From contig JAFWFL010000070.1 in assembly GCA_017515595.1 (NCBI GenBank), positions 1 through 46,499 of the forward strand: a stretch of DNA of 46,499 nt, written 5' to 3'. Shown piece after piece: positions 1 through 46,499 of this stretch. A program made the position numbers and the translations under genes. The notes beneath the pieces are model-generated. The model made no database searches. It saw only the letters and a list, made by a program, of their open reading frames with translations, and had not been told where the DNA came from. Numbering within the stretch: position 1 is the stretch's first letter; every line of letters begins with the position of its first letter. This stretch comes from Coriobacteriales bacterium. GTDB taxonomy: Bacteria > Actinomycetota > Coriobacteriia > Coriobacteriales > UMGS124.

Positions 1-2631
1 GAATATGATGAAGATGCGGTAGCTGATAACCGCGGTGACGCAGATGATACTGATGTGCATGGGGGTAAACTCCAATTCACTGAGTTCGGCCGCGAAATGG
101 AACAATCATTTATTGAATATTCAATGAGTGTTATTACCGCTCGTGCACTTCCTGATGTACGAGACGGTTTAAAACCGGTGCACCGCCGTATTCTTTATGC
201 TATGAAAGAAGCAGGTATTACTCCTTCTAAACCTCATAAAAAGTCAGCATGGACCGTTGGTGAAGTAATAGGTAAGTATCATCCGCATGGTGACAGCGCG
301 GTATATGATGCTATGGTGCGTATGGCACAATGGTTTTCGGTAAGAACACCCTTAGTAGACGGTCACGGAAACTTTGGTAATATTGACGGCGACTCAGCTG
401 CAGCTATGCGTTATACCGAGGCCCGCCTTGCCTGGCCGGCTATGGAGTTGCTTCGCGATCTTGATAAAGACACAATTGACTGGCAACCAAACTACGATGG
501 TTCTTTACAGGAACCCAGTGTATTACCGTCGCATTTTCCTAACCTGTTAGTAAATGGTTCAGCAGGTATTGCTGTAGGTATGGCAACAAATATCCCGCCT
601 CATAATTTAGGTGAAGCAATTGATGCCACCTGTTTGCTTATAGATAATCCTGATGCGACCGTTGATGATATTATGCAAGTTATGCCCGGTCCTGACTTCC
701 CAACCGGTGCAATTATTATGGGAAGTGCAGGTATTAGAGAAGCATATTCTACCGGTCGCGGCACATTAACTGTCAGGGCAAAAGCACACGTTGAATCAAC
801 TAAAACAGGGCGTAATAAACTGGTATTTACCGAGTTTCCATACCAGACTAATAAAAGTGCACTTCAAGAAAAGATTGTACAGCTTGTGAACGAGAAGCGC
901 ATTGAGGGTATCTCGGATATGCGCGATGAGTCAAACCGTAAAGGTTTGCGCCTTGTGATTGAGCTTAAAAATTCAGCCGTTCCTGAAGTAGTTCTTAATA
1001 ATCTTTATAAGCATACCGGTTTGCAAACAACATTTGGTGTGAATAACCTTGCACTCGTAGATGGTGTGCCAAAATGTCTCTCCATCCACGATATGTTACA
1101 GTGTTATATTAATCACCAGGTAAATGTTGTTACCCGTCGTACAGAATTTGATCTTGCGCGAACTCGTGAAAAAGCCCATATTCACGAAGGCTTACTCCTG
1201 GCGCTCGACAATATTGATGAAATTATTACTATCATCAGGTCTTCATTAACCGATGAAGAGGCGTCGCAGCGTATGATTGAACGCTTTGGGTTTACCGAGA
1301 TTCAAACAACCGCAATTCTTGAAATGCGTCTTAAGCGCCTTACCGGTCTCGAGCGCGATAAACTCAAAGAAGAACTCGACGGATTCCATGCCGCGATTGA
1401 GTATTATGAGTCTCTCTTAGCAGACAAAACCAAGATCCTTGGTGTTATTAAAGAAGAGATGCTCGAAATTAAGCGTAAGTTTGCGGATAAGCGCCGTACA
1501 GAGATAACCGGCGAATCAGCGCGCGATCTTGATGTAGAAGATTTAATTGCAGACGAAGACATAGTTGTTACCATAACACATGCCGGTTATGTAAAACGTC
1601 TGCCGGTTGCAACATACCGTGCTCAAAACCGCGGCGGTAAGGGATTGCAAGGTGTTAACCTTAAAGACAGTGATTTTGTTGAGCGAATATTTGTTGCCTC
1701 GACCCATGAATACATGCTTTTCTTTACCTCAAAGGGTAAAGTTTATAAATTGAAGGTTCATGAGATACCGCCAGCAAGCCGCACTGCCAGAGGTACGGCA
1801 ATTGTTAATATTCTCCCACTTGAAGAAGGAGAAACCGTATCTGCTGTTATTAATACCCGCGATTTCCCAGATGATGATTATTTGCTCTTTGCGACGTCAA
1901 ACGGTATGGTTAAGAAGATTGCGATGAGCGAGTATAAGAACACCCGCCGCGATGGAATCATTGCCATTAATCTCCATGACGATGACCAGTTAATTGCTGT
2001 TCGTCGTGTTCATGACGGTGATAAGGTAATCATGGTAAGTAATGCCGGTAAAGCTATTAAATGGGATGCTTCTCAGGCACGTGCTATGGGACGTAATACA
2101 AGCGGCGTTAAGGGTATGAACTTACCTGACGGCGCTAAGGTTCTTGGTATGGAAATCAGTAATAACCAAGGTGATCTCTTTGTTATTACCGAGAACGGAT
2201 ACGGCAAACGTACCCCGGTAGCCGATTATCCCGAGCAAAACCGTGGCGGTATGGGTGTATACACCATCCAAATGACACTCAAAAAGGGTCTGCTTGCAGT
2301 ATGTAAGGTAGTGGGACCTCAGCACGAACTTATGATTATCTCAAATGACGGCGTTGTGATTCGCGTGAAAGTAAAAGATATTTCACAGCTTGGCCGTTCG
2401 ACCCAGGGCGTTAAGATTATGAATGTAGCGCCTGGCGATAAAGTTGCCGCTCTCGCCCGTATGAAGCAATCTCAACCCAAAGCCTTTGTTCTTGATGGCC
2501 AGGCAACTCTTAATTTAGATGCAGTAACCGAGAACCCCGATGCTGTTGATCTTGGCGACGGTGAAGACGATACAGTAGACGAGGAACTCAACGGAGAAAT
2601 AAACGAGTCAGAGGAATACTCACAAGAGTAA
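1..2631 (+). CDS. gyrA: DNA gyrase subunit A (5' end outside window)
   Basis: GyrA is the breakage-reunion subunit of DNA gyrase, which introduces negative supercoils. A GTG at 55 could act as a start, but the same frame is open to base 1 and encodes an acidic stretch ([19 protein letters not shown]), so the real start probably lies upstream. Numbered from the GTG, the quinolone region GDSAVYD has S81 and D85 (the residues of susceptible enzymes) and the catalytic Tyr is Y120 in AAMRYTEAR. The C-terminal beta-pinwheel begins near residue 520. A GyrA box variant QNRGGKG lies at about 524-530, with a second blade motif QNRGGMG near 727. The box supports GyrA rather than ParC. The C-terminal tail is acidic. 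A bidirectional terminator follows. Confidence 0.97.
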
Positions 2632-2650
2632 TGACAAAGCAGTAATTTAA

Positions 2651-2684
2651 AAAAGGGCGGTAAATTGTTTTACCGCCCTTTTTA
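2651..2684. terminator. Bidirectional intrinsic terminator between gyrA and the convergent gene
   Basis: A 14-bp stem pairs AAAAGGGCGGTAAA (2651-2664) with TTTACCGCCCTTTT (2669-2682), with a four-base loop. It is flanked by A and T runs, so it can end transcription from gyrA on the plus strand and from the convergent gene on the minus strand. Confidence 0.9.
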
Positions 2685-2691
2685 TATAGTT

Positions 2692-3189
2692 TTAATTAAA
2701 GTCATCAGGTTCAAGTGTAGAGACAAATTTATGGAATTCGGCCGCTTCTGCCTTTTGAATACCTTGTTCTGTATTGACCCAAGCGGGGAAGGATGCCGAA
2801 ATTAAAACCTTCTCGTCAACAAACATAGGAACGCGCATACGGAGGGCCAGTGCAACAGCATCGCTTGGCCGGGCATCTATCTTAAAGGTTTGGTTAACGC
2901 GTTCCACCACTAATGTTGCATAAAATGTTGTACTTTGAACTTTGTCTATGATGATATATTTTAGTTTACCGCCTAACTGCGTCATCATATTAAGAATAAG
3001 ACTATGAGGTATTGGGCGCGAATTTTTTTCTTTGTTTATTGCTTTACCAATAGAGGCTGCTTCTACCGTGCCAATGCAAATTGGTAACAGCCTGTCATGA
3101 TATGGGCTTTTAGAATAAGGGCGCAGGATCATCATCGACGTACCGGGGATATTACCCATTACAAGAGTTTCCAGATTAATTTGTATCAT
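2692..3189 (-). CDS. Bifunctional nuclease (BFN/DUF151) domain protein
   Basis: This is a 165-residue protein of the DUF151/BFN family, whose characterised members include an archaeal/plant-type bifunctional nuclease; the bacterial role is poorly defined. The family features are the N-terminal beta strand ending in a conserved LRP segment, the GTVEAASIGKAI segment (about residues 40-51) and the RPSDAVALALR motif (about 106-116). I chose ATG at 3189 because the minus strand reads AGGAGG five bases before it. A GTG two codons upstream overlaps that Shine-Dalgarno sequence and is unlikely to be used. In mycobacteria a different small gene separates gyrA from the Ile-Ala tRNA pair, so the position is comparable but the gene is not. 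Confidence 0.85.
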   Translation of the reverse strand: MIQINLETLVMGNIPGTSMMILRPYSKSPYHDRLLPICIGTVEAASIGKAINKEKNSRPIPHSLILNMMTQLGGKLKYIIIDKVQSTTFYATLVVERVNQTFKIDARPSDAVALALRMRVPMFVDEKVLISASFPAWVNTEQGIQKAEAAEFHKFVSTLEPDDFN

Positions 3190-3349
3190 GCGCACCTCCT
3201 TTTGTTAAAAATCTTTAAGTAATCGAACTGTACCCATCATAGCGAACTTATTATAAAAAGTTGTGAGTTTATGGAGAAATTCATGATATCCAAAATTATA
3301 ATTGACCAATAGTGATTCTATGGTTAATATTACAAAGCTTTTTGCGAGT

Positions 3350-3426
3350 GGGCCCGTAGCTCAGTTGGTCAGAGCGTTCGGCTGATAACCGAGAGGTCAC
3401 AAGTTCGAGCCTTGTCGGGCCCACCA
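3350..3426 (+). tRNA. tRNA-Ile(GAT)
   Basis: This is a 77-nt cloverleaf with acceptor stem GGGCCCG/CGGGCCC, encoded CCA, T-arm GTTCGAG, and anticodon loop CTGATAA with anticodon GAT at 3384-3386. It forms a pair with the tRNA-Ala 64 bases downstream. Confidence 0.97.
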
Positions 3427-3441
3427 TTTTTTATTTACGCT

Positions 3442-3484
3442 ATAAACATCTCAGTGTGAGCCGCGTAGCCGCTGAGGTGTTTAT
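3442..3484 (+). repeat. Hairpin in the spacer between tRNA-Ile and tRNA-Ala
   Basis: ATAAACATCTCAG (3442-3454) can pair with CTGAGGTGTTTAT (3472-3484), 13 bp with one G-T pair. The spacer has no T run after it, so a processing or spacing role in a shared tRNA transcript fits better than termination. This is inferred from base pairing only. Confidence 0.6.
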
Positions 3485-3490
3485 TTCAAT

Positions 3491-3566
3491 GGGGATGTAG
3501 CTCAGCTGGGAGAGCGCGGGCTTTGCAAGCCTGAGGCCGAGGGTTCGAACCCCTTCATCTCCACCA
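3491..3566 (+). tRNA. tRNA-Ala(TGC)
   Basis: This is a 76-nt cloverleaf with acceptor stem GGGGATG/CATCTCC, encoded CCA and anticodon loop TTTGCAA with anticodon TGC at 3524-3526. No 16S or 23S sequence flanks it, so the Ile-Ala pair is not inside an rRNA spacer here. It matches the gyrA-linked ileT-alaT pair of other Actinobacteria. Confidence 0.97.
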
Positions 3567-3579
3567 TCAAACAAATTCG

Positions 3580-3608
3580 CAGGCTGGACGTAATGTTCAG
3601 CCTGTTTT
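3580..3608 (+). terminator. Intrinsic terminator after tRNA-Ala
   Basis: CAGGCTGGAC (3580-3589) pairs with GTTCAGCCTG (3595-3604) with one G-T pair, a five-base loop and a TTTT run. It would end the two-tRNA transcript. Confidence 0.8.
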
Positions 3609-3664
3609 GCATTATAGTGCGGTATACTATGCAAGAATATACGCGGTTTGTGTAGGGAGTATCT

Positions 3665-4360
3665 ATGAACAGATTTGAAGCCCTTAACACCCTTGGGTTG
3701 GAAGAAGAAGCAAGCGAAGAAGAAATTAAACTTGCTTATTACGGTATAGACAAGGAAATAAACCCCCTCGATTATGCTCAAAACACCACAATCCAAAATC
3801 AGGTAAAAGTTTTTCTTGATAAAGCAAAAGAAGCGCGCGACTTTCTCCTCAACGCACGTAATAGCAGCGCTGCCAGGCAGGTTCTTAATTATAAAGGTAA
3901 AAAACAGCGCCAGGACAAATTAACGGTAACAGCCAAAGAAGCAAAAAAGGCCCGCTTAAGCGCACTTGAAAAAGTATGGACAATTGTGGCCCAGTTTTTA
4001 GACCAGCAGCGCACCAGGCGTAACACCTGTATTGGACTATTGATTGGAAGTGCTGTAGTTGGATTCTTTGTTTTACGCTACATCAGATTAATGCCGCCTC
4101 GCATTATTCTCTTTATTATTCTCGCGATAATTGTTGTTATCTCATCAACAATACTTACCACTTCAATCAAGCAAATTATTGAATCTCGTAAAATTATGGT
4201 CTCTCTCGAAGAGAAGATGGAACCGCTTAAAGAGGTAAAGCCGGCTCTTATGCCCGGAGAAGAAAATACCGAGAATAAAAAACAGTCATCAGAAGCAGAA
4301 TCAGATGCACAAAACACCCAGGAAGACAGTAGTACTGAAGAGGATGTGGACCATGAGTAA
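3665..4360 (+). CDS. J-domain-like membrane protein lacking the HPD motif
   Basis: This is a 231-residue protein of unknown function. Residues 1-70 look like a J-domain helix bundle (the start FEALNTLGLEEEAS is typical), but the HPD tripeptide needed to stimulate DnaK is absent: the loop reads KEINPLDYAQ. Two hydrophobic helices follow at about 122-138 and 145-165, then a charged, mostly acidic C-terminal tail. The start is supported by AGGGAG six bases before ATG. The gene overlaps the next one by 8 bases (ATGAGTAA), so the two are likely translated together. A TATACT hexamer at 3623-3628 may be a -10 box. A membrane-tethered, chaperone-independent J-like scaffold is possible but unproven. 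Confidence 0.7.
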   Translation: MNRFEALNTLGLEEEASEEEIKLAYYGIDKEINPLDYAQNTTIQNQVKVFLDKAKEARDFLLNARNSSAARQVLNYKGKKQRQDKLTVTAKEAKKARLSALEKVWTIVAQFLDQQRTRRNTCIGLLIGSAVVGFFVLRYIRLMPPRIILFIILAIIVVISSTILTTSIKQIIESRKIMVSLEEKMEPLKEVKPALMPGEENTENKKQSSEAESDAQNTQEDSSTEEDVDHE

Positions 4361-4814
4361 TAATAACCAATCATCTCAGGAACCAGAAGCCATTTCCCAA
4401 GAACTCACCTCACTTCTCGACGATATCATTGATTATTGTCTTGAGGAACTTGTATATAACGGCGATTTTCCGGTGATGCTTGCAACCTGCAACAAAAAGG
4501 GCGAAAGAGACTTGCTCTCATTAAACGGCGACGAGATAGAAGATTGTTTAATAGAAGCAAAAAGAATGCTCGCATCAGAAAAAAATATTGGAGAGCGTAA
4601 GATTACCCAATACGCAATTGCTTATAACGGTGCGATAGAAGATATTCCCGGAAGCGGATACCAACCCGCTATCATTGTTGAATACGGAGAAGCGGGGCTT
4701 TCGAGCGGTTATTCACTCTTTATGTTCTATGAGAATGAAGGCGACGTTAAGCACTTTAATTACACTGACCCTGCGGCAGCAGGCGAAACAGAGCTTTACA
4801 TTAACAATTTGTGA
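4353..4814 (+). CDS. Conserved hypothetical acidic protein
   Basis: This is a 153-residue soluble protein that I do not recognise. ATG 4353 was chosen because it lies inside the end of the preceding gene (8-base overlap) with GAGG upstream. A longer frame from 4305 would need a larger overlap and has no ribosome binding site. The sequence starts with a Gln/Glu/Ser-rich stretch and continues as an alpha/beta-like region with no signal peptide or membrane helix. Translational coupling suggests it works with the J-like membrane protein, perhaps as its cytoplasmic partner. Confidence 0.75.
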   Translation: MSNNNQSSQEPEAISQELTSLLDDIIDYCLEELVYNGDFPVMLATCNKKGERDLLSLNGDEIEDCLIEAKRMLASEKNIGERKITQYAIAYNGAIEDIPGSGYQPAIIVEYGEAGLSSGYSLFMFYENEGDVKHFNYTDPAAAGETELYINNL

Positions 4815-4865
4815 TACTATTAAATTGGAATAAATCGGTCAGAAAACATCGAAAGGTTTACCTGT

Positions 4866-6719
4866 ATGCTGCAAAAAAACATCAGAAACATCGCTATCAT
4901 TGCCCATGTTGACCATGGTAAAACAACCCTCTGCGACAAATTGCTGAGGGCAACAGATGCATTTAGGGCAAACCAGGAGGTTCAGGACCGTATTCTTGAT
5001 TCTAATGATCAGGAACGTGAGCGCGGCATTACCATTCTTGCAAAGAACATCTCAATTGAGTATAAGGGTATTAAGATTAATGTTATAGACACGCCTGGCC
5101 ATGCAGATTTTGGCGGAGAGGTAGAGCGTGTTTTACGTATGGCAGACGGAGCGCTTTTGCTGGTAGACGCTTTTGAGGGCCCCATGCCTCAAACTCGTTT
5201 TGTACTGAATAATGCTATCAGCAACGGGCTTTCGATAATGATAGTTATTAATAAGATTGACCGTCCCGGTGCTCGTCCTCATGAAGCGGTTGATGCCGTT
5301 CTTGATCTTATGTGCGATCTTGGCGCTACTGATGACCAGCTGGCATTTTCTATGGATCATGTAATTTATGCATCAGCGATGAACGGCTACACATGTCTTG
5401 ATCCTGATGAGCCCGGTAAAGATATGTATCCGTTGCTGGATATGATTATTAACCATTTACCGGCGCCTGATGTTGAGCCTGATGCACCACTTGCTATTCA
5501 AGTGGTAAATGTTGACCACGATAACTTTGTGGGACGTATTGGTGTGGGACGTATTTATAAAGGCACCATACATAAAGGCGATAAAATTCTTGTTATCAAA
5601 AATGACGGTTCCAAATCACAAGCTACCGTTAAGACATTGTATACCTTTGACTATTTGGGTCGCAAAGAGTGTGATGCTGCGGTAGCCGGTGACATTGCTG
5701 CTGTTGTTGGTGTGGACGGTACAGATATTGGTGACGTATATACTTCTCCTGAAAACCCTCAGTATCTTGATCCTATTCATGTTGATCCGCCAACGCTTTC
5801 TATTATTTTTGAAGCATCAACTTCTCCCCTTGTGGGCCGCGAAGATCAAAATAACATTGTAGGCGCACGCCAGCTTAAAGAGCGCTTGATGGCCGAGAAG
5901 GAATCGAACATCACCATGTCGATTCACGAGCTTGAAGACCATACCGGTGTTGAAGTTGCAGGCCGCGGCATTTTGCATCTTTCTGTACTGATGGAGACCA
6001 TGCGCCGCGAAGGGTATGAATTCCAAGTAGGACGCCCGCAGGTTATTTACAAAAAGGGCGAAGGCGGCATAACCCTTGAGCCCTATGAGCAGGCAGTTGT
6101 CGAGACACCCAGCGAATATGCCGGTAAAGTCATTGAGCAGTTTGGGTATGTGGGCGGTCTTATGACCAGCATGGAACAATATGATGACCGCGCCAATATT
6201 GAGTTCAAAATTCCTACCCGTGGTCTCATGGGTCTCAAGACCCGCGTTTTAAACGTGAGCCACGGAGAAGCCCTGATGTATCATACATTCCTGGAGTACG
6301 GGCCTTACTGCGGTGACATTAATGCCCGTAAGAATGGCCTTATGGTATCTATGTCTACCGATAAAGCCGTTGCGTATGCATTAGGTACGCTCCAGGAGCG
6401 CGGAGCTTTGTTTATTTCTCCGGGCGATGAATGCTATGAAGGCATGATTGTTGGTGAGCGTCCCCGCGAAGGAGATATGGTCGTTAACGTTTCGCGTACC
6501 AAGAATCTCGGTAACCAGCGTTCATCAACAGCAGATATTGCGGTTCAGCTGACTCCCCCGCGTACCTTCTCGCTCGAAGAAGCCCTTGAATATATTGCAG
6601 ATGATGAACTTGTAGAAATTACTCCGCATCATATAAGAATGCGCAAGCGCCTGCTCACCGAGACAGAACGCCGTAAAGCATTTGTTCGTAAGCAGGCAGC
6701 TGCCGGCAATATTATGTAA
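4866..6719 (+). CDS. typA: Translational GTPase TypA/BipA
   Basis: TypA is an EF-G-like GTPase that binds the 70S ribosome and helps ribosome assembly and stress or low-temperature growth. At 617 residues it has the usual length. The GTPase motifs are complete: G1 AHVDHGKT (13-20), G2 RGITI, G3 DTPGHAD, G4 NKID and G5 SAM. The beta-barrel domain II, EF-G-like domains III and V and the TypA-specific C-terminal domain follow, with no sign of truncation. GAAAGG lies upstream of ATG at a rather long spacing. The gene stands 30 bases ahead of purB in the same direction. Confidence 0.97.
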   Translation: MLQKNIRNIAIIAHVDHGKTTLCDKLLRATDAFRANQEVQDRILDSNDQERERGITILAKNISIEYKGIKINVIDTPGHADFGGEVERVLRMADGALLLVDAFEGPMPQTRFVLNNAISNGLSIMIVINKIDRPGARPHEAVDAVLDLMCDLGATDDQLAFSMDHVIYASAMNGYTCLDPDEPGKDMYPLLDMIINHLPAPDVEPDAPLAIQVVNVDHDNFVGRIGVGRIYKGTIHKGDKILVIKNDGSKSQATVKTLYTFDYLGRKECDAAVAGDIAAVVGVDGTDIGDVYTSPENPQYLDPIHVDPPTLSIIFEASTSPLVGREDQNNIVGARQLKERLMAEKESNITMSIHELEDHTGVEVAGRGILHLSVLMETMRREGYEFQVGRPQVIYKKGEGGITLEPYEQAVVETPSEYAGKVIEQFGYVGGLMTSMEQYDDRANIEFKIPTRGLMGLKTRVLNVSHGEALMYHTFLEYGPYCGDINARKNGLMVSMSTDKAVAYALGTLQERGALFISPGDECYEGMIVGERPREGDMVVNVSRTKNLGNQRSSTADIAVQLTPPRTFSLEEALEYIADDELVEITPHHIRMRKRLLTETERRKAFVRKQAAAGNIM

Positions 6720-6749
6720 TACCACCATAAGGAACAGGAAGGTGCAAAA

Positions 6750-8096
6750 ATGATTGAACGCTATACCCGTCCGGAGATGGGCCACATATTCTCATTGGAG
6801 AATAAATATGCTATTTGGCAGGAAATCGAGATTTGTGCCTGTGAAGCCCAAGCCGAGCTTGGAACTATTGGTATTACCAAAGAAGAAGCCCAGTGGATTC
6901 GCGATCACGCTTCTTTTAATAAAGAAGAAGTAGATGAGATAGAAGCCGTGACCAATCACGACGTCATTGCGTTCTTAACCAATATGGGTTCATATATTGA
7001 TGCCGAGATACCTGAGGGCGAGCCCAAACCAAGCCGTTGGGTTCATTACGGAATGACAAGCTCTGATCTTGGCGATACAGCGCTCTCCTATCAAATCACT
7101 CAAGCGCTCGATATTGTTATTAAAGATGTTAATGCCTTGGGTACAACATGTGTTAAACGCGCGTTTGAACTCAAAGACGCACTCTGCGTTGGACGCACCC
7201 ACGGTATTCATGCCGAACCCATGACATTTGGTATGAAATTTGGAAGCTGGGCCTGGGCGCTCAAACGCGCTCAGACACGCCTTTTGCAAGCACGCGAAGT
7301 AGCTGCAACCGGAGCGATCTCCGGCGCGGTAGGAACCTACTCAAGCATTGATCCGTATGTAGAACAGTATGTTTGCGAAAAAATAGGCCTTACACCCGAC
7401 CCGCTTTCTACCCAGGTATTAGCTCGTGACCGTCATGCCCAGGTTGCTTCTGCATTGGCAGTGACCGCTTCTACTCTTGAGAGCATTGCACTCCAAGTAC
7501 GTCTGATGCAGGAAAGCGATGTTATAGAGGCCGAGGAACCCTTCAAGAAAGGGCAAAAAGGTTCAAGCGCTATGCCCCATAAGCGCAATCCCATTACCGC
7601 TGAGCGTATTTGCGGTCTTGCTCGTGTAGTCAAAGCAAATGCCCAAGTAGCATATGATGATGTAGCGCTTTGGTTTGAACGTGATATTTCACACTCCGGA
7701 GCCGAGCGCGTTGCTATGGCTGATAGCTTTATTGCTCTTGACTATATGTTCTCAAAGCTCCAATGGATACTTGACGGATTGCAAACATATCCTGATAAAA
7801 TGATCCACAATCTTGAGCGCACCCGCGGCCTTATTTACTCAAGTAAAGTACTTTTAGCTCTTGTGGATACCGGCATGAAGCGTGAAGACGCTTATATTAT
7901 TGTCCAGCGTAACGCTATGGCAGTTTGGGAAGATATTCAAAATGCTGTTTCCGGTCAAACATACCGGGAAAAGCTCGAGACCGATCCTGATTGTATACTT
8001 ACCAAAGAGCAGCTCGATAAAATCTTTGATCCATGGGACTTTTTGCAAAGGATCGATATTATCTTTAAGAGACTCGAAACCCTAACATTTGAGTAA
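6750..8096 (+). CDS. purB: Adenylosuccinate lyase
   Basis: PurB cleaves adenylosuccinate to AMP and fumarate, and SAICAR to AICAR, in purine synthesis. The 448-residue length is typical of the short bacterial form. The fumarase/aspartase superfamily signature SSAMPHKRNP lies at about 272-281 in the flexible loop carrying the catalytic Ser, and the acid/base His lies in GRTHGIHAEP near residue 150. ATG at 6750 follows GGAAGG. PurA, which makes its substrate for the AMP branch, is encoded 8.5 kb downstream together with PurD. Confidence 0.97.
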   Translation: MIERYTRPEMGHIFSLENKYAIWQEIEICACEAQAELGTIGITKEEAQWIRDHASFNKEEVDEIEAVTNHDVIAFLTNMGSYIDAEIPEGEPKPSRWVHYGMTSSDLGDTALSYQITQALDIVIKDVNALGTTCVKRAFELKDALCVGRTHGIHAEPMTFGMKFGSWAWALKRAQTRLLQAREVAATGAISGAVGTYSSIDPYVEQYVCEKIGLTPDPLSTQVLARDRHAQVASALAVTASTLESIALQVRLMQESDVIEAEEPFKKGQKGSSAMPHKRNPITAERICGLARVVKANAQVAYDDVALWFERDISHSGAERVAMADSFIALDYMFSKLQWILDGLQTYPDKMIHNLERTRGLIYSSKVLLALVDTGMKREDAYIIVQRNAMAVWEDIQNAVSGQTYREKLETDPDCILTKEQLDKIFDPWDFLQRIDIIFKRLETLTFE

Positions 8097-8145
8097 CAGT
8101 CGGGCTTTTTGATCCGTGAGGATAATAAACATTCATAACCTGACC

Positions 8146-8180
8146 ATCATAGAGATATGATTACCACATATCTCTATGAT
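8146..8180. repeat. 14-bp perfect inverted repeat between purB and the foldase gene
   Basis: ATCATAGAGATATG (8146-8159) and CATATCTCTATGAT (8167-8180) are perfectly complementary with a seven-base spacer. AACC at 8137 and GGTT at 8182 can extend it. No T run follows. It could be an operator, a processing hairpin or a weak terminator. Confidence 0.65.
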
Positions 8181-8226
8181 AGGTTGTGGCGTGTTTTCAC
8201 GGGACAAGGGTTGTGGGGCGAATTGA

Positions 8227-9333
8227 ATGAAGGATATCTTACGCATTATAAGCAGTATCTTTATGATATTGTATATTGTGTGCGCAAGTATTATGTTTGC
8301 TGGCTGTGATGATACATCACAAAGCTCCAATTCGATTGAACAAATTACCCAGGAAGCCGCAGATCATGCAGGTATAGACCGCAAAGACGTAGCTGCCGTT
8401 GTTGAAGGAAACGTTATTACACATAAACAAGTAAACGCTTATATAGAAGAGTTCAGACAGCAAAACAACCTTGTTTCTAATCAAGCTTATAAAGAATATT
8501 TAGATAACAACGGTATTACTCAGGATGATATTAGGTATCGGGCCATCAAAGAGCTGGTGGATACCGTGCTTATAGAAGTAGACGCGGCCAGACATGATAT
8601 TAGCATTTCTCAAGAAGACATTGTTGCGCAAATCAACAAACTTGCGTCAAAATACCCCAACAAAACCGCATGGCGCGAAGCACTCAAAGGAGCCGGATAC
8701 ACAGAAGATGCATACCGGGCCAACATTAAGAAAACACTCCTTATAAACGCGTTATATGACAACGTGATTCCTGAAGTAGAACCGACCCACGAGCAAATAG
8801 AAGAATATGCGGTTGTTGTCGCACCTACGCTCATAGGAAAACGGTCATCACAGATACTGTTTTCTTCTGATGATTACGCAATTGCATATGAGACACTGCT
8901 CAAAATAGTAAACGGCGCGGATTTCTCGGCAATGGCAATAAAATATTCTATTGACAGTTCAGCCCTTGATGGCGGCGATATGGGCTGGGACTGTATTAAT
9001 ACTTTTATCAGGCCTTACCAAACAGCCCTCGACAGGCTCGATGTAGGAGAGGTATCTCCTGTTATCCAGAGTGGATTTGGATATCATATTATTTTGTGTA
9101 CCGAGCGCTATGATGCACCCCTTAATTCACAAGGGAATATTGATATTGACGCAATTCCTCCTGATATTCTTGACTATATTATTCAAATGATGTCATCAGT
9201 CCTTAAAAAAGATACATACAACACTTATATTGGTAATCTTGAAGCCACAGCGACTCTTGCGGTATTTGATGAACAAGGAGAACAGATTCCTCTCGAAACT
9301 GTTGGTTTTGCGACGCAGACAACCAATTTATAG
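8227..9333 (+). CDS. PrsA/SurA-like lipoprotein peptidyl-prolyl isomerase
   Basis: This is a 368-residue extracytoplasmic foldase. The N-terminus is a hydrophobic signal ending in FAGC, a lipobox with Phe rather than Leu at -3, so Cys 27 is the likely lipidated residue. Residues of about 45-180 form the helical SurA/PrsA-type chaperone arm (VVEGNVITHKQVNAYI is typical). Residues of about 205-300 are a parvulin domain with DGGDMGW and VGEVSPVIQSGFGYHII. It would help exported proteins fold at the outer face of the membrane. The gene is monocistronic between a long inverted repeat and a convergent gene. Confidence 0.85.
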   Translation: MKDILRIISSIFMILYIVCASIMFAGCDDTSQSSNSIEQITQEAADHAGIDRKDVAAVVEGNVITHKQVNAYIEEFRQQNNLVSNQAYKEYLDNNGITQDDIRYRAIKELVDTVLIEVDAARHDISISQEDIVAQINKLASKYPNKTAWREALKGAGYTEDAYRANIKKTLLINALYDNVIPEVEPTHEQIEEYAVVVAPTLIGKRSSQILFSSDDYAIAYETLLKIVNGADFSAMAIKYSIDSSALDGGDMGWDCINTFIRPYQTALDRLDVGEVSPVIQSGFGYHIILCTERYDAPLNSQGNIDIDAIPPDILDYIIQMMSSVLKKDTYNTYIGNLEATATLAVFDEQGEQIPLETVGFATQTTNL

Positions 9334-9376
9334 AACGTTTGTTATACCAATAATATGGTAACGAGACAGAATGAGC

Positions 9377-10162
9377 CTACTTTGATTTTTTCTGCTTTGA
9401 TCTGAGTATAAGTCTCCTGATAGGACCTGTAATTTTTGGTGTCAGATCTATGGGTGTTACCGTAATAAGGTTATAGCGTATAGATACCCAGCGAAGTGTA
9501 ACAACAACAATAAAGCATATAACTGCCGAGAAAACCTTTGTGCACCCAACGTTTAAAAGCAGGATATAAGCGCATGCTCCCGCTAACGAGCATATCGCAT
9601 AGTAATTTCCGCTTCTAAAAATAGAAGGAATGCGTGCCAGACAAATATCACGCATCATACCTCCGCCCACAGCGGTAATGAGGCCCAGAAGCACACCTAC
9701 AATGGCGCCATACCCGCACATAATTGCTTTGTCGGTGCCTACAAACGTAAAAAGACCCACAGAAATGATGTCGAATATCGCAATGGGTTTATCGAGTTTA
9801 TAAAACAGGCCGGAAAAGAAAAACGCACAAATCGAGACAAGAATACAAACAACCATTGACCAGGGGTTATCCAATAGATAAACCGATTGTGTGGGCAGAA
9901 TGATATCGCGAATAAGGCCACCGCCCAAGCCGGTAACAATACCAAGAGCTGCGGTTCCCAAAAGATCGAGTTTGTTTGCTACTGCAGTCATTGCCCCTGA
10001 GAGCGCACCGGTAACAACAGCGCCATATTCGAGAACCAAAGGAATCGAAATAGCGGTTTCAAGAGGGCTGGTATCTGTAGAGATAGCATCAACAACCATC
10101 TCTAAGGTTTCCTGTGGCGCAAAATTGATAATGTCAAATAATGGCAGGATAAATTCCAACAC
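9377..10162 (-). CDS. TRIC/UPF0126 (YicG-like) membrane protein
   Basis: This polytopic membrane protein of about 261 residues belongs to the UPF0126/TRIC cation-channel family. It contains the two internally repeated UPF0126 halves, each with the family glycine signature: TGLGGGLIRD and TAVGGGMMRD. There are about seven hydrophobic segments, and the tail is basic (RSKQKKSK). The start is uncertain: the frame is open to an ATG at 10264, but a strong AAGGGGGG on the minus strand points to GTG 10162 or TTG 10159, giving LEFILPLF as the N-terminus. Substrate is unknown; homologues outside animals have been reported to conduct monovalent cations. Confidence 0.85.
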   Translation of the reverse strand: MLEFILPLFDIINFAPQETLEMVVDAISTDTSPLETAISIPLVLEYGAVVTGALSGAMTAVANKLDLLGTAALGIVTGLGGGLIRDIILPTQSVYLLDNPWSMVVCILVSICAFFFSGLFYKLDKPIAIFDIISVGLFTFVGTDKAIMCGYGAIVGVLLGLITAVGGGMMRDICLARIPSIFRSGNYYAICSLAGACAYILLLNVGCTKVFSAVICFIVVVTLRWVSIRYNLITVTPIDLTPKITGPIRRLILRSKQKKSK

Positions 10163-10327
10163 ATACCCCCCTTCTTTTATATACTCATAAAGTACCGCGA
10201 GAACCGTCCTTATGATAGCTTTCTTATAGATTACTCCCATTCGCATTAAGCAGAGTTTATGCATAAACGTAAATTTAAAAATTTACAAAGATACTCAACT
10301 CGGAACTTGTTATACTTCGTTACTCAC

Positions 10328-10421
10328 GGAGAGCTGTCCGAGTTGGCTTAAGGAGCACGATTGGAAATCGTGTAAGCGGTGTGGAGCCGTTTCTGGGGTT
10401 CGAATCCCCAGCTCTCCGCCA
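10328..10421 (+). tRNA. tRNA-Ser(GGA)
   Basis: This is a class II tRNA of 94 nt with a long variable arm and encoded CCA. Acceptor GGAGAGC pairs with GCTCTCC, the anticodon stem is CACGA/TCGTG, and the anticodon GGA is at 10363-10365. A TATACT hexamer at 10311-10316 is a plausible -10 element. Confidence 0.96.
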
Positions 10422-10458
10422 GTTTCTTTTTTGCGACATGACGGTTCGCGCATCCCAC

Positions 10459-10551
10459 GGAGGGATGGCAGAGTGGTTGAATGCGGCGGTCTCGAAAACC
10501 GTTTAGCCGGCAACCCCGGCTACGAGGGTTCGAATCCCTCTTCCTCCGCCA
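10459..10551 (+). tRNA. tRNA-Ser(CGA)
   Basis: This is a class II tRNA of 93 nt with acceptor GGAGGGA/TTCCTCC, a long GC-rich variable arm (AGCCGGCAACCCCGGCT) and encoded CCA. The anticodon loop CTCGAAA places anticodon CGA at 10493-10495. It lies 37 bases after the other Ser tRNA and is probably cotranscribed. Confidence 0.96.
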
Positions 10552-10648
10552 GTTTAACAATCCTTTTTTATAACAAAATATCAAATCATTCCTGCTACAA
10601 TTAGTATGGCTGACTGTTGAGTATATTTTTAACGAAAGGTTATACATC

Positions 10649-11140
10649 ATGGAACAAGTAAACCTCAAAATGAATGAGAATGTTCGTTATGCTATGGAGA
10701 CCGCATTTGATGAGGCAAAAGCGCGCCTTAGCACGGGACAGGGTGGTATGGATCCTTTTATTGTCACTGCTGTTGATGATGGATATGAGTTTAACGACAT
10801 TATTTGTGATACTCCTGAGGAAGTAAGGGAGTCAGTCAAAATGCTCCTGGCTCAGGATATGCCGGAAGGCTATGCATTATGCTATGACGGTTTTGTCGAG
10901 ACAGATGACGGTGAACTCGATGCTGTTATTGTTGAAGTTGCGGGCCGCGGTTCAGATTATGCAGACTGCCTGGCGCTTCTCTATACACTTGAAGACAGTG
11001 TTTATACATTTGAAGCGGATTATTACTATACAGGTCCGGTGCAGCAGCTTTATCCCGCAGGAACCAAACCCATCATAAGCGGTCTGACGGCAATAGACGC
11101 TGATCAAAATGATGGAGCTGACAGCGATTGCGATATATAG
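10649..11140 (+). CDS. Hypothetical small acidic protein
   Basis: This 163-residue protein is strongly acidic, with no signal peptide or membrane helix, and I do not recognise its family. The N-terminal helix (MNENVRYAMETAFDEAKARLS) is followed by a mixed alpha/beta region and a disordered Asp-rich tail (DQNDGADSDCD). GAAAGG lies 9-10 bases before ATG 10649. It stands alone between the tRNA-Ser pair and the rpsF operon. Confidence 0.7.
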   Translation: MEQVNLKMNENVRYAMETAFDEAKARLSTGQGGMDPFIVTAVDDGYEFNDIICDTPEEVRESVKMLLAQDMPEGYALCYDGFVETDDGELDAVIVEVAGRGSDYADCLALLYTLEDSVYTFEADYYYTGPVQQLYPAGTKPIISGLTAIDADQNDGADSDCDI

Positions 11141-11195
11141 AGAATATTTGAAGCATGCTCGCGCGTCCAGAATACCAACACAAATGAGCTGCTTT

Positions 11196-11244
11196 GTTAG
11201 GTTTCTGTAAAGGTTTTTCAAAACCTAACACTCTTCTTACAGAA
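11196..11244 (+). promoter_or_regulatory. Mutually exclusive hairpins upstream of the rpsF operon
   Basis: Within the 326-base gap before rpsF, GTTAGGTTT (11196-11204) can pair with AAACCTAAC (11221-11229). Overlapping this, TTCTGTAA (11203-11210) can pair with TTACAGAA (11237-11244), enclosing a third small hairpin AGGTTTT/AAAACCT. The two main pairings cannot form together. The element may instead be the 3' end of the preceding transcript, though no T run follows. The rest of the gap down to 11410 shows no gene. Confidence 0.4.
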
Positions 11245-11410
11245 CAGTCATGAGAAATATTGCGTACTGTGCGTATGTGACAACGGTCATTGCGGATGTA
11301 CCGGTTAATATTCATAGGTTCTGCATGAGTGTGGATGTCTGGCGCAGATCAAAAAAAGTCTTGCATTTTATGAGAATAGAATGCAAAATAACCCTTTGTC
11401 ATTCCCTGCC

Positions 11411-11453
11411 CTGGACGCTGCCTTCACGAGATCCGGGGCCAATTATTGTCCAG
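11411..11453 (+). promoter_or_regulatory. Hairpin next to the rpsF ribosome binding site (possible S6:S18 autoregulatory site)
   Basis: CTGGAC (11411-11416) pairs with GTCCAG (11448-11453), immediately before the AGGAGG of rpsF. The enclosed region contains CCGGGG at 11433-11438. A CCG-bearing hairpin loop in the rpsF leader is the hallmark of the S6:S18 RNA motif, through which the S6-S18 complex represses its own mRNA. Position and gene order (rpsF-ssb-rpsR) fit, but I have not aligned it to that motif. Confidence 0.4.
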
Positions 11454-11466
11454 AGGAGGTGACAAT

Positions 11467-11760
11467 ATGAAGGCTTATGAACTGCTGTTTTTTGTGAACC
11501 CGTCTATTAACGACGAGGCTCGTGCCACTGTGATGAAGAGGATCGAAACCACCATCACAACCGACAGTGGTGTCGTCGACAGTGTCGAGGAGTGGGGCAA
11601 GCGCAAACTTGCTTACGCAATTGACAAGCTGACCGACGGTGACTATACCCTGATCAATTTCCATGCTGAGCCAACCGCAATTGCCGAGCTTGACCGCGTC
11701 CTGCGCATTATGGACGACGTTGTCCGCTTTATGATCGTTCGTCGCGATGATAGGGCGTAA
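11467..11760 (+). CDS. rpsF: 30S ribosomal protein S6
   Basis: S6 is a 97-residue protein of the 30S platform that pairs with S18. The start MKAYELLFFVNPS and the motifs EEWGKRKLAYAI and YTLINFHAEP are typical. ATG 11467 follows a strong AGAGGAGGTG. It is first in the cluster rpsF-ssb-rpsR-(DUF2232-like)-rplI, and its leader holds a candidate autoregulatory hairpin. Confidence 0.96.
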   Translation: MKAYELLFFVNPSINDEARATVMKRIETTITTDSGVVDSVEEWGKRKLAYAIDKLTDGDYTLINFHAEPTAIAELDRVLRIMDDVVRFMIVRRDDRA

Positions 11761-11772
11761 GGTAATTGGAAT

Positions 11773-11790
11773 ACTGCCAGCTCTGGCAGT
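11773..11790 (+). repeat. Perfect inverted repeat between rpsF and ssb
   Basis: ACTGCCAG (11773-11780) and CTGGCAGT (11783-11790) are perfectly complementary. It lies 30 bases before the ssb start and has no T run, so an mRNA processing or translational role is possible. Confidence 0.55.
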
Positions 11791-11820
11791 GCCGGAGGTT
11801 AAGTAAGGAGCTATGGGCGT

Positions 11821-12483
11821 ATGAGTAACATTAATAAAGTAGTTGTAAGTGGTAGACTAACACGTGATCCTGAGCTTCGTTCGACCATGGGTGGAACGAC
11901 GGTTATGACCATGAGCATCGCCAACAATGAGAGGCGGCGCAATCAGCAAACCCAGCAGTGGGAGGATTACGTAAACTACTTCGACTGCACAGTGTTTGGA
12001 CAGCGCGCAGAGTTTTTCTCACGAAATCTCAAAAAGGGTATGTTGATTTGTGTTGAGGGCCGTCTTCGTTGGTCAAGTTGGGAACGTGACGGGCAAAAGC
12101 GCAGCAAGATTGAGATTCTTGTTGATGATATTGAGTTTATGAGTCCCTTAAATCCGGGTGGCTCACAGATTCAGTCTGATGACAGTTATGCTCAGAGCTA
12201 CGCTCAGCCGCAGGCGTATATTCCCACGCAAGCGAGTGTACCTATGTATACGGCTCAGCCGGTACAGATGTCTGCGCAAACAAGCGCAACTGTACCCATG
12301 ACAACACAAATGCCTATGTCTGCACCTATGTCTGTAGCTGCACAAATGCCCGCACAGACTCCGGTAACGACGCAGGTACCCACACAGGCCCCTGTACAAA
12401 CACCGGTAAGCTATGCCGCACCGGCGCAGAGTGTCCAGCAGCCGCCCATGGATCAGGTATACGACGAGGATATTCCGTTTTAA
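11821..12483 (+). CDS. ssb: Single-stranded DNA-binding protein
   Basis: SSB coats single-stranded DNA at replication forks. Residues 1 to about 108 form the OB-fold (start NKVVVSGRLTRDPELR; core YFDCTVFGQRAEF and EGRLRWSSWERDGQKRS). A linker of about 100 residues is rich in Gln, Pro, Thr, Met and Ala. The conserved acidic tip DEDIPF ends the protein and recruits partner proteins. The 220-residue length exceeds the usual 160-180 because of this linker. AAGGAG lies ten bases before ATG. Confidence 0.96.
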   Translation: MSNINKVVVSGRLTRDPELRSTMGGTTVMTMSIANNERRRNQQTQQWEDYVNYFDCTVFGQRAEFFSRNLKKGMLICVEGRLRWSSWERDGQKRSKIEILVDDIEFMSPLNPGGSQIQSDDSYAQSYAQPQAYIPTQASVPMYTAQPVQMSAQTSATVPMTTQMPMSAPMSVAAQMPAQTPVTTQVPTQAPVQTPVSYAAPAQSVQQPPMDQVYDEDIPF

Positions 12484-12549
12484 TAGACATTACAACACGT
12501 AGGGAATCCTATGTGTATGAGACAGCATCGAAGGGAGGTATGTGCACCT

Positions 12550-12810
12550 ATGGCGAACGATTTTCAGCGTCAACCCCATAAGAAGTACTGCCAACTTTGC
12601 AAGGACAATGTTGAGTTTATTGACTACAAGGATGTAAACTTACTGCGTAAGTACATGACCGACCGCGGCAAAATAAAGCCGCGTCGTGTAACCGGCGCTT
12701 GCCGTCAGCATCAGCACGAGATGGCTATGGCTATCAAGCGTGCCCGTGTTATGGCGCTTGTGCCTTACACCGTAACGGTTGTAAGCGGCAGCAGGGAACG
12801 CAGGGGCTAA
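12550..12810 (+). CDS. rpsR: 30S ribosomal protein S18
   Basis: S18 is an 86-residue 30S protein that binds S6. The N-terminal KKYCQLCKDN keeps two Cys of a possible zinc-site variant. The core YKDVNLLRKYMTDRGKI and PRRVTGACRQHQ is typical. ATG 12550 (MANDFQRQ) is the likely start, with AAGGGAGG upstream at a rather long spacing. An in-frame ATG at 12511 would add a non-conserved extension. Confidence 0.95.
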   Translation: MANDFQRQPHKKYCQLCKDNVEFIDYKDVNLLRKYMTDRGKIKPRRVTGACRQHQHEMAMAIKRARVMALVPYTVTVVSGSRERRG

Positions 12811-12813
12811 GAT

Positions 12814-13821
12814 TTGGATACCAACGAGCCACAAGGCATAGAAAAGGTACGTGACCCTTTTGAGCCTTTTCCGGGGTCAAGCCCAATACATCCGTGGATA
12901 GAATTAATTCTGTGTATAGCAGGATCGTTTGCCACGGTGATGTTTGCGGGTATAGGAACATTCGCGATGGTCTATGGTGCATGGCGATTGTTCAGACCCG
13001 ATGAAAATCGTGGATTTCTGGCTGTAGCCGGATGTCTGTTACCGGGCATTATCCTTTGCTTTGTTTCATGGCTTGATTACGGTACGCTTGTTCTGCCATG
13101 TGCCCTCTGTGCTTTGGTAATAGCGAAACTGTTACCCGGGCACTTAACGATTACCAATGTATGTCTTACCATACTTGGTCTGGCGATTTTAATGGCTGGA
13201 GCAGATATGCTCTATGCTCAATCGCTTGGGTATGGCCTTGAGTCATATTCACAGGCCATAATAGACGAAATTCGTAATCAAACGGAAGCACAGTTAAGCG
13301 GAACAGGTACGTCGGTTACTGCAATGGCGTCTTTGGACCAAATGTTCGAAATTATTCGATTGGCTTGGCCCTTTGGATACCTTATGCAGGCTGCAATAGT
13401 TGTAGCATTTGGATGTTTGGGTCTTGCTTTGTCGCAGCGTTTGAAGTATGCGCAATGTTATGCTTCTTTTACACGTTATGACGTGCCGCTTTGGGCAGTG
13501 GTTCTTCTTATTATTGGTGTGATTTGCGTAGCGCTTCCTGCCACTGAGAATGAACTATCCACTGTGTTGCGTATGGTTGGTGTAAATTCGCTGCTTGTTT
13601 GCAGAGTGCTCTTTTTCTTCCAAGGTCTTGCCGCGCTGTTGGGCATTATGGACCGACGCAAGTTTAGCGGTTTTACCCGCGTTTTGATTTTGGTACTTGC
13701 TCTATTTGCTGAAGTATGGTTCTTTGCCATCTGTGTGTTTGGTCTCATAGATGTTTGGGCCAACTTCAGGAAACTCGGACGTTCGCACGTACAAACCAAT
13801 CCTGATACACAGCAGGATTAA
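12814..13821 (+). CDS. DUF2232-like (YybS-type) membrane protein
   Basis: This 335-residue protein has about eight hydrophobic helices, in two blocks separated by a soluble stretch at about 145-175. It starts with TTG at 12814, and the AGGGG ribosome binding site overlaps the end of rpsR, so translation is coupled. Its place between rpsR and rplI matches YybS (DUF2232) of Firmicutes, whose function is unknown. The family call rests mainly on topology and position. Confidence 0.65.
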   Translation: MDTNEPQGIEKVRDPFEPFPGSSPIHPWIELILCIAGSFATVMFAGIGTFAMVYGAWRLFRPDENRGFLAVAGCLLPGIILCFVSWLDYGTLVLPCALCALVIAKLLPGHLTITNVCLTILGLAILMAGADMLYAQSLGYGLESYSQAIIDEIRNQTEAQLSGTGTSVTAMASLDQMFEIIRLAWPFGYLMQAAIVVAFGCLGLALSQRLKYAQCYASFTRYDVPLWAVVLLIIGVICVALPATENELSTVLRMVGVNSLLVCRVLFFFQGLAALLGIMDRRKFSGFTRVLILVLALFAEVWFFAICVFGLIDVWANFRKLGRSHVQTNPDTQQD

Positions 13822-13880
13822 TGTACCTGGCAACAAGGGCTTTATAAAGTATAAAGCTGTATATTGAGGAGTGTAGAAAC

Positions 13881-14396
13881 ATGAAGGTTATTCTTCAAAG
13901 CGAATTGCGCGGCAAGGGTGGCGAAGGCGACGTTATTGATGTAGCCGACGGTTACGCCAACAACTTCCTTCTTCCGCAGCGCATTGCCATTAAGGCAACT
14001 CCCGGCAACCTTAAGCAGCTCGAGCAAAAGCGTAAGAACATTGCCAAGCGTGAGGCTGTTCGTGTTACTGATGCCGAGAAGTTCAAGGAGACCATCGAGG
14101 GCAAGGTTGTACGCGTACTTGCCAAGATTGGTGACGAAGGCCAGCTCTTTGGTAGCGTTACCGCCGCACAGGTTGCAGATGCCGCTCTTGAGCAGCTTGG
14201 CATCGAGATTGACCGTAAGCGCATTGAGCTTAAGCCCATCAAGGTTGTAGGCGTTCACCCCGCAACGGTTTCTCTGTACAGGCAGATTGCCGCAACCATT
14301 TATGTCGATGTTAACGACGCTGCCGGTTTTGCCGCTGCTGATGCAGCTGCCAAGGCTGAGGCAGAAGAGGTTGCAGAGGCAGAAGAAGAGGCATAA
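13881..14396 (+). CDS. rplI: 50S ribosomal protein L9
   Basis: L9 is a two-domain protein at the base of the L1 stalk. The N-terminal domain (MKVILQSELRGKGGEGDVIDV and GYANNFLLPQ) and the C-terminal domain (GQLFGSVTAAQVADAA) are joined by the long helix. It is 171 residues rather than about 150 because of an Ala/Glu-rich tail. GAGGAG precedes ATG, and a strong terminator follows. Confidence 0.97.
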   Translation: MKVILQSELRGKGGEGDVIDVADGYANNFLLPQRIAIKATPGNLKQLEQKRKNIAKREAVRVTDAEKFKETIEGKVVRVLAKIGDEGQLFGSVTAAQVADAALEQLGIEIDRKRIELKPIKVVGVHPATVSLYRQIAATIYVDVNDAAGFAAADAAAKAEAEEVAEAEEEA

Positions 14397-14416
14397 GCCT
14401 TTTATCCCGCTCTTTA

Positions 14417-14458
14417 AACTCCCCATGGTGTTGTAATACACACCATGGGGAGTTTTTT
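14417..14458 (+). terminator. Intrinsic terminator after rplI
   Basis: AACTCCCCATGGTGT (14417-14431) pairs perfectly with ACACCATGGGGAGTT (14440-14454), followed by a run of T. It separates the rpsF-rplI unit from dnaB. Confidence 0.95.
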
Positions 14459-14544
14459 GGTTCTAGGTAGTGCAACAGATGTGAGTGCGCTATGATATAC
14501 ACTTACACTCTTTTATACTGCTACACCACATGAAGGAGCTTTAG

Positions 14545-15918
14545 GTGCCTAACCAGTATGAACGCTCTTACCAGCTCAATAATACCAACGCTTTACCTCA
14601 CAATGATGAAGCAGAAGCAGCCGTGCTTGCCGCTGCTACTATTTCTGAGCAGGTACGCCCTGAGGTTATGAGTGCGCTCGAAGTAGAAGATTTTTATCAT
14701 CCGTCGCACAAAATTCTCTTCTCGGCAATTAAAGAGCTTTATATTCGCGATATAAAGACCGACCAGGTATCATTGGCTGAATACCTTGATGCAACAGGCC
14801 AGCTCAATATGATTGGCGGCAGGGCGTTTATTATTGATATTACCAATAATACCTTTGCGCTTGCCAACTGGCGTGAGCATGTGCGCATTGTTCGCAGGTG
14901 CTCAATTTTGCGATCGCTCATTAGTGCGGCTACAGATATTACCTCACTTGCTTTTAATGCGCCGCCTGATGATATTGAATCAATTGTTGAGCGTGCCGAG
15001 GCAAAGCTTTTTACGGTTACCGGCAAAGAAGTAGAGAGCGCCAGCAAGCCTCTTGTAGAGTTTTTAACCCAGGCGTTTACCGAAATAGAAGATATTGCTT
15101 TTAATGACGGACGAATCTCCGGTGTGCCTACCGGTTTTGCTGATCTCGACAAAGTGCTTTTGGGTTTGCGACCGGGTACCATGACTGTTATTGGCGCCCG
15201 CCCCGGTGTTGGTAAGACCGCTTTTGCTTTGACGCTTGCCGCAAATGCCGCTAAAGCGGGAGTTCCCGTGATGTTTTTCTCGCTAGAAATGAGTGGCTCG
15301 GAGATCGCAACGCGTCTTCTATGTGCCGAGTCAAATGTATCCAATGAGGATGTACGAAGCGGCAGGATACCCAATGACATGTGGCCCGATATTACTGCAG
15401 CGATTGAGCGGCTTCAGAACCTTGATTTCACGGTAGATGATACCGCGGGAACCAATGTGGTGGAGATTCGCACCAAAGCCCGCCGGGCACTGCATGGGAA
15501 GCCAAACGGTCTGGTAATTGTTGATTATCTCCAGCTTATTAGCCCCTTACACCGCGCCGAGAACCAAAACGTTATGATAGGTGAAATTTCACGCGCACTT
15601 AAGATTCTCTCAAAAGACCTTCAGGTGCCCGTAATAGCTCTGTCTCAACTATCCCGCGATATTGACCGGCGTTCAGACAAGCGTCCTGTTCTCGCAGACC
15701 TGCGCGACTCAGGCTCTATTGAGCAGGATGCCGACATAGTTCTGTTTATTGACCGCTCTTTAAATGCCGAGGAAGCTGCCCGCAAGGAGCGCCCGCCCGA
15801 GAATCAGGCAAATATCATTGTTGCAAAGAACCGTGCAGGCAGAAGCGGTGTAGACATACCCCTCACCTTTATTCCAAGACTTACCAAGTTCATGAGCATG
15901 AGCAAAAAAGAAGGTTAG
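14545..15918 (+). CDS. dnaB: Replicative DNA helicase
   Basis: DnaB is the hexameric fork helicase. At 457 residues it has full length: N-terminal collar domain (HNDEAEAAVLAA), linker helix and RecA-like domain with Walker A GARPGVGKT (217-225), Walker B GLVIVDYLQL, and motifs ALSQLSR and DLRDSGSIEQDAD. There is no intein. The start is GTG 14545 with GAAGGAG upstream. It has its own unit after the rplI terminator. Confidence 0.97.
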   Translation: MPNQYERSYQLNNTNALPHNDEAEAAVLAAATISEQVRPEVMSALEVEDFYHPSHKILFSAIKELYIRDIKTDQVSLAEYLDATGQLNMIGGRAFIIDITNNTFALANWREHVRIVRRCSILRSLISAATDITSLAFNAPPDDIESIVERAEAKLFTVTGKEVESASKPLVEFLTQAFTEIEDIAFNDGRISGVPTGFADLDKVLLGLRPGTMTVIGARPGVGKTAFALTLAANAAKAGVPVMFFSLEMSGSEIATRLLCAESNVSNEDVRSGRIPNDMWPDITAAIERLQNLDFTVDDTAGTNVVEIRTKARRALHGKPNGLVIVDYLQLISPLHRAENQNVMIGEISRALKILSKDLQVPVIALSQLSRDIDRRSDKRPVLADLRDSGSIEQDADIVLFIDRSLNAEEAARKERPPENQANIIVAKNRAGRSGVDIPLTFIPRLTKFMSMSKKEG

Positions 15919-16061
15919 CAAAGTATATCGTGGATATGGAGTACTATCACACGTATAATAACTTGGGTAAAGTAAACAGATATTGCCGGAGTGAAAAACT
16001 TGCTATACAAAAGCCAGCGTTAAAAGAAACATTCCACAGCTGCAGAAAGAGAGGAAAAACA

Positions 16062-16342
16062 ATGATGGGAAAAGAATTGGATCCAGAAGTACTCTCCCGG
16101 ATTTCTGGTGGCTCTAGTCAGGAAATGGCCGAATTGCAGCGGTAATCCTTGCAAATCCCCGTCTTAAGCCCATTTGGGATAAATACATGGTTAAATGTGG
16201 TAATAATGAATTCGACGCCACAGCATGGACTGTAACGGAAGCGCTTGACTTGGGGTTTACGGCGAGTAGCGGTTCTAACCCGAACATTTATAATGATGAC
16301 GCTGCCCATGCAGATGTGTTAAGCTGTTTGAGAAGATATTAA
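16062..16342 (+). pseudogene. Double-glycine-leader small peptide gene with apparent -1 frameshift
   Basis: ATG 16062, preceded by GAGAGG, opens a 27-codon frame whose start MMGKELDPEVLSRISGG is a textbook double-glycine leader, the type cleaved by C39-peptidase ABC exporters. It stops at 16145. In the -1 frame, an open stretch starts at 16118 inside the leader gene and runs to TAA 16340-16342. It encodes about 74 residues beginning GNGRIAAVILANPRLKP, with two Cys and an acidic tail ending CLRRY. That frame has a stop at 16115 and no good start. Joined near 16118-16145, the product would be about 92 residues. It is either a decayed bacteriocin/RiPP-type precursor, a sequencing indel or a frameshifted gene. 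No exporter or modifying enzyme lies nearby. The remaining 15919-16061 has AT-rich promoter-like hexamers only. Confidence 0.6.
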
Positions 16343-16367
16343 TTGGTAAAAGAAAACCGGCATACCG

Positions 16368-16448
16368 GGTGATACAGAGTCGTGCTCTTTATCATGAAGC
16401 AGAGGCTATATCTCTGTCTAATGATAAAGAGCACGACTCTGTATCACC
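16368..16448. repeat. 28-bp perfect long hairpin upstream of purA
   Basis: Left arm 16368-16395 (begins GGTGATACAGAG) and right arm 16421-16448 (ends CTCTGTATCACC) are fully complementary over 28 bp. The 25-base loop contains a further CAGAG/CTCTG pairing, and CCGG-type bases flank both sides. There is no T run. It lies between the split peptide gene and purA. Confidence 0.85.
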
Positions 16449-16613
16449 AAACCCGGCGCTGTCTTTCTGACATATTAATACTCTTTGATATCCTGGTTTC
16501 TTTGGGTAAATGATGCTCAACGTGTATATTGGGTTCTATACCGTTATACTTATAGAGGAAAAGTTTCGATGAGCAAAAGAACAAGTGTTCTTTGCGTTTA
16601 AGGGAGTGTGGCT

Positions 16614-17897
16614 ATGCCCGGTACCGTCTTAGTAGGATCGCAGTGGGGTGACGAGGGTAAAGGTAAGATTACCGACCTCATTAGCGGTGATTATGATTAT
16701 GTTGTGCGCTTTCAGGGAGGAAACAACGCCGGTCATACGGTTATTACTCCTAAGCACAAGCTTGCCTTGCATCTGATTCCTTCAGGTGTTATTTATGAGC
16801 ATATTACACCGGTTATTGGCAACGGTTGTGTCATTGATCCCAAAGTTCTTCTCGAAGAGATGGATATTTTGGAAGGCGAAGGGATTTCTTGCGAGCGTCT
16901 TACCATAAGCGGCAATGCGCACATCATTATGCCGTACCACAAAGACCTCGACGGAGCGAGCGAAAAGCGTTTGGGCAAGAACCTTATTGGTACTACCAAG
17001 CGCGGTATTGGCCCTGCTTACCAAGATAAATCATCGCGCATGGGCCTCCGCATGCAAGATATGCTTGATCCCCATATCTTCAGAGAGAAGCTCGAGGCGG
17101 CTCTGCCCGAGAAGAACGATATTCTCGAGAAAATCTATGGTTTGCCGGGATATACCGTTGATCAGATTTGTGAAGAGTATCTCCCCTATGCAGAGCGTCT
17201 GAAGCCCTTTATTGCCGAGACAACCGTCATCCTTGACAACGCTCTTCGTGCAGGTAAGAACGTGTTGTTTGAAGGCGCCCAAGGTACTCTTCTCGACATT
17301 GACTTTGGTACCTACCCGTTTGTAACCTCCTCAAACTGCTCGGCAGGAGGAGCCGCAACTGGGTCGGGCGTTGGTATGAAGTATATCAACCGTGTTTTGG
17401 GTATTGTTAAGGCATACATTACCCGCGTAGGTTCGGGACCGTTCCCCACCGAGATTCCGCCTGAGGAGCCCGAGGGTGATCTTTTAACCCAGATTGGCGG
17501 CGAATATGGTGTAACCACCGGTCGTAAGCGTCGTTGTGGCTGGTATGATGCGGTTATTGTTGACTATGCCGCCCGTGTTAACGGCCTTACTGATCTTGCG
17601 ATTACTAAGCTCGATGTTTTGTCATCGCTTGACAGCATTAAGGTTTGTACTGCATATGACTGCGACGGCACCATTTATCACACCGTTCCTCAGCATCAAA
17701 CCGCGTTCCATCATGCAAAGCCTATTTATACCGAGATGCCCGGCTGGCATGTTGACATTACCGGCTGCCGCAGCTTTTATGAACTGCCGCGCGAAGCAAA
17801 AGACTACATTGACTTTATTGAGGACCTCGCCGGTGTACCAGTATCGATTATTGCCGTAGGGCCATCGCGCGAACAAACCATAATGCGTCATTGGTAA
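16614..17897 (+). CDS. purA: Adenylosuccinate synthetase
   Basis: PurA joins IMP and aspartate, using GTP, as the first step to AMP; PurB completes it. At 427 residues it has the usual length and motifs: GSQWGDEGKGK at the N-terminus, FQGGNNAGHT, GTTKRGIGPAYQDK, and FEGAQGTLLDID. ATG 16614 has AAGGGAG seven bases upstream; the in-frame GTG at 16608 is too close to it. A terminator follows, then purD. Confidence 0.97.
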   Translation: MPGTVLVGSQWGDEGKGKITDLISGDYDYVVRFQGGNNAGHTVITPKHKLALHLIPSGVIYEHITPVIGNGCVIDPKVLLEEMDILEGEGISCERLTISGNAHIIMPYHKDLDGASEKRLGKNLIGTTKRGIGPAYQDKSSRMGLRMQDMLDPHIFREKLEAALPEKNDILEKIYGLPGYTVDQICEEYLPYAERLKPFIAETTVILDNALRAGKNVLFEGAQGTLLDIDFGTYPFVTSSNCSAGGAATGSGVGMKYINRVLGIVKAYITRVGSGPFPTEIPPEEPEGDLLTQIGGEYGVTTGRKRRCGWYDAVIVDYAARVNGLTDLAITKLDVLSSLDSIKVCTAYDCDGTIYHTVPQHQTAFHHAKPIYTEMPGWHVDITGCRSFYELPREAKDYIDFIEDLAGVPVSIIAVGPSREQTIMRHW

Positions 17898-17905
17898 AAA
17901 AGACG

Positions 17906-17935
17906 GGCGGCAAACACCTGTTTTGCCGCCTTTTT
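17906..17935 (+). terminator. Intrinsic terminator after purA
   Basis: GGCGGCAAA (17906-17914) pairs with TTTGCCGCC (17922-17930), followed by TTTTT. Readthrough or a separate promoter would be needed for purD. Confidence 0.9.
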
Positions 17936-17965
17936 ATATGAAATCCGGTTATATAAGGAGTGACT

Positions 17966-19279
17966 ATGAATATATTACTGTTGGGTAGTGGTGGCCGTGA
18001 ACACGCAATTGCTGCTTCTCTGGTAAAGTCTCCACTCTGCGATGAACTCTTTGTTGCTCCGGGTAACGGAGGCACTGCGGGGATAGCTACTAATGTAAAG
18101 CTTAATGCCTGTGACGAAGCCGCAGTGCTTGAATTTGTAGAGAATCACCAGATTGGCCTTGTGGTTATTGGTCCAGAGGCTCCGCTTGTGGCTGGTATTG
18201 CCGACGCCGTACGCAATAAGGCTCATGTCCCCTGTTTTGGCCCCGGTTATGAAGGCGCAAGACTCGAGGGGTCCAAGCAGTTCGCCAAGCAGTTTATGGA
18301 TGCTCACGGTATTCCCACGGCCGGGTGGCAGGCATTTACCCAAAGCGACGAGGCACATAACTATGTTGACCAGAAGTTTAACCCTGCCTGCGGAGAAGGC
18401 GTACGCGTTTTGGTAGTGAAAGCAGACGGCCTGGCTGCCGGTAAAGGCGTTATTGTTGCGCAGTCTTGCGAAGAGGCACATGATGCCGTTGACCAGTGTT
18501 TTAACGGAGCATTTGGAGATGCGGGTAAGATTGTTGTCATAGAAGATGCCCTTACCGGTCCCGAGTGTTCGCTTTTGGCTTTTGTCGACGGTGCAACCAT
18601 GCGGCCTATGGCCACCGCCCAGGATCATAAGCGCGCACTTGAAGGTGACAAAGGTCTTAATACCGGCGGTATGGGCGTTTATTCGCCCGTTCCCATTGTT
18701 ACTGAAGATGAGTATGCAGCAATGCTGAGCGCTATGCAGCGCGCATGCGACGGCCTCGTACAAGAGGGTATATCGTATAAAGGTGTTTTGTACGGCGGTT
18801 TTATGCTCACTCCCGAGGGGCCCAAGGTACTCGAATTTAACGCCCGTTTTGGTGACCCTGAGACCCAGGTTATTCTCCCACGTCTTAAGACTGATCTTGC
18901 TGAGGTTATGCTCGCAGTTGCAAACGGCCGCCTCTCAGAAATTGAGCTTGAATGGCGCGATGAATGGGCGGTAAGCGTAGTGCTTGCAAGCAAGGGATAT
19001 CCGCAGCATTATGACACCGGATTTGAGATTACCGGCATAGAAGAAGCCCAAAAACTCCCGGGCGTTGTTGTGTACCATGCAGGTACAAAGCTCGATGATG
19101 CGCAGATTTTGCGCACGGCAGGAGGGCGTGTTATTAATGTCACCGCTTTGGGGAACACGTTCGAAGAGGCGCGCGAGCGGGCTTATGCAGGCTGTGATGT
19201 TATACAGTTTGAGGGCAAAACGTTGAGGCGCGACATTGGCGAACGAGCATTGCGCGGACGGAGCGCATGGGAGGCGTAA
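17966..19279 (+). CDS. purD: Phosphoribosylamine-glycine ligase
   Basis: PurD (GARS) makes glycinamide ribonucleotide in step two of purine synthesis. The 437-residue ATP-grasp protein has NILLLGSGGREHAIA at the start, IGPEAPLVAGIAD, VVKADGLAAGKGV, the GARS signature NTGGMGVYSP, and NARFGDPETQ. ATG 17966 is six bases after AAGGAG. The rest of the pathway is not in this window. Confidence 0.97.
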   Translation: MNILLLGSGGREHAIAASLVKSPLCDELFVAPGNGGTAGIATNVKLNACDEAAVLEFVENHQIGLVVIGPEAPLVAGIADAVRNKAHVPCFGPGYEGARLEGSKQFAKQFMDAHGIPTAGWQAFTQSDEAHNYVDQKFNPACGEGVRVLVVKADGLAAGKGVIVAQSCEEAHDAVDQCFNGAFGDAGKIVVIEDALTGPECSLLAFVDGATMRPMATAQDHKRALEGDKGLNTGGMGVYSPVPIVTEDEYAAMLSAMQRACDGLVQEGISYKGVLYGGFMLTPEGPKVLEFNARFGDPETQVILPRLKTDLAEVMLAVANGRLSEIELEWRDEWAVSVVLASKGYPQHYDTGFEITGIEEAQKLPGVVVYHAGTKLDDAQILRTAGGRVINVTALGNTFEEARERAYAGCDVIQFEGKTLRRDIGERALRGRSAWEA

Positions 19280-19288
19280 GACAGGTTT

Positions 19289-20017
19289 ATGGCACGTACA
19301 TCCTCAAAAACAACTAAAGAAGCAGCGTCCGGAGCACCTTCTTCTCAAGATACTCCTACGGCAGAAGAAATTGCAGCCATTTTTGCTTCTACAGAACCCC
19401 AGGCAGTAGAAGCAACCACACTTGACAGCAGCAGTCAAAAACCTTCACAAAGCAACGATGCTTCATTTGTTAATCTCGAAGAACAGATTGTCAGTAGTTC
19501 ACGCAGGTGGAGCGGGGCATTTTTAAGTGTTGACGATGTCACCGTACTGCTCCCCAACGGTAAACCGGCTTCGCGCGAGGTTGTGCGCCATCCCGGAGCC
19601 GTGGCGATTATTGCTCTTACAGATGATAATAAGCTGGTATTGGTGCACCAGTACCGCACGTCTCTTGAGCAGGTTACCATAGAGATTCCTGCGGGCAAGC
19701 TGACGCCCGGAGAAGACCCGCGCGATGCAGCACGCCGTGAACTCGAAGAAGAGACCGGCTATAAAGCTCTCGATATAGCTTATTTGGGATCCATTGCCGT
19801 TGCAGCAGGCTATAGCGACGAGATTATTCATCTTTATCTCGCCATGGGGCTTACCTTTGTAGGCGCACACCCGGATCAAGACGAATTTGTGAGTGTAGAC
19901 CTTGTAGATCTTGACGAGATGGTAAACAGAGTTCTCGATGGGCGTATTATAGATTCCAAGACAGTTATTGGCATCCTTTTGTGCAATGAAATTCTCAGAA
20001 GAATGCCGAGCGCATAA
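19289..20017 (+). CDS. NUDIX hydrolase, ADP-ribose pyrophosphatase-like
   Basis: This protein would hydrolyse a nucleoside diphosphate linked to another group, most likely ADP-ribose. The Nudix box starts at GKLTPGEDP (about 134) and ends in RRELEEETGY, with all metal-binding Glu present. ARRE and the downstream AAGYSDEIIHLY fit the ADP-ribose branch. A low-complexity Ser/Thr/Ala extension of about 65 residues precedes the domain and is unusual. The gene starts 9 bases after purD with only a weak ribosome binding site, so coupling is likely. Confidence 0.88.
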   Translation: MARTSSKTTKEAASGAPSSQDTPTAEEIAAIFASTEPQAVEATTLDSSSQKPSQSNDASFVNLEEQIVSSSRRWSGAFLSVDDVTVLLPNGKPASREVVRHPGAVAIIALTDDNKLVLVHQYRTSLEQVTIEIPAGKLTPGEDPRDAARRELEEETGYKALDIAYLGSIAVAAGYSDEIIHLYLAMGLTFVGAHPDQDEFVSVDLVDLDEMVNRVLDGRIIDSKTVIGILLCNEILRRMPSA

Positions 20018-20047
20018 GTTACTGTATTAAACAAAGGCAGGAGAGGT

Positions 20048-20749
20048 ATGGGAGCTCAAAACACACATACAGACGAGCAAGGCGCAATGGCTGCTGCACC
20101 CATACCTCATGGTAAAACCCTCGCTGATCTCGAGCTTGAGCGCGTTGAACAAAAGCTTGCAAGCGGCAATGTGCTTGATCCTATAGCGCTCGACGATCCT
20201 CTCGGCCAAAACGTAGAACGCATTATTCTGCGTGTAGGTTTGACGGTAGTGGTTGTTATTATCACAGGTATTCTGCTTGCACAGGTTGCCTGTAAGAATA
20301 TCCAACTCGCCTCTATGGTAGACCTTAATAATGGCGTGAGCCAGGAAGAAGTAAGCCGGCTTTTGGCAAACGGCACTATGTGGAGCGGAGAAACCCTGCG
20401 TTTTCATGGGGTAGAGTTTGAGAGTTATGATGCAGCAAACGGTGTTTTAACCGTACGTGAAAACGCAACGTCATCGCGTGTGTTTGAGCAAACGTTTGCG
20501 ACAGCCATGACGCGGGCTACCGCCCTTGCCATGAATGCCTTCCAGGATGACAACGTTAATAAGGTTGTCTATGTTATAGAAACTCACGCAACTTCTGATG
20601 GTGCGTTTACGAGCGATGCAAATGAGCCCGTAAGTGATGTATGCACCATTACCTGGTTCAGAGATGCACACAGTACATCACAGTTCAGTTGCACAGTAGA
20701 AGGCACGGCATTGCCGGTATTAATAGAAAATGATACAGAAAACCAATAA
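20048..20749 (+). CDS. Hypothetical single-pass membrane protein
   Basis: This 233-residue protein of unknown family has a cytoplasmic acidic N-terminus of about 58 residues, one membrane helix at about 62-82 (VGLTVVVVIITGILL) and an external domain of about 150 residues. No lipobox or catalytic motif is visible. GGAGAGG precedes ATG. It lies 30 bases after the NUDIX gene in the same direction. Confidence 0.7.
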   Translation: MGAQNTHTDEQGAMAAAPIPHGKTLADLELERVEQKLASGNVLDPIALDDPLGQNVERIILRVGLTVVVVIITGILLAQVACKNIQLASMVDLNNGVSQEEVSRLLANGTMWSGETLRFHGVEFESYDAANGVLTVRENATSSRVFEQTFATAMTRATALAMNAFQDDNVNKVVYVIETHATSDGAFTSDANEPVSDVCTITWFRDAHSTSQFSCTVEGTALPVLIENDTENQ

Positions 20750-20850
20750 TCGCCTATAAGATATTTATATTAACATCTCAATCTTTTTTTATGATGTAAT
20801 ACTACAATATGTTGCTCACTTTTAAATCAACCTATGTAAGGAGGCTGTTG

Positions 20851-21729
20851 ATGATAGATAGTAGTTATCCTGTACTGTACACGCGCCCCGAGCATTATAT
20901 TCCTCGTATAGCGGCAGTTCATGATATGTGCGGATATGGCAAGTGTTCGCTTGGCGTTGCAATACCCGTGCTCTCGGCTGCCGGATGTGATGTATGCCCC
21001 GTACCAACCGCGCTGTTCTCGGCGCATACGAGATATCCGGTATTCACAATGCATGATACCACCGAGATACTGGATGGTTATCTTGATGCCTGGAAGCAGA
21101 TTGGTGTTGGGCTGGACGGCATATATTCAGGATTCCTTGGCTCAGCCGAGCAGGTCGCGCTTATTGAGCGTCTGTATGCCGAGTATCCCAATGCGCTTCA
21201 TATTGTTGACCCCGTGATGGGAGATGCCGGTAAGCGGTATCCTACCTATACTGAGGAACTCTGCGCAGCTATGGGCAGCCTTGTGAACGGCGCCGATATT
21301 CTGACCCCCAACCTTACCGAGGCAAGCATTCTTACCGGTTATGCGTACGAAGGCCAGGATGTGAGTTATGATTATGTTGAGAAGATCATCAACGCACTCT
21401 TAAGCCAGGGAGCAAAGACAGTAATTTTGAAAGGTATTGACCATAATGACGGCAAGCTGCGCAACTATGTGGCATGTGGCACAGAGATTGTTGCCGAGCT
21501 TGCACACAGGAAGCTCCCGTATATGCTCCATGGTACCGGCGACCTCTTTTGCTCAGCTCTGACGGCTGCTGTCTATGCAGGCCGGGATGTTGTAGAAGCA
21601 ACGCGGTTTGCCGGCGAGTTTGTGCGCGAGGCTATGACCATAACGCAATACCAGCCTGATTACCAACAACGCGGTGTATCTTTTGAATCATGTCTTGGTT
21701 CTGTAGCAGCGCTTTTAGTGGTAAAATAA
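20851..21729 (+). CDS. Pyridoxal/pyridoxamine kinase-like protein
   Basis: This ribokinase-fold kinase of 292 residues probably phosphorylates vitamin B6 vitamers. Typical PdxY/PdxK features are the N-terminal RIAAVHDMCGYGKCSL, DPVMGDAGKRYPTY, TPNLTEASILTG and the C-terminal anion hole HGTGDLFCSAL with the catalytic Asp. ATG 20851 has AAGGAGG six bases upstream; an upstream in-frame ATG at 20809 lacks one. Substrate specificity cannot be fixed by reading alone. Confidence 0.87.
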   Translation: MIDSSYPVLYTRPEHYIPRIAAVHDMCGYGKCSLGVAIPVLSAAGCDVCPVPTALFSAHTRYPVFTMHDTTEILDGYLDAWKQIGVGLDGIYSGFLGSAEQVALIERLYAEYPNALHIVDPVMGDAGKRYPTYTEELCAAMGSLVNGADILTPNLTEASILTGYAYEGQDVSYDYVEKIINALLSQGAKTVILKGIDHNDGKLRNYVACGTEIVAELAHRKLPYMLHGTGDLFCSALTAAVYAGRDVVEATRFAGEFVREAMTITQYQPDYQQRGVSFESCLGSVAALLVVK

Positions 21730-21776
21730 AACACGTCAGAAGGACTGTTTTGTAAAAGGGGACGAGGGGCACGTAC

Positions 21777-23090
21777 ATGCTATCTGAACGCATACTTTCT
21801 AAAGTTGTCGCAACGCTGGGGAATGCTTATTTTAAGCTCGACCCGCGCGATGATATTGTGCTGCCCGGTCCTCAGGCCGGTAAACATTACATGCTCTATA
21901 TGCATGTACCGTTTTGCGAGATACTGTGCCCTTACTGCTCGTTTAACAGATTCCCCTTTGCAAAAGAGCGGGCAATCCCATACTTTAAGAACATGCGCGA
22001 AGAAATGCGCATGCTTGCAGATAAAGGCTATACCTTTGACGAGGTATACGTTGGGGGCGGCACGCCTACGGTTATGATGGATGAGCTGGCAGCAACCATT
22101 AGCCTTGCACGCGAGCTGTTCCCCACCATTAAAGATGTGAGCAGCGAGACAAATCCCAATCACCTTGTTCCCGGCTATTTGGAGCAGCTGGGAAGCCTTA
22201 TACAGCGCCTCTCGGTTGGTGTTCAGAGCTTTGATAACGGGCTTCTCAAACGTATGGAGCGCTATCATAAGTATGGGAGCGCCGAGCAAATTCTTGAGCG
22301 TATAAGCTCTGTGGCTGAGGCCCATATCTTTAAATCGCTCAATGTTGATATGATTTTTAACTTTCCCGGACAAACCCCTCAGATGATTGAACACGACATT
22401 GAATGTGTAAAATCGAGCGGCGCCAATCAAACCACGTTCTACCCGCTTATGGTGTCCCCGGCAAGCAGGGCGAGTATTGAGAAGACTGTTGGCCATGTTG
22501 ACTACAAACATGAAGCCGAGTTCTATCATCAAATTTACAATGGATTCTGCGGTGGAGAGAACCCTGAGTTCAGGCCGAGCAGCTGTTACACCTTTAGCCG
22601 TGAGACCGGCCAGATGATAGACGAGTATGTGGTGAACTATGAGGAATACCCGGCCATTGGCTCGGGAGGTATAAGCTATCTCAATGGCAGTCTGTATATC
22701 AATACCTTTAGTCTTCGCGATTACAATGCGCGTATAGAACGTGGTACCACAAGCGTTATGGCGCAAACCAAGTTCCCTAAGCGCGATGAGATGCGCTACC
22801 GTTTTATGATGAATCTCTTTGGCCTTGAAATAGATAAAAAGGCCTGGCAGGAACGGTTTGGTTGCAGTGTTGCACAAGGATTGCCGGCTGAGTATACCTT
22901 TATGAAGCTCAACAGAGCTTTTGAGCGCGATGATGCCGAGAAACTCACTCTTACACCCCAGGGCCGCTATCTTATGGTAGTTATGATGCGGCAGTTCTTT
23001 ATTGGTGTAAACAGCCTGCGCGACCAGGCCAGGGCGGCTCTGCCCGGAGATGAACACGCCCTTATTTTTGGCGATTGCACTAAGCAATAA
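21777..23090 (+). CDS. HemN/HemW-like radical SAM protein
   Basis: This 437-residue radical SAM enzyme belongs to the coproporphyrinogen-III-oxidase-like family. The cluster motif is CEILCPYC (C47, C51, C54), followed by YVGGGTPT, SSETNPNHL, SVGVQSFDNG and a HemN C-terminal domain. No other haem synthesis gene is in the window. It could be a HemW-type haem chaperone, a HutW/ChuW-type haem-degrading enzyme or a true oxidase. The Pro at CPYC and the absence of a CxxxCxxCxC tetrad (F follows the third Cys plus Ser) argue against classical HemN. It is read with pdxK and trhA in the same direction. Confidence 0.8.
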   Translation: MLSERILSKVVATLGNAYFKLDPRDDIVLPGPQAGKHYMLYMHVPFCEILCPYCSFNRFPFAKERAIPYFKNMREEMRMLADKGYTFDEVYVGGGTPTVMMDELAATISLARELFPTIKDVSSETNPNHLVPGYLEQLGSLIQRLSVGVQSFDNGLLKRMERYHKYGSAEQILERISSVAEAHIFKSLNVDMIFNFPGQTPQMIEHDIECVKSSGANQTTFYPLMVSPASRASIEKTVGHVDYKHEAEFYHQIYNGFCGGENPEFRPSSCYTFSRETGQMIDEYVVNYEEYPAIGSGGISYLNGSLYINTFSLRDYNARIERGTTSVMAQTKFPKRDEMRYRFMMNLFGLEIDKKAWQERFGCSVAQGLPAEYTFMKLNRAFERDDAEKLTLTPQGRYLMVVMMRQFFIGVNSLRDQARAALPGDEHALIFGDCTKQ

Positions 23091-23132
23091 CAGTATTGAC
23101 TGTACTTACTATAGACTCGGAGTATAAAGACT

Positions 23133-23867
23133 ATGGTTAGAGAATTTGCACAAAATGATTCCTATATGACTGATGCAGAAGCAGCTGAGAAAGAACAAGG
23201 AAAACTGGCTTGGTTTGAAGCGGTTAAGCGTAAGGGCAAGCAGTACTCGGTAGGAGAAGAGATTGGTAATGCGGTAAGTCATGGCGTAGGCGCCGGACTC
23301 TCGGTTGCAGCTCTTGTTTTGCTTATAATCTTTGGAGCGCGGACCGGCAACGGACTTGCGCTTTGCGGCGCCATTATGTTTGGCGTGGGACTTGTGCTCG
23401 AGTATTTATTCTCAACGCTCTACCATGCGATTCAGCCTCCGCGTGCCAAAGCGGTGTTGAGAATTTTTGATCACAGCGCAATATACCTCCTCATTGCCGG
23501 AAGTTATGCACCGTTCTGTTTAGTAACACTGGTAAATGACGACGGTATCACTCTTTGTATTGTTATTTGGGCTATAGCCATTATTGGTATATTGGCTGAG
23601 GTCTTTTTGCGTGAGCGTCAGCCCAAATGGCTGAGCAGCGTTATTTATCTTGCGATGGGCTGGGCAATTGTGTTTAAACTGCCGGTTCTATTGACGCTAT
23701 TACCTGCCGGAGGAATATGGCTTTTAATTGCCGGAGGCATTAGTTATTCTCTGGGTGTTGTGTTTTATTTGCTTAAGCGTATACCCTATGCCCATATGGT
23801 ATGGCACCTCTTTGTTTTAGGCGGAAGTATCTGCCACTTCTTTGCTGTGATCTTATATGTTTTGTAG
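23133..23867 (+). CDS. trhA: TrhA / hemolysin III family membrane protein (PAQR)
   Basis: This 244-residue seven-helix protein of the PAQR superfamily is a relative of TrhA, which is linked to membrane energetics and lipid homeostasis. The metal-site residues are visible: S/H in FSTLYHAI, D in IFDHSAIYLLIAG, and two His in HMVWHLFVLGGSICHFF near the C-terminus. The N-terminal 35 residues are charged and cytoplasmic. Haemolytic activity should not be assumed from the name. Confidence 0.9.
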   Translation: MVREFAQNDSYMTDAEAAEKEQGKLAWFEAVKRKGKQYSVGEEIGNAVSHGVGAGLSVAALVLLIIFGARTGNGLALCGAIMFGVGLVLEYLFSTLYHAIQPPRAKAVLRIFDHSAIYLLIAGSYAPFCLVTLVNDDGITLCIVIWAIAIIGILAEVFLRERQPKWLSSVIYLAMGWAIVFKLPVLLTLLPAGGIWLLIAGGISYSLGVVFYLLKRIPYAHMVWHLFVLGGSICHFFAVILYVL

Positions 23868-23915
23868 TACAATAGCACTTTGTTAAGAGGTACCCGGAGG
23901 AAAGGACGTTTAATT

Positions 23916-24389
23916 ATGAGCCTTTTTGATATACAAAAAATAACCGTTGGTCCTGAGACGCTTATAGCACAGGTGCATTTGCCTGATGATGCTCCCCTTT
24001 CTACCTCAGATGATATTGAGGCTACGAGCCGTATTTACCAGATGATGCCTCAAATCGCAAACCATACCTGCATAAGCGAGTATGGCGACCGCTTTAGGGA
24101 TGCACTCGGCTCAACTTCTTTAGCCCACCTCCTGGAGCATATGACGGTAGAATTGGTGGCCCAGGTCTCTGACACCGAGGTTATTGCAGGTAATACCCGT
24201 GAGGGCTCTGAGGAGCGCACTTGGGAGATAGAGCTTACCTGTCCTGATGATGTGTTGGTCATAAGCGCGCTTTCCTCGGCAAATTGGATTTGCGGATGGG
24301 CATTTACCGGAGGCGCTGATCCCGCGCCGGGTCTCGATGCAATTGTTGGCGGCCTCAAGTCACTTCTCGACGGGCTGAATGCTTCATAA
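23916..24389 (+). CDS. Hypothetical protein with a cyanophycin-synthetase N-domain-like segment
   Basis: This soluble protein of 157 residues is not clearly assignable. The central stretch NHTCISEYGDRF followed by STSLAHLLEHMTVEL resembles the motif in the N-terminal domain of cyanophycin synthetase (H-x-C-S... then GT-x-x-GH-x-x-EH-x-x-x-ELQ). No ATP-grasp or Mur-ligase domain is present. ATG 23916 was chosen over 23880 because GGAGGAAAGGA precedes it. The resemblance is my recollection of the family, not an alignment. Confidence 0.6.
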   Translation: MSLFDIQKITVGPETLIAQVHLPDDAPLSTSDDIEATSRIYQMMPQIANHTCISEYGDRFRDALGSTSLAHLLEHMTVELVAQVSDTEVIAGNTREGSEERTWEIELTCPDDVLVISALSSANWICGWAFTGGADPAPGLDAIVGGLKSLLDGLNAS

Positions 24390-24449
24390 TGATATGGGTA
24401 TACTACAGGGAATTGCAGTAACCCTGGCGGATTAAGGAGAGAACAGGCT

Positions 24450-24878
24450 ATGAGCAATAGTAGCGGCTTTTTAGGATTTATTGCAGGCAGCATTTTTGGC
24501 GCTGCGATTGGCGCTGTAGCAGGCGTATTTTTGGCACCGCGCGCAGGGTCAGAAACCCGTGCCATGGCAGCTGATGCTGCTGCCGACGCATGGGGTAACG
24601 TAGTAGATGTATATCAGCAGAGCGCAAGCGACGTTGCGGCTAAGGTAGACAATGCTTTTGAAGATACCTATGATAAAACCGAGGAATTCAGAGCAAAGAT
24701 CGAAACCGCTCGCGAACGTATGGACCAGATTCGTACCTCCCTTGCCAACAATGTGGCACAGGCAGTAGATTCCATAAAGGCAGATGTGGAAGATGTTGTT
24801 CCTCAGGAAGTAGAAATAGAAGCAGAAGCCGAGGAACCCGCCCAGACAGAGCCCACTTCATGGACCGTTCATATATAA
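24450..24878 (+). CDS. YtxH-like membrane-anchored protein
   Basis: This 142-residue protein has one Gly/Ala-rich membrane helix (residues 7-28) running into LAPRAGSETR, the YtxH-family signature. A long amphipathic, probably coiled-coil, stretch and a Glu-rich tail follow. The function is unknown; related proteins are stress-linked. AAGGAG precedes ATG. A terminator-like hairpin follows. Confidence 0.8.
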   Translation: MSNSSGFLGFIAGSIFGAAIGAVAGVFLAPRAGSETRAMAADAAADAWGNVVDVYQQSASDVAAKVDNAFEDTYDKTEEFRAKIETARERMDQIRTSLANNVAQAVDSIKADVEDVVPQEVEIEAEAEEPAQTEPTSWTVHI

Positions 24879-24883
24879 GATTT

Positions 24884-24944
24884 GATATGGGACGGGCAGT
24901 GAGTCAGGGGACAGATCATTTGACTCGCTGCCCTTTCACATATC
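24884..24944 (+). terminator. Long hairpin after the YtxH-like gene
   Basis: GGGCAGTGAGTCA (24894-24906) pairs with TGACTCGCTGCCC (24921-24933) with one G-T pair, and GATATG (24884) can pair with CATATC (24939). Only a TTT follows the inner stem, so termination is likely but not typical. Confidence 0.6.
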
Positions 24945-24982
24945 ACAGATATTATAGATAAGAAAGAAGGATATTACCTATC

Positions 24983-25948
24983 ATGCTTACCACCAAGGAG
25001 GTCCGCAACGTTAAGGTTTGCAGACAGGCTAAACCAGGCAAGGAGTACAAAAAGGACGGCACTCCTCGGCATAGGCACAAAATTGGTAAAATCTTTAAAA
25101 CGGTTTTTTCTACTGATGGCCTCAGCGTTGTAGGTTTTATTGTACGCCAGCCCGACCTGCTGTGGATGATCAAGCGCCCCGAGAGGTTCCTGGCGCTTGA
25201 TGCGTTTGATGTCCAGGACGGTCTTGTGGTAGCCACCAAAGGCTGGGACTCATGGGATGAACGTGCTATAGAGCGTCTGGGCATTGACTATGACAAATGC
25301 ATTCTGTGGGAAGGTATTTATGTTCATGACCCCGAGGGCAATGAGCTGGGGCATGTAGATGAGATCAGCTTTGATGAGGTAACCGGCGAGGTCAATTCAT
25401 TCTTCCTTGATGACGGTGGAATTGCCCGTTCACTGGTTGGCTCGGTCGAAATACCTGCAGAGCTGGTTATTGGCTACAAAAAGGGCTATTTGGTAGTGAA
25501 CCGAGAAGCCCTTGAGCTTACGCCCACCGGAGGCCTTGCGGCAAAAGCAGGTATGGCTACCGCCAAAGCATCGAACGATGTAAAAGAAGTTGGCAAAAAA
25601 GCCGGAGAAGCAGCTGGCAAAGCGGTAGATAAAGGCGCAGAAGGCGTAGGCAAGCTTATTGGCCGCACCAAGAGTATGGTAACCGATACCCGTGATGCCT
25701 TTAACAAAGAATCAGGTGCAGCCGAGCGGGCAAAAGCTAAAGCCGAGAAAGAAGCACAGGCTCAGGCTAAAGCAGAACAAGAGGCAAAAGCAACAAAGAA
25801 AAAGAGCAGCACCTCGCAAAAGTCTGAATCAAAAGGCACCTCAAGCACTGCGAAGTCTGTAAGCAAAGCCGCAAGCGAGCACCTGGAAGCCGCCGGCAGC
25901 ATGTTCTCAAACTTTAAGAAAGAATTTGATAAAGCTAAAAAAGGTTAA
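24983..25948 (+). CDS. PRC-barrel-domain protein with Ala/Lys/Glu-rich tail
   Basis: This is a 321-residue protein. Residues of about 1-180 contain two beta-barrel-like blocks typical of PRC-barrel proteins; the second is recognisable at GIYVHDPEGNELGHVDEISF followed by a strand-rich region ending in a Pro-Ala-Glu-Leu-Val segment. From about 185 the chain is helical and low-complexity (repeated AGKAV, AKAKAEKEAQ), then Ser/Lys-rich. A structural or envelope-associated role is possible; no enzyme motif is seen. AGAAGGA precedes ATG. Confidence 0.65.
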   Translation: MLTTKEVRNVKVCRQAKPGKEYKKDGTPRHRHKIGKIFKTVFSTDGLSVVGFIVRQPDLLWMIKRPERFLALDAFDVQDGLVVATKGWDSWDERAIERLGIDYDKCILWEGIYVHDPEGNELGHVDEISFDEVTGEVNSFFLDDGGIARSLVGSVEIPAELVIGYKKGYLVVNREALELTPTGGLAAKAGMATAKASNDVKEVGKKAGEAAGKAVDKGAEGVGKLIGRTKSMVTDTRDAFNKESGAAERAKAKAEKEAQAQAKAEQEAKATKKKSSTSQKSESKGTSSTAKSVSKAASEHLEAAGSMFSNFKKEFDKAKKG

Positions 25949-25951
25949 TAA

Positions 25952-25977
25952 AAGGCTTCTCCTTGAAGGGAAGCCTT
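25952..25977 (-). terminator. Terminator for the minus-strand small gene
   Basis: AAGGCTTC (25952-25959) pairs with GAAGCCTT (25970-25977). Read on the minus strand it is followed by TTTTATT, so it ends the small minus-strand gene. On the plus strand no T run follows. Confidence 0.75.
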
Positions 25978-25981
25978 GAAT

Positions 25982-26278
25982 CTAATTTTTGAAGAGGACA
26001 AAATCACAGAAAGCTATGAAGGCGCCAAAGACTATGGCGAAAATGGCTACTACTATGAGAGATGCTTTGAGAGCGGCAAAGCGGTAGGCACGAACTTCTT
26101 CTTTAGTGAATTGCTCAGATGAATTCTGCCCAAACATACTATGGGTTTGCCCGTCTTGGGGAGCATTCTCATTTTGTGCCTGGCGCAATGCTTCACTGCG
26201 ACTGTCATACCAGGGCATACCGTCAACATTCATATTGACAATGGTTTCGTTGTCATCATCTTCATACGTGTGTTTCAT
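25982..26278 (-). CDS. Hypothetical small membrane protein
   Basis: This is a 98-residue protein. The N-terminal 65 residues are acidic, Gln/Asn-rich and probably disordered, and one membrane helix lies at about 70-94 (LIVVAIFAIVFGAFIAF). No family is recognised. The ribosome binding site before ATG is weak. It lies just downstream of the opp operon terminator on the same strand and is probably separately transcribed. Confidence 0.6.
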   Translation of the reverse strand: MKHTYEDDDNETIVNMNVDGMPWYDSRSEALRQAQNENAPQDGQTHSMFGQNSSEQFTKEEVRAYRFAALKASLIVVAIFAIVFGAFIAFCDFVLFKN

Positions 26279-26295
26279 AGCTTACCCATTCAAAG

Positions 26296-26334
26296 AGAAA
26301 CCTGACAAAAGGACAAACCTTTTGTCAGGTTTCT
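26296..26334 (-). terminator. Perfect 17-bp hairpin ending the opp operon (recurring element)
   Basis: AGAAACCTGACAAAAGG (26296-26312) is fully complementary to 26318-26334 around a five-base loop. It lies 8 bases after the oppF stop on the minus strand, so it is probably the operon terminator. A near copy is at 42641-42676. Confidence 0.8.
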
Positions 26335-26341
26335 TTATTGT

Positions 26342-27454
26342 TTACAGCAAATCTTTTGAGCCCTCGGTGTTTGAAGAACCCGAGGCTTCCTCGGCGGCTT
26401 TGGCCTTAGCCATTTCTTCCCGGGCAGACGCATCTTCTGAGATGTCATTATACAGATGGCAGGCACAGAAGTGCTCAGGTTCAACTTCTTTCCAACGGGG
26501 GGCTACATACTTACAAACTTCCTGGCACTGTGAACAGCGGGTATGGAATTTGCAGCCGGCCGGTGGGTTCGCGGGACTCGGGATTGAGCCTTCGAGAATG
26601 ATACGGTTAATCTTAACATCAGGATCAGGAACAGGTATGGCCGAGAAGAGCGCCTTGGTATAGGGGTTCAACGGATTTGAGAAAATTAGATCAGTAGGAG
26701 CATATTCTACAAGGGTTCCCAAATACATAACACCTACCGTGTCGGAGATATGCTCCACGACGCTCAGGTCATGCGAAATGAAGAGGTAGGTAAGGCCAAA
26801 CTCTTCTTGCAGCTGCTCAAGAAGGTTAATAATCTGCGCTTGGATTGAAACGTCAAGCGCCGAGACGGGCTCGTCGCACACTATGAAGTCAGGCGCCAGG
26901 GCGAGTGAGCGGGCAATACAAATACGCTGACGTTGGCCACCCGAGAACTCGTGCGGGTAACGCTCCTTATAGTATGCAGGCAGGCCGCATACTTCCATAA
27001 CGCGCGAAATATAGTCATTGAGCTCGTTGGCAGGCACAATGTTATGCTCGCGCACAGCCTCGGCAATGATTTCTCCAATGGGAAGACGCGGAGACAGGCT
27101 CGAGTAGGGGTCCTGGAATACAATTTGCATCCTCGGACGCATTCTGCGGAGCTCTTCTTTGGTGAGTGCGTAGACATCCTGCCCGTCAAAGTAAACTTCT
27201 CCGCTTGTTTTCTCGATAAGGCGCAGAATGGTACGGCCACAGGTAGATTTGCCGCAACCGCTTTCGCCTACCAATCCCATGGTATGCTGGCGTTTAATGT
27301 TAAAGCTTACGTGGTCAACCGCTTTAACATTACCGATGGTGCGCTTAAAGAAGCTCGACTTAATGGGGAAGTATTTAACGAGATTATGCACCTCAAGGAG
27401 GTTCTCACTCGAAGCCATTGTTACTGTTTTTTGCAGCGATTCTTTTTTACTCAT
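26342..27454 (-). CDS. oppF: Oligopeptide ABC transporter ATP-binding protein OppF-like
   Basis: This is one of the two ATPases of the peptide importer, 370 residues long. Walker A GESGCGKST, Q-loop FQDPYSSLSP, signature FSGGQRQR, Walker B FIVCDEP and switch His in ISHDLS are all intact. The OppDF C-terminal region has four clustered Cys (CKFHTRCSQCQEVC), the pattern of the iron-sulfur-like OppD/DppD tail. The ATG at 27454 lies just past the oppD stop with a 1-base overlap (TAGTATG region), so translation is coupled. The tail is Ala/Ser/Glu-rich. Confidence 0.93.
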   Translation of the reverse strand: MSKKESLQKTVTMASSENLLEVHNLVKYFPIKSSFFKRTIGNVKAVDHVSFNIKRQHTMGLVGESGCGKSTCGRTILRLIEKTSGEVYFDGQDVYALTKEELRRMRPRMQIVFQDPYSSLSPRLPIGEIIAEAVREHNIVPANELNDYISRVMEVCGLPAYYKERYPHEFSGGQRQRICIARSLALAPDFIVCDEPVSALDVSIQAQIINLLEQLQEEFGLTYLFISHDLSVVEHISDTVGVMYLGTLVEYAPTDLIFSNPLNPYTKALFSAIPVPDPDVKINRIILEGSIPSPANPPAGCKFHTRCSQCQEVCKYVAPRWKEVEPEHFCACHLYNDISEDASAREEMAKAKAAEEASGSSNTEGSKDLL

Positions 27455-27455
27455 A

Positions 27456-28661
27456 CTAATCACCACTCAGGAGCTTCTCAACATCAACTGACTGCGGGTG
27501 TCCAACAATCTCTCCCTCGTCAAGGAACCGGTAGCAGCTCACAATATGAGTTTCTCCAATTTGAATCTCGGGAGGATAATCGCCGCTGCAATGCTCGCAC
27601 TGCATTTCACAACGATCTCTGAAGTAGCAGTAGTTGGGCATATTAACCGGGTTGGGAACGCTGCCGGGAATGTTGTAGAGTTTCTCGACCTTACGTCCAA
27701 TAACCGGTTTTGACTTCATGAGACCAATGGTGTAAGGGTGCGCCGGACGATGAAAAATTTCATCTGCCGTACCGCGCTCAATAATGCGCCCTGCATACAT
27801 AACCACCACGTAGTCTGCCATGCCGGCTACAACGCCCAGGTCATGGGTAATAAGCATAATGGATGAATCCATTTTATCTTTAAGCGACTGCAAAAGGTCA
27901 AGAATCTGGGCCTGGATGGTTACATCGAGCGCCGTGGTGGGCTCGTCGGCAATAATGAGCGTGGGAGAGCACGCAAGCGCAATAGCAATGCACACACGCT
28001 GACGCATACCGCCCGAGAGCTCGTGCGGATACATCTCGTACACGCCTTCTTTGTTTGCAATACCAACCAGATCGAGCATCTCGAGTGTACGCTTTTTAAT
28101 GTCTTCTTTGGACATATCAGGGTTATGCAGCTCGGTTGCCTCGTCTACCTGCTCGCCGATTTTGAATACCGGATTCAGAGCAGTCATGGGTTCCTGGAAA
28201 ATCATAGAAATGCGGTTACCGCGAATGGTCTCCATGATTTTGTTGGGAGCATTCACGATATCAATGGCTTCTCCGTTGCCGGTATTGAACCTGATTTGTC
28301 CGCCCACAACCTGGCCGCTCGGGCGCTGCAAAAGCTGCATAAGTGAGAGGCTTGTTACGCTTTTGCCGCAGCCGCTTTCGCCTACCACACCTACCGTGGA
28401 GTGCTTGGGGATGTTAAAGCTTACGCCGTCAACACTTTTTACCGTTCCTACGTCGGTAAAGAAGTAGGTGCACACATTGTCGAACTCCACAACGTTGTTG
28501 GGGTCTTTCATGTGTGTGGTGTATAGCTTGGGATCCTTGTTTGCATTCGCACGCTCGTTTTCGAGCTTGCGGGTGATTTTACGGTTAAACTTTGTAATTC
28601 GACGCGACTCACGTCCTGAGATATAGGAGGAGTCGCCTTTTGCTTTACTGCTGACAGCCAT
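27456..28661 (-). CDS. oppD: Oligopeptide ABC transporter ATP-binding protein OppD-like
   Basis: This is the partner ATPase, 401 residues. Walker A GESGCGKSV, Q-loop FQEPMTALNP, signature LSGGMRQR, Walker B LIIADEP and ITHDLG are present. A basic N-terminal extension of about 55 residues precedes the domain and is longer than usual. The C-terminal region has four clustered Cys (CYFRDRCEMQCEHC). AGGGGGA precedes ATG. It is followed directly by oppF. Confidence 0.93.
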   Translation of the reverse strand: MAVSSKAKGDSSYISGRESRRITKFNRKITRKLENERANANKDPKLYTTHMKDPNNVVEFDNVCTYFFTDVGTVKSVDGVSFNIPKHSTVGVVGESGCGKSVTSLSLMQLLQRPSGQVVGGQIRFNTGNGEAIDIVNAPNKIMETIRGNRISMIFQEPMTALNPVFKIGEQVDEATELHNPDMSKEDIKKRTLEMLDLVGIANKEGVYEMYPHELSGGMRQRVCIAIALACSPTLIIADEPTTALDVTIQAQILDLLQSLKDKMDSSIMLITHDLGVVAGMADYVVVMYAGRIIERGTADEIFHRPAHPYTIGLMKSKPVIGRKVEKLYNIPGSVPNPVNMPNYCYFRDRCEMQCEHCSGDYPPEIQIGETHIVSCYRFLDEGEIVGHPQSVDVEKLLSGD

Positions 28662-28670
28662 AATGTCCCC

Positions 28671-30716
28671 CTATTTCTTTGACTTGGGATCGTACGCATC
28701 GCGTAAACCGTCGCCTACAAAGTTGAATGCAACAACCGTAAGGCTGATGAGAAGTCCTACGGGGATCCAAATGAACGCATAATGTGCCATGGCGGATGCC
28801 GAGGAAACCGAGTTGATGATGGTTCCCCAGGTAGCAAGCGGGTGCTTGACGCCAAGGCCCAGGAAGGAGAGCGTTGACTCGGTCAGAATAACTCCGCCAA
28901 TACCCATGGTTGCAATAACAATGAGCTGAGGCATAACATTGGGAATCAGGTGGCGGAAGATGCGGTCGCGCACACGAATGCCCGTTGCCTCGGTCGCTAC
29001 CATGAACTCCTGTTCGCGGAGCATGAGGATTTGACCGCGTACAAGCCTTGCTACGCTTGCCCAGCCCATAAGGCCAAGCGCCGCCATCATAACCATAAGG
29101 CGCAGGTAGGTATCCATACGGGCAGCATCCATCATAGCGCCAATGATGATCATGATGGGAAGCATGGGCAGGCAATAAAAGACGTCAACCAGACGCATAA
29201 TGAGGTTGTCGACCCAGCCGCCGTAATAACCGGCAATACCGCCCATAATGATGCCGAGAATGACCTCAATAATGATGACCACAAAACCAACCATGAGCGA
29301 GATGCGGCCGCCATACATAATACGGGCCATAACATCAAAGCCATCGCCATCAGTGCCAAGCGGGTGCGCAAAGGAAGGAGGAGCATAGCGGTCAATAACA
29401 TAGTTCTTCTGATCACAGTTAATGACATACTCGCCGGTATTGCGCTGGGTAATTTGGATCTCTGCATTCGAGTACAGCAGGTTTCCGTTCTCATCATACA
29501 CATATTCGCCGTTTTCGCCCTGGCTTGGGAGTCTGTGCTCAAAGGTAATGGTTTTTGAACCTTCTTCGTTCATTTGCATGATGTTAGCGGCAATTGCCTC
29601 TTTAAGATCAAAATCCATGCTGTCTTCGCCGGTATAACGACGTACGGTAAATGTGTCGAGTTCAGCAAACATATTGCCGTCTGCGTCATATATAACAAAA
29701 GCGCCGTCTTCGTTCCGGACGGTATATGAAACGTCGTCGGCTTCAAATGCACCGTTTGAGGAGTCCTTTAGTGCCATAAGTACAGCTGATTTAAAGGCGT
29801 TCGAAACCTGTTGTCCGGTAACAAGCGTATCGACCGTAAGACAGGTATAAACCTTAGCTGTATTTGGTTCGCCCGCCAGGTAAACATTTGTGTTGTTTCC
29901 CTTTTGCACAAAGGTGTAGGTTTTGCCGTTAAACTCAAAACTCGTGCTGCCGGCCTGAATCGCTTTTTGTACTGCCTCGGTAAATCCTTTACCGGGATCT
30001 TGAGCGGTAAGATTCACACCATCCATGACAGCGGTGAGGACATATGACTTTGCGGCGCCGCGGGTGTATGAATATTCCACACCATTAAAGGTAAATGAAC
30101 CGTCTTTACCTTTGATACTTTTCGCAGCTTCTTCGGCCAAACCCGCAACTTCTGTTGAGGTAAAGCTTATTGTCTTCTTAATAGAGTCATAAGTGCCTAT
30201 TTCGACGCTGGCTTCTCCCACAGTCGCAATACTTTGCAGATCGAGCGCGCTCAAGGTATAAACACCGTCGGCGATTTTATCAATTTGATACCCATAAGGC
30301 TCGCCCGGAATCAACATGCTGTCAAGGTTATTTTCCTGCATTTTCATAATAGAGCTGTTCATGGAGTTTACTACCGTGCGCTCAAGCTCTATAGAGGTAT
30401 CCACATCATAACCGTTATAGGTGGTGTTTTGTTTGGCCAGTGCGTAGTTTACGTTTTGAATTTCAAACGTATAGAAAATCTGCTTCTGGCCATAAGGGTA
30501 TACCAGAGGGCCTAAGAACGAGAAAGCGAACAGGATAATAAGTGTTATCGACCCAAATACCGCAAGGCGGTTACGGATAAAGCGCTTAAATACCTTCCTG
30601 CCCGGTGAGAGCACCTTAACACGGGCAACATCATCAAGCGCCATTTCCGAGGTGGTATTTTTTGTTTGAGTAGTACTGCGTGACTTGAGGCGCGCATTAA
30701 GATCATACGTAGACAT
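28671..30716 (-). CDS. oppC: Peptide ABC permease OppC-like with large extracytoplasmic insertion
   Basis: The protein has 681 residues where OppC/DppC is usually about 300. A cytoplasmic N-terminus and a first helix (about 51-73, FGSITLIILFAFSFLG) are followed by about 375 residues rich in Asn, Thr, Gly and Tyr with no membrane segment. Standard OppC then resumes at HPLGTDGDGFDVMARIMYGG (near 450), with five more helices and the EAA loop for the ATPases (EATGIRVRDRIFRHLIPN). The insertion sits in the loop that faces the binding protein and contains repeated beta-strand blocks, each with a Phe-x-Gly-x-x-Tyr-type turn (FTFNGVEYSY, FEFNGKTYTF, FEADDVSYTV). This suggests a domain made of three or more similar units. 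Confidence 0.9.
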   Translation of the reverse strand: MSTYDLNARLKSRSTTQTKNTTSEMALDDVARVKVLSPGRKVFKRFIRNRLAVFGSITLIILFAFSFLGPLVYPYGQKQIFYTFEIQNVNYALAKQNTTYNGYDVDTSIELERTVVNSMNSSIMKMQENNLDSMLIPGEPYGYQIDKIADGVYTLSALDLQSIATVGEASVEIGTYDSIKKTISFTSTEVAGLAEEAAKSIKGKDGSFTFNGVEYSYTRGAAKSYVLTAVMDGVNLTAQDPGKGFTEAVQKAIQAGSTSFEFNGKTYTFVQKGNNTNVYLAGEPNTAKVYTCLTVDTLVTGQQVSNAFKSAVLMALKDSSNGAFEADDVSYTVRNEDGAFVIYDADGNMFAELDTFTVRRYTGEDSMDFDLKEAIAANIMQMNEEGSKTITFEHRLPSQGENGEYVYDENGNLLYSNAEIQITQRNTGEYVINCDQKNYVIDRYAPPSFAHPLGTDGDGFDVMARIMYGGRISLMVGFVVIIIEVILGIIMGGIAGYYGGWVDNLIMRLVDVFYCLPMLPIMIIIGAMMDAARMDTYLRLMVMMAALGLMGWASVARLVRGQILMLREQEFMVATEATGIRVRDRIFRHLIPNVMPQLIVIATMGIGGVILTESTLSFLGLGVKHPLATWGTIINSVSSASAMAHYAFIWIPVGLLISLTVVAFNFVGDGLRDAYDPKSKK

Positions 30717-30726
30717 GGCGCACCTC

Positions 30727-31716
30727 CTAACTCAAACGTACGCGTGGGTCAACCACCGCATACAAAAGGTCGGTAATAAGGTTACCCAAAAGCGTGAGGA
30801 TCGAAATAAATGCAAGGTAGAACATCGTAAAGGGAATATCAGCCTGCGTCATAGATATATATGATGCGTATCCAATGCCCCTGATTGCAAAGAGCGTCTC
30901 GGTAATAAGAGCTCCGCCAAACAGACCCGGAAGCGAACCTCCGAGTGTGGTCACTAAGGGAATAAGTGTATTTCTGAACGCATGGTAGTTGATAACGCGT
31001 TTCTCGGGCACGCCTTTTGCCCGGGCCGTACGTACATAGTCTGAGTTCAGCACCTCAAGCATGTTGGTACGCGTAAAACGCATCAAACCGCCAATACTCA
31101 CAATTGTCAAAGTTAATGAAGGTAAGACAAAATGTTTTGCAATATCGAGGAATTTCCCAAAATCATCTAAATTGAGATAATCTCTGCCCTGCATTCCCGT
31201 GAGGTCAAACCACCCCAGCTGAACGGAGAATATATACTTTAGTAACGTTGCAACAAAGAATGTGGGCAGCGAAATACAGATCATAGAGATAATCGATGCA
31301 AAGTAATCAGTAAATCCATACTGCTTCTTTGCGGCGACAATTCCCAGAGGAACCGCAATAATAATTTCCAAAACAAAAGAAACCAATCCGAGTGCAAAAC
31401 TGTACCATACGGTGTTATGGAACTCTGTCAGAACGGGGACTGTCCATGCCCAGCTGTCTCCCCAGTTACCAACAACTGCGCTCTTAAGCCAGGTGAGATA
31501 TCCAAGTATCACGCCTTTGTCCATACCGTATTGTGCATTGAGATCAGCAAGCCACTCGGCATAACTCTTCAACGCATTAGGCCGCGATGCGAGCTCGCGT
31601 GCTTTTTGCTCCACAAATCCTGTGGGCATGTTGTACATCAATACATACACGATGAACATCACGAAGAAGAGAATCACGACGCAATAGAGCAGTCGTTTCA
31701 ACGTGTATTTAGCCAT
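30727..31716 (-). CDS. oppB: Peptide ABC permease OppB-like
   Basis: This 329-residue permease has about six membrane helices and the binding-protein-dependent transport signature around RTARAKGVPEKRVINYHAFRN. It begins MAKYTLKRLLYCVVILF, typical of OppB/DppB. It pairs with the OppC-like permease, whose start follows 10 bases downstream. Confidence 0.93.
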   Translation of the reverse strand: MAKYTLKRLLYCVVILFFVMFIVYVLMYNMPTGFVEQKARELASRPNALKSYAEWLADLNAQYGMDKGVILGYLTWLKSAVVGNWGDSWAWTVPVLTEFHNTVWYSFALGLVSFVLEIIIAVPLGIVAAKKQYGFTDYFASIISMICISLPTFFVATLLKYIFSVQLGWFDLTGMQGRDYLNLDDFGKFLDIAKHFVLPSLTLTIVSIGGLMRFTRTNMLEVLNSDYVRTARAKGVPEKRVINYHAFRNTLIPLVTTLGGSLPGLFGGALITETLFAIRGIGYASYISMTQADIPFTMFYLAFISILTLLGNLITDLLYAVVDPRVRLS

Positions 31717-31760
31717 AAACGACTCCCTCGCACATGTGCTAATCTGTGCCCATGCAAGGG

Positions 31761-31800
31761 GCTATGGTGCGCAGGAGCTTGATTTCCTGCGCACCATAGC
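31761..31800 (-). repeat. 16-bp perfect hairpin between oppA and oppB
   Basis: GCTATGGTGCGCAGGA (31761-31776) is fully complementary to 31785-31800, with an eight-base loop. It lies after the oppA stop and before oppB on the minus strand. Such hairpins often stabilise the upstream mRNA or reduce readthrough, giving more binding protein than permease. Confidence 0.8.
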
Positions 31801-31835
31801 TTATGCGGGCATGCCTATAGAATAATCTTTAAGAA

Positions 31836-34103
31836 TTAGCGCATTGCAAGACGTTCAACCTCGGCATACCATACCCAGAACGGAGTCATATCCTGCGGCA
31901 TGGTGTCGATGTCAACACGCTCGGTGGAGACGGTGTAGCAGTTCTTACGCTGATAGGTGGGCAGTTCAACGCCCCAGTCCATAACGATGTCGAAGCACTG
32001 CTTGTACTCGCTCTTACGGTAAGCGGTGTCGGAGCTGCTCCTGGCGTCGGCAATCATCTCGTCAAGAACAGGGTCATCAATTGAATAGTGGTTGGAGTTG
32101 GTGCCGTTACCATGAGCGTTCTGGCCGGTGTATACCTGAGTCATATCAGGGTCAACACTTGCCTGCCATGCGGCTGCCCACATCTGGGCGGTGTTGGACT
32201 CGAGCGAGTTGTTCCAAACAGAGGTGCCCACGTCATTGAGGTGGAGCTTAACGCCAATGGTCTCAAGAGCGTTAACAGCAGCCTCAATAATGCCGTATGC
32301 CGGGTGGTCCTGGGTGCCCTGGCCGGGGATCATAACTTCATACTCAGTGGTGAAGTCAGTGAACTTGCCGGAAGCCTCATCAAAGGTGTAACCGGCGGCC
32401 TTGAAGAAGCCAATGGTTGCCTGAAGCGCTGCGGCATACTTCTCTTCTTCGCTCATGGCGCTGGAGTAGATGTCATTGCCGTCAACATCCTGTGAATAAG
32501 CTACGCGATAGCCCTCGTCTGCAGGCTGAGGCGCTGCCCAGGAGGTGTTGGAAATCGGGTACTGAATAACAGATGCACGGTCACCATAGTAGGAGTTAAT
32601 GACGGTGTCACGATAGACCGAGAAGAGGGTCATGAAGCCCTTGCGAAGAGCCTTGGATGCGTCAGAACCGGGCTCGTTGTTAACATTTACGAGGTCAGCG
32701 TTAATGCCGAGGTAACCATAGCCGCGGTAGTCAACAAGGTAGGTGGTAATAACGTCGCCCACAAGGCCGCCCTTGTTGGCGCTCTCGATGGCCTTGAGCG
32801 TGTCGTCGTTGATGGAAGGCATAGCAAGGTCAAAGGTGCCGGTTACAATGCCGGGTACGTAGTCGGAGTCAACGCTCTCCTGCATAAGCATAACCTCGGT
32901 TGCAGGTGCGCCAAGGAAATAGTTCTTGTTGGCCTTGAGGGTGACAACACCGTTGGAATAGCCTTCATAGGTGAAGGGACCGCTGCCCATGGGCTCGGTA
33001 TTCTTGGCTTTGACAATTGAAAGATCGCTCTTGGGGAAGCCAAACATATTGTTGTCATAGTCATAGAGGGCTTCGTCGCCATAGTAATGCTTAGGAGCAA
33101 CAACAAATGCGCAGCTATAAATGGCCGTTGCGTCATACTTTGTCATATGAACGGTCATTGAGTAATCACCGGTACGCTTAATACCGGAGATGTTTGGAGC
33201 GCTAATGCCGGTGTCGATAACAGCTTGCAGATCGTTAACGAACTTCTCGTCAAGTTCACTAAAAATAAAGTCGGTAATAGAAGTGCCCGCGGTTTCGTTG
33301 TTTATGCCGTTATCAGAAAGATCATAGCCGTATGTATCGACAATGGCAGAGAAGAAGTCATCAATAGTTGCGTCATCTTTGAGACTAAATCCCCAGGTAG
33401 CGGCAGTTTTGGCAATAGAGTCATCAGCTGCGTTGTAACCCTTGGCCTTGCAGTAATCAATGATTTCCTGAGCGAAATTTGCGCCGCCCTTCTTGAAAGC
33501 ATCCCAGAAGTTCTTGAACTGGTCCTCATTGAAGTAATCAGAGGAAGATGCGCCTTCAGGACCGCCAGCAAGCAGGAGGTCAATAAGAGGCTGAATACCG
33601 GCACGGTATTCATTCATGCCTTCAATAGGAAGTGCATAAATGGTGGATGAACCGTCATACATAGGGTCGCAGCAAACATAAATACCAAAGATAACGTCAT
33701 CAATGGTGGCCGGCTTGCCGTCGGAGAATACAACATCCTCGCGCATCTTGAGGTTGTAGTCTACGGTGCCATCATCGTTTTGAACAACATCAACGTCGCC
33801 AAGGCCATAATACGTATAATCAGTGCCGTTGTAGGTGCGAACTTCGCCCTCAATGCCGTGCTCAACAATAGCACCGCCACGGTCAGAAGCGAGCAAAACA
33901 TTAACAACCTGGTCTACAACCTCGCCGTCATAAGCGGTGGTGTAGAAGAACGGTGAGAACTTTTGGCCAAACGTGCTGGTAGCATATACCAAGGTACTGG
34001 GCTTAGCCTCTGCTGCAATTGCTCCTCCAACACCCAAGCTTGCCATAGCGGCGGTAGCGGCAGCACCGGCAATAAAGCTCCTCCTTGTTAAACCTTTCAA
34101 CAT
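31836..34103 (-). CDS. oppA: Peptide-binding protein OppA-like with Tat-type signal
   Basis: This extracytoplasmic solute-binding protein (family 5, 755 residues) is longer than the usual 530-600. The start at 34103 has AAAGGAGGG upstream. The N-terminus has LTRRSFIAG (R7, R8), a twin-arginine motif, then an Ala-rich hydrophobic stretch ending AIAAEA. No lipobox Cys is visible, which is odd for a Gram-positive binding protein. The family core is recognisable at REDVVFSDGKPATIDDV, SGPFTYEGYSNG and the C-terminal YRKSEYKQCFDIVMDW. The extra length lies mostly between about residues 170 and 310. It feeds the OppBCDF complex. Confidence 0.92.
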   Translation of the reverse strand: MLKGLTRRSFIAGAAATAAMASLGVGGAIAAEAKPSTLVYATSTFGQKFSPFFYTTAYDGEVVDQVVNVLLASDRGGAIVEHGIEGEVRTYNGTDYTYYGLGDVDVVQNDDGTVDYNLKMREDVVFSDGKPATIDDVIFGIYVCCDPMYDGSSTIYALPIEGMNEYRAGIQPLIDLLLAGGPEGASSSDYFNEDQFKNFWDAFKKGGANFAQEIIDYCKAKGYNAADDSIAKTAATWGFSLKDDATIDDFFSAIVDTYGYDLSDNGINNETAGTSITDFIFSELDEKFVNDLQAVIDTGISAPNISGIKRTGDYSMTVHMTKYDATAIYSCAFVVAPKHYYGDEALYDYDNNMFGFPKSDLSIVKAKNTEPMGSGPFTYEGYSNGVVTLKANKNYFLGAPATEVMLMQESVDSDYVPGIVTGTFDLAMPSINDDTLKAIESANKGGLVGDVITTYLVDYRGYGYLGINADLVNVNNEPGSDASKALRKGFMTLFSVYRDTVINSYYGDRASVIQYPISNTSWAAPQPADEGYRVAYSQDVDGNDIYSSAMSEEEKYAAALQATIGFFKAAGYTFDEASGKFTDFTTEYEVMIPGQGTQDHPAYGIIEAAVNALETIGVKLHLNDVGTSVWNNSLESNTAQMWAAAWQASVDPDMTQVYTGQNAHGNGTNSNHYSIDDPVLDEMIADARSSSDTAYRKSEYKQCFDIVMDWGVELPTYQRKNCYTVSTERVDIDTMPQDMTPFWVWYAEVERLAMR

Positions 34104-34185
34104 GTTTAACCCTCCTTTTGTAATCGACAACAAAACAAAAAACCTATGCGCGAGCATCATTTAACACTCTTCTGCATACCCACGT

Positions 34186-34212
34186 ATTATAGGCATAAAA
34201 ATCAGCGCTCAA
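34186..34212 (-). promoter_or_regulatory. Candidate oppA promoter
   Basis: On the minus strand TTGAGC (34212-34207) and TATAAT (34191-34186) are separated by 15 bases. The -10 is perfect, the -35 partial, and the spacing is short. It is followed by about 80 bases of leader before ATG 34103. Confidence 0.45.
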
Positions 34213-34313
34213 GGCCCAAAAATTAAGATTAGTTTGAAAAGTTTTAGGGGATGACCGGCAAAAGTGAGAAAACGGTTTAGGGCGAGTTCATTTGTGGTTT
34301 AGGAACCAGACCA

Positions 34314-34353
34314 AAGCTGCCGAGAAACCAACAAGGTCTTCTCGGCAGCTTTA
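34314..34353. repeat. 14-bp hairpin in the oppA upstream region
   Basis: AAAGCTGCCGAGAA (34314-34327) is fully complementary to TTCTCGGCAGCTTT (34340-34353). No T run follows on either strand. The shorter core CCGAGAA/TTCTCGG also occurs at 39769-39821. The surrounding 34213-34620 shows no gene on either strand. Confidence 0.6.
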
Positions 34354-34628
34354 CGATAACCCATAGTAAGTCGCTACCAATCATCCGAGCTGGGGTTTGT
34401 AAGATTGCTTGTGCATGGGGACGGAGGCGATGCACCTAACCGGTATCGGAGAATGAAAAAGTGTGAATATTGTCAGAGTTCAAACTACACATACCATATT
34501 GCTTTAGCTTTTGCGGTTTGGTTGTTATAAGCAATAATCAAATATATGATGTTGGAGTCAAAAGCCTACCCGTTGCAAGTTTTGACGGGTACTAGCAGAA
34601 CGGTCTGCGCACAAGGAGGGACCTTTTT

Positions 34629-34697
34629 ATGTCAAATCACACGACCCTTGGCACACTCAAAAAGCCCCCGGTTTGTACCGAGGGCTTTTTGTTATGA
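34629..34697 (+). other. Possible 22-codon leader-type ORF on the plus strand
   Basis: AAGGAGGG stands 10 bases before ATG 34629, which opens a 22-codon frame ending TGA 34695-34697 and running through the terminator at 34659-34690. The upstream sequence at 34572-34596 resembles the stem arm at 42518-42542. No plus-strand gene follows, since ppsA lies on the other strand, so function is doubtful and it may be chance. Confidence 0.25.
34659..34690. terminator. Bidirectional terminator downstream of ppsA
   Basis: AAAAAGCCCCCGG (34659-34671) pairs with CCGAGGGCTTTTT (34678-34690) with one mismatch. Read on the minus strand it follows ppsA and ends in a T run; it works equally on the plus strand. 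Confidence 0.88.
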
Positions 34698-34745
34698 ATG
34701 TTATACTCCCAGAAAGACTCTGGGTTCTTAAACTATAGTGCTACC

Positions 34746-37148
34746 CTACCAGGCAAGATCATCGCTCTCGGAACGGCCGCGGCCAGTAAGCGCGTCGAGC
34801 ATCATCTTATGCTCAACCTGTGCGGCGATCTGCTTGGTATGAATGACTGCATCGGGGTTGACCGAGATGGAGTCAATGCCGCTCTTAATGAGGAACTCAC
34901 AGAAGTCGGGATAGATGCTTGGCAGCTGGCCGCAGATGGAGACTGTCTTGCCATCCTTATGCGCAACCTCGATGAGGTGGCGGATTGCACGCTTCACAGC
35001 AAGGTCGCGGCCATCAGCAATGTCTTGGATGATGTCATTGTCACGGTCGAGGCCGAGCACGAGCATTGTCAGGTCGTTGCTGCCAATGGAGTAACCATCT
35101 ACAAACTTGTTGAACTGGTCAGCAAGGATAATGTTGCTGGGGATCTCAGCCATGAGCCAGACCTTAAAGTCGGCGCTGCGCACCAAGCCAGCCTCAGCCA
35201 TGATGCCGGTGACAATCTCAGCTTCTTTAACAGTGCGGCAGAACGGGATCATAACTTGGAGGTTCTTGAAACCGTACTCATTGCGTACGCGCTTGATAGC
35301 CTCGAGTTCGAGCTTAAATGCTGGCAGGTACTTAGGATCATAGTAGCGCGAGGCACCGCGCCAGCCGAGAAGGGCGCTGGACTCTTCTGGCTCGTACTTG
35401 TCGCCGCCTGTAAGGCCACGATACTCGCTCGACTTGAAGTCAGAAAGACGCAGAACCACCTGGCGGGGTGCCAGAGCGGCGCAGACCTTGCGCATACCCT
35501 CTGCCAGCTGGTCGACGGCAACGTCAGCGCGGCCGGTCTCGATGAGGTGCATTGGGTGTTCATGAATAAACGTCGTCCAGATGAACTCCTCGCGCATGAG
35601 GCCAATGCCATCGCATGGCAGCTTGCCGTGCTTTTCGGCGAGATCCGGGTTGCCAAGATTCATGTAGATCTTGGTGCCTGTGACGGGGACGGCAGGCGCG
35701 GCGATGACGGTTGCAGCACCACTAACCTGTGCGGCAGGCTCCTCTTCCTTCTTTACAAGGCTCTTGATAATACCGTCGTACACCGTGCCGTTGGTAGCGT
35801 CGACGGTGATCTCCTGGCCATCCTTGATCGAAGCGGTAGCTTCCTGGGAATGGCTTGCTGTACCAACGATGCAAGGGATGCCCATCTCACGCGAAACGAT
35901 AGCCGCATGGCAGGTCATGCCGCCTGCGTCGGTGACAATGGCACGGGCTTTCTGCATGGCAGGCACCCAGTCTGGAGCGGTCATAAGGGTAACAAGAATC
36001 TCGCCGTCCTTGAACTCGTCGATGAGCGATGGATCGGTGATAACATGGGCTTTACCAGCGGCGATACCAGGCGATGCAGGAAGACCGGTGACCAGAACCT
36101 CCATAGCAGAAGTATTTGCTGACGTATCGGCCGCCTCTGAGCCACCTTCCTTTTTCTTTCTCGACCAGACCGTCTCAGGACGCGCCTGAAGCAGCCACAC
36201 CTTGTTGTTGCGCTCGTCGATACCCCACTCCATATCCATGTAGCAGCCATAATGCTTTTCGAGCTGCTTGGCGTAGGTGGCGAGTTCCTTGATTTGCTCA
36301 TCGGTGACCGCAGGCTGCTTGCGCTCGGCTTCAGGAACATTCACAGCTTCGACGTCGCCTTCAGGCTTGCGGATCATCTTGACGTGCTTGTCGCTGATAA
36401 TACGGCGGAGGATCTCAAGAGAGTCCTTCTTGACCACGTAATTATCTGGCGTAACGGTACCTTGTACAACCATTTCGCCCAAGCCATAGGATGCCTCGAT
36501 GGTTACGACGTCGTCCTTGCCGGTGGCGACATCGAGCGAGAACATGACACCCGACGCCTTGGAGAAAACCATCATCTGCACGGTGGCAGAAAGGGCAATT
36601 GACATATGGTCGAAGCCAGCACGCGCGCGGTAGTACGTGGCACGGTCAGTGAACGTCGAGGCGTAGCACTCTTTGATTTTCTGGACAACCATGTCAGGGC
36701 CGGTAACGTTGAGATAGGTGTCCTGCTGGCCGGCAAAGCTGGCATCTGGCAGGTCCTCAGCAGTTGCTGAAGAGCGCACCGCAACAAAGGGGTTGTCCTC
36801 ATTCATCTTCTGGCCAAGCTCGGCATAAGCGGCGCGGATGTCAGCTGCAATGTCCTCAGGCATTTCTTCGCTTACGATCATGGCACGGATATTGTCGGTC
36901 ACTTCGCGCAAAAGTGAGGTATTCTCGATATCAGTAAGCTTCTTGAGCTCCTCGCAGATACGGTTTTGGAGGCCGGTTACCTCCATGAAGCGGCGGTACG
37001 CATAAGCCGTGGTGGCGAAACCGTACGGTACCGGAACGTCTGTCTTCGAGGTCATCTCGCCAAGCGACGAAGACTTTCCTCCGACAATCTCGACATCTTC
37101 GCGGCGTAGTTCATCGAACCAAAGAACATACATTTTGTCACGATCCAT
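34746..37148 (-). CDS. ppsA: Phosphoenolpyruvate synthase
   Basis: The enzyme converts pyruvate and ATP to phosphoenolpyruvate, AMP and phosphate, the entry to gluconeogenesis. The 800-residue protein has the N-terminal ATP-grasp domain (GGKSSSLGEMTS, AVRSSATAEDLPDASFAGQQ), the phospho-His domain GGMTCHAAIVSRE with His at about 414, and the C-terminal PEP-utilising barrel ending with SICGQLPS. The Thr before Cys-His is the residue modified by the regulatory protein. ATG 37148 (MDRDKMYVLWFDELR) follows GAAAGGG; an upstream in-frame ATG at 37205 lacks a binding site. ppsR lies 150 bases upstream on the same strand. Confidence 0.95.
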   Translation of the reverse strand: MDRDKMYVLWFDELRREDVEIVGGKSSSLGEMTSKTDVPVPYGFATTAYAYRRFMEVTGLQNRICEELKKLTDIENTSLLREVTDNIRAMIVSEEMPEDIAADIRAAYAELGQKMNEDNPFVAVRSSATAEDLPDASFAGQQDTYLNVTGPDMVVQKIKECYASTFTDRATYYRARAGFDHMSIALSATVQMMVFSKASGVMFSLDVATGKDDVVTIEASYGLGEMVVQGTVTPDNYVVKKDSLEILRRIISDKHVKMIRKPEGDVEAVNVPEAERKQPAVTDEQIKELATYAKQLEKHYGCYMDMEWGIDERNNKVWLLQARPETVWSRKKKEGGSEAADTSANTSAMEVLVTGLPASPGIAAGKAHVITDPSLIDEFKDGEILVTLMTAPDWVPAMQKARAIVTDAGGMTCHAAIVSREMGIPCIVGTASHSQEATASIKDGQEITVDATNGTVYDGIIKSLVKKEEEPAAQVSGAATVIAAPAVPVTGTKIYMNLGNPDLAEKHGKLPCDGIGLMREEFIWTTFIHEHPMHLIETGRADVAVDQLAEGMRKVCAALAPRQVVLRLSDFKSSEYRGLTGGDKYEPEESSALLGWRGASRYYDPKYLPAFKLELEAIKRVRNEYGFKNLQVMIPFCRTVKEAEIVTGIMAEAGLVRSADFKVWLMAEIPSNIILADQFNKFVDGYSIGSNDLTMLVLGLDRDNDIIQDIADGRDLAVKRAIRHLIEVAHKDGKTVSICGQLPSIYPDFCEFLIKSGIDSISVNPDAVIHTKQIAAQVEHKMMLDALTGRGRSESDDLAW

Positions 37149-37297
37149 CCGAGAAACCCTTTCTACTGGTTTATAAAATACAGTAAAACATTTTAACATT
37201 AACACAAAAGCGTACGCTTAGAACACCTGAGAACAAAATCTTGCGCAAACGGTCGAAGAAAAAGGTATAAGGCCATCATCAATATGAATGTTACAAC

Positions 37298-38158
37298 TCA
37301 GTAGTAGCTCGCGTTCACTTGAGGATGGTCTGCGTCATAAAAGCGCATGATTTCGCGAGCGGTTTCCTCAATGGCACGGTTTTGTGTGTTAATGATGGTG
37401 CAACCCAGCCGGTTCATAAGAGCACGAGCTTCTCGCAGCTCCTCGCGTACCGCCTCGATGTTCGCATAAGCAGAGTCTCCCAACATGTCTGGGCCAATAC
37501 GTCTGCGCCTGATGTCGACCAGTGTGGACTCAGAGGTTATTAACCCAAAAATACGAGTGCGATCAACCAAGAAAAGTTCTTCTGGAGGTTTCATATGGGC
37601 GATGAGGGGAATATTTGCAACGCGGTAACCTTCTAAGCCCAAGTAGATGGACGTGGGTGTTTTGCTGGTGCGCGATACACCAATGATGACAATCTCGGCC
37701 TGTGTAAGATCTTGAGGTAGAAGGCCATCATCGTGAGCAAGTGTGAACTCGAGAGCAGAGATGCGCTGGAAATAGCGCTCATTCGTAGCATGCACCCCTC
37801 CTGGAATCGCGCGGGGCGCCATATTGCTCACCTTGGCGATGGCATCGATGGCATCGCTCATGAGATCGACCGCGACAATTTCTGGTGCTAACTCCAGGTA
37901 TTCATTGAGCTGGCGGATCAAATCCTTTTCGACAAGTGTGTAGAATAACAGCATATTGCTTATACCATGTATACGTCGGTGCAGGACGCGATGATGATTG
38001 AGAAAGGTGCGCACTTCGTCGAAGGAACGTACCTCCGACAACAACTCAATGTGGGGATCAGTCTCCCCAAACTGACTCGCTGCCGCACGGGCCAAGGTTT
38101 TGGCGGTGATGCCAACAGAGTCACTAATGACATAAATGGTCGGAAGAAAAGTGTTCAT
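37298..38158 (-). CDS. ppsR: PEP synthase / pyruvate phosphate dikinase regulatory protein
   Basis: This 286-residue DUF299 protein is a bifunctional ADP-dependent kinase and Pi-dependent pyrophosphorylase. It switches its target off and on by phosphorylating the Thr next to the catalytic His. It starts with PTIYVISDSVGITAKTLARA and has the P-loop GVSRTSKT (160-167) plus SNMAPRAIPGG. Its position just before ppsA on the same strand identifies PEP synthase as the likely target. The two genes are probably co-regulated. Confidence 0.93.
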   Translation of the reverse strand: MNTFLPTIYVISDSVGITAKTLARAAASQFGETDPHIELLSEVRSFDEVRTFLNHHRVLHRRIHGISNMLLFYTLVEKDLIRQLNEYLELAPEIVAVDLMSDAIDAIAKVSNMAPRAIPGGVHATNERYFQRISALEFTLAHDDGLLPQDLTQAEIVIIGVSRTSKTPTSIYLGLEGYRVANIPLIAHMKPPEELFLVDRTRIFGLITSESTLVDIRRRRIGPDMLGDSAYANIEAVREELREARALMNRLGCTIINTQNRAIEETAREIMRFYDADHPQVNASYY

Positions 38159-38323
38159 AGCCCTTGCTCCGTATCGAGTGGTACATTACTCATAAAATGA
38201 TGTAATGATAGCATCTCTTGAGACGTCTTGCACTGTTTTTTTGGATTGTGACAAGCGACAGGTCTGACTTGTTGTTAATTATATACAGTTCTTTAACGTA
38301 ATAATGCTGAGTTCAAAAGGTGT

Positions 38324-38377
38324 TAATATACCATGAGGATAACCCGATGTTCTTGGAACGGTCCTCATGGTATATTA
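38324..38377. repeat. 16-bp inverted repeat upstream of the MFS gene
   Basis: TAATATACCATGAGGA (38324-38339) is fully complementary to TCCTCATGGTATATTA (38362-38377), with a 22-base spacer. It lies in the divergent gap between ppsR and the MFS gene, 35 bases before the MFS start. An ATG in the left arm at 38333 has AAAGGTG upstream and opens a short frame that ends inside the MFS start. It could be an operator or a translational attenuator. The rest of 38159-38411 shows nothing else convincing. Confidence 0.6.
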
Positions 38378-38411
38378 CCCAGACATCTAAAATTGGAGCC
38401 AACTATAACCA

Positions 38412-39668
38412 ATGGAACAGGACGATAGCATAAAACCACTCTGGACCAGGGATTTTACTATTATTACCCTGGGAAGTGTCATTTCTATGTTCGGAAATGC
38501 CATGTCGGGGTTTGCTATGAGCCTTATGGTCTTGGATATCTCGGAGTCTACGCTGCTGTATGCTGTTTATATAGCCATGTATACGCTGCCCCAGCTCTTT
38601 ATGCCTATTATCTCCGGCGCTGTTCTGGATCGGTTCTCGCGTAAAAAGACCATTTATACGCTCGATTTTATATCATCGTTTTTGTATATCTTTATGGCAT
38701 GCGTTTTGGCTACCGGGTGGTTTTCTTTCCCGTTATTTGCTATCTATTGTTTTATCCTTGGTTCGATTCAAAGCTCATATATGGTTGCTTATGAGAGTTT
38801 TTATCCGCTTTTGATTAGCGAGGGCAACTTTCAAAAGGCATACTCGATAGCCAGTGTATTAGAGACCGTCTCGGCCATCATGATACCGTTATCAGCGTTT
38901 CTCTATAACATCATTGGACTTGCTCCGCTTTTGGCGATTAACGGTATGTGCTTTTTTATTGCTGCTGTTATGGAGACGCGCATTGGAGCCGAAGAGCATT
39001 ATATAGAAACACAAAAAGAGACCGAGCTTGAAGGCAGTCACCCGGTTGCTCAGATTCTTAATGATTCCAAGGAGGGATTTCGCTATCTCGCTTCAGAAAA
39101 AGGCCTTTTGGCAATAGCTCTCTACTTTGTGTTTTCTGCCATTTGTAACGGAGTGTCTTCTGTTGTTACGCTGCCCTATTTTAAGAATACCTTCCCCAAC
39201 GGCGAATATTGGTTTATGTTTGTTATGGCATTTGCCATTCTTGGGCGGGCTATTGGCGGGCTCATTCATTACCGCATAAAAATTCCTGCGCAATACCGGT
39301 ATACCATTGCCCTTACTGTGTATATAGTTATTTCTATTTGTGAAGGCACCTATCTGTTCTTATCTTTCCCACTTATGGCGCTCCTTTGTTTTATTACGGG
39401 GATTGGCGGAGTTACCAGTTATACCATTCGAATTTCGGCCACCCAAAGCTATGTACCTGACGAGAAAAAGGGCCGCTTTAACGGAGCATTTAATATGCTT
39501 TCTACCCTTGGAGCTCTCATTGGCGAATTCGCTGCCGGTACGCTGACTGTAATTTTGCCGGAACGAATTGTTTTATTATGCGCGATGATGCTTTGTGCAG
39601 TAGCAGCGGTTGTCATTATTGGCGGTGGTAAGCAATATGTATCTGCCATATATAACCGCATAAGATAA
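38412..39668 (+). CDS. MFS transporter
   Basis: This 418-residue major facilitator protein has about 12 membrane helices. The signature loop between helices 2 and 3 reads SGAVLDRFSRKKTIY (G-x-x-x-D-R-x-x-R-K-x pattern), and the central cytoplasmic loop is acidic (about 190-215). By general appearance it belongs with the MefA-like/TetA-like drug-efflux type, but the substrate is unknown. The ribosome binding site is weak (GGAG 13 bases before ATG), and an inverted repeat covers the leader. Confidence 0.88.
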   Translation: MEQDDSIKPLWTRDFTIITLGSVISMFGNAMSGFAMSLMVLDISESTLLYAVYIAMYTLPQLFMPIISGAVLDRFSRKKTIYTLDFISSFLYIFMACVLATGWFSFPLFAIYCFILGSIQSSYMVAYESFYPLLISEGNFQKAYSIASVLETVSAIMIPLSAFLYNIIGLAPLLAINGMCFFIAAVMETRIGAEEHYIETQKETELEGSHPVAQILNDSKEGFRYLASEKGLLAIALYFVFSAICNGVSSVVTLPYFKNTFPNGEYWFMFVMAFAILGRAIGGLIHYRIKIPAQYRYTIALTVYIVISICEGTYLFLSFPLMALLCFITGIGGVTSYTIRISATQSYVPDEKKGRFNGAFNMLSTLGALIGEFAAGTLTVILPERIVLLCAMMLCAVAAVVIIGGGKQYVSAIYNRIR

Positions 39669-39687
39669 TCTGACACCAAGAACCTCT

Positions 39688-39914
39688 TGTGCACAAAATC
39701 AGTCTTGTTTTGCCTACAAATTTTGAATGTGTGACCACAAGAAGGTAAATGCCTGCTCATATCTCTATGGCCGAGAAACCCTTAAAAGCGTCAAGCTTAT
39801 GACCTGCAGGATCTTCTCGGCCGGGAATTAAACTAGCAAATCAAAGCTCAGATGGAGCGCCGGATGGTCACACATTCAAAATTTGTTGGCAAAACATGGC
39901 CGTGTTTGTGCACA
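39688..39914. repeat. 50-nt imperfect inverted repeat between the MFS gene and asnS
   Basis: Arms 39688-39737 and 39865-39914 are equal in length and complementary at roughly four of five positions, perfectly so over the distal 19 bases (TGGTCACACATTCAAAATT at 39865). The 127-base centre contains an additional pair GGCCGAGAA (39769-39777)/TTCTCGGCC (39813-39821). No open frame codes a plausible protein. It fits a MITE-like element or a very long hairpin. The remaining 39915-40113 holds the asnS leader. Confidence 0.7.
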
Positions 39915-40113
39915 CTGAAGCAGAACCTGACAAAAGATGGGTCCCAACCTTTCTTTTGCACCAGACTCGTTCTACTTGGTCCGTTATTCTGTCTTCATTC
40001 TCCGCCAGACTGTTTAAAACTAACTCGCGTAGAGAATTTGGGGGTTGCCTTTTGAGTGGGATTGCGCGAATATAGATATGTTACGTATAGCTTTCCAAAT
40101 AAAGGAGGCTCTC

Positions 40114-41517
40114 TTGGAACGTATAACTATTGCACAGCTTTATGCTGATGCGGCTGAGCTTGCAAATACCGAGGTTACGGTGGCGGGCTGGATTCGCAGT
40201 ATTCGCGATATGAAGACTTTTGGTTTTGTGATGCTCAATGACGGCAGCTGCTTTAAAAACCTGCAGGCAGTTCTCAATGCGCAAAAGCTTGAGAACTTTG
40301 ATGAGATTGTGCATCAAAACGTTGGCGCTGCTCTGATATTGCGCGGTACGGTTGAGCTTACTCCTGATGCGCAGCAGCCCTTTGAACTCCAGGTGACTCA
40401 GGCAAGCGTGGAGGGCACATCAACTCCTGATTATCCGCTTCAAAAGAAACGCCATACCCTTGAGTACCTGCGCACCATCCAGCATTTGCGTCCGCGCACC
40501 AATCTTTTCTCGGCCGTATTCAGGGTACGCTCACAGGCTGCCTTTGCCATACACTCGTTCTTCCAGGAGCGGGGTTTTGTATATGTGAACACACCTATTA
40601 TTACCGCTTCTGATGCAGAAGGCGCGGGTGAGATGTTCCGCGTGACAACCATTGATCCTGCTCATGCTCCGCTGCTTGAAGACGGCAGCTGCGACTGGTC
40701 GCAGGACTTCTTTGGTAAAGCAACCAACCTTACTGTCTCGGGCCAGCTTCAGGGCGAGAGCTTTGCCTGCGCTTTTGGCAAGATTTATACCTTTGGTCCT
40801 ACCTTTAGGGCAGAAGATTCCAACACCGCACGCCATGCCGCCGAGTTTTGGATGGTTGAGCCCGAATTTACGTTTGCTGACTTGTCTGATGACATGGACC
40901 TGGCCGAGGATATGCTGCGGTACGTTATTAAGCGGGTTATGGAGACCTGCCCTGATGAGCTTGATTTTTGCAACCAGTGGGTTGACAAGGGGCTCCTGGA
41001 CCGCCTGACCCATGTGGCCAACTCGCACTTTGCCCGCGTGAGCTATGGCGAAGCCATAGACATTCTTAAGGCAGCCCAGGATGCGGGACATACCTTTGAG
41101 TATCCGGTTGACTGGGGTCTTGACCTGCAGACCGAGCATGAGCGCTTCTTGACTGAGGAGCATTTTGGCGCACCGGTGTTTGTGTATGATTACCCGGCTG
41201 CAATCAAAGCATTCTATATGCGCTTAAATGACGACGGGAAGACTGTTGCGGCTGCAGACTGCCTGGTACCGGGTATTGGAGAAATTATTGGCGGCTCGCA
41301 GCGCGAAGAGCGCCTTGACATTTTGGAGCGCCGAATTGCCGAGCTTGGCATGGATGCCGCGCAGTATGCAAGCTATTGTGACCTGCGCCGCTACGGCACC
41401 AACAGGCATGCAGGCTTTGGCCTTGGCTTTGAGCGCCTCGTGATGTATCTGACCGGTGTCGCCAACATCCGCGATGTCATAGCACATCCCCGCACAGTAG
41501 GCAATGCTGAGTTTTAG
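40114..41517 (+). CDS. asnS: Asparaginyl-tRNA synthetase
   Basis: This class IIb aminoacyl-tRNA synthetase attaches Asn to tRNA-Asn. It has 467 residues: an OB-fold anticodon domain ([25 protein letters not shown]) and a catalytic core with motif 2 ([19 protein letters not shown]) and motif 3 (GFGLGFERL). The start is TTG 40114 with AAAGGAGG five bases upstream; the upstream in-frame ATGs lack such a site. Asn activation rather than Asp is supported by the AsnRS-type motif 2. Confidence 0.95.
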
Positions 41518-41549
41518 GCATCAATTAATGTATTGTTAACAAACTCTGC

Positions 41550-41578
41550 TTGCATTATGTGGCTATGTGCGGTAGAGT
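41550..41578 (+). promoter_or_regulatory. Promoter of the ECF/attenuator operon
   Basis: TTGCAT (41550-41555) and TAGAGT (41573-41578) are separated by an ideal 17 bases. A palindrome TTGTTAACAA at 41533-41542 lies just upstream and may be an operator. Initiation near 41585 would give a leader of about 300 bases containing the attenuator. Confidence 0.6.
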
Positions 41579-41637
41579 ACGCAAAGCACGCCAATAGGGG
41601 CAGGTTGTTACGAGTGATGAAGGGGGGTTTGGCCAAG

Positions 41638-41706
41638 ATGAAGAACAGTGTTATGTCGGCACAATTCAACTGGTGGTGGCAAGGCTGTGAATCTTTTGGT
41701 CGATGA
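41638..41706 (+). CDS. Trp-rich leader peptide (attenuator)
   Basis: A 22-codon frame starts at ATG 41638 with AAGGGGGG ten bases upstream and ends with TGA 41704-41706. Codons 12-14 are TGG TGG TGG (41671-41679), preceded by Phe-Asn and followed by Gln-Gly. Three adjacent Trp codons in a short, well-initiated frame followed by an intrinsic terminator are the hallmark of a trp leader peptide. Ribosome stalling here would sense charged tRNA-Trp. Confidence 0.85.
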   Translation: MKNSVMSAQFNWWWQGCESFGR

Positions 41707-41771
41707 CCCGGGCTTTGTCACCTTTTGAGCAGACATGGTAAGGCTCCCGGCATCGGCCCGGGAGCCTTTTT
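41675..41771 (+). promoter_or_regulatory. trp-type transcription attenuator before the ECF genes
   Basis: Four segments follow the classical layout. Segment 1, GGTGGCAAGGC (41675-41685), overlaps the last Trp codons and pairs over 11 positions with segment 2, GCTTTGTCACC (41712-41722; two G-T pairs). CCGGG and CTT at 41708-41715 can instead pair with AAG at 41740-41742 and CCCGG at 41746-41750, giving an antiterminator. Segments 3 and 4, GGCTCCCGG (41742-41750) and CCGGGAGCC (41758-41766), form the terminator with TTTTT. With low Trp, stalling on codons 12-14 frees segment 2 to block the terminator. Confidence 0.8.
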
Positions 41772-41884
41772 GTTTGCCGCAAAAGGCACGTACTTCTCGG
41801 CTTTTTATTGCGCGTTACGCTCTTCTGCTGTGAGGCGCCCCAAAGAGAGGGCAGCCGCAGTCTACCAAGAAAGAAGGTTTTACC

Positions 41885-42487
41885 ATGAGCGAAAATATTA
41901 CCACTGCTAACCAGCAACCCCGTACCGCCCGCGTTGTATCCCAGACCCAAGAGAAAAAAGGCCTCACCACGCAAGACCTTATTCTCATTGCCGTGCTTTT
42001 GGCGGCTGGTGCCGTTCTCAAGCTTACCGTTGCTTCATTCTTTGCTTCGTTTGGTATGAAGCCCAACTTTATTATTGCCATGTATTGCCTGGCTATTATT
42101 CTCACCAAACCCTCGGTGCTCCAATCTACCATTATTGGTCTCATTGCCGGCCTTATTTGCCAGATTCCCATGCTCAATGCAACACCGTTCTTGAACATTG
42201 TTTCGGAGACCCTCGGTGCTTTGGTATGCGGCCTCTTGATTAAGGTTAACATGAACCCGGGTGGCAAGTTTGACCTCAATCCGACCGTGAATACCTTTAT
42301 ATCTACCTGTGTTTCGGGCGGCACCTTTGCTTTAATGGCCATCTTTATTAACGTGATTCTGCCCGGTACCGGCGGCGTAGAAGCAGCTATCGCAGCTTAT
42401 GCAGCCATTGTTTTGGGCACCGCAACCTTTAACGCCGTTCTCAACACCATTCTGGTTCCTCCGCTGCGCAAGGTTCTTAAGAAGTAA
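41885..42487 (+). CDS. ECF transporter S component, TrpP-like (predicted tryptophan)
   Basis: This 200-residue integral membrane protein has a soluble N-terminus of about 27 residues and about six helices. FGMKPNFIIAMYCLAIIL corresponds to the GMKPD region of tryptophan transporter TrpP, the substrate-binding S subunit of some ECF systems. The substrate is inferred from this resemblance together with the trp attenuator in front of the gene. ATG 41885 follows AGAAGG. The energising A1, A2 and T genes follow after a hairpin-rich gap, so this is a dedicated (group I) ECF operon. Confidence 0.8.
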   Translation: MSENITTANQQPRTARVVSQTQEKKGLTTQDLILIAVLLAAGAVLKLTVASFFASFGMKPNFIIAMYCLAIILTKPSVLQSTIIGLIAGLICQIPMLNATPFLNIVSETLGALVCGLLIKVNMNPGGKFDLNPTVNTFISTCVSGGTFALMAIFINVILPGTGGVEAAIAAYAAIVLGTATFNAVLNTILVPPLRKVLKK

Positions 42488-42516
42488 TTATGGTATGGAG
42501 CCAAAGAGTCTGTCTC

Positions 42517-42639
42517 AGTGCAAGTTGTTACGGGTGCTAGCATGAGAACAGACAAAAATCGAGGAGTTTCTCGGCAAAAGCCCAGGAAATATGATCCTTT
42601 TAGGGTTTGATCATGCTAGCGCCCGTAACAACTTGCACT
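42517..42639. repeat. 29-bp long-arm hairpin between the S component and ecfA1
   Basis: Left arm 42517-42545 (AGTGCAAGTTGTTACGGG...) and right arm 42611-42639 are complementary over 29 bases with one G-T pair, enclosing 65 bases. Parts of the left arm recur at 34572-34596 and more weakly at 41601-41620. It may moderate readthrough from the S gene into the ATPase genes, or be a mobile inverted-repeat element. Confidence 0.75.
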
Positions 42640-42643
42640 AACC

Positions 42644-42722
42644 TGACAAAAGGACGCACCTTTTGTCACGTTTCTCCTTTCCCTCAAGGGGGAGGGCGAG
42701 AATCTGACGCACCTTGTGTCAG
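42644..42722 (+). terminator. Tandem hairpins before ecfA1 (recurring CCTGACAAAAGG element)
   Basis: TGACAAAAGG (42644-42653) pairs with CCTTTTGTCA (42659-42668), followed by a pyrimidine-rich tail. CCCTC (42681-42685) can pair with GAGGG (42692-42696), and CTGACGCA (42704-42711) with TGTGTCAG (42715-42722) including a G-T pair. The first hairpin is nearly identical to the element at 26301-26334. They would act as partial terminators inside the ECF operon. Confidence 0.55.
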
Positions 42723-42754
42723 GTTATACCTCTTCTGTAAGAAAGAATGCGCAC

Positions 42755-43594
42755 ATGATTGAGATAAAAGACTTTACCTTTAGATATCGCGAAAGCAGCG
42801 AGCCGGTTGTAAAAGATATCAACCTGACCATTCCTGACGGAGCGTTTGTGGGTATTACCGGCGCTGCCGGCTCGGGCAAGTCTACGCTGACTTATGCCAT
42901 GAACGGGATTATTCCCCATTGCTACCCCGGAGATTTTTACGGAAGTGTCACTATCAACGGGCTCGACACGGTTGACAGCTCGCTCACTGACATAAGCCGG
43001 CTTGTGGGCAGTGTTTGCCAGGACATTGACAGCCAGATGGTGACCTCGGTTGTTGAGGATGAGATGCTCTATGGTCTCGAAAACTTTGGCATACCTCACA
43101 GCGAGATAGACGCGCGTGTGACTCAGGCCTTGAGCGATATGGGTATTCTCGATTTGCGCGACCGCACCATTGACTCTTTGAGCGGCGGCCAAAAGCAAAA
43201 GCTTGCGATTGCGAGCATTATGGCTTTGCAGCCCAAGGTCCTGATGCTCGACGAACCCACGGCCGAGCTTGACCCCGCCAGCTCATTTAATGTATTTAAG
43301 CTGCTCCAGACCTATGCTCAGACTCACGGAACCACCGTTGTTGTGGTGGAGCAAAAAATCGCGCTTCTGAGCGAGTTTGCCACCATGATGGTTATTGTTG
43401 ACAAAGGGCAGATTCGCTATGCAGACTCTCCCGAGAAGGTCCTTGCGCACAGCGATGACCTGCTTGAGATAGGCGTTAACTGTCCGCGTGCGACCACGTT
43501 TACCAACCGTCTGCGCTCGCGCGGTATTTACCAAGGGCCTATTTGCCGCAATGTTAACCAGGCAGTAGCTGCTTTGGCAGAGGTGATCGCATGA
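42755..43594 (+). CDS. ecfA1: ECF transporter ATPase EcfA1
   Basis: This 279-residue ABC ATPase has Walker A GAAGSGKST (36-44), signature LSGGQKQ (142-148) and Walker B VLMLDEP. The position of the switch His is Gln (VVEQK, Q200), which is unusual and suggests weak hydrolysis at the site formed by its own Walker motifs. ATG 42755 is chosen because an upstream extension to 42716 is not conserved-looking; the binding site is weak. It overlaps ecfA2 by 4 bases (ATGA), so the two ATPases are coupled. Confidence 0.9.
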   Translation: MIEIKDFTFRYRESSEPVVKDINLTIPDGAFVGITGAAGSGKSTLTYAMNGIIPHCYPGDFYGSVTINGLDTVDSSLTDISRLVGSVCQDIDSQMVTSVVEDEMLYGLENFGIPHSEIDARVTQALSDMGILDLRDRTIDSLSGGQKQKLAIASIMALQPKVLMLDEPTAELDPASSFNVFKLLQTYAQTHGTTVVVVEQKIALLSEFATMMVIVDKGQIRYADSPEKVLAHSDDLLEIGVNCPRATTFTNRLRSRGIYQGPICRNVNQAVAALAEVIA

Positions 43595-44466
43595 TAGAGT
43601 TCAGGAATGTATACGCCTCGTACAACCCGCAGATCCCCATTCTTAAGAATGTAAGCTTTACCGTGAATGACGGCGATTTTGTCGCGTTTGTAGGCACAAA
43701 CGGCGCGGGTAAATCTACTACGATGCGCCTTATGAACGGGCTTCTTAAGCCAGACCAAGGTGAGGTTCTCATAGACGGAACGCCCACCACGGAGCTCAAA
43801 ACCAGCGAGATGGCGCGCCGCGTGGGTTATTTGTTCCAGAATCCTGACCACCAGATTTGCTGTAATACCGTGCGTGAAGAACTCATGTTTGGTTTCAAGG
43901 CTCTGGGAATTCATACGGCAGAAGCCGAGGAACGCGTTGACAAGATTATTGCCGAATTTGGGTTTAATCCTTCTGATGACCCGTTCCTGCTGAACCGCGG
44001 TACGAGGCAGCTTTTGGCTCTTGCCTCCATCATTGTTATGGAGCTGCCCGTTATCATTCTTGACGAGCCTACAACCGGTCTTGATTTCCGCGAGTGCATA
44101 AAGGTCATGGAGATTGTCAAGCGCCTCCATGAACAGGGGACAACGGTGGTCATGGTATGCCACGACATGGAAGTTGTGGCAGATTATGCCAAGCGTGTTA
44201 TCGCCATGACCCACGGCAGGCTTGTTGCTGACGGAGAAACCTTTGAGGTTCTCCGCGATGCGGTTACCCTTGCGACAGCAGATCTGATTCCGCCCCAGGC
44301 TACGGCACTGTCTATGGGCCTGGTGGATGCACATCCCAGTTTAGCCGCTACAGACCTGGCCAGTGCAAACACCATCGAAGCGCTCGAAGAGGCATTTGTA
44401 TCTTATGTAAACGCCTTACCGGGCAACGCTTATGAAGCTTCTTCTGAACAAGGACAAGGTGAGTAA
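43591..44466 (+). CDS. ecfA2: ECF transporter ATPase EcfA2
   Basis: This 291-residue ABC ATPase has Walker A GTNGAGKST (35-43), Q-loop FQNPDHQ, Walker B VIILDEP and switch His in CHDME (H191), all intact. The ABC signature is NRGTRQ at 135-140 instead of LSGGQ. In a heterodimer, EcfA1's signature completes this subunit's good site while this signature completes EcfA1's defective one. A C-terminal extension of about 55 residues is Ala/Ser-rich. The start overlaps ecfA1 by 4 bases. Confidence 0.9.
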   Translation: MIEFRNVYASYNPQIPILKNVSFTVNDGDFVAFVGTNGAGKSTTMRLMNGLLKPDQGEVLIDGTPTTELKTSEMARRVGYLFQNPDHQICCNTVREELMFGFKALGIHTAEAEERVDKIIAEFGFNPSDDPFLLNRGTRQLLALASIIVMELPVIILDEPTTGLDFRECIKVMEIVKRLHEQGTTVVMVCHDMEVVADYAKRVIAMTHGRLVADGETFEVLRDAVTLATADLIPPQATALSMGLVDAHPSLAATDLASANTIEALEEAFVSYVNALPGNAYEASSEQGQGE

Positions 44467-44467
44467 C

Positions 44468-45241
44468 ATGAGCGCATTCCTTGAATACGTACCGGGTACC
44501 AGCCTTGCTCACAAGCTCAACCCCATCGCCAAGCTGTTCTTCTCGTTTGTATTTGCTATTGCATGCTTTTGCACGAGTAATATCTTCTTTTTGCTGGGAA
44601 TGCTCGCATTTGCATTTTGTATAGCCTTAAGCTGCGGCATGCGCAAGCAGACCATTGGACTCATGAAGGCTGTGTTTGCATTCTCCCTCTTGCTTGCTGT
44701 TATTCAGGTGCTTACCACTCCTTCTGGCACTCAGCTTATTGAGCTGCCCTGGGGCTATATTGGTACGGGCAGCCTTCTTGCCGGAGCGACTACCATTGTG
44801 CGCCTTACCGCCGCGGCGATCCCGCTGTTCCTAACATTTTATGTGACCAAGATTAACGATATCACCAACAGCGTGGTCAAGGTGCTCCATGTGCCATATA
44901 AGTATGCGTTTACCTTCTCGTCCACCGTGCATTTTATTCCGGTATTTATGAACGATATGAAGGGTATTATGGAAGCTCAGACCGCCCGCGGTGTTGAGTT
45001 TGACAAGGGCGGCATCATCAACAAAATCCGCCTTATGGTTCCTCTGTGTGTGCCGCTTTTGGTCTCGAGTGTTCGCAAGACAAACAGCGCTGCGATTGCG
45101 GCTGAGGTGCGCGGATTCAACCTGCGCACACGCGAAAGCGGATACAAGCAATATCCCTTTACCGGCATGGATATCGCGGTCATGGTGCTGGCGGTTGTGC
45201 TGCTTGGCGTGGCTATTGCGCTCGGAGTTTTGGGAATCTAA
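44468..45241 (+). CDS. ecfT: ECF transporter transmembrane component EcfT
   Basis: EcfT couples the ATPases to the S component. The 257-residue protein has about five membrane helices and two coupling-helix motifs, AQTARGVEFD and AAEVRGFNLRT, each with the Arg-Gly pair (the second lacks the canonical Ala). ATG 44468 lies one base after the ecfA2 stop, preceded by AAGGACAAGG, so the start is well supported. The GTSLAHKLNPIAKL N-terminus is typical. Confidence 0.9.
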   Translation: MSAFLEYVPGTSLAHKLNPIAKLFFSFVFAIACFCTSNIFFLLGMLAFAFCIALSCGMRKQTIGLMKAVFAFSLLLAVIQVLTTPSGTQLIELPWGYIGTGSLLAGATTIVRLTAAAIPLFLTFYVTKINDITNSVVKVLHVPYKYAFTFSSTVHFIPVFMNDMKGIMEAQTARGVEFDKGGIINKIRLMVPLCVPLLVSSVRKTNSAAIAAEVRGFNLRTRESGYKQYPFTGMDIAVMVLAVVLLGVAIALGVLGI

Positions 45242-45262
45242 AAAAGTAGTGTCGAATCCGGC

Positions 45263-45375
45263 GGATGAGCTCTTCAATTAAAAGAGGCCGCCATATATAA
45301 AGTTCATCGCTTTCGCCTCATAAAAACGCTCTGAACTTTATATATGGCGGCCTCTTTTAATTGAAGAGCTCATCC
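45263..45375. repeat. 44-bp perfect inverted repeat after the ECF operon
   Basis: Arms 45263-45306 (begins GGATGAGCTCTTC) and 45332-45375 are complementary over all 44 bases, enclosing a 25-base loop. This is far longer than a normal terminator stem, and no T run follows beyond CCTTATTTTCC. It follows ecfT by 21 bases. Confidence 0.9.
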
Positions 45376-45424
45376 TTATTTTCCTTACAACCGTATACTT
45401 CTCTGAGTAAAATCCGGAAGAAAA

Positions 45425-45454
45425 TTGCGCACAGTAGCGCTGTTGAGGTATTAT
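45425..45454 (+). promoter_or_regulatory. Candidate promoter of the secreted NPCBM-like gene
   Basis: TTGCGC (45425-45430) and TATTAT (45449-45454) are spaced by 18 bases, 41 bases before the chosen start. The spacer contains CAGTAGCGCTGTTG, an imperfect palindrome that may bind a regulator. Confidence 0.45.
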
Positions 45455-45494
45455 ATGTGTGGCAGATGTGGTATCGGAGTTAAAGGAGCTGACT

Positions 45495-46367
45495 ATGAGC
45501 GAAATAACAATGACGAGAAAAACCGCGCTTCAGGCTATGGGTGTAGCGGCTGCTTCTTTAGCTGCGGGAGCATTGGTGCAGGGTAGTCCAAGCCTTGCAC
45601 TTGCGACCGAAGCAAACCGTAATAACTTTTTGGAAGGCGCTGTGGTTCTCGATGAGTACATAGAGGATCCCGGAGATTGGCAGTATGTGTTGTCGATATG
45701 TGATGTAAGACGCGATAATTCCGGCAAAATCCATTATGACGAGAGCATGGAAATGAATGGGTTTAAATATCGTAACGGTGCCGCACTCATCAACGGATCG
45801 AGTAATTATACTTATTTTTTATATTTTGATGTTCCGTCAGAGTATGCGGGTTTCTCGGCAGTATTGGGAAACATCGATGGCAAGCGTTCCGACCCAACCA
45901 AGTTCTCTTTCTACCTTGACGATGTGTTTATTGATGATTGCACTATAGAAGCACATCAGCCTCCCAAAATGTTCGCTCTACGCACCGAAGGCGCCTATAT
46001 ACTTAAGATCGTTATTAATGTTCAGCAAGGAACAAATGCCGGTATTGCCGAGATGCGCCTGCATGAGAGTATGGACTTTTTGGCAGGTATGAAGTCGAAC
46101 AGGATTCCTGCTGCTGTTGTCACCGGGTATGTGCTTCCGGACGGTGATTATGAGGCAACGGTTGACGATAACGGTGATACAGCTGTGGTGAGAGTCTCGA
46201 TTGCTGATAATCTCATCACGGGTCTCTCTATTGAAAGCCAGTCAGGCTCCGCGAGTGTCTCGGCACTTACACGGGCATTTGGCGAAATTCTCTCGACATA
46301 CGGTATTCCCGCAGAAGAAGCCCCGCAACCTGCTCCCGCAAGCATTATGACAACGCTGCTGGGGTAA
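45495..46367 (+). CDS. Secreted protein with NPCBM-like domain
   Basis: This protein has 290 residues. MTRKTALQAMGVAAASLAAGALVQG... is a signal peptide with an Arg-Lys pair, so it may be Sec or a weak Tat signal; cleavage is likely near ALATEA. Residues of about 58-205 look like an NPCBM-type beta-sandwich (GFSAVLGNIDGKRSDPTKF then a strand ending FYLDDVF), the kind that binds carbohydrate. The C-terminal third (about 215-280) is another small beta-rich region. AAGGAG precedes ATG 45495. It is not linked to any enzyme in the window, so a surface-attached adhesin or glycan sensor is conceivable. Confidence 0.7.
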   Translation: MSEITMTRKTALQAMGVAAASLAAGALVQGSPSLALATEANRNNFLEGAVVLDEYIEDPGDWQYVLSICDVRRDNSGKIHYDESMEMNGFKYRNGAALINGSSNYTYFLYFDVPSEYAGFSAVLGNIDGKRSDPTKFSFYLDDVFIDDCTIEAHQPPKMFALRTEGAYILKIVINVQQGTNAGIAEMRLHESMDFLAGMKSNRIPAAVVTGYVLPDGDYEATVDDNGDTAVVRVSIADNLITGLSIESQSGSASVSALTRAFGEILSTYGIPAEEAPQPAPASIMTTLLG

Positions 46368-46385
46368 AAAACCAGTATGATACAG

Positions 46386-46421
46386 GCTTCCCCTTGAGGG
46401 GAAGCTGTCGCCGAAGGCGAC
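46386..46421. repeat. Tandem hairpins at the window end
   Basis: GCTTCCCC (46386-46393) pairs with GGGGAAGC (46398-46405), and GTCGCC (46407-46412) pairs with GGCGAC (46416-46421). The layout (CCCC-TTGA-GGGG then GTCGCC-GAA-GGCGAC) resembles a repeat common between genes in gut Firmicutes. From 46422 to the window end no gene is seen. Confidence 0.6.
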
Positions 46422-46499
46422 TGATGAGGTGAATAAATATGACAGGGGACGGTGGTTTGACTGGTGACTGGTGACAAGGAAGACGGTTCTCAGTGTCAC

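What the first reader, a model, noticed from the sequence alone, without database searches (positions are those of the whole stretch)
16062..16342. Split double-glycine peptide gene between dnaB and purA
A 27-codon frame with a convincing double-glycine leader (SRISGG) overlaps, in the -1 frame, an uninterrupted stretch of about 74 codons that has no start of its own. Joined, it makes a peptide of about 92 residues, not resembling any bacteriocin I can name. It lies in an otherwise core region, next to a long hairpin, and no exporter is nearby.
Basis: partly seen in the sequence, partly recalled or inferred. Interest (0 to 1): 0.75.

Follow-up and report, generated by a model that had tools for sequence, protein, structure and literature searches.

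The report
Frameshifted orphan double-glycine peptide gene
Between two housekeeping genes of a gut-type actinobacterium sits what looks like a broken gene for a small secreted peptide, one of several such unlinked genes in a genome that has two matching export machines elsewhere; it is most likely an ordinary decayed relic or an assembly slip rather than a new mechanism.

Summary
In detail: an RBS-equipped 27-codon ORF (16062-16145) with leader MMGKELDPEVLSRISGG overlaps, in the -1 frame, 74 open codons (16118-16339) without a good start. The leader is rare by chance (8 of 4000 shuffles). The tail is not: so long a run appears in 18% of shuffles, and its coding score is only weakly positive. 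The genome encodes two NHLM exporters (C39-peptidase ABC1 plus ABC2) on other contigs and at least three intact orphan GG-leader peptides (73-85 aa). One of these (contig C10) has relatives in other genera, one with an in-frame stop; all three genomes carrying them have an NHLM exporter (against 3 of 33 others). The window peptide has no homologue in any collection searched, and the two nearest relatives lack the insert between dnaB and purA. No slippery heptamer lies in the overlap. Best reading: a lineage-specific orphan GG-peptide precursor gene broken by a frameshift (or misassembled). The adjacent hairpin is an inverted pair of a REP-like repeat with over 20 copies in the genome, not part of the gene.

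The parts
16048..16054 (+). ribosome binding site of the leader ORF (AGAGAGG)
   Evidence: read from sequence; used by the RBS-plus-leader scan
16062..16145 (+). 27-codon ORF with double-glycine leader MMGKELDPEVLSRISGG
16118..16342 (+). open -1 frame of 74 codons plus stop, probable core of the same precursor
   Evidence: probable, not shown
16118..16145 (+). overlap of the two frames, where the frame is lost; no slippery heptamer, no run of 4 or more
15931..15959 (+). promoter-like site TGGATA-17-TATAAT, about 100 bases before the leader ORF
   Evidence: consensus match only
16368..16448 (.). long hairpin: two inverted copies of a dispersed REP-like repeat
15919..16607 (.). 689-base dnaB-purA gap; about 137 bases in G002 and about 190 in G001, without the ORF or the hairpin

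Best explanation
It is an orphan precursor gene for a small secreted double-glycine (GG) peptide, present at this site in this lineage but not in its two nearest relatives, in which a frameshift just after the cleavage site has separated the leader from a core of about 70 residues. In an intact form the leader would be recognised and cut after GG by the C39 peptidase domain of an NHLM-type ABC exporter encoded elsewhere in the genome, and the core exported. In the assembled form the ribosome stops ten residues after GG, so the gene is probably a recent pseudogene (or carries an assembly error, a rival given below). Shown: leader, RBS, both frames, exporters in the genome, three further orphan GG peptides, absence of the insert in relatives. 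Inferred: that the two frames were one gene, that an NHLM exporter handles it, and that it is inactive now.
For: Leader with RBS, 8/4000 in shuffles. Tail frame opens inside the leader ORF, is best of six frames, and beats most open shuffles of itself (15 of 228 as good). Joined length about 90 aa is close to the other GG peptides of the genome: C5 73 aa, C119 82 aa, C10 85 aa. Two NHLM ABC1/ABC2 pairs, ABC1 at 917 and 938 bits against a cut-off of 853. The C10 peptide has relatives in other genera, 61%, 44% and 31% identity, one with an in-frame stop, so such genes do decay by point changes. All three of those genomes have an NHLM ABC1 against 3 of 33 others, p 0.003. One relative lies directly beside an NHLM ABC2 gene. 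Its leader MEGMKLDREALEGVSGG closely resembles MMGKELDPEVLSRISGG. The nearest relatives G001 and G002 lack both the insert and an NHLM ABC1.
Against: No homologue of the tail or joined peptide anywhere searched, so no intact version is known. Weak coding score of the tail and of the leader ORF. An open run of that length is not rare in this gap. The core shows no convincing similarity to the other GG peptides. Single-sequence fold of the tail is poor, pLDDT 46.
Confidence: 0.6

Rival explanations
1. Assembly or sequencing error: the gene is intact in the living strain and the frameshift lies only in this draft assembly.
For: Draft genome in 134 contigs; the gene is otherwise well formed. No second genome of the species is held.
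Against: The overlap has no homopolymer of 4 or more, the usual site of such errors (general knowledge); the neighbouring genes dnaB and purA are intact.
Confidence: 0.15
2. The 27-residue ORF is a complete gene: a short GG-leader signalling peptide with a ten-residue product (SSQEMAELQR), and the open -1 frame is chance or a separate small ORF from ATG 16187.
For: Own RBS and stop; short GG-exported pheromones are known in Gram-positives (general knowledge). The open -1 run is within chance for this gap.
Against: The other GG peptides found in this genome have cores of about 57-66 residues; no sensor or regulator gene beside it; the tail frame is best of six; ATG 16187 has a poor RBS.
Confidence: 0.15
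3. No gene: leader and open frame are both chance in non-coding DNA.
For: Weak coding scores; no conservation.
Against: Leader with RBS has p about 0.002 in shuffles of this gap; the genome has matching export systems and similar orphan peptides.
Confidence: 0.07
4. Programmed -1 frameshifting makes both a short and a long product from the same gene.
For: The geometry (overlap in the -1 frame, strong hairpin downstream) superficially fits.
Against: No X XXY YYZ heptamer in the overlap; the only one, GGGAAAA at 16067, lies before the -1 frame opens. The hairpin is over 220 bases downstream and is a dispersed repeat.
Confidence: 0.03

Closest known systems
Orphan GG peptide of contig C10 in the same genome and its relatives in G749, G735, G744
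   Same: Leader of 17-19 residues ending in GG, good RBS, 67-87 residues in all, mostly away from an exporter (G744 beside an NHLM ABC2 gene); one relative broken by a stop
   Different: Core sequence unrelated to the window tail; the C10 gene and two of the relatives are intact
Class II (unmodified) bacteriocins with double-glycine leaders (TIGR01847 and related)
   Same: Short acidic leader with an L..E.L..I.GG pattern
   Different: No model match, no immunity gene, no adjacent exporter, core not like any known bacteriocin family
NHLP and Nif11-type precursors of NHLM export systems (Haft et al. 2010, PMC2887384)
   Same: The genome has the NHLM exporters these precursors go with, and one Nif11-type precursor at C119
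   Different: Those have long leader domains (about 90 residues conserved in the paper's alignments); this leader is 17 residues and matches no NHLP or Nif11 model

Membership tests
GG-leader peptide (general class, C39-exported) | Leader of about 15-30 residues with hydrophobic spacing ending in GG, behind an RBS | tested here: met
GG-leader peptide (general class, C39-exported) | C39-peptidase ABC exporter in the genome | tested here: met
   two, on contigs C36 and C119
GG-leader peptide (general class, C39-exported) | Leader and a core of usual size in one reading frame | tested here: not met
   frames split at 16118-16145; hence a broken or unproven member only
GG-leader peptide (general class, C39-exported) | Cleavage and export by the transporter | not testable with these tools
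   needs biochemistry
Class II bacteriocin (TIGR01847, TIGR03949, Pfam bacteriocin models) | Match to a family model | tested here: not met
   no Pfam or NCBIfam match up to E 10
Class II bacteriocin (TIGR01847, TIGR03949, Pfam bacteriocin models) | Immunity gene and exporter in the cluster | tested here: not met
   the gap holds only this gene and a repeat; dnaB and purA flank it
NHLP / Nif11 leader precursors (TIGR03793, TIGR03798) | Match to the leader model | tested here: not met
   the precursor at C119 does match Nif11, 26.1 bits, below the cut-off of 32.3

The most novel reading that the evidence does not exclude
A new lineage-specific core type in a scattered, fast-turning-over repertoire of orphan GG peptides served in trans by NHLM exporters, in which the frameshift is a strain-variable on/off state and not decay.
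Probability: 0.06. Interest if true: 0.55.

Novelty: new member of a known kind. Interest (0 to 1): 0.3.

Why it matters
By itself a broken peptide gene is of small interest. The context is more useful: this genome and relatives in its order carry unlinked, unannotated GG-leader peptides that go with NHLM exporters, systems usually described with NHLP or Nif11 precursors. That makes a simple prediction to test: one NHLM exporter serves several short-leader peptides encoded far away, and the repertoire turns over by gain and point decay.

Tried and rejected
Homologues of tail or joined peptide: 149 relatives, 396 of the phylum, 395 of the order (overlapping sets), plasmids, phages, two scans each of viral and genome contigs; the weak hits with the best scores were read and lie out of frame or inside long unrelated ORFs, i.e. 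chance. The own-genome hit on C84 is chance. Programmed frameshifting: no slippery site. Hairpin as an RNA family: only sub-threshold matches, mostly microRNA models, caused by the long stem. Hairpin as a mark of GG genes: C10 also has a strong hairpin after its stop, C119 and C5 have none of that kind, and such hairpins follow other genes too. Fold of the tail: no confident model, so no fold search was made. Viral-contig hit for a C10 relative lies in or across a glycine-rich ORF: chance. One paper search was rejected for a short term.

Full report
The observation. The 689-base gap between dnaB (ends 15918) and purA (starts 16608) holds an ORF at 16062-16145, MMGKELDPEVLSRISGGSSQEMAELQR, with the ribosome site AGAGAGG. 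The -1 frame is open from 16118 to 16339 and reads SGNGRIAAVILANPRLKPIWDKYMVKCGNNEFDATAWTVTEALDLGFTASSGSNPNIYNDDAAHADVLSCLRRY.

Chance. A leader with RBS, at least two acidic residues and the hydrophobic-GG pattern occurs in 8 of 4000 dinucleotide shuffles of this gap on either strand. An open + frame of 74 codons somewhere in the gap occurs in 535 of 3000 shuffles, so length alone proves nothing. Among shuffles of the tail that stay open, 15 of 228 have as gene-like codon use. With a periodic Markov model trained on 359 long ORFs of this genome, the tail frame scores +0.061 bits per codon, the best of its six frames, at the 7th percentile of true genes; 16% of open intergenic stretches (some of which are real small genes) and 13% of open wrong frames do as well. 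The tail is therefore probably, not certainly, coding. The other orphan GG peptides of the genome score 0.23-0.33.

Genome context. The genome (3.3 Mb, 134 contigs) has two C39-peptidase ABC exporters, on C36 and C119. Both are NHLM systems: ABC1 at 917 and 938 bits (cut-off 853), each followed by an ABC2, with a sigma factor and an HlyD-like N-terminus at C36 and a radical-SAM protein and Nif11-type precursor at C119. A scan of 766 kb of the genome for RBS-led GG leaders outside long genes found clear cases on C119 (82 aa) and C10 (85 aa) besides the window; C5 has a 73-aa one with a weaker RBS. The C119 peptide lies about 5 kb from its exporter genes; those on C5 and C10 are on contigs without a C39 match.

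A conserved orphan. The C10 peptide has relatives in other genera of the order: G749 (61%, intact), G735 (44%, in-frame TAG), G744 (31%, intact, beside an NHLM ABC2 gene). Of 36 other genomes tested for NHLM ABC1, six have it by score (G018, G058, G735, G749 over the cut-off; G031 and G744 below it but far above generic ABC transporters); all three peptide carriers are among them, hypergeometric p 0.003. The 33 others were picked from earlier lists and not at random, and G735 and G744 share a genus, so the p-value is only a guide. G001 and G002, the nearest relatives, have no NHLM ABC1 and no such ORF between dnaB and purA, where the gap is about 190 and 137 bases.

Reading. A lineage-specific orphan GG precursor, served in trans by an NHLM exporter and broken by a frameshift after the cleavage site, fits all of this. 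The lack of any relative of the core means that the joined gene has not been seen intact, which is the main weakness. No slippery heptamer lies in the overlap, so programmed frameshifting is unlikely. An error in the assembly cannot be excluded without reads.

The hairpin. 16368-16448 folds at -73.8 kcal/mol within 16340-16480. Each arm is a diverged copy of a dispersed repeat, ATGACACGGGGTCGTGCTCTTTGTCAT; its core is found 28 times in the genome with up to 3 mismatches, 22 of these with up to 2, and the reversed control not once. It resembles REP elements. Six Y1 (REP-type) transposases are present and some have similar GGGGAC palindromes beside them, though not this very repeat. The REP assignment is an inference.

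Organism. The tools give the kinship but no name; the gene content (many Tat-exported flavoproteins) suggests Coriobacteriia (own knowledge, untested).

Noticed in passing
window 16368-16448 and 28 sites in the genome (L079-L106): Dispersed palindromic repeat ATGACACGGGGTCGTGCTCTTTGTCAT, in the window as an inverted pair; REP-like.
   Followed up: partly
window 39688-39914, 42515-42641, 45263-45375: Three further long inverted repeats (arms 42-51 bases); the first has a relative on C5, the second on C46 and C133, so several families of palindromic repeats are present in this genome.
   Followed up: partly
L121 19568-19825 (C10), L155, L156, L157: Family of 67-87-residue orphan GG peptides in several genera of the order, matching no NCBIfam model above its cut-off where tested; one copy has an in-frame stop.
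   Followed up: partly
L035 5955-12640 (C119): NHLM cluster with a radical SAM/SPASM protein and a Cys-rich Nif11-type precursor; possible RiPP.
   Followed up: no
L076 3006-3227 (C5): 73-aa GG peptide directly after a copy of the dispersed repeat and before a 215-aa ORF; no exporter beside it.
   Followed up: no
L121 about 19455-19535 (C10): Strong hairpin followed by a T-rich stretch right after the C10 peptide gene, a likely terminator.
   Followed up: partly

Follow-up and report, generated by a model that had tools for sequence, protein, structure and literature searches.

In ribosome-dependent trp attenuators, a short leader ORF carries two or three UGG codons in tandem, and the RNA can form a terminator as well as an antiterminator and a 1:2 hairpin. 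Actinobacterial examples precede trp biosynthesis genes and some tRNA-synthetase genes, having been described upstream of trp operons, trpS and leuS in work that does not mention Coriobacteria (PMC1262725). The leader analysed here has the same parts but serves an importer, and no trp synthesis genes were detected in its genome. The T-box with a UGG specifier (RF00230) likewise senses tRNA-Trp charging and controls a terminator, and it precedes orthologs of the S-component gene discussed below; it differs in reading uncharged tRNA directly, with no leader peptide, and when T-box sequence and stem I were sought in our leader both were absent.

Two further systems bear on Trp uptake. In Escherichia coli, TnaC, the leader peptide of the tnaCAB operon, is a Trp sensor that regulates a Trp permease gene; its cue is free Trp in excess, and it works through Rho. 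Unlike tnaC, our leader has an intrinsic terminator and tandem Trp codons. The Bacillus subtilis Trp transporter gene trpP is controlled by the TRAP protein, not by a leader peptide.

We conclude, with a probability of about nine in ten, that the locus is a classical ribosome-mediated trp attenuator upstream of an ECF-type tryptophan importer operon (S-A-A-T). The initial annotation had proposed a trp attenuator, and the proposal is borne out by conserved WWW codons, covarying alternative stems, Trp-related target genes, a Trp T-box at orthologs and a host without trp synthesis genes. In the openly accessible literature, to which our search was confined, no paper found ties a Trp leader peptide or T-box to an ECF importer or to this order; within that scope, there seems to be no earlier report of an importer as target, of this clade or of the exchange with T-boxes. 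What follows gives good support to the observation: the mechanism is known, its target seems not to have been reported, and regulators have been exchanged with unusual clarity.

The leader and its operon

All features given here lie on the + strand of the window, the whole 46.5 kb stretch of DNA analysed. The leader encodes a 22-codon peptide, MKNSVMSAQFNWWWQGCESFGR (ATG at 41638–41640, TGA stop at 41704–41706), whose codons 12–14 are TGG (41671–41679), exactly where three consecutive Trp codons had been claimed. The sequence TGGTGGTGG occurs once on the + strand of the window and never on the − strand. Compared with dinucleotide shuffles, the fold of the leader is better by 4.1 sd (z −4.1), and none of 200 shuffles was as good.

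The 1:2 hairpin (41676–41721) pairs the Trp codons and the bases after them (41676–41686) with 41711–41721 in 11 contiguous pairs, as the initial annotation had anticipated. The competing antiterminator that it had also predicted (41698–41758) was recovered from folds of truncated transcripts, a shuffle control and covariation: 41698–41705 and 41707–41720 pair with 41735–41758. Its core joins 41698–41705 (GGTCGATG), which overlaps the last codons and the stop of the leader peptide, to 41751–41758 (CATCGGCC), with an extension between 41707–41720 and 41735–41749; in a transcript ending at 41760 it amounts to −25.6 kcal/mol. The intrinsic terminator (41740–41771), an 11-pair stem (41740–41768) followed by the T5 already noted, has −21.6 kcal/mol alone and stands 114 nt upstream of the ECF S-component gene. 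With the Trp-codon region masked, successive transcript ends fold into the antiterminator up to 41764 and into the terminator from 41766 on, a shift that matches the need of a transcription-coupled switch.

The expression signals are weaker than had been claimed. The supposedly good promoter is a candidate, TTGCAT – 17 nt – TAGAGT (41550–41578), with three of six consensus matches in the −35 (TTGCAT, 41550–41555) and four of six in the −10 (TAGAGT, 41573–41578), and a consensus promoter scan does not flag it. Of 93 leaders, 83 are nonetheless preceded, at a distance of 35–75 nt, by a −10-like hexamer (at least four of six matches). As for the ribosome binding site, AAGGGGGG is less canonical than the sites of most relatives and falls short of the strong site described. 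Within the leader 5′ UTR, 17 nt (41600–41616) match, at 15 positions, one end (42520–42536) of a palindromic element inside the operon; the pattern common to both has no further occurrence in the genome.

Four genes follow the terminator. A TrpP-like ECF S component of 200 aa with six helices (41885–42487) was recognized from homologs, an AlphaFold model and Foldseek. Two ECF ATPases (42758–43594 and 43591–44466) both match PF00005, their best NCBIfam matches being TIGR04520 (ECF_ATPase_1) and TIGR04521 (ECF_ATPase_2) respectively, each below cutoff. The CbiQ-family T component (44432–45241; PF02361) has a true start that is probably downstream of the given ORF start. The palindromic element, of about 120 bp (42517–42639) with 42-nt arms that are 83% complementary, separates the S gene from that of the first ATPase. 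About 39 similar copies, roughly 74–84% identical, are found elsewhere in the genome, which suggests a MITE or REP-like repeat.

The claimed resemblance of the S component to TrpP holds through its homologs and its fold rather than through the window protein itself, for which Pfam gave no match, TrpP (PF17099) included. PF17099, the family of B. subtilis TrpP, was matched by 15 of 20 aligned homologs at E ≤ 0.001 and exceeded the cutoff in the S proteins of L020 and L080. The AlphaFold model (pLDDT 84) has six helices, and its best Foldseek matches in the PDB are ECF S components (probability 1.00, E about 0.05–0.1, none below 0.05); when the S alignment was run as a profile against the sequences of solved structures, nothing matched. 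We class the protein as an ECF S component on this six-helix S-component fold beside ECF A, A and T genes. The Corynebacterium glutamicum ‘TrpP’ (PMC11995493) was set aside: it is an SdpI-type protein, unrelated despite its name.

Conservation, covariation and target genes

A covariance model was built from 12 aligned leaders, the window leader among them, whose consensus fold comprises the 1:2 stem and the terminator. At E ≤ 0.01 it matched 177 of the order’s 397 genomes. The weakest matches (a tail at about 0.001–0.01) may be chance; among the matches listed, about 140 lie below 1e-5. The 62.5-bit score of the window leader is not independent, since that leader belongs to the building set. 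As judged from these matches, the predicted WWW leader is not peculiar to the host genome, and its family is spread through the order. Outside the order, a searched sample of the phylum gave marginal matches only (E about 1e-4), and no Rfam family, Trp_leader included, came near its gathering threshold on the window leader.

The initial annotation had staked its reading in advance on conservation in relatives, and both the Trp codons and the stems are kept. About 100 leaders were read, and nearly all of them retain WWW. The relatives’ peptides, for example MNRIATNAARTSMNWWWRDSQTVGRL, MKNTMKSLNNWWWRDANTIGRQ and MARTVCISVASSNTMNWWWRGVETIGRS, each ending at a stop codon, are preceded by good ribosome binding sites, and their last residues are conserved, with GR before the stop in most. 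A looser criterion, WW in any upstream frame, was dropped in favour of the covariance model, as it gave chance hits and missed real cases.

Covariation was measured in 62 non-redundant leaders with 1000 permutations per helix. Within-sequence pairing was 15.7 against 13.9 permuted for the 1:2 helix and 18.4 against 16.1 for the antiterminator, and for neither helix did any permutation reach the observed value; shared ancestry can contribute to passing such a test on related sequences. In the 1:2 helix, relatives carry the exchanges GGCGCGA/TCGCGCC and GGCGTGA/TCACGCC. In the antiterminator, where the window has GGTCGATG/CATCGGCC, they carry CGGTCGA/TCGACCG, CGGTCAAC/GTTGACCG, CGGATTA/TAATCCG and CGGATCA/TGATCCG, partly in the terminator loop, where the terminator itself imposes no constraint. 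Despite the possible share of ancestry in the permutation result, we take these individual exchanges as telling signs of a predicted antiterminator helix. ‘Stalled’ truncated transcripts formed 9–17 antiterminator pairs in all 62 leaders, with at least 11 pairs in 98% of leaders as against 10% of shuffled controls. In full-length folds, the terminator was not the minimum-energy form in 10 of the 62. The locus thus has what characterizes a trpL-type attenuator, namely a Trp-rich short ORF, 1:2 pairing and an antiterminator exclusive with the terminator, with codons and helices conserved.

The genes behind these leaders point to the same signal. An S-protein homolog is encoded in 234 of the 397 genomes; in the host’s own family of three genomes, the S gene is found only in that of the window. 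Among 30 leader loci with flanks, a TrpP-like S gene lies at most 400 nt downstream in 29, that is, in all 29 that are evaluable, the contig end cutting the thirtieth (L214). A WWW leader, with a peptide ending for example in SRAWWWRGL, also stands upstream of a sodium-dependent transporter of the NSS family (L222–L228, L230), which is a candidate symporter for Trp, and a divergent one upstream of a TrpB-like gene (TIGR01415; L231, L232, L237, L239, L240). All three target classes can concern Trp supply, and they therefore lend independent support to Trp being the signal. In two other families, many genomes (L184–L187, L190 and L191) have a tandem pair of TrpP-like S genes behind one leader.

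The host genome (97.7% complete) contains no member of the chorismate-binding family (TrpE-type) and no TrpA or TrpB-like match above cutoff. Because TrpE, TrpA and TrpB were not detected, the host is very probably a Trp auxotroph, as read from its gene content; an assembly gap could hide one trp gene but hardly all of them. Attenuation would here serve import, in an organism apparently unable to make tryptophan.

Predicted mechanism and alternative explanations

When charged tRNA-Trp is plentiful, the ribosome would pass WWW to the stop at 41704–41706 and cover the 5′ strand of the antiterminator; the terminator stem (41740–41768) would then form and transcription would stop short of the S gene. 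Under a shortage of charged tRNA-Trp, the ribosome would stall on 41671–41679 and prevent the 1:2 hairpin, which would leave 41698–41720 free to pair with 41735–41758. Such pairing would consume the 5′ arm of the terminator, its loop and the first bases of its 3′ arm, and the importer would be transcribed. The distances masked by stalled and terminating ribosomes are general knowledge. We infer both the direction of the response and the actual termination.

The terminator might merely end the upstream asparaginyl-tRNA synthetase gene, the WWW ORF having arisen by chance, and its position about 220 nt past the asnS stop (41517) on the same strand would suit this. The leader and terminator nevertheless recur before S genes in many other genomes, with WWW conserved and the helices covarying, and TGGTGGTGG is found only that one time in the window. 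Because of this conservation of the predicted leader, we regard such a coincidence as effectively refuted. It is scarcely less improbable that free Trp stalls the ribosome near the stop, as in TnaC, with expression on when Trp is in excess. The conserved last residues of the peptide could be read in that way, but the sequence encoding them doubles as the conserved antiterminator strand, and a ribosome waiting at the stop would cover that strand. The tandem arrangement of three Trp codons and the overlap of an antiterminator strand with the stop fit a sensor of tRNA charging instead. At orthologs the regulator is a UGG T-box, a device that answers to uncharged tRNA-Trp.

The attenuator could also be real and the importer carry a Trp-related compound, such as indole, kynurenine or 5-hydroxytryptophan, since the leader reports tRNA-Trp charging and not the substrate. 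At L231 and L232 a TrpP-like S gene directly follows the TrpB-like gene, an arrangement that would also fit indole salvage. We consider this unlikely: the homologs match the TrpP family, to which the B. subtilis Trp transporter belongs, and the host has no trp synthesis genes or TrpB-like enzyme above cutoff, so that indole could not replace Trp there. The initial annotation held that the attenuator identifies the substrate; the predicted response to charged tRNA-Trp is upheld, and for that very reason Trp as the transported compound is something that we strongly infer rather than prove. A family of ECF importers with poor annotation can thereby be assigned tryptophan with good confidence.

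T-boxes at orthologous S genes

The closest homologs of the window’s S protein (62–80% identical) have T-boxes upstream of their genes and no WWW leader. The T-box of L002 scored 65.7 bits (E = 5e-14), the RF00230 gathering score being 93 bits, and most of 20 further sources gave matches of 53–109 bits. An Rfam search of the relatives’ upstream regions at the gathering threshold returned no match, although T-boxes are visible in the sequences. UGG-specifier T-boxes before TrpP-like S genes (L002–L019, L083–L182) mostly score 53–81 bits, and gathering-level Rfam annotation misses them because they fall below 93 bits. The absence of any riboswitch at the relatives’ S genes was accordingly ruled out as a reading. 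A cobalamin riboswitch, considered for Clostridia homologs with WW-containing upstream frames, received no support from Rfam, and several of those homologs have T-box motifs.

Among 107 S loci of the order, a sample that was picked by similarity to the window’s S gene and favours one family, and so is not a census, 92 have a T-box sequence and 11 a WWW leader; the other 4 lack both. Automatic parsing gave 75 T-box specifiers, every one of them TGG (UGG, Trp). When 125 S proteins are placed in a quick tree, the window protein falls among T-box carriers with branch supports of 88–93, and the two states require at least five changes, an approximate count given several modest supports and some long branches. 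Such a tree does not separate exchange in place from gene transfer.

We think it likely that, within one order, genes for Trp supply (ECF-TrpP, the NSS transporter and the TrpB-like enzyme) form a regulon under a WWW leader-peptide attenuator, and that T-box and leader peptide, unrelated RNA devices that read tRNA-Trp charging, have replaced each other several times before orthologous importer genes. The loci offer a natural series, with either regulator before the same gene, in which the replacement of one RNA regulator by another can be studied directly. At L176, a second T-box (109 bits, + strand) lies near the S-gene T-box, which is on the opposite strand.
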